Source of the DNA: Burkholderiales bacterium
GTDB taxonomy: Bacteria; Pseudomonadota; Gammaproteobacteria; Burkholderiales; Burkholderiaceae_C
Length of the DNA stretch: 44,574 bases
Reading direction: 5' to 3'
Assembly (NCBI GenBank): GCA_003963075.1
Contig: RXJV01000041.1
Coordinates: 1 to 44,574, forward strand
Below are positions 1 through 44,574 of this stretch, piece after piece. Positions within the stretch are counted from its first letter, which is position 1; each line of letters opens with the position of its first letter. A model generated the notes under the pieces. That model did no database searches and was not told where the DNA came from. It saw only the letters and a program-made list of their open reading frames with translations. The position numbers were made by a program, and so were the translations under genes.

Positions 1-144
1 GCCATGACCCAGATTGCCGGCATCCGCAACCAAGGTCGCATTGGCCGCGTCCGAAATCGCCTCTGGCTTGACATCACGCGCAGCGCCAGCCGGCGTGGCG
101 GAGATCAGGGCAGCGAGGGCAGCAGCAAGGACCAAGGCTTTCAT
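1..144 (-). CDS. Exported protein of unknown function, N-terminal part only
   Basis: The gene reads leftwards from an ATG at 144 and leaves the window, so only the first 48 codons are seen. The translation opens with a lysine and then an Ala/Leu-rich hydrophobic stretch ending in a plausible signal peptidase site (about residues 20-24), followed by a polar mature start (RDVKPEAISDAANATLVADAG). I infer export to the periplasm or beyond. No family can be named from so short a piece, and no strong Shine-Dalgarno sequence is visible before the ATG. Codon use is GC-rich and regular across the 48 codons, which supports real coding rather than a chance ORF. Confidence 0.6.
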   Translation of the reverse strand, partial: MKALVLAAALAALISATPAGAARDVKPEAISDAANATLVADAGNLGHG

Positions 145-257
145 GATGCAGGCTCACCAGGAAAAACGGCTGGATTGCATTGTTCGCAGCGTAGCGTGGC
201 TGGGATGTGAAGACTTCACGCGCTTCGGGGGGACCCCCGCGAATGGGCGAGTCAGCC

Positions 258-415
258 TCAGCCGGCGCTTGACTCTTGGCGCGCGGCTGCTCTAGCCGCC
301 AGTTCGGCCCGCATGCGCTTGAGCCTTTCGCGCGGATGCTCGCGCGGGCCCATCGTCGAGTTTCATCGCGGCGACAAGGCGCCCGGCGCGTTGACACCAA
401 CCGACTGGGGTTGCC
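258..415 (-). pseudogene. Decayed second copy of the 3' end of rep
   Basis: Read on the minus strand, this stretch gives EHPRERLKRMRAELAARAAA and then RQESSAG and a TGA at 258-260. The true Rep carboxy end about 1.5 kb away (1788-1870) reads EDPREKLKRLRAELAAKAAA. At the DNA level the two share most bases over about 50 nt. The similarity continues, out of frame and with an extra stretch of roughly 23 bases, through AMKLDD (Rep has AEMKLHE) to GNPSRLV (Rep has GVPSRFI). No helicase core lies upstream, so this is a remnant and not a gene. It occupies most of the gene-poor stretch 145-506; I see nothing else there apart from the ribosome binding site of the next gene. Confidence 0.7.
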
Positions 416-506
416 GGAGATATTGGCTTCAATAGACTGCATCGGCTCGCGTTCGGGGCGCCCCGGAGCGACGTTGTTTTCTGATGGCAGCTCGATCGGG
501 AGGCAG

Positions 507-1214
507 GTGCGTATCAATCCCGTTTTGCGGATCTTGGGACTCTGGGCAATGTTTGCGCTTTCGGCGATGCAGGATGCCAGTGCCCAGGACCGTTGTCTGT
601 CGACCGACGGTGCGAGTTGCCCGAGAGGTGCGGGCTGGGCGGGATGCGCAGACACGATGGTGGGGGGCATGCATTGCACCGCCTGCTGGAGCTTTTGCAA
701 CATCAATCTCCCCGTCTCGCCGCAAGGGGCGGTACTGGCCACTGAACAGCAAGCGGCCGCTGAGCTGGACTTGGCGGACGTCGAGATCATGTTCGTGAAC
801 GCGCCCCAGCAGGTGTTGTTCGAGATCGCGCAGGTGAATCCAGACGCTGGGGTGCTGCTGAGCGTTTTGGTTCGCCGTTCCAGGTCAGTCGCTTTGGCCC
901 CTCCGACCAAGGGGCATGGCGCCAGCGGGCACCTGGTGAGCCGGGCATCAGCAAATGCCTGGATTCAAGGCGCGTCCCCGAGCCCGAATATTCAAAGTTC
1001 AGCGATGTTGCCCGAGGGGCACACGGCAGCCGTGGCGTGGGAGTTGGAGAAGCATCCGGGCGGGGCACGCCTCGTCCTATCGCATCGCCTGAAAAATGGG
1101 GGCGATGGGGTGATTGCGCAGCCGTATCCCGACATCGAGCTCTCCCTGCGTTCGGTGCGCAAACAGCAGCACGGTAGCGCCTGGACGGTGGTCAAGTGGG
1201 CCGTGAAACAGTGA
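507..1214 (+). CDS. Cys-rich exported protein of unknown function
   Basis: A GTG at 507 is chosen as the start because gggagg lies just before it and the product then begins with a classic signal peptide (MRINPVLRILGLWAMFALSA, cleavage near residue 26 after DASA). An in-frame ORF extends further upstream but covers the rep remnant and looks non-coding. The mature part begins with a Cys-rich segment (seven Cys within about 45 residues, including CADTMVGGMHCTACWSFC), suggesting disulfides or metal binding in the periplasm. The remaining 180 residues have no motif I recognise. The next gene starts 7 bp downstream and also encodes an exported protein, so the two look co-transcribed. Third-position GC seems lower than in the rest of the window, which with the neighbouring rep remnant hints at acquired DNA. 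Confidence 0.7.
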   Translation: MRINPVLRILGLWAMFALSAMQDASAQDRCLSTDGASCPRGAGWAGCADTMVGGMHCTACWSFCNINLPVSPQGAVLATEQQAAAELDLADVEIMFVNAPQQVLFEIAQVNPDAGVLLSVLVRRSRSVALAPPTKGHGASGHLVSRASANAWIQGASPSPNIQSSAMLPEGHTAAVAWELEKHPGGARLVLSHRLKNGGDGVIAQPYPDIELSLRSVRKQQHGSAWTVVKWAVKQ

Positions 1215-1221
1215 GCAAGCG

Positions 1222-1707
1222 ATGGGCATGAGTCGTGGCGTCTGCGCAGCCCTTGGCACGGTGGTGATCTGGGCGTCGGGGCCAGGTGCGTGGGCGCAGG
1301 AGGCTCAAGGCATGCCTGCGGACTTGCAGCGGGCGCTGGACACCTATGCCCACGCATTGGAACGCGCCGAATGGAACCAGTTGAAAGCACTGTTGGTTGA
1401 GCCACCCGACAAGCGCGGGCTCGCGGAGTAACTCGGGCGGCTGAAGAGTCTTTCCGCCGCGGGGGCGCGCTTGCAGAGCCAGCAGGTGACGTCGTTCCGG
1501 CTGTTGCCCCATTCGCGAGTGGCCAATGGAGCCGCCGCTGTGATTGACCTGCGCCGAGGGTATCTGCACCCGCTGCACCCGGACAATTCCGTGGTGACCG
1601 AGTACGAGCAGGTCTTCGCGTTGCGGGACGGGACGCAGGCCTGGCGATTCGTGCCCTCGTTTTGCCTGACTGAAGCGCAATTCTCGGAGTGGCTGCGTCG
1701 CGAGTGA
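1222..1707 (+). pseudogene. Exported protein gene interrupted by an in-frame TAA
   Basis: An ATG at 1222 begins a signal peptide (cleavage after AWA near residue 25) and a helical mature start (DLQRALDTYAHALERAEWNQ). The frame is cut by a TAA at 1429-1431, yet the same frame resumes at once and stays open to 1707 with protein-like sequence (LGRLKSLSAAGARLQSQQ, then VIDLRRGY and WRFVPSFCLTEAQFSEWL). Without the stop the product would be about 161 residues. By shape it could be a small alpha/beta periplasmic domain of the NTF2/SnoaL kind, but that is a guess. It follows the preceding exported gene by 7 bp. Either a nonsense mutation or a sequencing error explains the stop. Re-initiation at the TTG at 1471 is possible but unsupported by a ribosome site. 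Confidence 0.65.
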
Positions 1708-1724
1708 CCCACCTCACCGGCAGG

Positions 1725-1772
1725 CCGGCCACCGACACAGACCCGTACCGTTCTGGCCGTGTCAGTCGCCGG
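1725..1772. terminator. Hairpin between convergent genes
   Basis: The arms ccggccaccgacac (from 1725) and gtgtcagtcgccgg (to 1772) are near-perfect inverted repeats with two mismatched pairs. The hairpin sits between the stop of the broken exported gene (1707, plus strand) and the stop of rep (1788, minus strand). No T-run follows on either side, so a bidirectional terminator or transcript-end protector is inferred only from placement. Confidence 0.5.
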
Positions 1773-1787
1773 TGCGAGGCGGCTTGC

Positions 1788-3842
1788 TCATGAGTCAGCA
1801 GGCTTTGCCGCCGCCTTGGCCGCCAGCTCCGCCCGCAGGCGCTTGAGCTTCTCGCGCGGGTCTTCGCGGCCGCTGCCCTCGTGCAGCTTCATCTCGGCGA
1901 TGAAGCGGCTGGGCACGCCGGCCACCGTGTCGCGGCCCTTCTTGCGGCGGCGCAGGGTGGAGACGGCGAGGGTCTGGCGGGCGCGGGTGATGCCCACGTA
2001 CATGAGGCGGCGTTCCTCCTGCAGTGCCTCCGGCGTCATCTCTTCCTCCTCGCGCTTGAACGGCAGCAGGCCCTCGTTGACGCCGGCCAGCACGACATGC
2101 GGCCACTCCAGGCCCTTGGACGCATGCAGCGTCGTCAGCGTGACCTGGTCCTGCTCCTCGCCGCGCTCGGCCAGGCTCAGGATGACCGAGATGGTTTGGG
2201 CCACGTCCAGCACGCTCTGCTTGGGCTCGGTGAAGCTGACGCCGCCTTCCTCGCTGTGCTGGCCGCCGCAGCGCTTGGCGATCCAGTCGACGAAATCCAG
2301 CACATTGCCCCAGCGCGCCTGGGCCACCTTCTCGTTCTCCTCGTTGTCCACGAGGTGGGCCTCGTAGCCGATCTCTTTCAGCCATTCGGTCAGCATCGCG
2401 TGCGCCGCGGTGTGGCCCTCGGTGTGCCTGGCCTTGTACTGCAGCTCGTTCACATAGCGGCCGAACTCGTGCAGCTGGGCCAAAGCCCGGGCCGTGACGG
2501 ACGTGGCCAGGCTCTCCGAGAACAGCGACTCGAACATGCTGCACTTCCATTGCGCCGAGAAGCTGCCGAGTGCTCCCAGCGTCGTGTGGCCGATGCCGCG
2601 CTTGGGTGTCGTCACCGCGCGCAGGAAGGCGGGGTCGTCGTCGGGGTTCACCAGCAGCCGCAGCCAGGCGCACAGGTCTTTGATCTCGGCCTTGTCGAAA
2701 AAGCTCTGGCCGCCCGACACCTTGTACGGGATCTGCGCCCGCCGCAACGCCTGCTCGAACGCGCGGGCCTGGTGGTTGGCGCGGTAGAGGATGGCGAAGT
2801 CCTTGAAGTTGGGGCCCTTGTCGTCGGCGCGCAGCTGCTGGATGCGCGCCACCGCGCGCTCGGCCTCGTGCTCCTCGCCGTCGGCCTCCAGCAGCGCGAT
2901 GGGCTCGCCGTCGCCGTACTCGCTCCAGAGCTTCTTCTCGAACAGCTTGGGGTTGCCGGCGATGACGTGGTTGGCCGCGCGCAGGATGGCGCCGGTGGAG
3001 CGGTAGTTCTGCTCGAGCGGGATCACCTTCAGCGCCGGGTAGTCCTGCGGCAGGCGCTTCAGGTTCTCGATGGTGGCGCCGCGCCAGCCGTAGATGCTCT
3101 GGTCGTCGTCGCCCACGGCGGTGAACATGCCGCGCTCGCCCACCAGCGCCTTCAGCAGCTCGTACTGCACCGCGTTGGTGTCCTGGTACTCGTCCACCAG
3201 CACATAGCGCAGCTTGTCGCGCCACTTCTCTCGCGCCTCGGCGTCGGTGGTCAGCAGCTTCAGCGGCAGCGTGATCAGGTCGTCGAAGTCCACTGCCTGG
3301 TAGGCTGCCAGCCGCTCCTGGTAGCGCACCATCACCGCCGCAGCGGCGCGCTCGTCCTCATCCTTGGCGGCATGGGCCGCCTGCGCGGGTGACAGCCCCT
3401 GGTTCTTCCACAGCGAGATCGCCCATTGCCAGCGGCGCGCCTGGTTCAGGTCGGTCGTGCCGCCGGCATCCTTGAGCACATTGAGCACGTCATCGCTGTC
3501 GAGGATGGAAAACTGGGCCTTCAAGCCCAGCCTCGTGCCCTCCTCGCGCAGCAGCCGCACGCCCAGGCTGTGGAAGGTCGAGATGGCAAGGTCCTTGGCG
3601 GCCTTGTTGCCGACCAGGGCCTTGGCGCGCTCGCGCATTTCCTGCGCCGCCTTGTTCGTGAAGGTGATGGCTGCGATCTGGCTGGGCCGGTAGCCCGACA
3701 CCAGCAGCTGGGCGATCTTGGTGGTGATGACCCGCGTCTTGCCCGAGCCCGCGCCGGCGATGACCAGGCAGGGCCCGCTCAGGTGGTGGACGGCTTCGAG
3801 CTGGGCCGGGTTGAGGCCGGCGGACGGCGGGGCAAGGGACAT
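1788..3842 (-). CDS. rep: ATP-dependent DNA helicase Rep
   Basis: Superfamily 1A 3'-5' helicase that helps replication forks past protein blocks; acts in the cytoplasm. The product is 684 residues, close to the usual 670. The Q motif (LNPAQLEAV, from residue 10), Walker A GAGSGKT (30-36), TFTNKAA, STFHSLG, the DEYQDT Walker B, GDDDQSIYGWRGA, LEQNYRS, the NPDDDPAFLRAV segment, LHASKGLEW and VGITRARQ are all present and in order. The sequence follows Rep more closely than UvrD (for example GPCLVIAGAGSGKTR and the ending rich in Lys/Ala). The ATG at 3842 is chosen because the Q motif follows directly; an upstream in-frame extension of 51 codons is low-complexity and runs into the neighbouring gene. 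A degenerate copy of its last codons lies at 258-415. Confidence 0.95.
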   Translation of the reverse strand: MSLAPPSAGLNPAQLEAVHHLSGPCLVIAGAGSGKTRVITTKIAQLLVSGYRPSQIAAITFTNKAAQEMRERAKALVGNKAAKDLAISTFHSLGVRLLREEGTRLGLKAQFSILDSDDVLNVLKDAGGTTDLNQARRWQWAISLWKNQGLSPAQAAHAAKDEDERAAAAVMVRYQERLAAYQAVDFDDLITLPLKLLTTDAEAREKWRDKLRYVLVDEYQDTNAVQYELLKALVGERGMFTAVGDDDQSIYGWRGATIENLKRLPQDYPALKVIPLEQNYRSTGAILRAANHVIAGNPKLFEKKLWSEYGDGEPIALLEADGEEHEAERAVARIQQLRADDKGPNFKDFAILYRANHQARAFEQALRRAQIPYKVSGGQSFFDKAEIKDLCAWLRLLVNPDDDPAFLRAVTTPKRGIGHTTLGALGSFSAQWKCSMFESLFSESLATSVTARALAQLHEFGRYVNELQYKARHTEGHTAAHAMLTEWLKEIGYEAHLVDNEENEKVAQARWGNVLDFVDWIAKRCGGQHSEEGGVSFTEPKQSVLDVAQTISVILSLAERGEEQDQVTLTTLHASKGLEWPHVVLAGVNEGLLPFKREEEEMTPEALQEERRLMYVGITRARQTLAVSTLRRRKKGRDTVAGVPSRFIAEMKLHEGSGREDPREKLKRLRAELAAKAAAKPADS

Positions 3843-3867
3843 GCTGAGCGCGGGATGGGCGCGCGCA

Positions 3868-6465
3868 TCATGCCAGCCGCGCCACCCCTTCGCCCGGCAG
3901 GGCCCGCAAACCCAGCCCCAACAGCAGCAGCGCGAAGAAGATGAAGCCGATGCGCGGCGCGTCGAGCAGGCTGTCGAACGCGCCGACCACGCCAAAGCCG
4001 ATCAGCGCCGCGACGATGGCCGGCGCGAGCGGATGGTCGCGCCCGCGTCCGAACGACAGCCGGGCCAGCGCCAGCAGATAGGCGCCGCCCAGCAGCGCCA
4101 GGCCGACAAGGCCCTGCTCAAACAGCACATGCAGCGCCGCGTTCTTGATGTGCCAGGGCAGGTGGTGGCGGTCGCTGGAAAAGAACCAGCGCGCCATCTC
4201 GCGGTTGAAGTCCCCATTGACCAACAAGGCGCGGCCCTGGGCGTCGTGCATCGCGATGCGGGCGATGTCGACCCGCGCGCCGCGCGTGTCCAGCGACATC
4301 GAGAAGGTCACGAAGCGGGGCGCCCACCAGTCGCCGCCCAGCGCCGGCAGCGGGCCGAGCTGCATCTGCAGCGTCTGCCAGCCGCCGGCAGGGGTCTGCC
4401 CGTCGGCGGGTGCGGGTTTCAGCACCTGTTCGATGCCGCTGCAGTTGTCCGGGTAGAGCAGGTTCTTCTCGCAAATCTGCAGCACCAACGCGGCGTCAGC
4501 CGCGGTGCGGCTCAGCAGCTCGATCTTGACCGGCCCCACCGCCGGCGCCGGGATGCGCTGACTGATGCGGAACTGCTCGCCGCGCCCCAGTTGGTGCTTG
4601 CCGGCCGCCATCGCGAGGTAGGACTCGTTGCCGTCGTTGCGCAGCCGGTAGTCGCCCACCTGGGCCGAGGTCGGGCCGTCGTAGTAGTTGCTGGTGACGA
4701 AGCGGCCGGCCCCCTTGCCCAACAGCCATTGCCGGCCGCCGTGCAGCAGGCGCAGGCTCTCGCGCCAATGCGTCAGCCGGGTCTGGCCGTCTTCCTTCCA
4801 GCCGGCCACGCGGTCACGCAGATAGCTGCCGCCGCCCAGCGCCGCAACGATCGCCATCACCAGCAGCAGGCCCGCCACCAGCAGCGCACGCTTGCGCCAG
4901 CCTGCAACCCCCTGGTGGGCGGCGCCGTTCAGTGGCCACAGCCGCGGCTCCAGCAGCATCACGGCCCACAGGCCGGCCAGCGCCAGCCCCGCCGCCAGGG
5001 CCGTCCACAGGCCGGTCGTGCCGCCCCAGTAGTCGGCCACGATCACCATCGTGGACAGCAGCCAGAACCAGGCCGTGGTCACCAGCAGCGCATAGACCGG
5101 CCGCACCTCGCCGGGCGCGTCCCGCCAGCGCAGCAGGCCGCAGGCGAGCAGGGCCAGCGCGTTGAGCCAGTAGGCCGCCTTGGGCAGCAGCGTCGACAGC
5201 GCCCAGCTGGCCGCACCCAGCAGCAGGGCCAGCACGCCACCCATCAGCAGTGCTGTCAGACGCTGGCCGAGGCTGGGCCGCCACAGGCTGGCGGGCATCG
5301 TCAGCAGCACCACCATCACGCCAAACAGCGCCGCCAGGCCCCGGTAGCCCCCGCCGCCGAAGATCAGGGCTGCCGCCAGCCCGAAGGCCGAGGCCATGGC
5401 CAGCGCGCCCAACTTGGCCAGCCGCGGCAGCGGTGCGTCCACCGGTGCGCCCGTGCCGTCGAGCTGGCTGCTGTCCGGCCCGGCGGCAGCCGCCCGGCGG
5501 CGCTGTGCATCCGCCAGCAGCACCATCGGAATCAGCGCGAAGGGCAGAGCCAGGTAGACGCCGCGCGAAAACGTCGTCAGCACCGCATAGGCCGCCAGCA
5601 GCATGATCACCAGCCCGGCCGCGAAGTTCATCGGAGCACGCGTGCGCAGCAGGGCCAGCAGCGCGAACGGCAGGGTCATCACGAGGAAGCCGTCCAGCGC
5701 GGCGCCGCCCACATGCATTTCCCAGAACAGCGCGGTCGTGCGGTAGTCGGTGGAAAAGTCCAGCAGCCCCGTGTAGGCCAGGCGTTCCCACAGCGCGGCG
5801 CCGGCGCCGGCAAGCAGCGCCAGCACCAGGCCCAGCAGCAGGCCGCGGGCAAAGCCGCGTGGGCGCGCCGCCGCCGCCGCCGTCCACAGCGGCAGCAGCG
5901 CCAGCACGAGGAAGATGGCCTTGGCGTTGCGCACCGAGTTCATGGCCTCGTGGTAGCCATGGAACCAGCCGAACTCAAAGCCGCCTGCATCGGCAAAGCC
6001 GCGCTTGACGCTCCAGGCGGCGGACAGCGCCAGGGCGACGATCAACACCAGCACCACCGGCGAGTACACCAGGCCATGGCGCCAGGCCGGTGCGCGGTCG
6101 CGTGCGTTCAGCTGCAGGGCATAGGCCAGATAGCCGCCGCAGCCGCAGGCCGTCACCAGCAGATCCAGTTCCTCGAAGGTGATCCATCCGGACCATGGCG
6201 CCAGGCCCAGCAGCGGCAGCGGTGCCAGCACGATCAGTGGCGTCTTCACCCACAGCAGCGCCGCCAGCAGTGCAACGGCGCCCCAGGCCGCCAGCGCCAG
6301 CGGTCCGGACAGCGGATGGTGCCAGGCCAGCTCCGCGCCCACTGCAGCCAGGCCCAGTGCGCCCACCAGCGCCAGCCATTGCAGCCGCGTGGCGGGCCGG
6401 TTGAGCTTGAACTCACCGAGCCCGAGCAGGCCGGTCGTGGCGGGGCGGGCGCCTGCCGCGGCCAT
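3868..6465 (-). CDS. O-antigen ligase / Wzy_C-like polytopic membrane protein
   Basis: An inner-membrane protein of 865 residues with about a dozen hydrophobic segments, first in the amino-terminal half and again near the carboxy end. A large soluble part sits around residues 550-770 (for example RDRVAGWKEDGQTRLTHWRESLRLL and GKGAGRFVTSNYYDGPTSAQ). The segment AVLTTFSRGVYLALPFALIP matches the SRG motif of the Wzy_C/O-antigen ligase superfamily (PF04932), whose members join or polymerise lipid-linked glycans in the periplasm. The soluble insert between the last helices is larger than usual and may bind carbohydrate. The ATG at 6465 has ttggag about 11 nt before it; a longer frame upstream lacks protein character. 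It ends 25 bp before the rep start and may be co-transcribed with rep. No other polysaccharide gene is nearby, so the substrate is unknown. Confidence 0.8.
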   Translation of the reverse strand: MAAAGARPATTGLLGLGEFKLNRPATRLQWLALVGALGLAAVGAELAWHHPLSGPLALAAWGAVALLAALLWVKTPLIVLAPLPLLGLAPWSGWITFEELDLLVTACGCGGYLAYALQLNARDRAPAWRHGLVYSPVVLVLIVALALSAAWSVKRGFADAGGFEFGWFHGYHEAMNSVRNAKAIFLVLALLPLWTAAAAARPRGFARGLLLGLVLALLAGAGAALWERLAYTGLLDFSTDYRTTALFWEMHVGGAALDGFLVMTLPFALLALLRTRAPMNFAAGLVIMLLAAYAVLTTFSRGVYLALPFALIPMVLLADAQRRRAAAAGPDSSQLDGTGAPVDAPLPRLAKLGALAMASAFGLAAALIFGGGGYRGLAALFGVMVVLLTMPASLWRPSLGQRLTALLMGGVLALLLGAASWALSTLLPKAAYWLNALALLACGLLRWRDAPGEVRPVYALLVTTAWFWLLSTMVIVADYWGGTTGLWTALAAGLALAGLWAVMLLEPRLWPLNGAAHQGVAGWRKRALLVAGLLLVMAIVAALGGGSYLRDRVAGWKEDGQTRLTHWRESLRLLHGGRQWLLGKGAGRFVTSNYYDGPTSAQVGDYRLRNDGNESYLAMAAGKHQLGRGEQFRISQRIPAPAVGPVKIELLSRTAADAALVLQICEKNLLYPDNCSGIEQVLKPAPADGQTPAGGWQTLQMQLGPLPALGGDWWAPRFVTFSMSLDTRGARVDIARIAMHDAQGRALLVNGDFNREMARWFFSSDRHHLPWHIKNAALHVLFEQGLVGLALLGGAYLLALARLSFGRGRDHPLAPAIVAALIGFGVVGAFDSLLDAPRIGFIFFALLLLGLGLRALPGEGVARLA

Positions 6466-6614
6466 CAGTGCAGGCTCCAACGCAGGCGCTGCAGCAGCGC
6501 GCTCGGTGGCAGGGTGCGCGAGGTGGCGCCCAGAGGCGCACGCGACGGACGGACCATGGAGGGATCTCGCTGAACGGGGAATCCATTGTTGCCGACGGTC
6601 GGGGCTGCGCCACC

Positions 6615-6637
6615 CCCCGGCAACCCCCAAGCCGGGG
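6615..6637 (-). terminator. Hairpin just past the kinase-like gene
   Basis: A perfect 7-bp stem (ccccggc at 6615-6621 and gccgggg at 6631-6637) with a 9-nt loop directly follows the stop codon of the minus-strand gene that ends at 6638. There is no T-run, so termination is inferred from position. It separates that gene from the O-antigen ligase-like gene further on. Confidence 0.4.
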
Positions 6638-7591
6638 TCAGGCCTGCCGCACCCGGAGCCAGCGTTTCCACCAGGCCGGCCTGGCCTGCGGCGGCTCGGC
6701 CTTGGCGGTCAACTCGGCGGCGCTGCGCTGCGGGGCCAGGCCCAGCCATTCGCGCAGCTCGTCGGCCAGGCTCTCCGCGCCGCGCAGCCTCAGCTCGGGC
6801 GACTCCGCCATCGCGGCGCGCAGCAGGCCATCGAGCTTGACCTGCTCGTCTTCGCGCAGCAGCGGCCATGGGTCGGCAGCGCTGCCGCGGCGCGGCGTCG
6901 CGCCACGCGGCGTGTCATCCCAGCCGCAGATCAACAGGCGGGCGAAGGCGCCGAGGCCGTAGACCTCGCTGGCCAGGCTGGGGGCCTCGCCCGCGCGGCG
7001 CTCGGGCGCCACGAAGGCGGGCGATGCGCCCAGGCTCAGGCCGCGATCGAAGGGGTCCGTCGGGTCGGGAATGCGGGTCAGGCCCAGGCCCATCAGGCGC
7101 ACGCTGCCATCGGGCCCGCGCCAGATCATCGCCGGGTCCAGCTCGGCCAGCAGCCAGCCCTGCTGATGGGCCGAGCGCAGCGCCTCGCAGAGCTGCACCA
7201 GCAGCTCGATGCGCTGGCGCAGGCCGAGGCCGCCGAGCTGGGGCAGCAGGGGTTCGCCATGCTCGCCTTCGATGATCAGGTAGGGATGGGCATCCGGCGT
7301 CACGCCGCTGTCGCTGGGCACCGCGATGTGCGGATGGCTGAGCTGGGCAAGGTCTCCGGCCTGGTCGGCGTAGCGCAGCATCACGCCGGCACCCTGGTCG
7401 CTGCGGTCCAGCACCAGCACGGCGGCCCGCTGTTCGGTGGCCAGGGCATGGCGGGCGCTGTACCACTGGCCGGCATGGGCCTGTTCGCCATCGGGCAGCG
7501 GCTTCAGCAGCCGCCACACGCCCAGGGCCTGGCCCTCGCCCAGCGGCGCGGCGGCGGCAGGCGGCGGCAGGGAAAGATTGGGCATGCGCAT
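6638..7591 (-). CDS. Ser/Thr protein kinase-like protein lacking catalytic residues (pseudokinase)
   Basis: A 317-residue soluble protein with the layout of a Hanks-type kinase: a strand-rich amino lobe, then YLIIEGEHGEPL (hinge), LLVQLCEALRSAHQQGWLLAELDPAMI (helix E and catalytic-loop position), VRLMGLGL (DFG position), SPAFVAPERRAG (APE-like) and SLASEVYGLGAFARLLICG (helix F). The HRD Asp region reads LAELDPAMI, the DFG is MGLGL, the expected lysine position lies in VLVLDRS, and the glycine loop is not intact. Phosphotransfer therefore looks unlikely, and a binding or scaffold role is inferred. It lies 77 bp downstream of the sensor kinase gene on the same strand. A TAACAT hexamer (7600-7605, read on the minus strand) lies 8 nt before the ATG at 7591; MPNLSL at 7585 is an alternative start. 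Confidence 0.7.
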   Translation of the reverse strand: MRMPNLSLPPPAAAAPLGEGQALGVWRLLKPLPDGEQAHAGQWYSARHALATEQRAAVLVLDRSDQGAGVMLRYADQAGDLAQLSHPHIAVPSDSGVTPDAHPYLIIEGEHGEPLLPQLGGLGLRQRIELLVQLCEALRSAHQQGWLLAELDPAMIWRGPDGSVRLMGLGLTRIPDPTDPFDRGLSLGASPAFVAPERRAGEAPSLASEVYGLGAFARLLICGWDDTPRGATPRRGSAADPWPLLREDEQVKLDGLLRAAMAESPELRLRGAESLADELREWLGLAPQRSAAELTAKAEPPQARPAWWKRWLRVRQA

Positions 7592-7668
7592 GGCGTGCCA
7601 TGTTAGGGGTCAGCCGCCCCCGGCCGCCATCATTCGCCGGGTCAAAGCCCGGGCCCGCGCGCAATCGC

Positions 7669-9015
7669 TCACGCCACTTCGGCGGCTGGCTGTGGTTGCG
7701 GCAGCGTGATCGCGACACGCAGCCCGCCGCCGTCGCGGTTGTTCAGCGCGATGCGGCCGTCGTGGGCCTCGGCGATCTCGCGCACCAGCGCCAGCCCCAG
7801 GCCGGTGCCGCCCTGCGAACCAGGCCCGGCGCGTTTGGTGGAGTAGAACGGCAGCAGGGCCTGAGCCAGCACCGCCTCGCTCATGCCGGGGCCACGGTCC
7901 AGCACTTCGATGCGCAGCTCGGCGCCCCGCTGGCTCAACCGCAGCTCCACCGCGTCGCCGGGGCTGCCGGACTCGTGCGCGTTCTTGATCAGGTTCAGCA
8001 GGGCCTGCTCGATCTGCGCCGGGTCGAACCAGCCTGGCGGGGCCGGTGCCGCGCCGTCAAGCCGGAACTCGGCCAGCGTCGTCAGGCGCTCCAGAAAGTC
8101 CGGCCAGTGCACCGCCTGGCGGCGCGGCGCGGGCAGCTTGGCAAAGCTCGCATAGCCGGACAGGAAGCCGTGCAGATGCGCCGCGCGCTCGCCGATCGCT
8201 GCCAGCACGGCGGGCAGGCGCTGGACGTCGCCGCGCCGGGCCAGTTCGGCGGCGCTGTGGGCGAGCGATGAGATCGGCGCGAGCGAGTTGTTCAGCTCGT
8301 GACTGAGCACGCGGATCACCCGCTTCCAGGTGGCGACCTCGGCGCGCGACAGCTCACGCGTCATGCGTCGCAGCAGCCGCAGCCGGTGCGGCTGGCCCTG
8401 CAGCCTGAAGGCACGGCTGCTGTGGTGGAAGGTTTCCTCGGAACCGTCGGGCAGCGTCACGGCGAACAGCCGGTCACCGTCACCCGCGAGCGCCTCGCGC
8501 AGCGTCTCCGGCAGGCCGGCGATGACGGTCGCGAAGTCCAGCCCGGCGAGACTGCGCCCGTCGCCCAGCAGCTGCCGCGCGGCGAGGTTGGCGATGGCGA
8601 TGCGCTCGCTCGGCGCGGTCAGCACCAGCGCGACCGGCGTGTTCTGCACCACCGTGTCCAGCAGCAGCTCGCGCTGGGCCAGATGCTGGCGCTGCTCCCG
8701 CAGGGCCTGGCCCAGCTCGGCATGCAGCCGCATCAGTGCGGCCAGCTCGCGGGGCGCCTCGGGCGCGAGGCTGAGGCTGAAGTCGCCATCGCGGTAGCTC
8801 AGCACGGCGCCCTCGAGCGCGCGGCTCAGGCGCAGCAGCGGGGCCAGCCACAGGGCCGAGAGCCACACCAGCAGCGGCAGCGCCACGAGCACCGCCAGTG
8901 CCAGCGCCGCCAGGTCGCCCAGGCCCGCGCGCCGTGCGCCGAGCAGCAGCAGCGCCGGCACGACGCCGGCCAGTGCAAGGGCCAGCAGCGCCCGGACGCG
9001 AAGCGAGAGCCGCAT
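7669..9015 (-). CDS. NtrY-like membrane sensor histidine kinase
   Basis: A 448-residue two-component sensor. Two hydrophobic segments (about residues 8-24 and 30-55) are followed by a HAMP-like linker (LAPLLRLSRALEGAV), a PAS-type region (LLLDTVVQNTPVALVLTAPS), the H box LSHELNNSLAPISSL, N box LLNLIKNAHES, G1 LDRGPGMS, and G2 GGTGLGLALVREIAEAHDG. All residues needed for ATP binding and His phosphorylation appear present. The periplasmic loop is very short, so it probably senses a membrane or internal signal. Its ATG overlaps the stop of the response regulator gene (TGATG), so the pair is translationally coupled. Longer in-frame sequence upstream is the shadow of the regulator gene. The signal is unknown. 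Confidence 0.9.
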   Translation of the reverse strand: MRLSLRVRALLALALAGVVPALLLLGARRAGLGDLAALALAVLVALPLLVWLSALWLAPLLRLSRALEGAVLSYRDGDFSLSLAPEAPRELAALMRLHAELGQALREQRQHLAQRELLLDTVVQNTPVALVLTAPSERIAIANLAARQLLGDGRSLAGLDFATVIAGLPETLREALAGDGDRLFAVTLPDGSEETFHHSSRAFRLQGQPHRLRLLRRMTRELSRAEVATWKRVIRVLSHELNNSLAPISSLAHSAAELARRGDVQRLPAVLAAIGERAAHLHGFLSGYASFAKLPAPRRQAVHWPDFLERLTTLAEFRLDGAAPAPPGWFDPAQIEQALLNLIKNAHESGSPGDAVELRLSQRGAELRIEVLDRGPGMSEAVLAQALLPFYSTKRAGPGSQGGTGLGLALVREIAEAHDGRIALNNRDGGGLRVAITLPQPQPAAEVA

Positions 9016-10358
9016 CAGCTGGCGATCCCGTAGCGCTCCAGCCGCCGGTACAGCGCCTGGCGCGACAGGCCGAGCTGAGACGCCGCGCGGCTGACCACGC
9101 CACCGGCCGCCGCGAGCGCCGCGACGACGGCTTCGCGGCTGGGCTCGTCGAGGTTGCGCCAGGCGCCGCCGGCGCCTCCGTGGGCATCCTCCAGCCCCAG
9201 CAGGGCCGGCGTGATCTCGCCCTGCTGGCACAGCAGCGCGGCGCGCTCGACGGCGTTCTTCAGCTCGCGCACATTGCCCGGCCAGCGGTGGGCCAGCAGC
9301 GCCTCGCGCGCCGCGTCGCTGAGCCGCGCACGGCCGGCCAGGAAATGCTCCGCCAGCGGCAGCACATCGTCGCGCCGCTCGGCCAGCGGCGGCAGCCGCA
9401 GCTCGATCAGGTTGAGCCGGTAGAACAGGTCCTCGCGGAAGCTGCCGGCCCGCACCATCGCACGCAGGTCCGCGTTGGTGGCCGACAGCACGCGCACCCG
9501 GGTCTGGCGCGTCTTGCTGGAGCCCAGGCGCTCGAACTGGCCGGTCTCCAGCACGCGCAGCAGCTTGACCTGGCCGGCCAGCGGCAGATTGCCGATCTCG
9601 TCGAGGAAGAGCGTGCCGCCGTCGGCCGCCTCGAAGCGGCCCACCCTTGCCTTGGCCGCGCCGGTGTAGGCGCCGCTGTCGCTGCCGAAGAGTTCGGCCT
9701 CGATCAGATCGGCCGGCAGCGCGCCGCAGTTCAACGCGACGAAAGGGCCGTCCCGGGCCGCCGAGTTGGCATGCACGAAGGCCGCGATGCGCTCCTTGCC
9801 GGCACCGTTGGGCCCGGTGATCAACACCGGCACCGGCGCGGCGGCGATCTGGCCGGCCAGCTCCAGCAGCGACAGCATCGCGTCGGATGCGATCACCAGG
9901 CCGGCCAGCTGGTAGCGCCGCGCCAGCGCCGCGCGCCGCTCGCGGCGGGCCTCGCGCAGCTGCGCAATCTCACGGTTGGCCTCGCCGAGCTCCAACAGGT
10001 TTTCCACCGTGGCCAGCAGCTTGGCATCGTCCCAGGGCTTGGCCAGATAGTCCGCCGCGCCGGCCTTCACCAGGGCCACCGCGGCCTCCAAACGCGTCCA
10101 GGCCGTCAGCAGGATGACCGGCAGGTCGGGCCGCCGCGTGCGGATGGCGCGGAACAACTGCTCGCCCTCGGCGCCCGAGGTGGTGTCGGCGCTGAAATTC
10201 ATGTCCTGGATGACCAGCCCGTAGGCGCGCTGGTCCAGAAGGGCCAGGCCCTCCTCGGGGCTGGCGGCGACGCTGGCCTCGATGTCGTGCAGGGACAGCA
10301 GCAGCGCCAGCGCCTGGCCCACGCCGGGATGGTCGTCGATGATCAGCACTTGTCGCAT
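9015..10358 (-). CDS. NtrC-family sigma-54-dependent response regulator
   Basis: A 447-residue activator that should drive sigma-54 promoters when phosphorylated by the kinase encoded next to it. The receiver domain (1-120) has the acidic pair in LIIDDHP, acceptor Asp in VIQDMN, Thr in LLTAW and Lys in LAKPWDD. The AAA+ domain follows: Walker A GPNGAGKE, the sigma-54 contact loop GAYTGA (usual form GAFTGA; Tyr is a common substitute), Walker [11 protein letters not shown], the arginine-bearing [10 protein letters not shown], and RWPGNVREL. The carboxy end is a Fis-type HTH ([20 protein letters not shown]). The ATG at 10358 is preferred over a TTG at 10367. A TATCCT hexamer (10367-10372, minus strand) lies 8 nt before it, so the transcript may be leaderless. 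Confidence 0.92.
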
Positions 10359-10428
10359 GGCGCCCAAGGATAGGGCGTTTCGGCCGACGGCCTGGCGGCG
10401 CGCCGAGGTCAGGCAGCACCGGGCCTGC

Positions 10429-10434
10429 TAGGCT
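10429..10434 (+). promoter_or_regulatory. -10-like TAGGCT upstream of the molybdoenzyme gene
   Basis: TAGGCT lies 52 bp before the ATG at 10487, in the 128-bp gap between the divergent response regulator and molybdoenzyme genes. The -35 position at 17-bp spacing reads aggtca, only half matching TTGACA. Weak support. Confidence 0.25.
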
Positions 10435-10486
10435 GACGGGTCTCGCCGCCCGCACCGCGGTGCGGTGGTGTCCTGAAGTGCCTGAG

Positions 10487-12797
<2,311 letters not shown>

Positions 12798-12811
<14 letters not shown>

Positions 12812-13049
12812 GCCGCTGCTGAACCTGCTGCGCGAACTCGACGAGGGCGAGGGCGTCGCGCTGGCGCGCCTGGCCAAGCGGCTGGACGAGCGCGTCAGCG
12901 TGCTGCTGCGCGAGGGCACTGCGCTCAGCGACGCCGTGATTGGCGGCGTGGCCGGCCCGGGCTGGGTGCGGCTGGACTGCGATGACGCCGGCCGCTGGAG
13001 CGCACGCCTGACCCCGGCCGGGCGGGCCGTGCTGGAGGAGGGCGCATGA
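12798..13049 (+). CDS. Small winged-helix-like protein
   Basis: An 83-residue protein whose pattern (LLNLLRELDEGEGVALARLAKRLDER, then GPGWVRLDCDDAGRWSARLTPAGRAVLEEG) resembles a MarR-like winged helix: helix, HTH, beta wing and the LTxxGR ending. DNA binding is inferred, not shown. It overlaps the molybdoenzyme gene by 14 bp and the following transporter by 4 bp (ATGA), so it is locked into the same transcript and may regulate it. No Cys or His suggests a metal site. Confidence 0.7.
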
Positions 13050-14089
13050 GCGGCCCGGCCTTTCGGGGTGGCGTGCTGGCGCTGCTGGCGGCACTGCTCT
13101 TTGGCCTCAGCACGCCCCTCGTGCAGCGCGCCGGCGCCGGCTGCGGGCCGTGGACGACGGCGGCCCTGCTCTATGCCGGCGCGGCGCTGATGGGGGCGCT
13201 GTCGCGCCGCCCGGCCGAGCGTGAGGCCCGCGTCGTGCGTGTCGATCTGCCACGTCTGCTCGCCATGGCCGTCTTCGGCGCGGCCCTCGGACCGGCCGCG
13301 CTGGCCTGGGGTCTGCAGCGCAGCAGCGCAACCGCGGCCTCGCTGCTGCTGACCCTGGAGGCGGTGTTCACGGCCCTGCTCGCAGCCGCGCTCTACCGCG
13401 AGCAGCTGGACCGGCGCGTGCGTGCGGCGCTGGCCCTGCTCACGCTGGGCGGCGGCGTGCTGGTGCTCGGCACCGGCCCGGCCGGCGGCAGCGCTGCGAT
13501 GACCGGCCTGCTGGCCGTGGGGGCGGCCACGCTGGCCTGGGGCCTGGACAACACGCTCTCACGCGGCCTGGCCGAGCGCGACCCCAGTCAGGTCGTCGCG
13601 GTCAAGGCCGGCCTCGGCGTGCTGCTGAGTGCCGGCGCGGCAGGGCTGGCCGGCGAGACCCTGCCCGGGCCGGCGGCCGCGGTCGCGCTGCAGGCCATCG
13701 GTGCCAGCGGCTATGGCCTGAGCCTGCGCTTTTATCTGCTCGCCCAGCGCGCCTTCGGTGCCGCGCGCACCGGCTCGGTGTTCGCGTTCGCGCCCTTCAT
13801 CGGCGCCCTGGCGGCGCTGGCCCTGGGCGACCACGCCGCCCACTGGGGCATGGCCGTCGGCGGCGCACTGATGCTGGCCGGCGTGGCCCTGCACCTGGCC
13901 GAGTCCCATGCCCACGAGCATGCGCACGAGGCCCTCGACCACGAGCACGCCCACCGCCACGACGACGGCCACCACGACCACAGCCACGACCCCATGCCGG
14001 CGGGCGAGCACAGCCACCGCCACCAGCACGCGCCCCTCCGGCACAGCCATCCGCATGTGCCGGACATCCACCACCAGCACGAGCACTGA
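13046..14089 (+). CDS. DMT/EamA-family permease with long His-rich carboxy tail
   Basis: An inner-membrane transporter of 347 residues. About ten hydrophobic helices in two EamA repeats (residues 5-140 and 150-282) mark it as a drug/metabolite transporter superfamily member. Residues 285-347 form a tail with 23 His in 63 residues, mostly as HxH pairs mixed with Asp and Glu, which would face the solvent and bind transition metals such as Ni, Zn or Co. Such tails are usual in metal transporters and chaperones but unusual in DMT permeases, so metal export or metal-regulated transport is inferred. The start overlaps the preceding gene by ATGA. The linked molybdoenzyme and glutathione S-transferase suggest a stress or metal-linked operon. 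Confidence 0.85.
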   Translation: MSGPAFRGGVLALLAALLFGLSTPLVQRAGAGCGPWTTAALLYAGAALMGALSRRPAEREARVVRVDLPRLLAMAVFGAALGPAALAWGLQRSSATAASLLLTLEAVFTALLAAALYREQLDRRVRAALALLTLGGGVLVLGTGPAGGSAAMTGLLAVGAATLAWGLDNTLSRGLAERDPSQVVAVKAGLGVLLSAGAAGLAGETLPGPAAAVALQAIGASGYGLSLRFYLLAQRAFGAARTGSVFAFAPFIGALAALALGDHAAHWGMAVGGALMLAGVALHLAESHAHEHAHEALDHEHAHRHDDGHHDHSHDPMPAGEHSHRHQHAPLRHSHPHVPDIHHQHEH

Positions 14090-14093
14090 CTCC

Positions 14094-14708
14094 ATGCAAC
14101 TTCTCGGCCGTCTCACGTCCATCAATGTCCGCAAGGTGATGTGGACCGCCGCGCAGATCGGCCTCGAACTCGAGCGCGAGGACTGGGGCGCGGGCTTTCG
14201 CTCGCCGCAGGAGCCGGGCTACCTGGCACTGAACCCGAACGGTCTGATCCCCGTGCTGATCGACGGCGACTTCACGCTGTGGGAGAGCAACAGCATCTGC
14301 CGCTACCTCGCCGCCAAGGCGGGTGCCACCGGCCTGCTGCCGACCGAGCCGCAGGCCAGGGCCCGTGTCGAGCAGTGGATGGACTGGCAGGCCGGCGAGC
14401 TGAACAACAGCTGGCGGGTGGCCTTCATGGCCCTGGTGCGCGGCCAGCCCCACCCGCCCGAGGCCATTGCCGCCAGCGTAGCCGGCTGGAACCGGCATAT
14501 GGCGATGCTCGATGCACAACTGGCCCGCACCGGCGCCCACGTGACCGGTGACGACTTCACACTGGCCGACGTGGTGCTCGGGCTGTCGACCCAGCGCTGG
14601 AAGAACGCGCCGATCGAGCGCGTCGCGCTGCCGGCGGTCGACGCCTGGATGGCGCGACTGATCGGCCGGCCCGGGTTTGCCGCCTATGTGGACAACGGCA
14701 TGCCCTGA
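14094..14708 (+). CDS. Glutathione S-transferase family protein
   Basis: A 204-residue cytosolic GST. The thioredoxin-like amino domain starts LLGRLTSINVRKVMW, with Ser9 at the usual catalytic position, and carries NPNGLIPVLIDGDFTLWESNSI, where Pro53 is the cis-proline and Glu64-Ser65 bind the glutathione gamma-glutamyl group. The all-helical carboxy domain contains the N-capping motif DDFTLADVVLG. The ATG lies 4 bp after the stop of the His-tailed transporter with no separate ribosome site, so it is probably translationally coupled as the fourth gene of the molybdoenzyme cluster. The conjugated substrate is unknown. Confidence 0.88.
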   Translation: MQLLGRLTSINVRKVMWTAAQIGLELEREDWGAGFRSPQEPGYLALNPNGLIPVLIDGDFTLWESNSICRYLAAKAGATGLLPTEPQARARVEQWMDWQAGELNNSWRVAFMALVRGQPHPPEAIAASVAGWNRHMAMLDAQLARTGAHVTGDDFTLADVVLGLSTQRWKNAPIERVALPAVDAWMARLIGRPGFAAYVDNGMP

Positions 14709-14725
14709 GGGCCGGCCCGCGCCGC

Positions 14726-16282
14726 TCAGCCCAGCCGCACCGGCACAAACAGCTGCTGGCCGTCGCGGGCCACCAGCAAAGCCACCTGGGCGGGCTTGCT
14801 CTTGAGCACCTCGCGCACCTGTTCGATGTTCTGCACCGGTTTGCCGTTCAGCGCCAGCAGCACGTCGCCGGGCTGCACGCCGGCCAGTTGGGCCGGGCCG
14901 GACACGCGCTCGATCAGCAGGCCGCCTTCCAGGCCCGAGCTGCGCAGCTCCTGAGGCTGCAGCGGGCGCAGCGCCAGGCCGAGCTGGCCACCCTGGGGCG
15001 CGGCGCTGGCCTCCTGCACGTCCTTGTCGGCGCGGCCCAGCGACACCACCTCGCTGCGGCCGGCCTTGTCGCGCCACAGCTCCAGCTTGAGCTTGTCGCC
15101 GGGCCGGGCCAGGCCCACGCGGCTGGACACATCGCCGGCCACGTTGACCGGCTCGCCGTCGATGGCCGTGATCACGTCGCCCGGCTTCAGGCCGGCCTTG
15201 GCCGCGGCGCTGTCCGGCACCACGCTGGACACCAGCGCGCCATTCGGCGAGCTCAGGCCAAAGGATGCCGCCAGCGGCGCGCTCAGGTCCTGCAGCGTCA
15301 CGCCGAGGCGCGCGTGCTCGACCTTGCCATGGGCGACGATCTGGTCCTTGATCTTCAGCGCCACGTCCACCGGGATGGAGAAGGCCAGGCCCTGGAAGCC
15401 GCCGCTCTGCGAGTAGATCTGCGCGTTGACGCCGATCACGCGGCCCGAGGCATCGAACAGCGGGCCGCCGGAGTTGCCGGGGTTCACGGCCGCATCGGTC
15501 TGGATGAAGGGCACCACGCTTTCGCCCGGCAGCGAGCGGCCCTTGGCGCTGACGATGCCCTGTGTGGCGGTCTGCTCGAAGCCGAACGGCGCGCCGATGG
15601 CCAGCACATAGTCGCCCACCTGCACCTGCTTGGCGTCGCCGAGCTGCACCGTGGGCAGGCCCTTGGCGTCCACGCGCAGCACCGCGATGTCGGTGGCCGG
15701 GTCGCTGCCCAGCACCTGGGCCGAGAACTCGCGCCGGTCGCTGAGCTTGACCGTCACCTGCTTGGCATCACGCACCACATGGGCATTGGTCAGGATCAGG
15801 CCGTCGCTGCTGATGATGAAGCCCGAGCCCTGGCCGCGGAAGGGCTGCGGCCCCTGCGGTGGCAGGCGCAGCCCCGGAATGCCGCGGAAGAAGCGGAAGA
15901 AGGGGTCGTCCATGCCGGGGCCCTCGGCCAGCTCGGCACCGTTGTTGCCGGCCTTGTGCAGGCCGGCCACCGTGATGCCGACGACGGCCGGGCCCTGGCT
16001 TTGCACGATGGCGCGGTAATTGGGCACGAGCGCGGCCGGCGCGGCGGCGCTTGGGGCCACGGGCGTGGCCACCGCCGTGGGGGCGCTGGGCTGGGCCGCC
16101 GCGCCGGCATCGGGCGCCGGCGTGGCCAGCGGCGATTCAGCCGCCGGCGCGGCCGTGGTGGACGCCTTGCCCTGCACCCAGGCCGGCAGCGTCCAGCCCG
16201 AGGCGGTGGTGGTGAGGGTGACGCCGGCGCCGAGCAGGGCCGCGGCGGTGGCGGTCAGTGCGAACTTGGTGGTCTGGGTCAT
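14726..16282 (-). CDS. degP: DegP/HtrA-family periplasmic serine protease (Do)
   Basis: A 518-residue periplasmic protease-chaperone of envelope quality control. It has an amino-terminal signal or anchor (about residues 5-30), an Ala/Pro-rich linker, the trypsin-like domain with catalytic His168 (ILTNAHVV), Asp198 (DPATDIAVL) and Ser271 (NPGNSGGPLFD), then two PDZ domains (GALVSSVVPDSAAAKAGLKPGDVI and GGLLIERVSGPAQLAGVQPGDVLL). Family members DegP, DegQ and MucD cannot be told apart by eye. The start at 16282 has an ideal aaggag 7 nt upstream. A TAGAGT -10-like hexamer lies at 16329-16334. The next gene upstream on this strand is unrelated, so it looks monocistronic. Confidence 0.92.
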   Translation of the reverse strand: MTQTTKFALTATAAALLGAGVTLTTTASGWTLPAWVQGKASTTAAPAAESPLATPAPDAGAAAQPSAPTAVATPVAPSAAAPAALVPNYRAIVQSQGPAVVGITVAGLHKAGNNGAELAEGPGMDDPFFRFFRGIPGLRLPPQGPQPFRGQGSGFIISSDGLILTNAHVVRDAKQVTVKLSDRREFSAQVLGSDPATDIAVLRVDAKGLPTVQLGDAKQVQVGDYVLAIGAPFGFEQTATQGIVSAKGRSLPGESVVPFIQTDAAVNPGNSGGPLFDASGRVIGVNAQIYSQSGGFQGLAFSIPVDVALKIKDQIVAHGKVEHARLGVTLQDLSAPLAASFGLSSPNGALVSSVVPDSAAAKAGLKPGDVITAIDGEPVNVAGDVSSRVGLARPGDKLKLELWRDKAGRSEVVSLGRADKDVQEASAAPQGGQLGLALRPLQPQELRSSGLEGGLLIERVSGPAQLAGVQPGDVLLALNGKPVQNIEQVREVLKSKPAQVALLVARDGQQLFVPVRLG

Positions 16283-16325
16283 CGAGAACTCCTTGCGGCA
16301 TGAGGCTGCGGCGCAGCCGATGCAC

Positions 16326-16341
16326 CGCACTCTAGGCAGGC
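16326..16341 (-). promoter_or_regulatory. Candidate -10 region of degP
   Basis: Read on the minus strand the segment is gcctgccTAGAGTgcg, placing a -10-like hexamer 46 nt before the degP ATG. No convincing -35 is seen at 16-18 bp. The identical 16 bases occur in the promoter region of the sulfate-binding protein gene (37181-37196). Confidence 0.45.
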
Positions 16342-16378
16342 CGGGTGAGGGCTCGATGAGGCGAAGATGAGGCCAAGG

Positions 16379-17011
16379 TTAGGCCGGTTCGGCGGGTTGT
16401 GGCTCCCGCGGCGGGCCCAGCAGTGCCGCGACCCGGGCCTGCAGGGCCGGCACCACCTGCTGCTCGAACCAGGGGTTGGCCTTCAGCCACAGGTTGTTGC
16501 GCGGGCTGGGGTGGGGCATGGGCAGCAGGGCCGGCCAGTGCTCGCGCCAGCCACGCGCCTGCTCGGTCAGCGTGCGGGAGCCCGTGTTGGGGGCGGCGGG
16601 AAGATGCCAGGCCATCGCATGCTGGCCGATGATCAGGCAGAGCTCGATATGCGGCATCGAATCGAGCAGCGCCTGGCGCCACTGCGGCGCGCACTCTCGT
16701 CGTGGCGGCAGGTCACCCGACGCGCCGGTGCCAGGGTAGCAAAAGCCCATCGGCAGGATGGCGACGAGGGCCGCGTCGTAGAACTGATCGCGCTCGAGGC
16801 CCATCCAGCGGCGCAGCCTCTCGCCGCTGGCATCGTCGAAGGGCACACCGCTGGCGTGGACCTTGCGGCCCGGCGCCTGGCCGGCGACCAGGATGCGGGC
16901 ACGCGCATCGGCCTGCAGCACCGGCCGCGGCCCGTGCGGCAGCTGTTCGGCGCACAGCGTGCAGGCGCGCACGGTCTGCAGCAATGACGGCAAGGGGGTG
17001 GGGCGGGTCAT
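16379..17011 (-). CDS. Uracil-DNA glycosylase superfamily protein
   Basis: A 210-residue cytoplasmic protein of the UDG superfamily (COG1573 type), which removes uracil or related lesions from DNA. Motif A is GQAPGRKVHASGVPFDD (family-4 enzymes have GEAPG or similar), and motif B is MPHPSPRNNLW near the carboxy end. Four Cys could hold a 4Fe-4S cluster: Cys16 and Cys19 in CTLC and those in GFCYPG and RECAPQW. The Gln in motif A and the residue between motifs place it outside classic Ung, so substrate range is uncertain. It is divergent from the MOSC-domain gene that starts at 17065. Confidence 0.8.
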   Translation of the reverse strand: MTRPTPLPSLLQTVRACTLCAEQLPHGPRPVLQADARARILVAGQAPGRKVHASGVPFDDASGERLRRWMGLERDQFYDAALVAILPMGFCYPGTGASGDLPPRRECAPQWRQALLDSMPHIELCLIIGQHAMAWHLPAAPNTGSRTLTEQARGWREHWPALLPMPHPSPRNNLWLKANPWFEQQVVPALQARVAALLGPPREPQPAEPA

Positions 17012-17051
17012 GGCGTGGTCATGGCTTCAGTGGCGGGCGGATGGTCTCCTG

Positions 17052-17057
17052 GACAAT
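17052..17057 (+). promoter_or_regulatory. gACAAT -10-like element, possible leaderless start of the MOSC gene
   Basis: GACAAT ends 7 nt before the ATG at 17065. If it is the -10, transcription would begin at or next to the start codon. No clear -35 or Shine-Dalgarno sequence is seen. The same arrangement recurs before rlmJ, the SEC-C gene and others. Confidence 0.45.
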
Positions 17058-17064
17058 CCCGGGC

Positions 17065-17631
17065 ATGCAAGTCGTCAGCGTCAATACCGCCCGCGTCGAA
17101 CATTTCCTGTCCACCCAGGGGCGGGCCCTGGACTCGGCCATCCGCAAGCGCGCCCGCAGCGGGCCGGTGGCCGTCGGGCCGCTGGGCCTGGACGGCGATG
17201 AGCAGGCCGACCTCAGCGTGCACGGTGGTCTGTCCAAGGCGGTGTATGCCTACCCTCAGGAGCATTACCAGTTCTGGACCACGGTGCGCGGCCAGGCCCA
17301 GGTGGCCGGGCCGCTGCAGCCGGGCGATATGGGCGAGAACCTGACCCTGACGGGGCTGCTGGAAAGCCAGGTCTGGATCGGCGACCGGCTCTGCTTTGCC
17401 GGCTGCGAGCTGGTCGTGTCGGAGCCGCGCTACCCCTGCTTCAAGTTCAATGCCCATATGGGCTTTGGCCAGGCCGCCAAGCTGATGGCGCAGAGCGGCT
17501 ACTGCGGCTTCTACCTGGCCGTGAAGCGGGAGGGTCGCATCGAGGCCGGCGAGGCCTTCGAGTTGATCGCTGGGCCGCGCGAGGTCGGCATCGTCGAGCT
17601 GTTCAAGGCCAAGATGAGGAAGGGCGGGTGA
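17065..17631 (+). CDS. YiiM-like MOSC-domain protein
   Basis: A 188-residue MOSC protein. The features GPLGLDGDEQADLSVHGGLSKAVYAYP, DMGENLTLTGL and the conserved Cys in SEPRYPCFKFNAH match YiiM, a molybdenum-cofactor protein that reduces N-hydroxylated bases such as 6-N-hydroxylaminopurine. E. coli YiiM has 224 residues; this product lacks most of the carboxy-terminal helical 3-alpha domain and stops after GIVELFKAKMRKGG. The conserved Cys should ligate molybdenum. The ATG at 17065 follows a gACAAT element by 7 nt. Its stop overlaps the GTG of the beta-helix gene (GTGA), so the two are coupled although no functional link is obvious. Confidence 0.88.
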   Translation: MQVVSVNTARVEHFLSTQGRALDSAIRKRARSGPVAVGPLGLDGDEQADLSVHGGLSKAVYAYPQEHYQFWTTVRGQAQVAGPLQPGDMGENLTLTGLLESQVWIGDRLCFAGCELVVSEPRYPCFKFNAHMGFGQAAKLMAQSGYCGFYLAVKREGRIEAGEAFELIAGPREVGIVELFKAKMRKGG

Positions 17632-18761
17632 GGCGGCGCCAGCTGCTCACGGCGGCCGGGCTGCTGCCGCTGACCGCGCATGCCGGCCCGGTGCTGCAGG
17701 TGGGCCCGCGCCGCGCGCTCAAGTCGCTGGCCGCCGCGGCCCGGCAGGCCCGCGACGGCACGCTGATCGAGGTCGATGCCGGCGACTACATCGGCGACGT
17801 CGCCGTCTGGACCCAGCATGACCTGACGCTGCGCGCGGTCGGCGGCCGGGCCACCGTGGTTGCGGCGGGCGCGCAGGTGCAGGGCAAGGGCCTGTTCGTC
17901 ACGACCGGCCAGCGCATGCGCATCGAGGGCCTGGACTTCGTCGGTGCGACGGTGCCCGACCGCAATGGCGCCGGCATCCGGCTCGAGGCCGGCACGCTGA
18001 CGCTGGTGGACTGCGGTTTCCGCGACAACGAGAACGGCCTGCTGACGGCGAGCGGCGACAGCATCGAACTCGACATCATCGACTGCGACTTCGGCACCAT
18101 CGCGCCGCGCGAGGGCAAGACCCACAACCTCTACGTGGGTGCCATCAAGCGCCTGGCCGTCACCGGCAGCTACTTCCACCACGGGCTGCTGGGTCATTTG
18201 CTGAAAAGCCGTGCCGCGCTCAACCACATCCTCTACAACCGGCTCAGCGACGAGATCGGCGGCCGGGCAAGCTATGAGCTGGAGTTCCCGAACGGCGGCG
18301 TGGCGGTGGTGATGGGCAACCTGATCGCGCAAAGCTCGACGACCGAGAACCCGCATGTGATCTCCTTCGGCGCCGAGGGGGCCAGCTGGCCCCAGCAGGC
18401 GCTCTACCTGGTCAACAACACCCTGGTCGACCAGAAGCCCAGCGGCGGCATCTGGCTGCGCGTGACGCCGCCGCAGACCGAGGTGATGCTGGCGAACAAC
18501 CTGCTCGTCGGCGCGCCGAAGCTGGCGGCCGAAGGCCACTGGACGCGGCGGGCCAACTTCAGTGCCGACTGGGACGAATTCGTGCGCGCGGCGCGTGACG
18601 ACTACCGGCTCAAGCCCGGCTCGTCGCTGCGTGGCAAGGCGGCGCGGGACCTGGGCCAGGGCGGCGGTCTGGCCCTGGTGCCGCAGCGCGAGTACCGCCA
18701 CCCGCGCGGCAGCCTGGCGCTCAGCGGGCCGGTTCAGAGCCCGGGCGCGTTCCAGTCCTGA
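17628..18761 (+). CDS. Exported right-handed parallel beta-helix protein
   Basis: A 377-residue protein starting at GTG 17628, which overlaps the MOSC stop as GTGA. The amino end has a Tat-like RRRQLL followed by a hydrophobic stretch and an AHA cleavage site near residue 19, so it is probably exported. The body repeats short beta-strand units with Asn/Gly/Asp turns (LRAVGGRATVVAAG, MRIEGLDFVGATV, LTLVDCGFRDNENGLLT, IELDIIDCDFG, YLVNNTLV), typical of pectate-lyase-like or carbohydrate-acting parallel beta-helices. No catalytic Asp cluster can be assigned by eye. Its last 41 bases overlap the 3' end of the convergent SGNH-like gene, an overlap of two coding regions on opposite strands. Confidence 0.78.
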   Translation: MRRRQLLTAAGLLPLTAHAGPVLQVGPRRALKSLAAAARQARDGTLIEVDAGDYIGDVAVWTQHDLTLRAVGGRATVVAAGAQVQGKGLFVTTGQRMRIEGLDFVGATVPDRNGAGIRLEAGTLTLVDCGFRDNENGLLTASGDSIELDIIDCDFGTIAPREGKTHNLYVGAIKRLAVTGSYFHHGLLGHLLKSRAALNHILYNRLSDEIGGRASYELEFPNGGVAVVMGNLIAQSSTTENPHVISFGAEGASWPQQALYLVNNTLVDQKPSGGIWLRVTPPQTEVMLANNLLVGAPKLAAEGHWTRRANFSADWDEFVRAARDDYRLKPGSSLRGKAARDLGQGGGLALVPQREYRHPRGSLALSGPVQSPGAFQS

Positions 18762-19932
18762 GCTGTTCGCTGGCGACGGCCTGCAGCGCCTGCGCGGTGT
18801 CGGGCGCGATGCCGAGTTCGCTGGCGGCCTGCTCGCTGGCGCCCAGTGTCCGCGGATCGCGGCCGGTGAGCTGGCCGAACAGCACCAGGGCCGACAGGTA
18901 GGAGCCGTATCGGCTGGCATGGGTGCGGTCCAGCCACCACAGGCTGATCGGGCCGCGCGGACCCTCCGTGAAGCGGCCGTCGGCGTCGTAGAAGCCGCTG
19001 CCCTGGGCCAGGCCCTGGTCCACCGCGCGCTGGAAGGCATCGCCGACCGGCACCACGCCGGCAAAGCCCGGGTTGGCCGCGGCCTTGCCGAAGAAGGCGG
19101 CGTGCAGGTCGGCCGTCATGCGGGCGAGGCTGGTGTAGTAGAGCGGCGCCTGGCCGCCCGCGGCGCCGGTGTCGACCACGGGGCGGCCATCAGCGCTGCG
19201 CAGGTCGTGCTTTGTGATCCGGTGCGCCTCGACCATGTCGGGCCGCGCCCAGGTCTGCTCCAGGTAGACGCGGGTGGTGGCGCTGGCGTTCGGGTTGGCG
19301 GCGATGCGGTGTGTCGCGTGGCAGCTGGCGGCCCGCAGGCCGGTGGCCAGGCAGGCCGACACGCTGCCGAACAGCTTGGCCTCGGTGTAGGTCTGCGCCT
19401 CGCCCTGGTGGATGAAACGCTCGAACTGGTCCGCGTAGGCGTTGAAGGTCGGCAGGTTGGCGTTCTTGCTCATGCCGGCCGGCAGGGCTGCGTCGCTCAG
19501 TTCCTGCAGCACGACCACATCCCAGCGCTGCGAGGCGACGTTCTCGCGCAGCTTCCAGTCGCGGTTGGCCAGGTTCAGGAAGTGGGTGCGCAGCGAGGTG
19601 GCGTTGCGGGTGGACAGCGACACCTCGTAGTTCAGCCCCGCCTCATCGGTCATCTTCTTGACGATGGCGGGCACGCCGCCCCAGGGGTGGGGCTCGAAGC
19701 TGCCCCCATCGGCCGACCCGGGCGGGTGGCTGTTGGTGCCGCTCGGGTTGATGGCATTGAAGCCGGCCGTCAGGTCATGCACCGCCGCCGCGTTGTAGTG
19801 CAGCACCGGGTCGACGCGGCCGAAGGTATAGCTGTTGCCGACGAAGAGCACCCGCACCGGCTCGGCGGCGCGGGCCGGGGGCGCGAGGCTGGCGACGGTG
19901 GTGGCCAGGGTCAGGGCGATGCGGAGTTTCAT
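18721..19932 (-). CDS. Exported SGNH-hydrolase-like protein
   Basis: A 403-residue protein with a clear signal peptide (cleavage after ARA near residue 23). The mature start VRVLFVGNSYTFGRVDP looks like block I of the SGNH fold, with Ser in GNSYT in place of GDS. WDVVVLQELSDAALP fits a central strand block, and DRTHASRYGSYLSALVLFG supplies a DxxH pair of the kind that completes the catalytic triad. An esterase or carbohydrate deacetylase role in the periplasm is inferred. The 3' end overlaps the beta-helix gene on the other strand by 41 bp. Upstream are two tandem ggggcggtta units (19946-19965) and no recognisable ribosome site. Confidence 0.78.
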   Translation of the reverse strand: MKLRIALTLATTVASLAPPARAAEPVRVLFVGNSYTFGRVDPVLHYNAAAVHDLTAGFNAINPSGTNSHPPGSADGGSFEPHPWGGVPAIVKKMTDEAGLNYEVSLSTRNATSLRTHFLNLANRDWKLRENVASQRWDVVVLQELSDAALPAGMSKNANLPTFNAYADQFERFIHQGEAQTYTEAKLFGSVSACLATGLRAASCHATHRIAANPNASATTRVYLEQTWARPDMVEAHRITKHDLRSADGRPVVDTGAAGGQAPLYYTSLARMTADLHAAFFGKAAANPGFAGVVPVGDAFQRAVDQGLAQGSGFYDADGRFTEGPRGPISLWWLDRTHASRYGSYLSALVLFGQLTGRDPRTLGASEQAASELGIAPDTAQALQAVASEQLRTGTRPGSEPAR

Positions 19933-19945
19933 CGGCGTGCGCGCA

Positions 19946-19965
19946 GGGGCGGTTAGGGGCGGTTA
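19946..19965. repeat. Tandem 10-bp repeat before the SGNH-like gene
   Basis: Two exact ggggcggtta units sit 13 bp upstream of the start codon at 19932, followed by a partial third copy (agggc). On the coding strand they read TAACCGCCCC twice, which could place alternative -10-like TTAACC or CTAACC elements. Confidence 0.5.
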
Positions 19966-20021
19966 AGGGCTGGGCGGCTCTGCACGGTAGGCGCCGCCGC
20001 GCCCGCCGTCAAACCGCGCGG

Positions 20022-21098
20022 TCAGGCCGCAGCCGGGTAGTCGGTATAGCCCGCCTCGCCACCGCCATAGAAGGTCTCCTTCTGCGGGGCGGCCCAGGGC
20101 AGGTCGCGGCGGATGCGATCGAGAAGGTCCGGGTTGCTGATGAAGGGCCGGCCGATGGACACCGCGTCGGCCCGCCCGCTCGCGACGGCATCGAGCGCCA
20201 GCGTGCGGTCGTAGCCGTTGTTGGCGATGTAGGCGCCGCCGAAGCGACGGCGCAGCTCGGCATAGTCGAAGGGCGCGTGGTCGCGCGCGCCGCCGGTCGC
20301 GCCTTCGACCACTTCGAGGAAGGCCAGCCGCAGCGGCGCGAGCCGATCGGCGACATGGTTGAACAGGGCCTGCGGGTTGCTGTCCTGGCCGATGTCGTTG
20401 CTCGGCGTGACCGGGCTCAGGCGCAGCGCGGTGCGGCCCGCGCCGATCGCACCGGCGACCGCCGTCATCACCTCAACGAGCAGCCGGGCGCGGTTCTCGA
20501 TCGAGCCGCCGTAGGCGTCGCTGCGGTCGTTGGCGCTGTCACGCAGGAACTGGTCGAGCAGATAGCCGTTGGCGCTGTGCACCTCAACGCCGTCGAAGCC
20601 GGCGGCGATCGCGTTGCGGGCGGCCTGGGCATAGTCGGCGATGAGCTGCGGCAGTTCGTCCGTGGCCAGCGCGCGGGGCTCGTCGGTGGGGACGAGTTCG
20701 CCATGGGCGGCATAGGTGCGGGTCTTGGCGGCGCGGGCCGTCGACGACACCGGCGGCTGGCCGCCCGGCTGCAGGCGCTTCACCGAGATGCGGCCGACGT
20801 GCCAGAGCTGGATCACGATCTTGCCGCCCTCGGCATGCACGGCGTCGGTGACCTGCTTCCAGGCGGCGATCTGCTCGGGCGAGTGGATGCCGGGCGTGTC
20901 GAAATAGCCCTGGCCGTCGGGGCGGATCTGGCTGGCCTCGGTGATGATGAGGCCGGCGCCGGCGCGCTGGCGGTAGTACTCGACGTGCAGGCTGTTGGGG
21001 GTCTGCTGCGCGGCGCGGTTGCGCGTCAGGGGTGCCATCACGAGGCGGTTGGCAAGCTCGATGTCACCGAGACGGACGGGGTCGAAAAGCGTGGGCAT
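20022..21098 (-). CDS. nemA: Old yellow enzyme family flavoprotein, N-ethylmaleimide reductase type
   Basis: A 358-residue FMN-dependent ene-reductase that uses NAD(P)H to reduce activated alkenes, maleimides and nitro-esters in the cytoplasm. The fold is seen from MPTLFDPVRLGDIELANRLVMAPLTRNRA through IQLWHVGR, the substrate-binding GFDGVEVHSANGYLLDQFL (His and Asn), NDRSDAYGGSIENRAR, LRLSP and the FMN phosphate site ANNGYDR and SIGRPFISNPDL. Length and motifs fit NemA. It faces rlmJ across a 146-bp gap that contains a perfect 9-bp inverted repeat, a possible operator, although no nemR regulator gene is adjacent. Confidence 0.9.
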   Translation of the reverse strand: MPTLFDPVRLGDIELANRLVMAPLTRNRAAQQTPNSLHVEYYRQRAGAGLIITEASQIRPDGQGYFDTPGIHSPEQIAAWKQVTDAVHAEGGKIVIQLWHVGRISVKRLQPGGQPPVSSTARAAKTRTYAAHGELVPTDEPRALATDELPQLIADYAQAARNAIAAGFDGVEVHSANGYLLDQFLRDSANDRSDAYGGSIENRARLLVEVMTAVAGAIGAGRTALRLSPVTPSNDIGQDSNPQALFNHVADRLAPLRLAFLEVVEGATGGARDHAPFDYAELRRRFGGAYIANNGYDRTLALDAVASGRADAVSIGRPFISNPDLLDRIRRDLPWAAPQKETFYGGGEAGYTDYPAAA

Positions 21099-21197
21099 GG
21101 GGTGAAGCAGCAGAAAACGACAAGGGCCTGAAGGCTACGCAGCCCCACGTGGCCCCGTGGCCGTGCGGTTGCTGCGCGCTGTGCTAGCCGCAGATGC

Positions 21198-21225
21198 TGG
21201 CGGCTTCGCCAAACACAAGCCGCCA
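21198..21225. promoter_or_regulatory. Perfect 9-bp inverted repeat between nemA and rlmJ
   Basis: TGGCGGCTT (21198-21206) and AAGCCGCCA (21217-21225) are exact complements separated by 10 nt. The dyad covers the expected -35 zone of the rlmJ promoter (gACAAT at 21233-21238) and lies 100 bp upstream of nemA. It could be a repressor operator or an RNA hairpin in a nemA leader. Confidence 0.5.
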
Positions 21226-21232
21226 CCTTGGC

Positions 21233-21238
21233 GACAAT
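21233..21238 (+). promoter_or_regulatory. gACAAT -10-like element of rlmJ
   Basis: GACAAT ends 6 nt before the rlmJ ATG at 21245, consistent with a leaderless or nearly leaderless transcript. No Shine-Dalgarno sequence is present in the intervening bases. Confidence 0.45.
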
Positions 21239-21244
21239 CCCACC

Positions 21245-22102
21245 ATGCTCGCCTACCGCCACGCCTTCCATGCCGGCAACCATGCCGACGTCCTCAAGCA
21301 CCTGGTGCTGACCCGCGTGCTGCGCTACATGGGCGAGAAGGACAAGCCCTACACGCTGATCGACACCCACGCCGGCGCCGGCGGCTACTCGGTCGAGGGC
21401 CGCTATGCGCAGAAGAACGCCGAGTATGCCGGCGGCATCGCCAAGCTCTACGACGATGTCGATGCACTGCCCGCGCCGCTGGCCGATTACGTGCAGCTGG
21501 TGCATGACTTCAATCCCGACGGCCAGTTGCGCCAGTACCCCGGCTCGCCGGCGATTGCCCATTTCGTGCTGCGCGACACCGACCGGCTGCGCGCCTACGA
21601 ACTGCACCCGACCGACCACCGCATCCTGGCCAGCTATCTGGAGGCCCGGCCCAACACCCAGGTCAGCGACCGCGACGGCTTTGCGTCCATCAAGGCCGAG
21701 CTGCCCTCGCCCACGCGGCGCGCGGCCCTGCTGATGGACCCGCCGTACGAGATCAAGACCGACTACGCCAAGGTGCTGGCGGCGCTGCGCGAGGCGCTGG
21801 AGCGTGCACCGGACACGGTCGTGATGGTCTGGTATCCGCAGCTGCAGCTGCTCGAGTCGACCCAGCTCGCGCAGCGCCTGAAGGCCAGCGCCGACGCGGC
21901 GGCCAAGAAGGGCTGGCTGCATGTGCGGCTGACGGTGGCGCAGGCCGACGAAAAAGGCTTCGGCATGATGGGCAGCGGCATGTTCGTCGCCAACCCGCCG
22001 TTCACGCTGCATGACGAGCTGGCCGCCTGCCTGCCGCTGCTGGTGGAGAGGCTCGGGCAGTTCGACGGTGCGAACTATGTGCTGGAGCAGAAGGCCGTCT
22101 GA
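21245..22102 (+). CDS. rlmJ: 23S rRNA (adenine(2030)-N6)-methyltransferase RlmJ
   Basis: A 285-residue SAM-dependent methyltransferase that modifies A2030 of 23S rRNA. The amino end MLAYRHAFHAGNHADVLKHLVL is characteristic of RlmJ, followed by the SAM-binding LIDTHAGAGGYS, the long insertion typical of the family, and the catalytic DPPYE motif of N6-adenine methyltransferases. TVVMVWYPQL and GSGMFVANPP complete the match. The family length is about 280. The ATG at 21245 is fixed by the conserved amino end; an in-frame upstream extension is spurious. Confidence 0.95.
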   Translation: MLAYRHAFHAGNHADVLKHLVLTRVLRYMGEKDKPYTLIDTHAGAGGYSVEGRYAQKNAEYAGGIAKLYDDVDALPAPLADYVQLVHDFNPDGQLRQYPGSPAIAHFVLRDTDRLRAYELHPTDHRILASYLEARPNTQVSDRDGFASIKAELPSPTRRAALLMDPPYEIKTDYAKVLAALREALERAPDTVVMVWYPQLQLLESTQLAQRLKASADAAAKKGWLHVRLTVAQADEKGFGMMGSGMFVANPPFTLHDELAACLPLLVERLGQFDGANYVLEQKAV

Positions 22103-22143
22103 GCGGCGGCGGCCCGCTCTCTGGCTGCGCGCCACGCAAGGCG

Positions 22144-22149
22144 GACAAT
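22144..22149 (+). promoter_or_regulatory. gACAAT -10-like element of the SEC-C gene
   Basis: GACAAT ends 7 nt before the ATG at 22157, with ctggct at the -35 position (17-bp spacing), a weak match. It fits the same leaderless pattern as the rlmJ and MOSC genes. Confidence 0.45.
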
Positions 22150-22156
22150 CGCGTCC

Positions 22157-22921
22157 ATGAGCACCCCCCAAGACCTGACCGACGCCGAGTTCGCCGAACT
22201 CGACGAACTGCTGGCCGCGACGCCGGCGCCGTTGAACCCGCTGGATGCGTCCATGCTCGACGGCTATCTGTGTGGCGTGATCGTGCAGCCGCGGCTGATC
22301 GAGCTGGACGAATGGCTGCCGCCGATCTTCGACTACGACGGCGGCGAGCTGCCCGAGCATGTCGACACCGCGTGGCTGGACCGCGTGACGGCCCTGGTGC
22401 AGCGCCGTCACGCCGCGCTGAACCGGGGCCTGGTGGAGGATGGCTGGTTCGACCCGGTCGTGCTGGACATCGACCCCGATCAAGCCCCGGCCCCGCTGCC
22501 CGAGGACGCCAGCGAAGAGGAGCGCATTTCCCGCGCCAGCTATGACGCGCTGGGCCCGGTGTCGCAGCCGCTGATGCCCTGGGTGGCCGGCTTCCAGCAT
22601 GCGGCCCTGTGCTTCCCGGAGCTGGCCGAGCTGCAGGACGACGCGGTGCATGCGGCGCTGGCCCGGCTCTACCGGCATCTGCCCGCCGAGACCGACGAGG
22701 AGAAGGAAGTCGCGGCCACGCTGAACCGCGAGCATCCGCTGAAGGACCTGGACGATGCGATCGAGGAGCTGGTCGTCACGGTGGCCGACCTGGCCGACCT
22801 GACCGAGGCCGAGCGCTACCGCGTCGACACCATCCGCCGCGACACGCCCAAGGTCGGCCGCAACGACCCTTGCCCCTGTGGCTCGGGGCGCAAGTACAAG
22901 CAGTGTCACGGGAGCAATTGA
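22157..22921 (+). CDS. YgfB/YecA-type (UPF0149) protein with C-terminal SEC-C zinc motif
   Basis: A 254-residue acidic cytoplasmic protein. The amino part ([31 protein letters not shown], then EWLPPIFD) matches the UPF0149/YecA fold. The carboxy end [20 protein letters not shown] is the SEC-C zinc-binding motif known from SecA, with three Cys and a final Cys-His. YecA-like proteins have been linked to SecA and to ribosome or translocation contacts, so a role as SEC-C adaptor is plausible but not shown. It starts 54 bp after rlmJ behind its own gACAAT element. Confidence 0.85.
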
Positions 22922-22944
22922 CCCACCCCCTACGCGCTGCGCGC

Positions 22945-23027
22945 GCCCCCTCAAGGGGGCACTCCCGGCCGACCGGCGGAGCCGGATCGGCGGGAGTCGC
23001 TTGAGGAGGCCCGGCGCTGCGCGCGGA
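22945..23027. repeat. REP-like palindromic intergenic element
   Basis: The gap between the SEC-C and phosphoesterase genes is a nest of dyads. GCCCCC-TCAA-GGGGGC forms one hairpin at 22945-22960. Arms starting actcccg (22961) and ending cgggagt (22997) form a long imperfect stem of about 17 bp around a gga loop. Outer cctcaag and cttgagg copies bracket the whole. Elements of this layout (a ccccctcaaggggg core with gctgcgcgc flanks) are, as I recall, scattered between genes in Burkholderiales. It may also act as a terminator for the SEC-C gene. Confidence 0.65.
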
Positions 23028-23035
23028 CCTGAACC

Positions 23036-23809
23036 GTGAAGATTCAGCTGCTGTCGGATTTGCATCTGGAGACGGAAACCTTTGAACCGCTGCCGGCGGC
23101 GGGGGCGGAGGTGCTGGTGCTGGCCGGGGATATCGACACCAGCTGGCGCAGCTTCGAGCTGTTCCGGGGCTGGCCGGTGCCGGTGCTGGTGGTGCCGGGC
23201 AACCACGAGTTCGACCGGCGCGATGTGGAGGCGGCGCGGGGAGACCTGCGGCGGCATGTTCAGGCGCTGGGCCTGCGCCTGCTGGACGACGAGGCCGTCG
23301 TGCTGGCCGATGCCCAGGGGCGCCGGGTGCGCTTTCTGGGCAGCACGCGCTGGAGCGATTTTGATGTGTTCGGCCCCGCGCAGCGCGAGCGGGCGAAGCG
23401 GGCCGGTGGCTATTTCCAGAAGGTCATGCAGTCGACCCGCCACGGCGAGGTGTTCGACGTGGTGGCGGTACGCGAACTGGCGCTGGAGTGCCGGGCCTGG
23501 CTGGCCGGCGAGCTTGCGCGCGGCGAGGCCGGCCCGGGCTGGGATGCGACCGTGGCGGTCACGCATTTCGCGCCCAGCCTGAAGAGCGCCGACCCGCGCT
23601 ACGGCCGCCAGCCCGGCACCGCCAGCTTCTGCAACGACGATGAGGCGCTGATGCCCGGCGCGCGGCTGTGGCTGCACGGCCATCTGCACTGCCGGCACGA
23701 CTACCGCGTGGCTGGCACCCGCGTGGTCAGCAATGCACGCGGCCATGTGCGCAAGGGCGAGGCCAATGGCTTCGACGGCCTGCGCACCTGGGAGGTGTTC
23801 GCCGACTGA
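23036..23809 (+). CDS. Calcineurin-like metallophosphoesterase
   Basis: A 257-residue cytoplasmic phosphoesterase with the complete metal-binding set: SDLHLE (Asp8, His10), AGDID (Asp32), GNHEFD, VAVTHFAPS and the closing HGHLHCRHDY. The start is GTG at 23036, directly before MKIQLLSDLHLE, as in homologues. The substrate cannot be read from sequence; members act on phosphodiesters, nucleotides or proteins. A REP-like element lies immediately upstream, so it is probably transcribed separately or reads through from the SEC-C gene. Confidence 0.87.
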   Translation: MKIQLLSDLHLETETFEPLPAAGAEVLVLAGDIDTSWRSFELFRGWPVPVLVVPGNHEFDRRDVEAARGDLRRHVQALGLRLLDDEAVVLADAQGRRVRFLGSTRWSDFDVFGPAQRERAKRAGGYFQKVMQSTRHGEVFDVVAVRELALECRAWLAGELARGEAGPGWDATVAVTHFAPSLKSADPRYGRQPGTASFCNDDEALMPGARLWLHGHLHCRHDYRVAGTRVVSNARGHVRKGEANGFDGLRTWEVFAD

Positions 23810-23816
23810 GCCGGGC

Positions 23817-24785
23817 TCAGGCTGGGTGCGCCACCGGCTTCACGCGCAGCGCCCAGGCCACCCCGGCCACCAGCAACACCACGCCGAGCAGCGTCGCCAG
23901 CGGCGGTAGGCGCTGCTGCCAGCCGAACGCATAGGCGAGCGCGGCCAGGGTCTCGAACACGATCAGCTGGCCCGACAGCGACGTGGGCAGCCGCTGGCTG
24001 GCCTCGTTCCAGCACAGCGTGCCCAGCCACGAGGAGCACAGGCCGATGGCCGCCATCAGCCCGACGTAGGCCAGCGGCCGCTCGCCGAGCGGCAGGGCGA
24101 AGTCCGCCGGGATCAGCACGCCCGGCGCCACGCGGTGGGCCAGCGCGAGCAGCAGCGCGCCGGCCACCGCCATCGGCAGCGTGACCAGGCCCTGCGCGGT
24201 GGCCCAGGCGCGAGGGCTGCGGTCGGCATGGGCGCGCAGCCAGTCGGCATTGCGGATCGGGTACCAGGTCCAGCAGGCCACGGCCGCCACGGCCAGCAGC
24301 GCGCCTTCGACATAGCGGCGCGGGTCGCCGGACTCGGCCTGCAGCGCGGCCAGCTCGTCGTGGTTGACCAGCCCCAGCCCGGCGGCGATCAGCGCCAGCG
24401 ACGGTGCCAGCCGCGCCCAGGGCAGCTGGCCGTCGCGCACCCGGTTGCGGTGGTTGGCGCAGACGGCGATGACGACCGGCAGCGTGCCGATCAGCATCGT
24501 TGGCAGCGGCGCGCCGGCGCGCTGGATGGCGGCCGACAGGCAGAGGTAGTAGGCGAAGTTGCCGACCAGGCTGAGCCGGGCGGCCTGCCACCAGTCGCTG
24601 GGCTGCAGCTCGCGCAGCGCGCGGCGGTCCAGCAGCAGGGCCAGCGGCAGCGCCAGCAGGCCAAAGGCGAGATAGCGGCCGACCGTCAGCAGGGCCGGCG
24701 CATAGCCCGGCAGCATCAGGGGTGCGACGAAGACCAGCCCCCACATCAAGCCGGCGGTGAGGGCGTACAGCAGACCGATCAGCAT
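23817..24785 (-). CDS. DMT/EamA-family permease
   Basis: A 322-residue inner-membrane protein with about ten helices in two EamA repeats, beginning MLIGLLYALTAGLMWGLVFVAPLML. Notable loop sequences are CANHRNRVRDGQLPW and WTWYPIRNADWLR. Unlike the permease at 13046 it has no His-rich tail. Substrate is unknown. The ATG at 24785 is supported by the first helix starting at once; longer in-frame sequence runs into the divergent gene. A GATGAT hexamer (24792-24797, minus strand) ends 6 nt before it, another possible leaderless start. It converges with the phosphoesterase gene, 7 bp apart. Confidence 0.85.
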   Translation of the reverse strand: MLIGLLYALTAGLMWGLVFVAPLMLPGYAPALLTVGRYLAFGLLALPLALLLDRRALRELQPSDWWQAARLSLVGNFAYYLCLSAAIQRAGAPLPTMLIGTLPVVIAVCANHRNRVRDGQLPWARLAPSLALIAAGLGLVNHDELAALQAESGDPRRYVEGALLAVAAVACWTWYPIRNADWLRAHADRSPRAWATAQGLVTLPMAVAGALLLALAHRVAPGVLIPADFALPLGERPLAYVGLMAAIGLCSSWLGTLCWNEASQRLPTSLSGQLIVFETLAALAYAFGWQQRLPPLATLLGVVLLVAGVAWALRVKPVAHPA

Positions 24786-24835
24786 GCCGGCATCATCCCC
24801 GATGCGCCGCGCGGCCAACGCGGTAGGCTCAGGCC

Positions 24836-25525
24836 ATGTTCCGCCTTGCCATGTTCCGCCTTGCATTTGCCCTGGTGCTGTTGGGACTGGCCGCGTCGAG
24901 CCAGGCGGGCCGGCCGTTGCAGGCCGAGGATGCCGGCGTGATCGAGGTGCAGGCCTGCGAGGTGGAGGGCATGCAGGCGGACCGGCGCGGCGGCGGGGCG
25001 GACCAGCGCCAGCGCTCGTTGCAGCTGGGCTGCGGCATCGCGCCGGGATGGGAGTTGGCGCTGCAGGCCCTGCGCCCGAACGAGCTGGTGCTGGCCGGCA
25101 AGGTGCAGCTGCTGGCCACGCCCTGGCGGGCTGGCGAGGCCCAGGTCACGCTGGTGTGGACGCTGGCGCATCGCCGCACCGAGTTCGACTGGGACCGCAG
25201 CAGCCTGGGGCTGACGCTGGCGGCCAGCCTGCCGGTCACGCGGGACTGGACGGTGCATGCCAACCTCGGCCATCTGCGCGATGAACTGCTGAGCGAGGAC
25301 AGCCTGGGCTGGGCACTGGCGGTCGAGCATGCCGGCCTGGGCGAGGATGGCCGCTGGCAGCCGATGGCCGAGGTATTCGGCGATGACCGCCACCGCCCCT
25401 GGGTGAATGCGGCGCTGCGCCTGGTGCTGCAGCCCGGCCGGCTGTTTGTCGACGCCTCGGCCGGCCGGCAGCTTGGCGGTGCCAGGGCGCGGCTGACGAC
25501 CTTCGGCTTCAAGTGGGCGTTCTAG
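24836..25525 (+). CDS. Exported, probably outer-membrane beta-barrel protein
   Basis: A 229-residue protein with a signal peptide (cleavage after QAG near residue 25). The mature part alternates hydrophobic and polar residues in strand-like runs (LQLGCGIAPGWELALQALRP, AQVTLVWTLAHRRTEFDW, RLVLQPGRLFVDASAGRQLG) and ends in Phe (FGFKWAF), the usual last residue of outer-membrane barrels. Transport or surface function is unknown. The first five codons are an exact tandem duplication of the next five (one base differs at the end), so either ATG 24836 or ATG 24851 could be used. A TAGGCT hexamer ends 6 nt before the first ATG. Its stop overlaps the 3' end of glpD on the other strand by 4 bp. Confidence 0.72.
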   Translation: MFRLAMFRLAFALVLLGLAASSQAGRPLQAEDAGVIEVQACEVEGMQADRRGGGADQRQRSLQLGCGIAPGWELALQALRPNELVLAGKVQLLATPWRAGEAQVTLVWTLAHRRTEFDWDRSSLGLTLAASLPVTRDWTVHANLGHLRDELLSEDSLGWALAVEHAGLGEDGRWQPMAEVFGDDRHRPWVNAALRLVLQPGRLFVDASAGRQLGGARARLTTFGFKWAF

Positions 25526-27042
25526 CCGTGGTGTGAACAGGCGCTCGCGCCGCGGGACGGCAGCTGGCCCAGCCAGTCGGCCACGGCGGCCTGCTGCGTT
25601 GCCGTCAGGTGCAGGCCAAGCTTGCTGCGCCGCCACAGCACATCCTCGGCGCTGCGGGCCCATTCGTTGTCCACCAGATGGCGCAGTTCGGACTCGTGCA
25701 GGCCGGGCGCCACCTCGGCACCGGGCGGTGCGGCCAGCAGGGCCTCGGCCTGGCTGCCGTAGGCGCGGGCGAGGCGGCGCACGTCGGCGGCGGCGCGGCC
25801 CGGGTGGCGGGCCTGCAGCGCGGCGGCGAAGGCGTCGATGTCGACCCCGTGGGCGCCGAGGTCGCCGCCGGGCAGCCGGGTGTTCGCGGTCCAGGGCCGG
25901 CGCGCGTCGCCGAGCAGGCGGCCGATCTGGCTGGCGCCGTCTTCGGCCAGCTTGCGGTAGGTCGTCAGCTTGCCGCCCCAGACATTGAGCAGCGGCGCGC
26001 CGGCGCCCGCGTCGGCTTCCAGCAGGTAGTCGCGCGTGACGGCCGAGGCCGAGCCGCCTTCGTCCAGCAGCGGGCGCACGCCGGCAAAACTCCACAGCAC
26101 ATCGGCCGGGCGCACCGGCTGGGCCAGGTAGCGGCTGGCCTGCTCGCAGAGGTAGTCGACCTCGGCCCCATCGATGGCTGCGCGGGACGGCGGGTCCGCG
26201 TGCTCGGGCAGCTCGATGTCGGTCGTGCCGATCAGCGTGAAGCGGCCCTCGTAGGGGATCGCGAAGATGATGCGGCCGTCTGGGTTCTGGAAGATGTAGG
26301 CGTGGTCGTGGCTGAAGCGCTGGGACACGACGATGTGGCTGCCCTTCACCAACCGGAGCCCGCGCGCCGGCAGCGGCTGGCGGTCGGTGCCTTGCGTGTG
26401 GTCGCGCAGAAAGCGCTCGGCCCAGGGGCCGGCCGCGTTGACCAGGGCGCGCGCGCGCAGCTCGCGCCCGCCCTGCAGGCTGACCCGCCAACCGTCGGCG
26501 CTGCGCACTGCCTCGGTGACGGCGCAGCGCGTCAGCACCTCGGCGCCGCGCGCGCGGGCATCCAGAGCGTTCAGCACCACGAGGCGGGCATCGTCCACCC
26601 AGCCGTCGGAGTAGACGAAGCCGCGCGTGAATTCGGGCTTCAACGGTGCGCCATAGCGGCTGCCGTGCAGGCGCAGCCCCTGCGAGCCCGGCAGCAGCTC
26701 GCGGCGGGCCAGGTGGTCGTACAGGAACAGGCCGATGCGGATCATCCAGGCCGGGCGCAGATGCGGCGCATGCGGCAGCACGAAGCGCAGCGGCTGGATC
26801 AGCTGCGGCGCGCTCCTCAGCAGCACCTCGCGTTCCTGCAGCGCCTTGGCGACCAGCGAGAACTCGTAGGTTTCCAGGTAGCGCAGCCCGCCGTGCACCA
26901 GCTTGGTGGAGGCCGACGAGGTGTGCGCGGCCAGGTCGTCACGCTCGGCCAGCAGCACGCGCCAGCCGCGGCCGGCAAGGTCACGCGCCAGGCCCGTGCC
27001 GTTGATGCCGCCACCGACCACCACAAGGTCAAAATCGTCCAT
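25522..27042 (-). CDS. glpD: Aerobic glycerol-3-phosphate dehydrogenase GlpD
   Basis: A 506-residue FAD-dependent, membrane-associated dehydrogenase that oxidises glycerol-3-phosphate to dihydroxyacetone phosphate and passes electrons to quinone. The amino end DLVVVGGGINGTGLARDLAGRG is the FAD dinucleotide fold. STKLVHGGLRYLE, FVLPHAPHLRPAWMIRIGLFLYDHL, NAAGPWAERF, GSHIVV, IFAIPYEGRFTLIGTTD and WGGKLTTYRKLAE are all family signatures. The usual length is 500-530. It diverges from glpK with only 26 bp between the two start codons; a TAGAGT hexamer (27049-27054, minus strand) ends 6 nt before its ATG. Together with glpK it forms the glycerol catabolic pair. No glpF or glpR is adjacent. Confidence 0.95.
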   Translation of the reverse strand: MDDFDLVVVGGGINGTGLARDLAGRGWRVLLAERDDLAAHTSSASTKLVHGGLRYLETYEFSLVAKALQEREVLLRSAPQLIQPLRFVLPHAPHLRPAWMIRIGLFLYDHLARRELLPGSQGLRLHGSRYGAPLKPEFTRGFVYSDGWVDDARLVVLNALDARARGAEVLTRCAVTEAVRSADGWRVSLQGGRELRARALVNAAGPWAERFLRDHTQGTDRQPLPARGLRLVKGSHIVVSQRFSHDHAYIFQNPDGRIIFAIPYEGRFTLIGTTDIELPEHADPPSRAAIDGAEVDYLCEQASRYLAQPVRPADVLWSFAGVRPLLDEGGSASAVTRDYLLEADAGAGAPLLNVWGGKLTTYRKLAEDGASQIGRLLGDARRPWTANTRLPGGDLGAHGVDIDAFAAALQARHPGRAAADVRRLARAYGSQAEALLAAPPGAEVAPGLHESELRHLVDNEWARSAEDVLWRRSKLGLHLTATQQAAVADWLGQLPSRGASACSHHG

Positions 27043-27068
27043 GCAACGACTCTAAGTGAACGGACGCC

Positions 27069-28535
27069 ATGGATGCATTGCTTGCGCTGGACCAGGGGAC
27101 TTCCAGTTCGCGCGCTCTCGTCTTCGACCGAACCGGCCGGCTGCTGGCCTCGGCCCAGCGTGAGCTGACCCAGCACTACCCGCAGCCGGGCTGGGTGGAG
27201 CACGATGCCGGCGAGATCTGGTCCGGCCAGCTGGCCTGCGCACGCGAGGCCCTGGCCGCAGCGGACGCCCAGGTGGTGGCCATCGGCATCACCAACCAGC
27301 GCGAAACCACCGTGCTGTGGGACCGCAAGACCGGCGAACCGCTGCATCGCGCCCTGGTCTGGCAGGACCGCCGCACGGCGGCCTTCTGCGAGACCCTGAA
27401 ACAGCAGGGCGCGGAGCCGCGCGTGCGCGAGCTCACCGGCCTGGTGCTGGACCCGTATTTCTCGGCCACCAAGCTGCGCTGGCTGCTCGACCATGTGCCT
27501 GGCGCCCGCGAGCGCGCCGCGCGCGGCGAGCTGGCCTTTGGCACGGTCGACAGCTGGCTGCTGTGGCAGCTCAGCGGCGGCCGGGTGCATGCGACCGACC
27601 CGAGCAATGCCTCGCGCACCCTGCTGTTCGACATCCATCGCGGCGACTGGAGCGACGAGCTGCTGGGCCTGTTCGACATCCCGCGTTCACTGCTGCCCGA
27701 AGTGAGGCCGTCGGCCGGCCGCTTCGGCCATGCCAGCGAGTTCGGCCTGCCCATCACCGGCATCGCGGGTGACCAGCAGGCAGCGCTGTTCGGCCAGGCG
27801 GCCCTGCACCCCGGCCAGGCCAAGAACACCTATGGCACCGGCTGCTTCCTGCTGATGCACACCGGCACCCAGGCGCGTCATTCCACGCAGGGCCTGGTGA
27901 CGACGCGCGCCGCGCAGGCCGGCGCGGCGGCGCAGTTCGCGCTGGAGGGCAGCGTCTTCGTCGGCGGCGCCGTGGTGCAGTGGCTGCGCGACGGGCTGCG
28001 TGCGATCGGCGGCAGCGGCGAGGTGCAGGCTTTGGCCGAAAGCGTGCCGGATGCCGGCGGCGTGATGTTCGTGCCTGCCTTCGCCGGCCTGGGCGCGCCC
28101 TATTGGCGGCCCGACGCCCGCGGCGCGCTGCTGGGCCTGACCCGCGGCACCACGCAGGCCCACATCGCCCGCGCCGCGCTGGAGAGCATTGCCTTTCAGA
28201 GTGCTGCGGTGTTGGCGGCGATGAATGCCGATGTCGGTGCCCACGAGCGCCTGACCGAACTGCGCGTCGACGGGGGCGCCAGCGCCAACGACCTGCTGAT
28301 GCAGTTCCAGGCCGACCTGCTCGGCATCCCGGTGCTGCGGCCGCGCGTCATCGAGACCACCGCGCTGGGTGCGGCCTTGCTGGCCGGACTCGGTGCCGGC
28401 CTGTATGCGTCGACCGGCGAGATCGGTGCGATCTGGCAGCTGGACCGCGACTTCGTGCCGCGCATGTCGCGCGACGAGGCCGGTGCGCGCCAGGCGCAAT
28501 GGGACCGCGCGGTGCGGCAGGTGCTGGCGGGCTGA
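27069..28535 (+). CDS. glpK: Glycerol kinase GlpK
   Basis: A 488-residue FGGY-family kinase that phosphorylates glycerol to glycerol-3-phosphate, the substrate of the GlpD encoded opposite. It shows [16 protein letters not shown] (residues 4-19), [70 protein letters not shown], the carboxy [13 protein letters not shown], and [19 protein letters not shown]. Length and motif order are complete. Promoter sequence must lie in the 26-bp gap or inside glpD. The gene ends 12 bp before a convergent DUF805 gene. Confidence 0.96.
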
Positions 28536-28547
28536 GCCGGGGAGGGC

Positions 28548-28856
28548 TCAGTCGGGCTGGCGGCTTTCCATCGCCAGCAGCACCACCAGCACGATGAACC
28601 CGACCACCGGGATCAGGCCGACCAGTTGCCACCAGCCGCTCTTGCCGGTGTCGTGCAGGCGTCGCGTGGCGGCGGCGAGCGACGGCAGCAACAGCCCGAG
28701 GAAGACGATGGTGCTGGCGACATAGCCGATCGCGCCGGCGACCAGGCTGGCGAGGATGCTGAAGAGGAAGAACCACCAGTACTCCGAGCGGCTCGCACGC
28801 CCGGAGAAGTCGGCGTATTTGTTGAAGCAGACCCTGATCGATTCCTGAAAGGTCAT
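28548..28856 (-). CDS. DUF805 family small membrane protein
   Basis: A 102-residue inner-membrane protein with the DUF805 signatures: CFNKYADFSGRASRSEYWWFFLF, two central hydrophobic helices, ATRRLHDTGKSGWWQLVGLIP, and a final helix. Function of the family is unknown. A strong ggagagg lies just before the ATG at 28856, unlike many genes here. It is divergent from the VOC gene across a 165-bp gap in which I see no clear site. Confidence 0.9.
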   Translation of the reverse strand: MTFQESIRVCFNKYADFSGRASRSEYWWFFLFSILASLVAGAIGYVASTIVFLGLLLPSLAAATRRLHDTGKSGWWQLVGLIPVVGFIVLVVLLAMESRQPD

Positions 28857-29021
28857 GGCCTCTCCACGGCTGTTGACTCACATGGATGCTAGGGCGCCGC
28901 ATGGGATGGCGCACCCCCAATAACCCGCCTTGGGCTGCCCCTGGGCAAGAGCTCAGCTGCTGACATGCCCTGGCAGGTCGGCCGGTGCAGCATGCAGGCT
29001 TCACCACTCCAGGAGCCCGCC

Positions 29022-29417
29022 ATGAATTTCGCCTACACCATCGTCTACGTGGCCGATGTCGCCGCATCGCTGGCCTTCTTCGACCGGGCCTTCGGCCTGA
29101 AGCCACGCTTCCTGCACGAGAGCGGGGCCTACGGCGAGGTCGAGACCGGCGCAGGCGGCGCGACCCTGGCTTTCGTTGACCATGCCACCGCGCGCGACAG
29201 CGTGCAGCACGACTATGTCGCGGCCGACGCGAGCCCCGTACCGCTGGGCATGGAGATCGGCTTCACGGTCGCCGATGTGGCCGCGGCCTTCGAGCGCGCC
29301 GTGGCCGCAGGCGCGCACCCGCTCGCCGCACCGACCGTCAAGCCCTGGGGCCAGACGGTGGCCTATGTGCGTTGCCCGGACGGGGCTCTGGTCGAACTCT
29401 GCACGTCGATGGGCTGA
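29022..29417 (+). CDS. VOC (glyoxalase/bleomycin resistance-like) protein
   Basis: A 131-residue single vicinal-oxygen-chelate domain with the paired beta-alpha-beta-beta-beta units: MNFAYTIVYVADVAASLAFFDRAFGLKPRFL, then EIGFTVADVAAAFERAVAAGAHPLAAPTVKPWGQTVAYVRCPDGALVELC. Glu in the last strand and Tyr/His at the first strand could hold a metal. Substrate is unknown; dimeric lyase or detoxifying roles are typical. aggag lies 7 nt before the ATG at 29022. Confidence 0.85.
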   Translation: MNFAYTIVYVADVAASLAFFDRAFGLKPRFLHESGAYGEVETGAGGATLAFVDHATARDSVQHDYVAADASPVPLGMEIGFTVADVAAAFERAVAAGAHPLAAPTVKPWGQTVAYVRCPDGALVELCTSMG

Positions 29418-29498
29418 AGCCGCGCCTTCGCGGGGCGGGCGCCGTGGGCGGTGAAGAGCTGGTCGACAGCAAGGGCCTGCGACTCGGGCGCAATGAAT

Positions 29499-29538
29499 AA
29501 GGCGTCCCTGCCGCGATGCCTCGCGGCCTGGACGCCTT
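29499..29538 (-). terminator. Strong hairpin downstream of the lipoprotein genes
   Basis: Arms aaggcgtcc (29499-29507) and ggacgcctt (29530-29538) are perfect complements, and inside them gccgcg and cgcggc pair after a ct/ct mismatch, leaving a 6-nt loop. On the minus strand the stem is followed by a weak T-rich run (TTATTCATT), so it most likely ends transcription of the lipoprotein gene that stops at 29574; it can also stop the convergent VOC gene. Confidence 0.7.
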
Positions 29539-29573
29539 CACTAGAGCTCAGGCGGCAGTGGCGCCGCGCCGGC

Positions 29574-31568
29574 TTACTTCGGCTGCTGGCTGCCGCTGAA
29601 GTACTTGATGGTGTAGGCCTTGAGCGTGCCGTCCGCCTGCGGGATGGCCGAGATGGCCACGCGCGCACCGACGGTCAGGCCCTGGGTCAGGGCTGCGAGG
29701 CCCGCGGTGGAGCTGAGGTCCTGCGGCGTCACCGTCACCTGGTCCTTGCTGCGGTCGACCTGGTAGGCCAGCGTCGCCGAGCCGCTGGTGGTGCTGTAGC
29801 CCACCGTCACCGGCTTGCTGCCCTTGGGCACCGTGATCGTGAAGCTGTTGGTGGCGTTGTTCACGCTCGCCACCGTGGCCAGCGGCAGGTTGGTGGGCGA
29901 GAGCACGACCCAGGGCGCGGACCAGCCGTTCGGTGCCGCCTTGTCGCCCCAGCGCGCATAGCTCGCACCCTGGGCGTAGACCTGGCCTGCGGTGCCGCCG
30001 AAGTCCACGCTGCCATTGGTGGCCGAGACAAAGCTGGTGACGGCGCCAGTCCCGCTGGTCACCAGGCTCGGGAAGCTCCAGTTCCAGTACTTGAAGCCGG
30101 TGATCGCATTGCCGTTGGCGTCGCTGCCATTGGCCGTGGCGGCATCGATATAGCTCAGGTTGACGTTGTAGCCGTCGCCGCCGGTATTGAAGCTGCGGGT
30201 GTAGATGAAGCCGGCAGCGGTGACGCTGGAGATGCGGCCGTCAAAGGCGGCGGTCTCGATGTCGACCGTCTTGGCCACGAGGGTCGGCGCGAGCGGGTCG
30301 ACCGCCTGCACGTGCACCTTGAAGCCGCGCACCAGGTTCTTGGCGGCCGCAAAGGCCGGGCCGCTGCCGATCGCGGTGGTGTCGCTCAGCGCGTTCTCGG
30401 GCGTGCGGAAGAAGAACTGCGTCTTGGCATCGATGACCATCTTCACCGGCTTGCCGTTCTCATCGGCCACCACCATCTCGCTGCCAGCATTGTTGATGCG
30501 CAGCACATGGCCTTCGGGGCTGAGCCAGACGGTGTTGAAGTTCGACGAGATCCACACCCGCGTGGCCACCAGCGTGCCGTTCTGCTGGTAGCGCGTCGCC
30601 ACGCGAACGTATTTGCCGGCCGCAAGCGCCGCGGACACGCTGGCGAAGCTCTTGACGGTGCTTTCCTGCTTGGCATCGATGTCGTAGACGAGCGTGCCAT
30701 TGGTTGCGTCCGCCAGCACATTGACGTTCACGCCGGTGTCCGTGGCCGTCTCGGGTGACACCGCAGGCGTGGTGGGCAGCTGCTTGCTGTAGGTCAGCGT
30801 GCTGCTGTCGCTCGACAGGTTGACGACCTTGCCATAGTGATGGCGCATCACCAGGCGGGTCAGGTCGGACACCTTCTTGTGCTTGACCGGGCCGTTGAAG
30901 TTGACCGCCCAGGTCGCCTGGGTGCTGCCCACCGGCACATGGCCGGTCAGGAAGGCCGGGTGATCGAGGTCGAATTCGACATTGATCGCCGCGCCCGGCG
31001 TGGTGGGCACGACCAGCGGCTTGTCGAACTTGACCGGCACCGTGACGGTCAGCGCGCCGGCTGCACCGGTCGCGCCTTGGATCTGGATGCGGCTGCTCGG
31101 GATCACCGTGCCGGCGGCCTCGGAGAAGCCCGGCTCGGGGTCGGCGGCCACCGTCAGGCTCACGTCGCCGGGGTTGGCCGACAGCGTCAGGCTGACGCCG
31201 GTATAGGTGTCGCCCGCGGTCAGCGTGACCTTGTTGAGCAGCTCGCCGATCTGGTTCAGCTGGGCCAGGTTCAGCGGCAGCGGCGTGCTGCCCAGCGGCA
31301 CGCTGACGCTGCTGCCATCCTGCTTGGTCAGCGACAGAGACAGCAGCTTGACGCCGATGGTGCCCCAGTCTTCGTTGGAGCCGTCGCTGAACAACAGCGG
31401 CACGTCCACGTTGACCGCCTGAGGCGTCGGGTTCGGGGCCGGTGCGGCGCTGCTGCCACCGCCGCCGCCGCAGGCGGCCAGCGCCGCGATCAGGATCAGG
31501 CTCAGGGAGCCGAGGGCAATTTGGCCCGGGCGAAGCGTTGCATCGGATGGGGTGGGGGTGATCTTCAT
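29574..31568 (-). CDS. Lipoprotein with DUF4382-like domain, tandem copy 1
   Basis: A 664-residue lipoprotein. The signal ends in a lipobox (LIAALAAC, Cys near residue 33) followed by a Gly/Ser/Pro linker. Residues 53-200 (VDVPLLFSDGSNEDWGTIGVKLLSLSL through TVPVKFDKPLVVP) have the DUF4382 layout of strands with an early acidic turn. The rest is a series of beta-rich segments (VRVATRYQQNGTLVATRVWISS, GKPVKMVIDAKTQFFFRTPE, GRISSVTAAGFIYTRSF) like DUF5666 or OB-type repeats. Cell-surface or periplasmic location is inferred; function is unknown. gaggac lies 7 nt before the ATG. It is near-identical in layout to the gene at 32083-34071, and both end in FSGSQQPK or YSGSQQPK. Confidence 0.88.
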   Translation of the reverse strand: MKITPTPSDATLRPGQIALGSLSLILIAALAACGGGGGSSAAPAPNPTPQAVNVDVPLLFSDGSNEDWGTIGVKLLSLSLTKQDGSSVSVPLGSTPLPLNLAQLNQIGELLNKVTLTAGDTYTGVSLTLSANPGDVSLTVAADPEPGFSEAAGTVIPSSRIQIQGATGAAGALTVTVPVKFDKPLVVPTTPGAAINVEFDLDHPAFLTGHVPVGSTQATWAVNFNGPVKHKKVSDLTRLVMRHHYGKVVNLSSDSSTLTYSKQLPTTPAVSPETATDTGVNVNVLADATNGTLVYDIDAKQESTVKSFASVSAALAAGKYVRVATRYQQNGTLVATRVWISSNFNTVWLSPEGHVLRINNAGSEMVVADENGKPVKMVIDAKTQFFFRTPENALSDTTAIGSGPAFAAAKNLVRGFKVHVQAVDPLAPTLVAKTVDIETAAFDGRISSVTAAGFIYTRSFNTGGDGYNVNLSYIDAATANGSDANGNAITGFKYWNWSFPSLVTSGTGAVTSFVSATNGSVDFGGTAGQVYAQGASYARWGDKAAPNGWSAPWVVLSPTNLPLATVASVNNATNSFTITVPKGSKPVTVGYSTTSGSATLAYQVDRSKDQVTVTPQDLSSTAGLAALTQGLTVGARVAISAIPQADGTLKAYTIKYFSGSQQPK

Positions 31569-32082
31569 GCGGATGTCCTCGTGGGGCGATGTTGGACGGA
31601 TCGCTGGATGGCGACCCAGCGAGATCGGCCGCCGCGCCCGCCAGGGCTTGTGCAGCGGTCCGCAGGCTAACGGCCCATGCCCACCCGGGATTACCGTTGG
31701 GTGGTAAACCTCTGTTGCCCGTTTGTACGGTGTGACGCAGTCGGCAAACCGGCCCGGTGGACGGGCGCGGGTCAGCCTTTGTCAGATGCCGGTCACATCG
31801 GCAAACGGTCATGCCCCGATGAACTTGGCCACCACGGGCTCCCTCTCGCCCACGGTGGGCCGGGTGAGCCCGAGACTCGCCGCGTGATGCATGTCCCTGG
31901 GGCCCCGCCTTGGCTTCGCGCGGCGGCCCGGCCTCGGCAAGGGGCGCTAGCCCTGGGCGCCGAACCGCTGGTTGGCAGCGAGTGACGGCCTAGGGGCGTT
32001 GATGGCGCCCAGGGTTGCCAAGTCAGGCGCGCCGCGAGGGCCGCGGCACGCCGGGGTGGCGCGGCCTGTGCCGCGCTCGGAC
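31569..32082. other. Intergenic region, duplicated upstream region of lipoprotein copy 1
   Basis: No convincing gene lies here. The part next to the gene repeats features of the region upstream of copy 2: ggcgatgttggacgg at 31594, and an attenuated TTTACC-to-AATCCcGGG stretch. Bases 31944-32022 closely match 34466-34539 in the same relative place (about 380-400 nt upstream of each gene). A small dyad ttacc-gttgggt-ggtaa lies at 31691-31707. The duplication junction must fall between about 32022 and 32083. Confidence 0.6.
31944..32022. repeat. Partial copy of the block at 34466-34539
   Basis: The stretch matches the second block base for base over most of its length with a 4-nt indel near its left end. 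Read on the minus strand it gives LATLGAINAPRPSLAANQ and then a stop after FGAQG, against LASLGTVSAPWPTLAANQ in the other copy; many differences are silent. Confidence 0.6.
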
Positions 32083-34071
32083 TCACTTCGGCTGCTGGCT
32101 GCCGCTGTAGAACTTGAGGGTGTAGGCCTTGAGCGTGCCGTCCGCCTGCGGGATGGCCGAGATGGCCACGCGCGTGCCGACGGTCAGGCCCTGGGTCAGG
32201 GCCGCGAGGCCGGCGGTGGAGCTGAGGTCCTGCGGCGTCACCGTCACCTTGTCCTTGTTGCGGTCGACCTGGTAGGCCAGGGTGGCCGAGCCGCTGGTCG
32301 TGCTGTAGTTCACCTTCACCGGCTTGCTGCCCTTGGGCACCGTGATGGTGAAGCTGTTGGTCGCGTTGTTCACGCTCGCCACCGTGGCCAGCGGCAGGTT
32401 GGTGGGCGAGAGCACGACCCAGGGCACGGACCAGCCGTTCGGGGCCGCCTTGTTGCCGCCCCAGCGCGCATAGCTCGCGCCCTGCGCATAGACCTGGCCT
32501 GCGGTGCCGCCGAAGTCGACCGCGCTGCCATTGGTGGCCTTGATGAAGCTGCTCACCGCATCGGCGCCGCTGGTCACCTGGTTCGGCAGGCCCCAGTTCC
32601 AGTACTTGAAGCCGTTGATCGGGTTGCCATTGGCGTCGGTGCCGTTGGCGGTGGCGGCGTCGATATAGCTCATCGACACGTTGTAGCCGTCACTACCGGT
32701 GTTGAAGCCGCGGGTGTAGATGAAGCCGGCCGGCGTGACGCTGGAGATGCGGCCATCGTAGGCGGCGGTCTCGATGTCGACCGTCTTGGCCACGAGGGTC
32801 GGCGCGAGCGGGTCGACCGCCTGCACGTGCACCTTGAAGCCGCGCACCAGGTTCTTGCCAGCCGCAAAGGCCGGGCCGCTGCCGATCGCGGTGGTGTCGC
32901 TCTGCGCGTTCTCGGGCGTGCGGAAGAAGAACTGCGTCTTGCCATCGATGACCATCTTCACCGGCTTGCCCGCCTCGTCGGACATCACCAATTCGGTGCC
33001 GGCGCTGTTGATGCGCAGCACATGGCCCTCGGGGCTCAGCCAGACGGTGTTGAAGACCGACGCGATCCACACCCGGGTGGCCACCAGCGTGCCGTTCTGC
33101 TGATAGCGCGCCGCCACGCGAACGTATTTGCCCGCTGCGAGGGCGCTGGACACGCTGGCAAAGCTCTTGACCGTGCTCTCGCGCTTGGTGTCGATGTCGT
33201 AGACCAGAGTGCCGTTGGTCGCGTCGGCCAGCACCGTCACGTTCACCCCGGTGTCGGTGGCCGTCTCCGGCGTCACGACGGGCGTGGTCGGCAACTGCTT
33301 GCTGTAGGTCAGCGAGCTGTTGTCGCTCGACAGGCTGACCACCTTGCCATAGTGATGGCGCATGACCAAGCGGGTCAGATCGGTCACCTTCTTGTGCTTG
33401 ACCGGGCCGTTGAAATTGACTGCCCAGGTCGTCTGGCTGCTGCCGACTGGCACATGGCCGGTCAGGAAGGCCGGGTGATCGAGGTCGAACTCGACGTTGA
33501 TCGCCGCGCCCGGCGTGTTGGGCACGACCAGCGGCTTGTCAAACTTGACGGGCACCGTGACGGTCTGGGCGCCCGCGGCGCCGGTGGCGCCCTGAATCTG
33601 GATGCGGCTGCTGGGGATCTGCGTGCCGGCGGTTTCGGCGAAGCCGGGTTCGGGGTCGGCAGCCACCGTCAGGCTGATGTCGCCCGGGTTGGCCGCCAGC
33701 GTCGCGGTGACGCCGGTGAAGGTGTCGCCGGCATTCAGCGTGACCTTGTTGAGCAGTTCGCCGATCTGGTTCAGCTGGGCCAGGTTGAGCGGCAGTGGCG
33801 CGCTGCCCAGCGGCACGTCGACACTGCTGCCGTCCTGCTTGGTGAGCGACAGCTTCAGCAGCTTGACGCCGATGGTGGCCCAGTTTTCGGTGGAGGCATC
33901 GCTGATGAACAGCGGCACGTCCACCTTGCCCTGAGGTTTCTGATTCGGGTTGAGCTGGGCATTGCCGCCGCCGCAGGCGGCCAGGGCGGCGATCAGGGCC
34001 AGGCTGAGGGAACCCAGAGCCAGGGGGCCCGGGCGCAGCGATGCATCGGTGGAGGTGCGGAAGATGTTCAT
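32083..34071 (-). CDS. Lipoprotein with DUF4382-like domain, tandem copy 2
   Basis: A 662-residue paralogue of the gene at 29574-31568, aligning end to end with few changes. Differences concentrate in the linker after the lipobox Cys (GGGNAQLNPNQKPQGKVD here, a Gly/Ser/Ala/Pro run in copy 1), and there is a small indel near TNGSAVDFGGTAGQ and RWGGNKAAPNGW. The lipobox LIAALAAC, the DUF4382-like domain and beta-rich carboxy repeats are all intact. Third-position changes are common while protein sequence is kept, so both copies look under selection. The ATG at 34071 (MNIFRTSTDASLRPG) is chosen by alignment with copy 1; a longer in-frame start at 34188 lacks support. Function unknown. Confidence 0.87.
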   Translation of the reverse strand: MNIFRTSTDASLRPGPLALGSLSLALIAALAACGGGNAQLNPNQKPQGKVDVPLFISDASTENWATIGVKLLKLSLTKQDGSSVDVPLGSAPLPLNLAQLNQIGELLNKVTLNAGDTFTGVTATLAANPGDISLTVAADPEPGFAETAGTQIPSSRIQIQGATGAAGAQTVTVPVKFDKPLVVPNTPGAAINVEFDLDHPAFLTGHVPVGSSQTTWAVNFNGPVKHKKVTDLTRLVMRHHYGKVVSLSSDNSSLTYSKQLPTTPVVTPETATDTGVNVTVLADATNGTLVYDIDTKRESTVKSFASVSSALAAGKYVRVAARYQQNGTLVATRVWIASVFNTVWLSPEGHVLRINSAGTELVMSDEAGKPVKMVIDGKTQFFFRTPENAQSDTTAIGSGPAFAAGKNLVRGFKVHVQAVDPLAPTLVAKTVDIETAAYDGRISSVTPAGFIYTRGFNTGSDGYNVSMSYIDAATANGTDANGNPINGFKYWNWGLPNQVTSGADAVSSFIKATNGSAVDFGGTAGQVYAQGASYARWGGNKAAPNGWSVPWVVLSPTNLPLATVASVNNATNSFTITVPKGSKPVKVNYSTTSGSATLAYQVDRNKDKVTVTPQDLSSTAGLAALTQGLTVGTRVAISAIPQADGTLKAYTLKFYSGSQQPK

Positions 34072-34326
34072 ACGGGAGATCCAGGTGAGGCGATGTTGGA
34101 CGGGCCGCTGCATCGCAACGCGTCCGCTGCATCCGGCAGGGCTGTTGCAGGGGGCGCAGGCGCTAGCCGATGCGAACCCCGGATTCAATCCCGCCGGACG
34201 GTAAAGTTATGTTATCGACGCCGCTACAGTGCGGCGACCGTCAAACCGGCCGATCGGCGGCAGAGACAGGCGGCGGTCAGCCCGGATTCAGAGTCCGCTC
34301 AGATTGGCGGTCAGGCCCGCGACAGG

Positions 34327-34584
34327 TCAGCGTTCGCGACGGTCAAAGGCGATGCCGCCGGCCGACGATTGCCGGCGCCGTGTCGGCGCGTGGCCAGCCG
34401 AGCCCTGCAGGCCCGCGGGTTCCGGCTGCGCCTGCTTGGGGCAGGCCTGCGCGGTCGTGGGGCGCGCGCTCTGGGCGACGAACAGTTGGTTGGCCGCGAG
34501 CGTCGGCCATGGCGCGCTGACGGTGCCCAGGCTGGCGAGGGCCCTGGGCTGGGGGCCGCCGATGTGGGAGGCGTGGAGGGCCAT
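34327..34584 (-). CDS. Possible small protein, 85 codons, unrecognised
   Basis: An ATG at 34584 opens an 85-codon frame (MALHASHIGGPQPRALASLG, middle LAANQLFVAQSARP, and a basic end FDRRER). It would be divergent from the WYL regulator and on the strand of the lipoprotein genes. The only support is its partial copy at 31944-32022, where most differences fall at third codon positions in this frame. Against it are the lack of a ribosome site, low complexity and the early stop in the other copy. I rate it uncertain. Confidence 0.25.
   Translation of the reverse strand: MALHASHIGGPQPRALASLGTVSAPWPTLAANQLFVAQSARPTTAQACPKQAQPEPAGLQGSAGHAPTRRRQSSAGGIAFDRRER
34466..34539. repeat. Conserved upstream block of lipoprotein copy 2
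   Basis: Paired with 31944-32022. Its distance from the copy 2 start (about 395 nt) matches the distance of the other block from the copy 1 start (about 376 nt), which shows that the duplicated unit includes the upstream region. Confidence 0.6.
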
Positions 34585-34640
34585 GGTGGGTGCGGCGTGT
34601 TGGTCGGGTCTCCGGGCCAAGTGCAAGACCCGTGCCCAGT

Positions 34641-34655
34641 CCCGCACAATGCGGG
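34641..34655. promoter_or_regulatory. Inverted repeat and cACAAT element before the WYL regulator
   Basis: CCCGCA-caa-TGCGGG is a perfect 6-bp inverted repeat 4 nt before the ATG at 34660. It contains cACAAT (34645-34650), a -10-like hexamer 9 nt before the start. An autoregulatory operator overlapping the promoter is one reading. Confidence 0.4.
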
Positions 34656-34659
34656 CTCC

Positions 34660-35355
34660 ATGCGCCGTGCCGACCGCCTCTTTCAGATCGTCCAGCTCAT
34701 CCGTGGCCGCCGCCTGACGACGGCGGACTACCTCGCCCAGCGGCTCGAGGTGTCGATGCGCACCGTCTACCGTGACATCGCCGCGCTGGCCCAGCAGGGC
34801 GTGCCCATCGAGGGCGAGGCCGGCGTGGGCTACCGGATGCGGGCCGGCTTCGACCTGCCGCCGCTGATGTTCAGCAAGCAGGAGGCCCAGGCCCTGGTTG
34901 CCGCGGTGCGGCTGGCCGAGTCGCGGCTGGATGCGGCGCTGGCCCGCGAGGCCGAGAACGCGCTGTCCAAGATCCTGGCCGTGCTGCCGCTGGATGCCCG
35001 CGCCGCGGCCGAAAGCCTGGCGCTGTATGCACCGCTGCCGGCGCTGGACCCGGCCACCAGCGCCCACCTGACCGCGCTGCGCGAGGCCACCGAGGCGCGG
35101 CGCAAGCTGCGCATGGGCTATCTCGACCTGGGCGGCGCGCGCAGCGAGCGCGTCGTACGGCCGCTGGCCTGCATGTTCTGGGGCCCGGTCTGGACGCTGG
35201 CCGCCTGGTGCGAGCTGCGCGAGGACTTCCGCAGCTTCCGTGTCGACCGGATCGAGACGCTGGAGCTGCTGGAGGCCAAGTTCCGCGACGAGCCGGGCAA
35301 GACGCTGGCGGACATGAACCGCCGCCACGAGTCCCAGGCCGGCTCAACCGCCTGA
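34660..35355 (+). CDS. YafY-like HTH-WYL transcriptional regulator
   Basis: A 231-residue cytoplasmic regulator. The amino-terminal HTH is of the DeoR/HTH_11 kind (RADRLFQIVQLIRGRRLTTADYLAQRLEVSMRTVYRDIAALAQQGVPIEGEAGVGYRM). After a helical linker (MFSKQEAQALVAAVRLAES) comes the WYL ligand-sensing domain (RRKLRMGYLDLGGARSERVVRPLACMFWGPVWTLAAWCELREDFRSFRVDRIETLEL). The WYL tripeptide itself reads WTL here. Such proteins sense small molecules or nucleic-acid ligands and regulate neighbours; the lipoprotein genes and the gene at 35369 are candidates. It converges with the latter, 13 bp apart. Confidence 0.88.
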   Translation: MRRADRLFQIVQLIRGRRLTTADYLAQRLEVSMRTVYRDIAALAQQGVPIEGEAGVGYRMRAGFDLPPLMFSKQEAQALVAAVRLAESRLDAALAREAENALSKILAVLPLDARAAAESLALYAPLPALDPATSAHLTALREATEARRKLRMGYLDLGGARSERVVRPLACMFWGPVWTLAAWCELREDFRSFRVDRIETLELLEAKFRDEPGKTLADMNRRHESQAGSTA

Positions 35356-35368
35356 GCCGGCCGCGCCG

Positions 35369-36067
35369 TCAGGGCGCGCGTTTCAGCAGCTGCCAGGGCT
35401 GGGCCCAGTCGGGTTCGCGGTAGCCGGGGGCCGAGGCCCAGGTCGTGCGGTAGACGGCCCAGCCGTCCGGGCGCGGCACGAACAGCCAGAAGCGGTCCTC
35501 GCCGGCCACCTCAAGCACCGAGCCGCCGGCGGGCAGCTCCGACAGGTCCAGCTTCAGCGTCGCCGGGCGCGGCCGCCCGGCAATGACCACCCGGTTGGGC
35601 TCGAAGCACCAGCGCTCGCCGCCGCGCGAGGCGCGGTAGCAGCCCGAGAACAACAGCGCGAAGTAGGGCGCGTCGGCGGCACCGGCCAGGCCGGCGATCC
35701 GCAGCAGCGGGCCGGCCTTGCTCAAATCGTCCGGCTGCAGCCGCACCTGGTCGCCATCGAACCGCAGGCAGCCATGCGGGATCTCGCGGCCCAGCACCGC
35801 AGACTCATGCCAGTTCCAGGCGATGCCGACGCTGCCGTCGGCACCCACGCGCAGCTCGGTGGCGCCGTTTGGCAGGCCTTGCTGGCCCAGGTCCCAACGG
35901 CGTGTCTGGCGCACCCGCTCGATCAGCGGCGCGGTCACGTAGACGCCGGCGCGGGCGGCCAGCCGTGCGGGCTGGTCGCTGCACAGGGTGTCGGCCGGCG
36001 CCGCGCAGGCCATCTCGGACAGGGACAGGGTCAGGGAAAGCGCGGCGGCGAAGAATGAAGTTCGCAT
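35369..36067 (-). CDS. Exported protein of unknown function
   Basis: A 232-residue protein with a signal peptide (MRTSFFAAALSLTLSLSEMA, cleavage after CAA or thereabouts near residue 23). The mature part has four or five Cys (including TLCSDQP, HGCLRF, SGCYRA and RWCFEP), so disulfides are likely in the periplasm. It is beta-rich with many Trp and Arg. I recognise no family. A cACAAT hexamer (36077-36082, minus strand) ends 9 nt before the ATG, matching the pattern before rlmJ. It lies downstream of the sulfate-binding protein gene but beyond a strong terminator, so it is a separate unit. Confidence 0.75.
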   Translation of the reverse strand: MRTSFFAAALSLTLSLSEMACAAPADTLCSDQPARLAARAGVYVTAPLIERVRQTRRWDLGQQGLPNGATELRVGADGSVGIAWNWHESAVLGREIPHGCLRFDGDQVRLQPDDLSKAGPLLRIAGLAGAADAPYFALLFSGCYRASRGGERWCFEPNRVVIAGRPRPATLKLDLSELPAGGSVLEVAGEDRFWLFVPRPDGWAVYRTTWASAPGYREPDWAQPWQLLKRAP

Positions 36068-36076
36068 GGTGGCGGG

Positions 36077-36082
36077 ATTGTG
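36077..36082 (-). promoter_or_regulatory. cACAAT -10-like element of the exported-protein gene
   Basis: Read on the minus strand, CACAATcccgccacc leads directly into the ATG at 36067. The bases after ACAATCcC match those before the MOSC and rlmJ genes, so the motif is shared beyond the hexamer. Confidence 0.45.
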
Positions 36083-36102
36083 GCGATGCCCGGCGTAAAG
36101 CA

Positions 36103-36126
36103 GACGGCGGCCCGCAGGCCGCCGTC
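36103..36126 (-). terminator. Rho-independent-like terminator of sbp
   Basis: A perfect 10-bp stem (gacggcggcc at 36103-36112 and ggccgccgtc at 36117-36126) with a 4-nt loop lies 24 bp past the stop of the sulfate-binding protein gene. On the minus strand it is followed by tgcttta, a short T run. Confidence 0.7.
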
Positions 36127-36150
36127 CTCAATTGCACGATGCCGCAGCGC

Positions 36151-37155
36151 TCACTTGGCGCCCGGCGTGTAGATCTGGTCGAACACGCCGCCGTCGTCGA
36201 AGTGGGTCTTCTGCGCGCTGCGCCATCCGCCGAAGAGTTCGTCGACGGTGAACAGCTTCACCGGCGCGAAGGCCTTGGCGTACTTGGCCGCCACCTTGGC
36301 GTCGCGTGGGCGGTAGTAGTTCTTGGCGGCGAGCTCCTGGCCTTCGGGGCTGTAGAGGTAGTCCAGATAGGCCTGGGCCTGCTTGCGGGTGCCGCGCTTG
36401 TCCACCACCTTGTCGACGATGGCGACCGGCGGTTCGGCCAGGATGGACTGCTCGGGCGTGACGATCTCGAACTTGTCCTTGCCGAGTTCCTTGACGGCCA
36501 GATAGGCCTCGTTCTCCCAGGCGATCAGCACGTCGCCGATGCCGCGCTCGACAAAGGTCGTCGTCGAGCCGCGCGCGCCGGAGTCCAGCACCTTGGTGTT
36601 GCTGTAGATGCGCTTGACGAAGTCGCGTGCCGAGGCCGGCGTGCCGCCGTTCTTCAGCGCATAGCCCCAGGCGGCCAGGTAGTTCCAGCGGGCGCCGCCG
36701 CTGGTTTTGGGGTTGGGCGTGATGACGTCGACGCCGCTGCGCGCCAGATCGGGCCAGTTGTTGATGTGCTTGGGGTTGCCCTTGCGCACCAGGAAGACGA
36801 TGGTGGACGTGTAGGGGCTGGCGTTGTTCGGCAGCTTTTTCTGCCAGTCGGCACCGAGCAGGCCGCGGTCGGCCAGCGCGTCGATGTCATAGGCCAGAGC
36901 CAGGGTGACGACATCGGCCTCCAGGCCGTCGATGACCGAGCGCGCCTGCTTGCCCGAGCCGCCGTGCGAGGTCTTGACGCTCAGCGTCTCGCCGGTCTTG
37001 GCCTTCCAGTGCTCCGCGAAGGCCTTGTTGAAGTCCTGGTAGAGCTCGCGGGTCGGGTCGTAGGAGACGTTGAGCAGCGAGGTCTGGGCCAAGGCGGGAA
37101 GGACGGCGCCAGCGGCTGCAAGGCCGAGCGCAAGGGTGGTGAGTAGGCGGCGCAT
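36151..37155 (-). CDS. sbp: Sulfate/thiosulfate ABC transporter periplasmic binding protein
   Basis: A 334-residue periplasmic binding protein for sulfate. A signal peptide (cleavage after ALA near residue 25) is followed by [67 protein letters not shown] and VLIAWENEA, all signatures of the Sbp/CysP family that bind the dianion through backbone amides and a Ser/Arg pair. The start at 37155 is supported by the promoter spacing. The usual permease and ATPase genes (cysTWA) and cysB are not next to it, so the gene is an orphan that must work with a transporter encoded elsewhere. Regulation by CysB is expected for the family. CysP versus Sbp cannot be separated by eye. Confidence 0.92.
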
Positions 37156-37183
37156 GGGGGTCGTGCAGTGGTTGGAGCGTCGC

Positions 37184-37212
37184 ACTCTAGGCAGGCGCGC
37201 CCGCGCTGGCAA
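37184..37212 (-). promoter_or_regulatory. Sigma-70-type promoter of sbp
   Basis: On the minus strand TTGCCA (37207-37212) and TAGAGT (37184-37189) are separated by exactly 17 bp, giving a leader of about 22 nt before the ATG at 37155. The AT-rich stretch just upstream has two CTTGT copies (cttgtgaattcttgttc), a possible activator site, for instance for CysB. Confidence 0.65.
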
Positions 37213-37239
37213 AGAACAAGAATTCACAAGCTCATGCGT

Positions 37240-37267
37240 TTGGGGCGGATGGCAAACGAGGTACAAC
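37240..37267 (+). promoter_or_regulatory. Candidate promoter of the iorA-like gene
   Basis: TTGGGG (37240-37245) and TACAAC (37262-37267) are 16 bp apart and would start transcription about 28 nt before the TTG at 37302. The -35 match is weak. Confidence 0.3.
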
Positions 37268-37301
37268 AGGGGCCCCGCGTGATCGACATCCGAGGCCTGC
37301 C

Positions 37302-37799
37302 TTGCCGCGCTACACCCTGAACGTCAACCAGAAGCGCCACAGTGTCGAGGTCGCGGCGGACACGCCGCTGCTGTGGGTGCTGCGCGACCAGCTCGGCCTG
37401 GTCGGCGCCAAGTACGGCTGCGGCGTCGGCCAGTGCGGCGCCTGCACCGTGCAGCTCAACGGCGCGCCCACCCGCAGCTGCCTGCTGCCCGTCTCGGGTG
37501 TCGGTTCGGCCCAGGTGCTCACCATCGAGGGCCTGCACCCCCAAGGCCGCCACCCGCTGCAGCAGGCCTGGGAGGAGCTGGACGTGCCGCAGTGCGGCTA
37601 CTGCCAGGCCGGCCAGATCCTCAGCGCCGCCGCCCTGCTGAAGCAAAGGCCCAAGCCGACGGATGCCGACATCGACGCCGCCCTGAGCGGCCACCTGTGC
37701 CGTTGCGCGACCTACACACGCATCCGCGCCGGCGTGCACCGCGCGGCCGAGATCGCCGCGCAGCCGGTCAGCGGTCCGAAGAAGGCGGTGAAGGCATGA
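37302..37799 (+). CDS. iorA: [2Fe-2S] subunit of an aldehyde/isoquinoline-type molybdenum hydroxylase
   Basis: A 165-residue small subunit of the xanthine-oxidase family. Cys40, Cys45, Cys48 and Cys60 ([17 protein letters not shown] onwards) hold the plant-ferredoxin-type cluster; Cys98, Cys101 (CGYCQAG), Cys132 and Cys134 (LCRC) hold the second, Mo-proximal cluster. It passes electrons from the molybdenum subunit encoded by the next gene. The start is taken as TTG 37302, preceded by cgagg, because the family begins within a few residues of YTLNVN; no ATG is available. It overlaps the large subunit by ATGA. The symbol reflects family resemblance to isoquinoline 1-oxidoreductase; the real substrate is unknown. 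Confidence 0.87.
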
Positions 37800-40054
37800 G
37801 CGCCCGGCCGGACATCGTGGAAGCCTCGCGCCGGCGCTTCCTGCAAGGCGCCACCCTGGCCAGCGGCGGCCTGCTGCTGGGCGTGCTGCTGCCCCGCGTG
37901 GCCGGCGGCGCCGAGGCCGTGGGCCGGCCGGCCAGCACGGAGGAGGCCAGCTTCAAGCCCAATGCCTTCATCCGCATCGACAGCAGCGGGCGTGTCACGC
38001 TGATCTCCAAGCAGCCCGAGATCGGCCAGGGCATCAAGACCTCTCTGCCCATGGTGCTGGCCGAGGAACTGGCGGTGCGCTGGCAGGACGTGCGGGTGCA
38101 GCAGGGCGACCTGGACCCGGCCTATGGCAACCAGAGCGCCGGTGGCTCCACCTCCACGCCCAACAACTACACCGATTTCCAGCGGCTCGGCGCCACCGCC
38201 CGGCTGCTGCTGATCCGCGCCGCGGCCGCGCAGTGGCAATTGCCCGAGGCCGAGCTGGAGGCCGCCGACAGCGCGGTGCACCACCGCCGCACCCGCCGCC
38301 GCCTGGGCTATGGCGCCCTCGTCGCTGCGGCGGCGCGGCTGCCGCTGCCCGCGCCCGAGGAGGTCAAGCTCAAGGACCCCAAGGACTACACCCTGCTCGG
38401 CACGCGCATCGGCGGCGTAGACAACCACGCCGTCGTCACCGGCCAGCCGCTGTTCGGCATCGATGTGAAGCTGCCCGGTCAGCGCGTGGCCGTGTTCGAG
38501 AAATGCCCGGTGTTCGGCGGCCGCGTGAAGGCAGCCAACCTTGACGCGATCAAGGCCCTGCCCGGCGTGGTGGACGCCTTCGTCATCGACGGCACGGCCG
38601 ACCTGCGCGGCCTGATGCCCGGTGTGGCCATCGTGGCCGAGCACACCTGGGCCGCCTTCAGTGCCCGTAAGCAGTTGCGCGTGGACTGGGACGAGGGCCC
38701 CCACGCCCAGGACAGCTGGCGCGGCTTTGTCACCCAGGCCGACCGGCTCGGGCCGCAGCCCGGCGCCGCCGTGGTGCGGCGCGATGGCGACGTGGCCACC
38801 GCGCTGGCCGGCGCGGCCCACACCGTGACGGCTCGCTATGCCTACCCCTTCATCAGCCATGCCAGCATCGAGCCGCAGAACTGCACCGCCTGGTGGCGCG
38901 ACGGCAAGCTGGAACTCTGGGCGCCGACGCAAAACCCCGCGGCGGGCCAGAACCTGGTCAGCAGCACCCTGGGCATTCCCAAGGACCGCATCACCCTGCA
39001 CATCACCCGCAGCGGCGGCGGTTTCGGCCGGCGGCTGAGCGCGGACTTCATCGTCGAGGCTGCGGCCATCGCCCAGCGCGTGGCCGCGCCGGTGCAACTG
39101 CTGTGGTCGCGCGAGGACGACCTGCGGCACGACCACTACCGCGCCGGCGGCTTCCACTTCCTGCGCGGCGGCGTTGATGCGCAGGGTCGCGTCGTCGCCT
39201 GGCACAACCACTTCGTCACCTTTGCCAACCGTGTGCAGCGCGACGGTGCCTCGGTGCTGCAGCCCGGCAGCGGCGGCGCGCTCAGCGGCGACGAGTTCCC
39301 GGGCCGCTGGGTGCCGAACTACCTGCTGGAGCAGACGCCGATCGAATGCGGCATCCCGATGGGCCCCTGGCGCGCCCCCGGCAGCAATGTCTTCGCCTGG
39401 GTCTTCCACAGCTTCATCGACGAGCTCGCCCACGCCGCCGGCCGCGACCCGCTGCAGTTCCGCCTCGACCTGCTCGGCGAGCAGGAGCTCAAGCCCGGCA
39501 CCGGCGAGCGTGGCCAGCCCTACCACGTGGGCCGGATGAAGCGCGTGCTGCGCGAGGCCGCCGCCCGCGCCGGCTGGAGCCAGCCCCTGCCCGGCGCCGG
39601 CAAGGGGCGGGGCCGCGGCATCGCCTTCCACTTCAGCCACCGCGGCTACATCGCCCAGGTCGCCGAGGTGACCGTGTCAAAGGACGGCGAGCTGCGCGTG
39701 GACCGCGTCACCGTGGTCAGCGACATCGGCGGCCAGATCGTCAACCTCAGCGGCGCCGAGAACCAGGTGCAGGGCTCGGTCATTGACGGCCTGGGCACGC
39801 TGATGCACGCGGCCCTGGACATCGAGGGGGGCCGCATCGTGCAGAGCAACTTCGGCGACTACCCGCTGATCCGTCTGCAGGACGCCCCGCCGCGCATCGA
39901 TGTGCACTTCCTGAAGACCGACTTCCCGGTCACCGGCCTGGGCGAACCCGCCTTCCCGCCGCTGGCGCCCGCGGTGTGCAACGCCATCTTCGCGGCCACC
40001 GGCAAGCGGGTGCGCGAGCTGCCGCTGACCCGCACCGACCTGCGCTGGGGCTGA
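37796..40054 (+). CDS. iorB: Molybdopterin-binding subunit, isoquinoline 1-oxidoreductase beta type
   Basis: A 752-residue catalytic subunit of a periplasmic-facing molybdenum hydroxylase. A Tat signal is present (SRRRFLQGATLASGGLLLG, residues 11-29), so the folded complex with its small subunit is probably exported. The body has the fused layout of IorB proteins: KPNAFIRIDSSGRVTLISKQPEIGQG, the MPT-contact segments, SGGGFGRRLSADF, GPWRAPGSNVFAW, and the carboxy-terminal GLGEPAFPPLAPAVCNAIFAATGKR with the active-site Glu. Oxidation of N-heterocycles or aldehydes is the family role; substrate is unknown. It is coupled to the small subunit by a 4-bp overlap. No cytochrome electron acceptor or XdhC-like maturation gene is next to it. 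Confidence 0.88.
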   Translation: MSARPDIVEASRRRFLQGATLASGGLLLGVLLPRVAGGAEAVGRPASTEEASFKPNAFIRIDSSGRVTLISKQPEIGQGIKTSLPMVLAEELAVRWQDVRVQQGDLDPAYGNQSAGGSTSTPNNYTDFQRLGATARLLLIRAAAAQWQLPEAELEAADSAVHHRRTRRRLGYGALVAAAARLPLPAPEEVKLKDPKDYTLLGTRIGGVDNHAVVTGQPLFGIDVKLPGQRVAVFEKCPVFGGRVKAANLDAIKALPGVVDAFVIDGTADLRGLMPGVAIVAEHTWAAFSARKQLRVDWDEGPHAQDSWRGFVTQADRLGPQPGAAVVRRDGDVATALAGAAHTVTARYAYPFISHASIEPQNCTAWWRDGKLELWAPTQNPAAGQNLVSSTLGIPKDRITLHITRSGGGFGRRLSADFIVEAAAIAQRVAAPVQLLWSREDDLRHDHYRAGGFHFLRGGVDAQGRVVAWHNHFVTFANRVQRDGASVLQPGSGGALSGDEFPGRWVPNYLLEQTPIECGIPMGPWRAPGSNVFAWVFHSFIDELAHAAGRDPLQFRLDLLGEQELKPGTGERGQPYHVGRMKRVLREAAARAGWSQPLPGAGKGRGRGIAFHFSHRGYIAQVAEVTVSKDGELRVDRVTVVSDIGGQIVNLSGAENQVQGSVIDGLGTLMHAALDIEGGRIVQSNFGDYPLIRLQDAPPRIDVHFLKTDFPVTGLGEPAFPPLAPAVCNAIFAATGKRVRELPLTRTDLRWG

Positions 40055-40091
40055 GCGAGCCCTGCGCGCGGCCGCGCGGCCGCAGGGGCGC

Positions 40092-40544
40092 CTATTTCTT
40101 GGCGTTCATCTCAACCGGCCCGGGGATGAGCGAGACGCGCACGATCTTGCCGTCCTGCACGTCGTAGATGGCGACCCATTGCTTGACGCCGACGCCGTCC
40201 GCAAACGTGCGGGTCACGAACTCATGGTCGATGACGCGTTGGCCGATGGCGATCCGGTTGCCGAGCCGGGCGTGCAACACGGCATCGGCAAAGAGTTGCG
40301 CATAGCGCTCGCGCACCTTGGCGGCACCGTCCAAGATCAATTTGTCCGGGTATTCGTAGACCTTGATGTCGTTCGCATAGGTGGCCATGAAGGCCTCGAT
40401 GTCGTGCCGGTTGTAGGCGTCCAGCTGCTGCTGGACGACGGCAGTCGCGGGCTGATTCGGCTCCGACGGCTGGGCTTGCACGGCCCCATGGTTGGCCGCA
40501 AGCAGAACAAGAGCGGATGCAATCGACTTCCAGAGCAGTGCCAT
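40092..40544 (-). CDS. Exported SnoaL/NTF2-like protein
   Basis: A 150-residue protein with a signal peptide (MALLWKSIASALVLLAANHG, cleavage after VQA near residue 24) and one NTF2-like cone domain: AVVQQQLDAYNRHDIEAFMATYANDIKVYEYPDKL, then VRERYAQLF, RIAIGQRVIDHEFVTR and WVAIYDVQDGKIVRVSLIPG. The pocket could bind a small ligand, or the protein may be a simple dimer; enzymatic activity cannot be assigned. The ATG at 40544 gives the signal peptide; further upstream in-frame sequence is low-complexity His repeats (CACCAC runs) and unlikely to be translated. It converges with the iorB-like gene. Confidence 0.8.
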   Translation of the reverse strand: MALLWKSIASALVLLAANHGAVQAQPSEPNQPATAVVQQQLDAYNRHDIEAFMATYANDIKVYEYPDKLILDGAAKVRERYAQLFADAVLHARLGNRIAIGQRVIDHEFVTRTFADGVGVKQWVAIYDVQDGKIVRVSLIPGPVEMNAKK

Positions 40545-40694
40545 GGCTGGGTTCACGTGGTGGTGGTGCTGAGATCGTATCGAGCTCGGCGGGCACAGAC
40601 CTTCGATGGCCGATGGCAGCCCCCGGGCTTGGGGCCGGCAACCCATCGTCAACGGGTGGGCCAGCGTCGGTCGTGCCGGGTGCCGGCGCACGCT

Positions 40695-41792
40695 TCAACC
40701 CGTCACGCCGAGGAAGATCGCCAGGCGCTCGCGTTCTTCCGCCAAGGCCTCTTTGAACCCCGCATCGCGCGGCGCTCGGCTCGACACATAGCCGCACTCC
40801 AAGCTCAGCCGCCCGCCGCTGACGCCCGCATTGGCCCAGCCGATGACCTGGTCCCGCCACAGCAGGGGCAGCGCATAGTGCCCGCGCACCCGCTTGGCCG
40901 CCGGCGTGTAGGCCTCGAAGCGGTAGGCCCAGCCCCACAGCAGCTCGAAGCGGCGTCGGTCCCACACCACGGGGTCGAAGGGGGCGAGCAGCCTGACCTG
41001 GGAAGGAATGCGCCAGCCGCGGGTCGGGTCCTCGTCGGCCGGCCAGAACCAGTCGATGCCGTCGACCCGGGCATGCGCGAGGCGTTCCCTTGCGCGGGCG
41101 GCGGTGGGCTTGCGCAGGTGCTGCCACTGATAGGCCGCGTGGAAGAGCATGTTGATGAGCTGTGACAGGCTGGCGGCCGGCAGCGGCGCGTACTTTTGCA
41201 CCAGCGCGTCGGCCATCCTGTCCATCGCGGCCTGGGGGTCGTCGTGGGGCCGCCAGTCGGCGGCCAGCCGGTAGACGCGCGTGCCTCGGTCGCGCCTGAC
41301 CACATCCAGCCGGCCGCGGTAGTGCAGGCCATCGAGCAGCTCGGTGCTGAGCCGGCTGTTGCCGCCGAACCAGTTGCGGACCGCGCCGTGGCCGAGCGCG
41401 GCGTCGACGTCGGCCGGGTGAGCCTCTCCCAGGCGTGCGACCTCGGCGAGCACCGCGTCGGCCAGCTCCCGGCGCGCGGCGTCCCAGACGCGGTGCGTCG
41501 TTCGTGGGTGCATCAGCGTGCGCAGCTCGGGGGTGACGAAACCGTAGTTGATGAAGAAGTCCTCCTGCAGCGCCAGCCGTGGGTAGCGGCGCTCCAGGTC
41601 ACCGGCGCGGTAGCCTCTGACACGATGCCGCAGCGTCAGGTCTTGCGCGCGGGCCGGCGCGCGCAGCGGGTCGGCCTGCACGAAGCCGCCGAGTCGCTCG
41701 ACGGCCTTGGCCAGGGTCGTCGGCGTGAACAGGCTGCGGGCGACGGCATAGCGGCGCAGCGCCGCGATGTCGCAGTCAAGGCTGGCGGTCAT
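40695..41792 (-). CDS. YcaQ/AlkZ-like DNA glycosylase (HTH_42 family)
   Basis: A 365-residue cytoplasmic protein of three winged-helix domains. FVQADPLRAPARAQDLTLRHR holds the catalytic motif Q39-A40-D41 (Q-hydrophobic-D), which as I recall marks the YcaQ branch; the AlkZ branch has Q-x-Q. FINYGFVTPELRTLMHPRTTHRVW, NWFGGNSRLSTELLDGLHYRGRLDVVRRDRGTRVYRL and LLAPFDPVVWDRRRFELLWGWAYRFEAYTPAAKR are typical of the family. E. coli YcaQ unhooks DNA interstrand crosslinks and removes N-alkylated bases, so alkylation repair is the likely job. The start overlaps the end of the cyclase gene by 17 bp, indicating co-transcription. Confidence 0.85.
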   Translation of the reverse strand: MTASLDCDIAALRRYAVARSLFTPTTLAKAVERLGGFVQADPLRAPARAQDLTLRHRVRGYRAGDLERRYPRLALQEDFFINYGFVTPELRTLMHPRTTHRVWDAARRELADAVLAEVARLGEAHPADVDAALGHGAVRNWFGGNSRLSTELLDGLHYRGRLDVVRRDRGTRVYRLAADWRPHDDPQAAMDRMADALVQKYAPLPAASLSQLINMLFHAAYQWQHLRKPTAARARERLAHARVDGIDWFWPADEDPTRGWRIPSQVRLLAPFDPVVWDRRRFELLWGWAYRFEAYTPAAKRVRGHYALPLLWRDQVIGWANAGVSGGRLSLECGYVSSRAPRDAGFKEALAEERERLAIFLGVTG

Positions 41793-43572
41793 CGGGCGCG
41801 GTGCGGAGATCCAGCGCCTGGGTGCGGGTCATCGCCAGGCCCTGTTTGCGGGCGTACATGTCGGCATCGGCCAGCTTGAGCAGGGATTCGGTGCTGGCGG
41901 CATCGTCGGGGTAGAGCGCCAGGCCGATGCTGGCACCCATGGGGTCCGCCTGAGCGGCGAACGCAGCCAGGCTGGCCAGCGGCTCCTGCAAGCTGGCTTC
42001 GAGCTGGCTGCGCGCTGCCTCGGCATCGGCACGGTTGCCGACCGACGCCATCAGCAGCACGAACTCGTCGCTCGCATAGCGCGCCACCAGGTCGCCCGGG
42101 GCCACACCGGCCTGCAGGCGCTGGCCCAGCTCCTGCAGCACCGCGTCGCCGACCGCGTGACCAAAGCGTTCGTTGATCGCCTTGAAATGGTCGAAGTCGA
42201 TGAACAGCACCGCGAAGGGGCTGCGGTCGCCGCGGCGGCGCTGCTGCAGGATGCGGTCCTCGATGCGGCGCAGGATGGCGCTGCGGTTGCACAGGCCCGT
42301 CAGCGGGTCGGTCAGCAGCCGGCGTTGCAGGGCGGCGAAGCTGCGCGCCAGATCGCCGAGTTCGTCGCGGCGGTGCACCTCGGGCGGTTCGTCCAGCACG
42401 CCGTCGCCGATGCGCTGCGCCGCTTCCGCGAGCCGGCGCAGCTCGCGGCTCACGAGGCCGAGCGCGGCCCAGCCGAGCAGGAGCACCGCCGCGACGGCCG
42501 CGGCCGCCAGCCAGCCAGCCTGGACGAAGTTGCGTTGCACGCTGGCGAGAAAGTCGGCCCGAGGCACGGCGACGACGATGGTCCAGTCCAGCCCCAGCGC
42601 CGGGTCGACATGCGAGAAGCCCACGAACGCCTGCTGGCCGTCGCGGTCGGTGAAGCCGGCCGTGCGCGGTGCTGTGCCCAGCGGCCCGGCTGCCGCGGCC
42701 TTCAGCCGGCGCACGGCGTCGTAGGCGTCGGCGACCAGCGGGTCGGTGCTGTGCTGTGCGTGCAGGCGCTCCAGGGCGCCGGGTCCCGGCGCCTGCAGCG
42801 GGGCGCCGCGCGAAACGCCGATCAGCTGGCCGTCGGCCTCGACGATCAGCGCCACCGCGTGCTCGCTCAGCGTCACCCGCGACAGCAGGGCGTTGATCTG
42901 CTTGAGCGGCAGGTCCGTCGCGACGACGCCGAGCGGCTCGCCGTCTTCATTCAGGATGCGCTTGGTGCGGGTGGTGACGAGTTCGCCGACCTTGAAGTCG
43001 ATATAGACCGGGGTCCATGCCAGCGGCAGCCGGTTGGCCATGGCCGACTGGTACCAGGGGCGCTCGCGCGGGTCGAAGATCCTGTCCTCCTGGACCGGCG
43101 CACGCAGCTCGCCGCGCATGCCGGTGAAGCGGAACAGGGTGCGCGGGCCGCTGCCGGCGGTGCGCAGCCGCAGCTCGGCTTCCTGGGCCGAGTAGCGCCA
43201 CAGGCCGAGGAAGTGGCCGTGGTGGTCGCCGTAGTAGACATAGTTGTTTGGGTCGCGGTGGATGGAGGTGGCCAGCCAGAAGCGTTCGCGCAGCGTTTCC
43301 AACTCGTGCGTGACGTCCGGCTGCACGCTCAGGCCGGACGGGAAGGCGGTCTCGAGCACCGCGTCGGCGCCGCCCACATGGCGGGCCAGTGAGGCGCTGA
43401 TACGGTCCACCGCCTCGGCCAGCAGCTGGCGCGACAGCGTGTCGACGGTATCGCTGCCGGCCCGCCAGGACAGCGCGCCCATCATCAGCAGCAGCGCCAG
43501 CACCAGCCCGACATAGGGCAAGGTGAGCAGCTGGCGCAGGCTGAGGCGGTCGGTCAGCGTCCGTGTCGACAA
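41776..43572 (-). CDS. Membrane sensor diguanylate cyclase-like protein with ASDEF motif
   Basis: A protein of about 598 residues. An amino-terminal helix (LLTLPYVGLVLALLLMMGALSW), a large periplasmic dCache-like sensor domain (including YVYYGDHHGHFLGLWRYS and RPWYQSAMANRLPLAWTPVYID), a second helix (WLAAAAVAAVLLLGWAALGLV), a HAMP-like linker and a carboxy GGDEF domain (TDPLTGLCNRSAI, FIDFDHFKAINERFGHAVGDAVL, RYASDEFVLLM, ASIGLALYP). The signature is ASDEF, not GGDEF; the metal-binding Asp and Glu remain, so activity is uncertain. No RxxD inhibitory site is evident at the usual place. The start is taken as TTG 43572 because ggag precedes it and upstream codons look non-coding; GTG 43665 and ATG 43635 are alternatives. 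Confidence 0.82.
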   Translation of the reverse strand: MSTRTLTDRLSLRQLLTLPYVGLVLALLLMMGALSWRAGSDTVDTLSRQLLAEAVDRISASLARHVGGADAVLETAFPSGLSVQPDVTHELETLRERFWLATSIHRDPNNYVYYGDHHGHFLGLWRYSAQEAELRLRTAGSGPRTLFRFTGMRGELRAPVQEDRIFDPRERPWYQSAMANRLPLAWTPVYIDFKVGELVTTRTKRILNEDGEPLGVVATDLPLKQINALLSRVTLSEHAVALIVEADGQLIGVSRGAPLQAPGPGALERLHAQHSTDPLVADAYDAVRRLKAAAAGPLGTAPRTAGFTDRDGQQAFVGFSHVDPALGLDWTIVVAVPRADFLASVQRNFVQAGWLAAAAVAAVLLLGWAALGLVSRELRRLAEAAQRIGDGVLDEPPEVHRRDELGDLARSFAALQRRLLTDPLTGLCNRSAILRRIEDRILQQRRRGDRSPFAVLFIDFDHFKAINERFGHAVGDAVLQELGQRLQAGVAPGDLVARYASDEFVLLMASVGNRADAEAARSQLEASLQEPLASLAAFAAQADPMGASIGLALYPDDAASTESLLKLADADMYARKQGLAMTRTQALDLRTAPDDRQP

Positions 43573-43675
43573 GGGCGGCTCCGCAGCGGTTGGGTGTGCC
43601 GTGACAGCGTAGCAGGCACGGGCGAGGGCGCGCATCGCCGGCATGGGCCGGGAAAGCCCCGTCACCCGCCGCCAC

Positions 43676-43681
43676 TAGAAT
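43676..43681 (+). promoter_or_regulatory. TAGAAT -10-like element of yajC
   Basis: TAGAAT lies 50 bp before the yajC GTG with no clear -35. It would drive yajC-secD separately from any upstream gene, since the preceding gene is on the other strand. Confidence 0.4.
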
Positions 43682-43731
43682 TCAAGGTTGCCCTGCGGTG
43701 CCCGACGCCGCATCTCACCTAGGAATTCACC

Positions 43732-44055
43732 GTGTTCATCTCCAACGCCTACGCCCAGGCCGCCCCGGCCGCCGCCAGTCCCGAGTCCGGCCTGCTCGGC
43801 ATGCTGCCCCTGGTGCTGATGTTTGTCGTGCTCTATTTCGTCATGATCCGGCCGCAGATGAAGCGCCAGAAGGAGCAGAAGGCCATGATCGAAGCCCTGG
43901 CCAAGGGCGACGAGGTCGTGACGGTTGGCGGCGTGATCGGCAAGATCGCCAAGCTGGGCGACAACTTCATCCACCTGGAAGTGGCCAATGGCGTCGAGCT
44001 GCAGATCCAGCGCGGTGCGATCACCCAGGTTCTCCCCAAGGGCAGCTTGAAGTAA
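43732..44055 (+). CDS. yajC: Preprotein translocase accessory subunit YajC
   Basis: A 107-residue single-span inner-membrane protein that associates with SecDF. It has a short Ala-rich amino end (MFISNAYAQAAPAAAS), one helix (LLGMLPLVLMFVVLYFVMI), the hallmark IRPQMKRQKEQKAMIEALAKGDEVVTVGGVIGKIAKL and a small beta domain. The start is GTG at 43732 with agga 7 nt upstream. It is followed after 66 bp by secD. In most proteobacteria tgt precedes yajC; here the gene upstream is divergent and unrelated. Confidence 0.96.
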   Translation: MFISNAYAQAAPAAASPESGLLGMLPLVLMFVVLYFVMIRPQMKRQKEQKAMIEALAKGDEVVTVGGVIGKIAKLGDNFIHLEVANGVELQIQRGAITQVLPKGSLK

Positions 44056-44121
44056 GCCGGCACGGCGCCACCTCCGACCGCGCTGACGCCGCCGCCCAGG
44101 CGCCCACAAGGAAGTCTCCCC

Positions 44122-44574
44122 ATGAACCGCTATCCGCTCTGGAAGTACGCGATCCTGCTCGTCGCGCTGCTGATTGGCTCCCTCTACACGCTGCCCAACC
44201 TGTTCGGCGAGGCGCCCGCGGTGCAGGTGTCCAGCGCCAAGGTCACCGTCAAGATCGACTCCGCGCTGCAGGCCCGCATCGAGGCGGCGCTGAAGGACGC
44301 CGGTGTCCAGCCGGACTATGTGCAGTTCGACGGCAGCTCCATCAAGGCCCGCTTCGGTGACACCGACACCCAGCTCAAGGCCAAGGACGCGATCAGCAAG
44401 GCGCTCAACACCGACCCGGCCGAACCGACCTATATCGTCGCGCTGAACCTGCTGTCGCGCTCGCCGCAGTGGCTCTCGGCCCTGCATGCCAACCCGATGT
44501 ATCTGGGCCTGGACCTGCGCGGCGGCGTGCACTTCCTGATGCAGGTCGACATGAAGGCGGCCCTCACCAAGAAG
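44122..44574 (+). CDS. secD: Protein translocase subunit SecD, N-terminal part
   Basis: The first 151 codons of SecD; the gene leaves the window. It shows the first membrane helix (YAILLVALLIGSLYTLPNLF, about residues 9-28), the start of the periplasmic P1 region and the conserved LGLDLRGGVHF (residues 128-138). SecD with SecF uses the proton gradient to pull exported proteins through SecYEG. aaggaag lies 10 nt before the ATG, a clear ribosome site. Order yajC-secD is canonical. Confidence 0.95.
   Translation, partial: MNRYPLWKYAILLVALLIGSLYTLPNLFGEAPAVQVSSAKVTVKIDSALQARIEAALKDAGVQPDYVQFDGSSIKARFGDTDTQLKAKDAISKALNTDPAEPTYIVALNLLSRSPQWLSALHANPMYLGLDLRGGVHFLMQVDMKAALTKK

Follow-up and report, generated by a model that had tools for sequence, protein, structure and literature searches.

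How two closely similar lipoprotein genes came to lie side by side, how much DNA was duplicated with them and whether both copies are maintained are the questions raised by this locus. It was analysed within the whole available stretch of 44,574 nucleotides from a Burkholderiales bacterium (contig RXJV01000041.1), referred to here as the window, and in comparison with other genomes of the genus and the family. The explanation favoured here, which is given a probability of roughly 80 %, is the gain of a lipoprotein gene at a small gene, followed by a local head-to-tail duplication of the resulting unit and the retention of both copies. The features involved are listed in Table 1, where the lipoprotein genes are designated A and B and the copies of the small gene E1 to E3.

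Table 1. Features of the lipoprotein locus and its borders, with positions in the window
Feature	Position	Strand	Basis and remarks
VOC/glyoxalase-family gene, left border	28965..29417	plus	Pfam Glyoxalase
E3, 3' portion of the small gene, lying at the VOC stop	29411..29482	minus	profile i-E 0.022 (weak)
Copy A, 664-codon lipoprotein gene	29574..31568	minus	ORF and translation; Pfam DUF5666
Upstream block of A	31571..32069	minus	fills nearly all of the B-A intergenic stretch; local alignment compared with shuffles
E2, degenerate copy of the small gene between B and A	31923..32048	minus	profile i-E 5.4e-8; no start, in-frame TAG
Copy B, 662-codon lipoprotein gene	32083..34071	minus	start is an internal ATG of a longer ORF
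Upstream block of B	34075..34600	minus	homologous to the block of A; local alignment compared with shuffles
E1, open small ORF of 85 codons, divergent from WYL	34327..34584	minus	profile i-E 1e-9 over 34584-34453
WYL/HTH transcription regulator gene, right border	34660..35355	plus	Pfam WYL and HTH_11

Extent of the repeated unit

Genes A and B are adjacent, lie on the same strand and are homologous over their full length, with both reading frames open. An end-to-end alignment of 660 codons gives 88.6 % identity for the coding DNA; the differences number 50, 52 and 123 at the first, second and third codon positions, and the proteins are 87 % identical. The first-pass annotation had described two genes of 664 and 662 codons in the same orientation that align from end to end, together with a matching block of 380-400 nt upstream of each start, and both observations were borne out. 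For the upstream regions, a local alignment of 545 columns with 62 % identity reached a score of 115, compared with a mean of 18.9 for 300 shuffles (sd 3.0, max 33.5; z 32), which places the similarity well beyond chance. Without the best-conserved core, the score was 71, with shuffles reaching at most 21.5. The match is longer than originally described and spans offsets 13-512 of the 514 nt separating the stop of B from the start of A. The quoted figure perhaps refers to the best-conserved stretch, which is found 382 nt ahead of the start in A and 397 nt ahead of it in B.

No similarity was found in the first 60 nt 3' of the two stops (z -0.1). Since the upstream regions are homologous and these first downstream positions are dissimilar, the repeated unit consists of the 5' region and the gene, measures about 2.5 kb, in agreement with the unit size proposed earlier, and is arranged head to tail. 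The longer repeat pairs of the window are spaced 2503-2515 nt apart. The unit had also been said to carry its own regulatory region. The 5' region is indeed included, but its regulatory nature was not substantiated: a simple consensus scan of 29400-34700 yielded no sigma-70-like promoter (shuffle mean 0.2), and part of the region is a copy of a small gene. The duplicated unit is thus composed of small gene, 5' region and lipoprotein gene. A consensus scan for terminators in the same interval found none (shuffle mean 2.7), and none of the four Rfam matches on 28500-36000 (E up to 1) reached the gathering score.

The small gene between the VOC and WYL genes

The WYL regulator gene is present in all 20 genus genomes, including that of the window, and a VOC gene adjoins it in 16 of the 19 other loci. 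Between the VOC match and the WYL match lie 63 to 579 nt in all but one of these 16 loci, the exception being G019 with 1103 nt. No lipoprotein match was found around the WYL gene in any of the 19 loci (E up to 1e-5; about 3.0-3.7 kb each). A motif search in 60 relatives pointed to the same junction in the genus genomes G003 and G009; in the latter (L076), no VOC match lies beside the WYL gene.

In 12 of the 18 other genus loci counted, a small ORF of 66-71 codons lies divergent from the WYL gene (L071, L074-L076, L078, L079, L081, L083-L087); six loci have none by the criterion used, and G010 was left out of the count. The order WYL, small gene, VOC occurs in 11 of the 18 loci examined. The consensus of the small ORF reads MAIYASFQARGTRGAELATLGAISAPL-SLA-DQLF, and identity to the reference row falls to 44 % for G015 and 35 % for G019. 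In its own frame pN/pS is 0.27 (28 pairs from 8 of the 12 genomes), whereas four other frames give 1.6-2.0 and one stop-rich antisense frame gives 0.42. By this pattern, the small ORF evolves like a gene. Pfam contains no match to it at E up to 1, and a profile including E1 matched 5 of 200 family genomes (E up to 0.01), two of them in the genus and three outside (E 2.2e-5, 0.005 and 0.007).

Three copies of this small gene are located in the window, which gives the order WYL - E1 - B - E2 - A - E3 - VOC. The i-E values in Table 1 were obtained with a profile from 12 other genus genomes that was built without the window, and its best chance-like matches were 0.31 in the Roseateles koreensis locus (L057) and 0.42 in the reversed window. 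With E1 included in the profile, the values were 4.4e-10 for E2 and 0.0066 for E3. The C-terminal residues of E3 agree with the ORFs of the other genomes, and E3 is joined to the end of the VOC gene as it is there. In both lipoprotein copies the core begins 107 nt past the stop, from B to E2 and from A to E3. As the DNA 3' of the stops (E3 compared with E2) scores 22.0 and thus not above the best shuffle of 23.5 (z 4.1), the identification of E3 owes as much to its location and reading frame as to its score.

Over 97 core columns, E1 and E2 share 66, E1 and E3 share 58, and E2 and E3 share 57. With the copy in G003, E1 shares 71, E2 64 and E3 69, and E2 and E3 are therefore each nearer to that copy than to one another. 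Given these mixed similarities, the order of events set out below is one that we infer. A widespread dispersed DNA repeat was also considered for the core motif and rejected, since the window's own genome contains five matches with up to 3 mismatches, three of them in the window, and the reversed pattern yields one. The two matches outside the window lie on C118, at the start of what we take to be an rRNA-methyltransferase-like frame, and on C135 (3 mismatches). Because the copies in the window served to define the motif patterns, the chance figures obtained with them are not independent, unlike those of the small-gene profile.

Several further observations concern the surroundings of the site. 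By eye, the gap before the WYL gene contains other DNA in L074, L076, L077, L080 and L085; with such DNA on the WYL side in several genomes, this spot may take up insertions often. About 165 intergenic columns are common to the gap before WYL in G003 (L071) and to a locus on G000:C118 (L031), at about 1917-2081 of the locus, with 74 % identity and a score of 79 compared with a maximum of 18 in 30 shuffles. Located at different places in two genus genomes, this sequence looks like a dispersed repeat. Two long ORFs at 35369-36067 and 37712-39640 (minus strand) have no Pfam match (E up to 0.001), and Pfam revealed no recombinase or transposase in eight neighbouring window genes, two of which have no match at all.

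According to the favoured explanation, a DUF4382/DUF5666-type lipoprotein gene would have entered the lineage, presumably by horizontal gain, and landed in or at the small gene between VOC and WYL, leaving small-gene sequence on both sides. The unit of about 2.5 kb, comprising small gene, 5' region and lipoprotein gene, would then have given rise to a head-to-tail duplicate, with unequal crossing-over between the flanking direct repeats as the probable mechanism. Purifying selection would have kept both copies; B changed at about twice the rate of A in protein, and some patches appear to have been homogenised by gene conversion.

Distribution and origin of the lipoprotein gene

The window's own genome contains three full copies of the lipoprotein gene, namely A, B and a third paralogue C (G000:C55:9978-11939) with about 74 % identity; a further match of 47 residues (E 0.008) can be disregarded. 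C sits between a CNNM/CorC-type gene and ligA. This pairing is checkable in 5 of the 19 other genus loci, in which corC falls inside the fetched ligA flank, and in G006 the corC-ligA spacing of about half a kilobase is too short for such a lipoprotein gene. The first-pass annotation had recommended looking for the single-copy state in relatives. Within the genus, none of the 19 other genomes yielded a copy at E up to 1e-20, and the lipoprotein gene is accessory there. Among 399 family genomes, an even draw from a larger group, it occurs in four including the window's own; the other three are single-copy, at sites that need not correspond to the VOC-WYL site.

One scan of GTDB contigs gave 31 loci with relatives of the lipoprotein, which by title are mostly proteobacterial, with some acidobacterial, holophagal and myxococcal MAGs and R. 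koreensis. A second copy was found in none of the 31 fetched stretches, 19 of which extend at least 2.6 kb on both sides; the other 12 say little in this respect. No relative was found in one scan of viral contigs (viral_contigs) or in 72,556 plasmid records. GC3 gives no sign of a foreign origin, as the values of A (0.92) and B (0.93) are not outside those of seven other genes of the window, which range over 0.74-0.94; the total GC of 0.67 is just slightly low compared with 0.71 for the window. The homologue in R. koreensis hw8 (L057) shows 65 % identity over query residues 14-664, and differs from the window's genes in being a single copy in the fetched 18 kb, which contain no VOC, WYL, corC or ligA match (E up to 1e-10).

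A tree of 31 rows was built from A, B, C, 26 of the 31 GTDB-contig loci and two family genomes, with 13 of its 28 inner branches left open. In this tree A and B are mutual closest relatives (100/99), joined by C (100/100) and then by R. koreensis (100/100). The patchy distribution and the grouping of A, B and C would fit a gain followed by two duplications in the lineage.

The tree also bears on the alternative that survives best, in which A and B were inserted separately by incoming DNA carrying the small gene, in a Campbell-like manner and with no local duplication. Such insertions would explain why each lipoprotein gene has small-gene sequence to its left and right and why the core follows the stop at 107 nt in both copies, and a dS of 0.28 would permit two sources. 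However, A and B are sisters (100/99), and the upstream stretches of C and R. koreensis, the two compared outside A and B, are unlike the block (z -1.0 to 3.6, below the shuffle maxima). For these reasons, separate insertions are considered unlikely.

Still less probable is an ancestral lipoprotein gene at the VOC-WYL site that disappeared from the genus's other sequenced species, the tandem being old. In its favour are the appreciable silent divergence of A and B (dS 0.28) and a GC3 that fits that of the neighbours. Loss in the other genus genomes is formally conceivable, but it would be required in 19 of 19 cases and fits poorly with four carriers among 399 family genomes. Moreover, an open small ORF occupies the site in 12 of 18 other genus loci, and 0 of 19 loci have a lipoprotein match at E up to 1e-5. 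A gain at the small gene with subsequent local duplication is therefore preferred to both alternatives.

Divergence of the copies and the predicted protein

The dN/dS ratio had been named at the outset as a check, with a value near 1 in one copy as the adverse outcome. The A-B comparison gave 0.271 (NG86; dS 0.281, dN 0.076), which points to purifying selection, and both copies look functional. An assembly artefact or a decaying pseudogene pair, which could be suspected in a draft of 173 contigs, is hardly credible with 11 % of coding positions differing in the 50/52/123 codon-position pattern, a dN/dS of 0.27 and both frames open.

The protein of B has evolved about twice as fast as that of A. 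With C as the outgroup, 38 amino-acid changes are unique to B and 19 to A, with 28 assigned to neither (chi-square 6.33), and with R. koreensis as the outgroup the numbers are 33, 14 and 36. The corresponding silent changes, with C as the outgroup, are 37 in B, 33 in A and 8 in neither. Along the genes, the longest run of identity between A and B covers 15 of 166 silent-variable codons (p 0.0023), and none of 10,000 shuffles attained the dispersion statistic of the silent differences. The conversion test on all polymorphic sites is borderline for A-B (p 0.056); the non-tandem pairs gave p 0.037 (B-C) and p 0.79 (A-C). Because the silent differences are clustered, gene conversion has probably homogenised some patches of A and B, although it is not proven. 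The upstream DNA, with 62 % identity, is more diverged than the silent sites (about 76 %).

The view that the copies differ mainly in the linker after the lipid-bearing Cys has to be revised. This region is the densest in change, since the copies differ at 18 of 55 aligned positions within the first 60 columns and at 71 of 605 beyond, yet it holds a minority of the differences, 71 of 89 being located outside it. Retention of the lipobox in both copies is supported by the translations, which show LAAC at Cys33 after an N-terminal hydrophobic stretch, a motif that we take to be a putative lipobox.

DUF5666 (PF18914) matches A with 31.4 and B with 31.2 bits, both above the Pfam gathering cut-off of 27. 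DUF4382 (PF14321) matches B with 19.3 bits, under its cut-off of 25, and has no match in A at E up to 1. Of the aligned family members, 29 of 31 match DUF4382 and 29 of 31 match DUF5666 (E up to 0.01). By its domains and motif, the protein would be classified as a predicted lipoprotein of the DUF4382/DUF5666 type: it is like this group in that both models match nearly all aligned family members and A and B have the putative lipobox, and it deviates in that A lacks a DUF4382 match and B remains below the cut-off. For comparison, a table in PMC8241124 lists a Haloferax DUF4382 protein as a glycoprotein with a lipobox, and a DUF5666 protein is named in a table row of PMC10714799.

The structural model of A (mean pLDDT 72.2, pTM 0.66; residues 1-50 below pLDDT 50) consists largely of beta structure. 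None of the best 50 of 864 PDB matches (E up to 10) is a full-length structural neighbour, and a search of the PDB by sequence with the family profile gave no match at E up to 1. Partial fold matches among the same best 50 of 864 include CusF (E 0.049, TMt 0.57, 80-residue target) as well as S1 and single-strand-binding domains, all of which are taken as OB-like small domains. DDB1/cullin complexes were discarded as fold relatives, since none of their 13 matches with E up to 0.001 exceeds a TM-score of 0.10, which leaves them without credibility. The model tentatively suggests a chain of beta modules that is anchored in the membrane and lies in the envelope, possibly at the surface, and probably a binding or structural protein.

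Head-to-tail copies, a common 5' region, a dN/dS well below 1 and patchy silent identity are all features of ordinary tandem gene duplication. The locus differs in that the flanking repeat is a small coding gene, which is found at the junction in 12 of 18 lipoprotein-free genus loci. This difference is not one of kind, and no new class of system is represented. A more far-reaching reading would regard the small gene as a preferred entry point, its copies as recombination repeats and the lipoprotein unit as an array that can expand and contract, with copy numbers varying between strains; this is considered doubtful.

New findings are the accessory status of the lipoprotein gene, the three small-gene copies in the window, the third paralogue C, the faster evolution of B and the patchy silent differences. 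The locus provides a clean example of an accessory lipoprotein gene that appears to have been gained and multiplied, in which the gene-free site, the repeats and the diverging copies are all readable. It also reveals that a WYL regulator has a conserved small gene next to it that matches no Pfam family.
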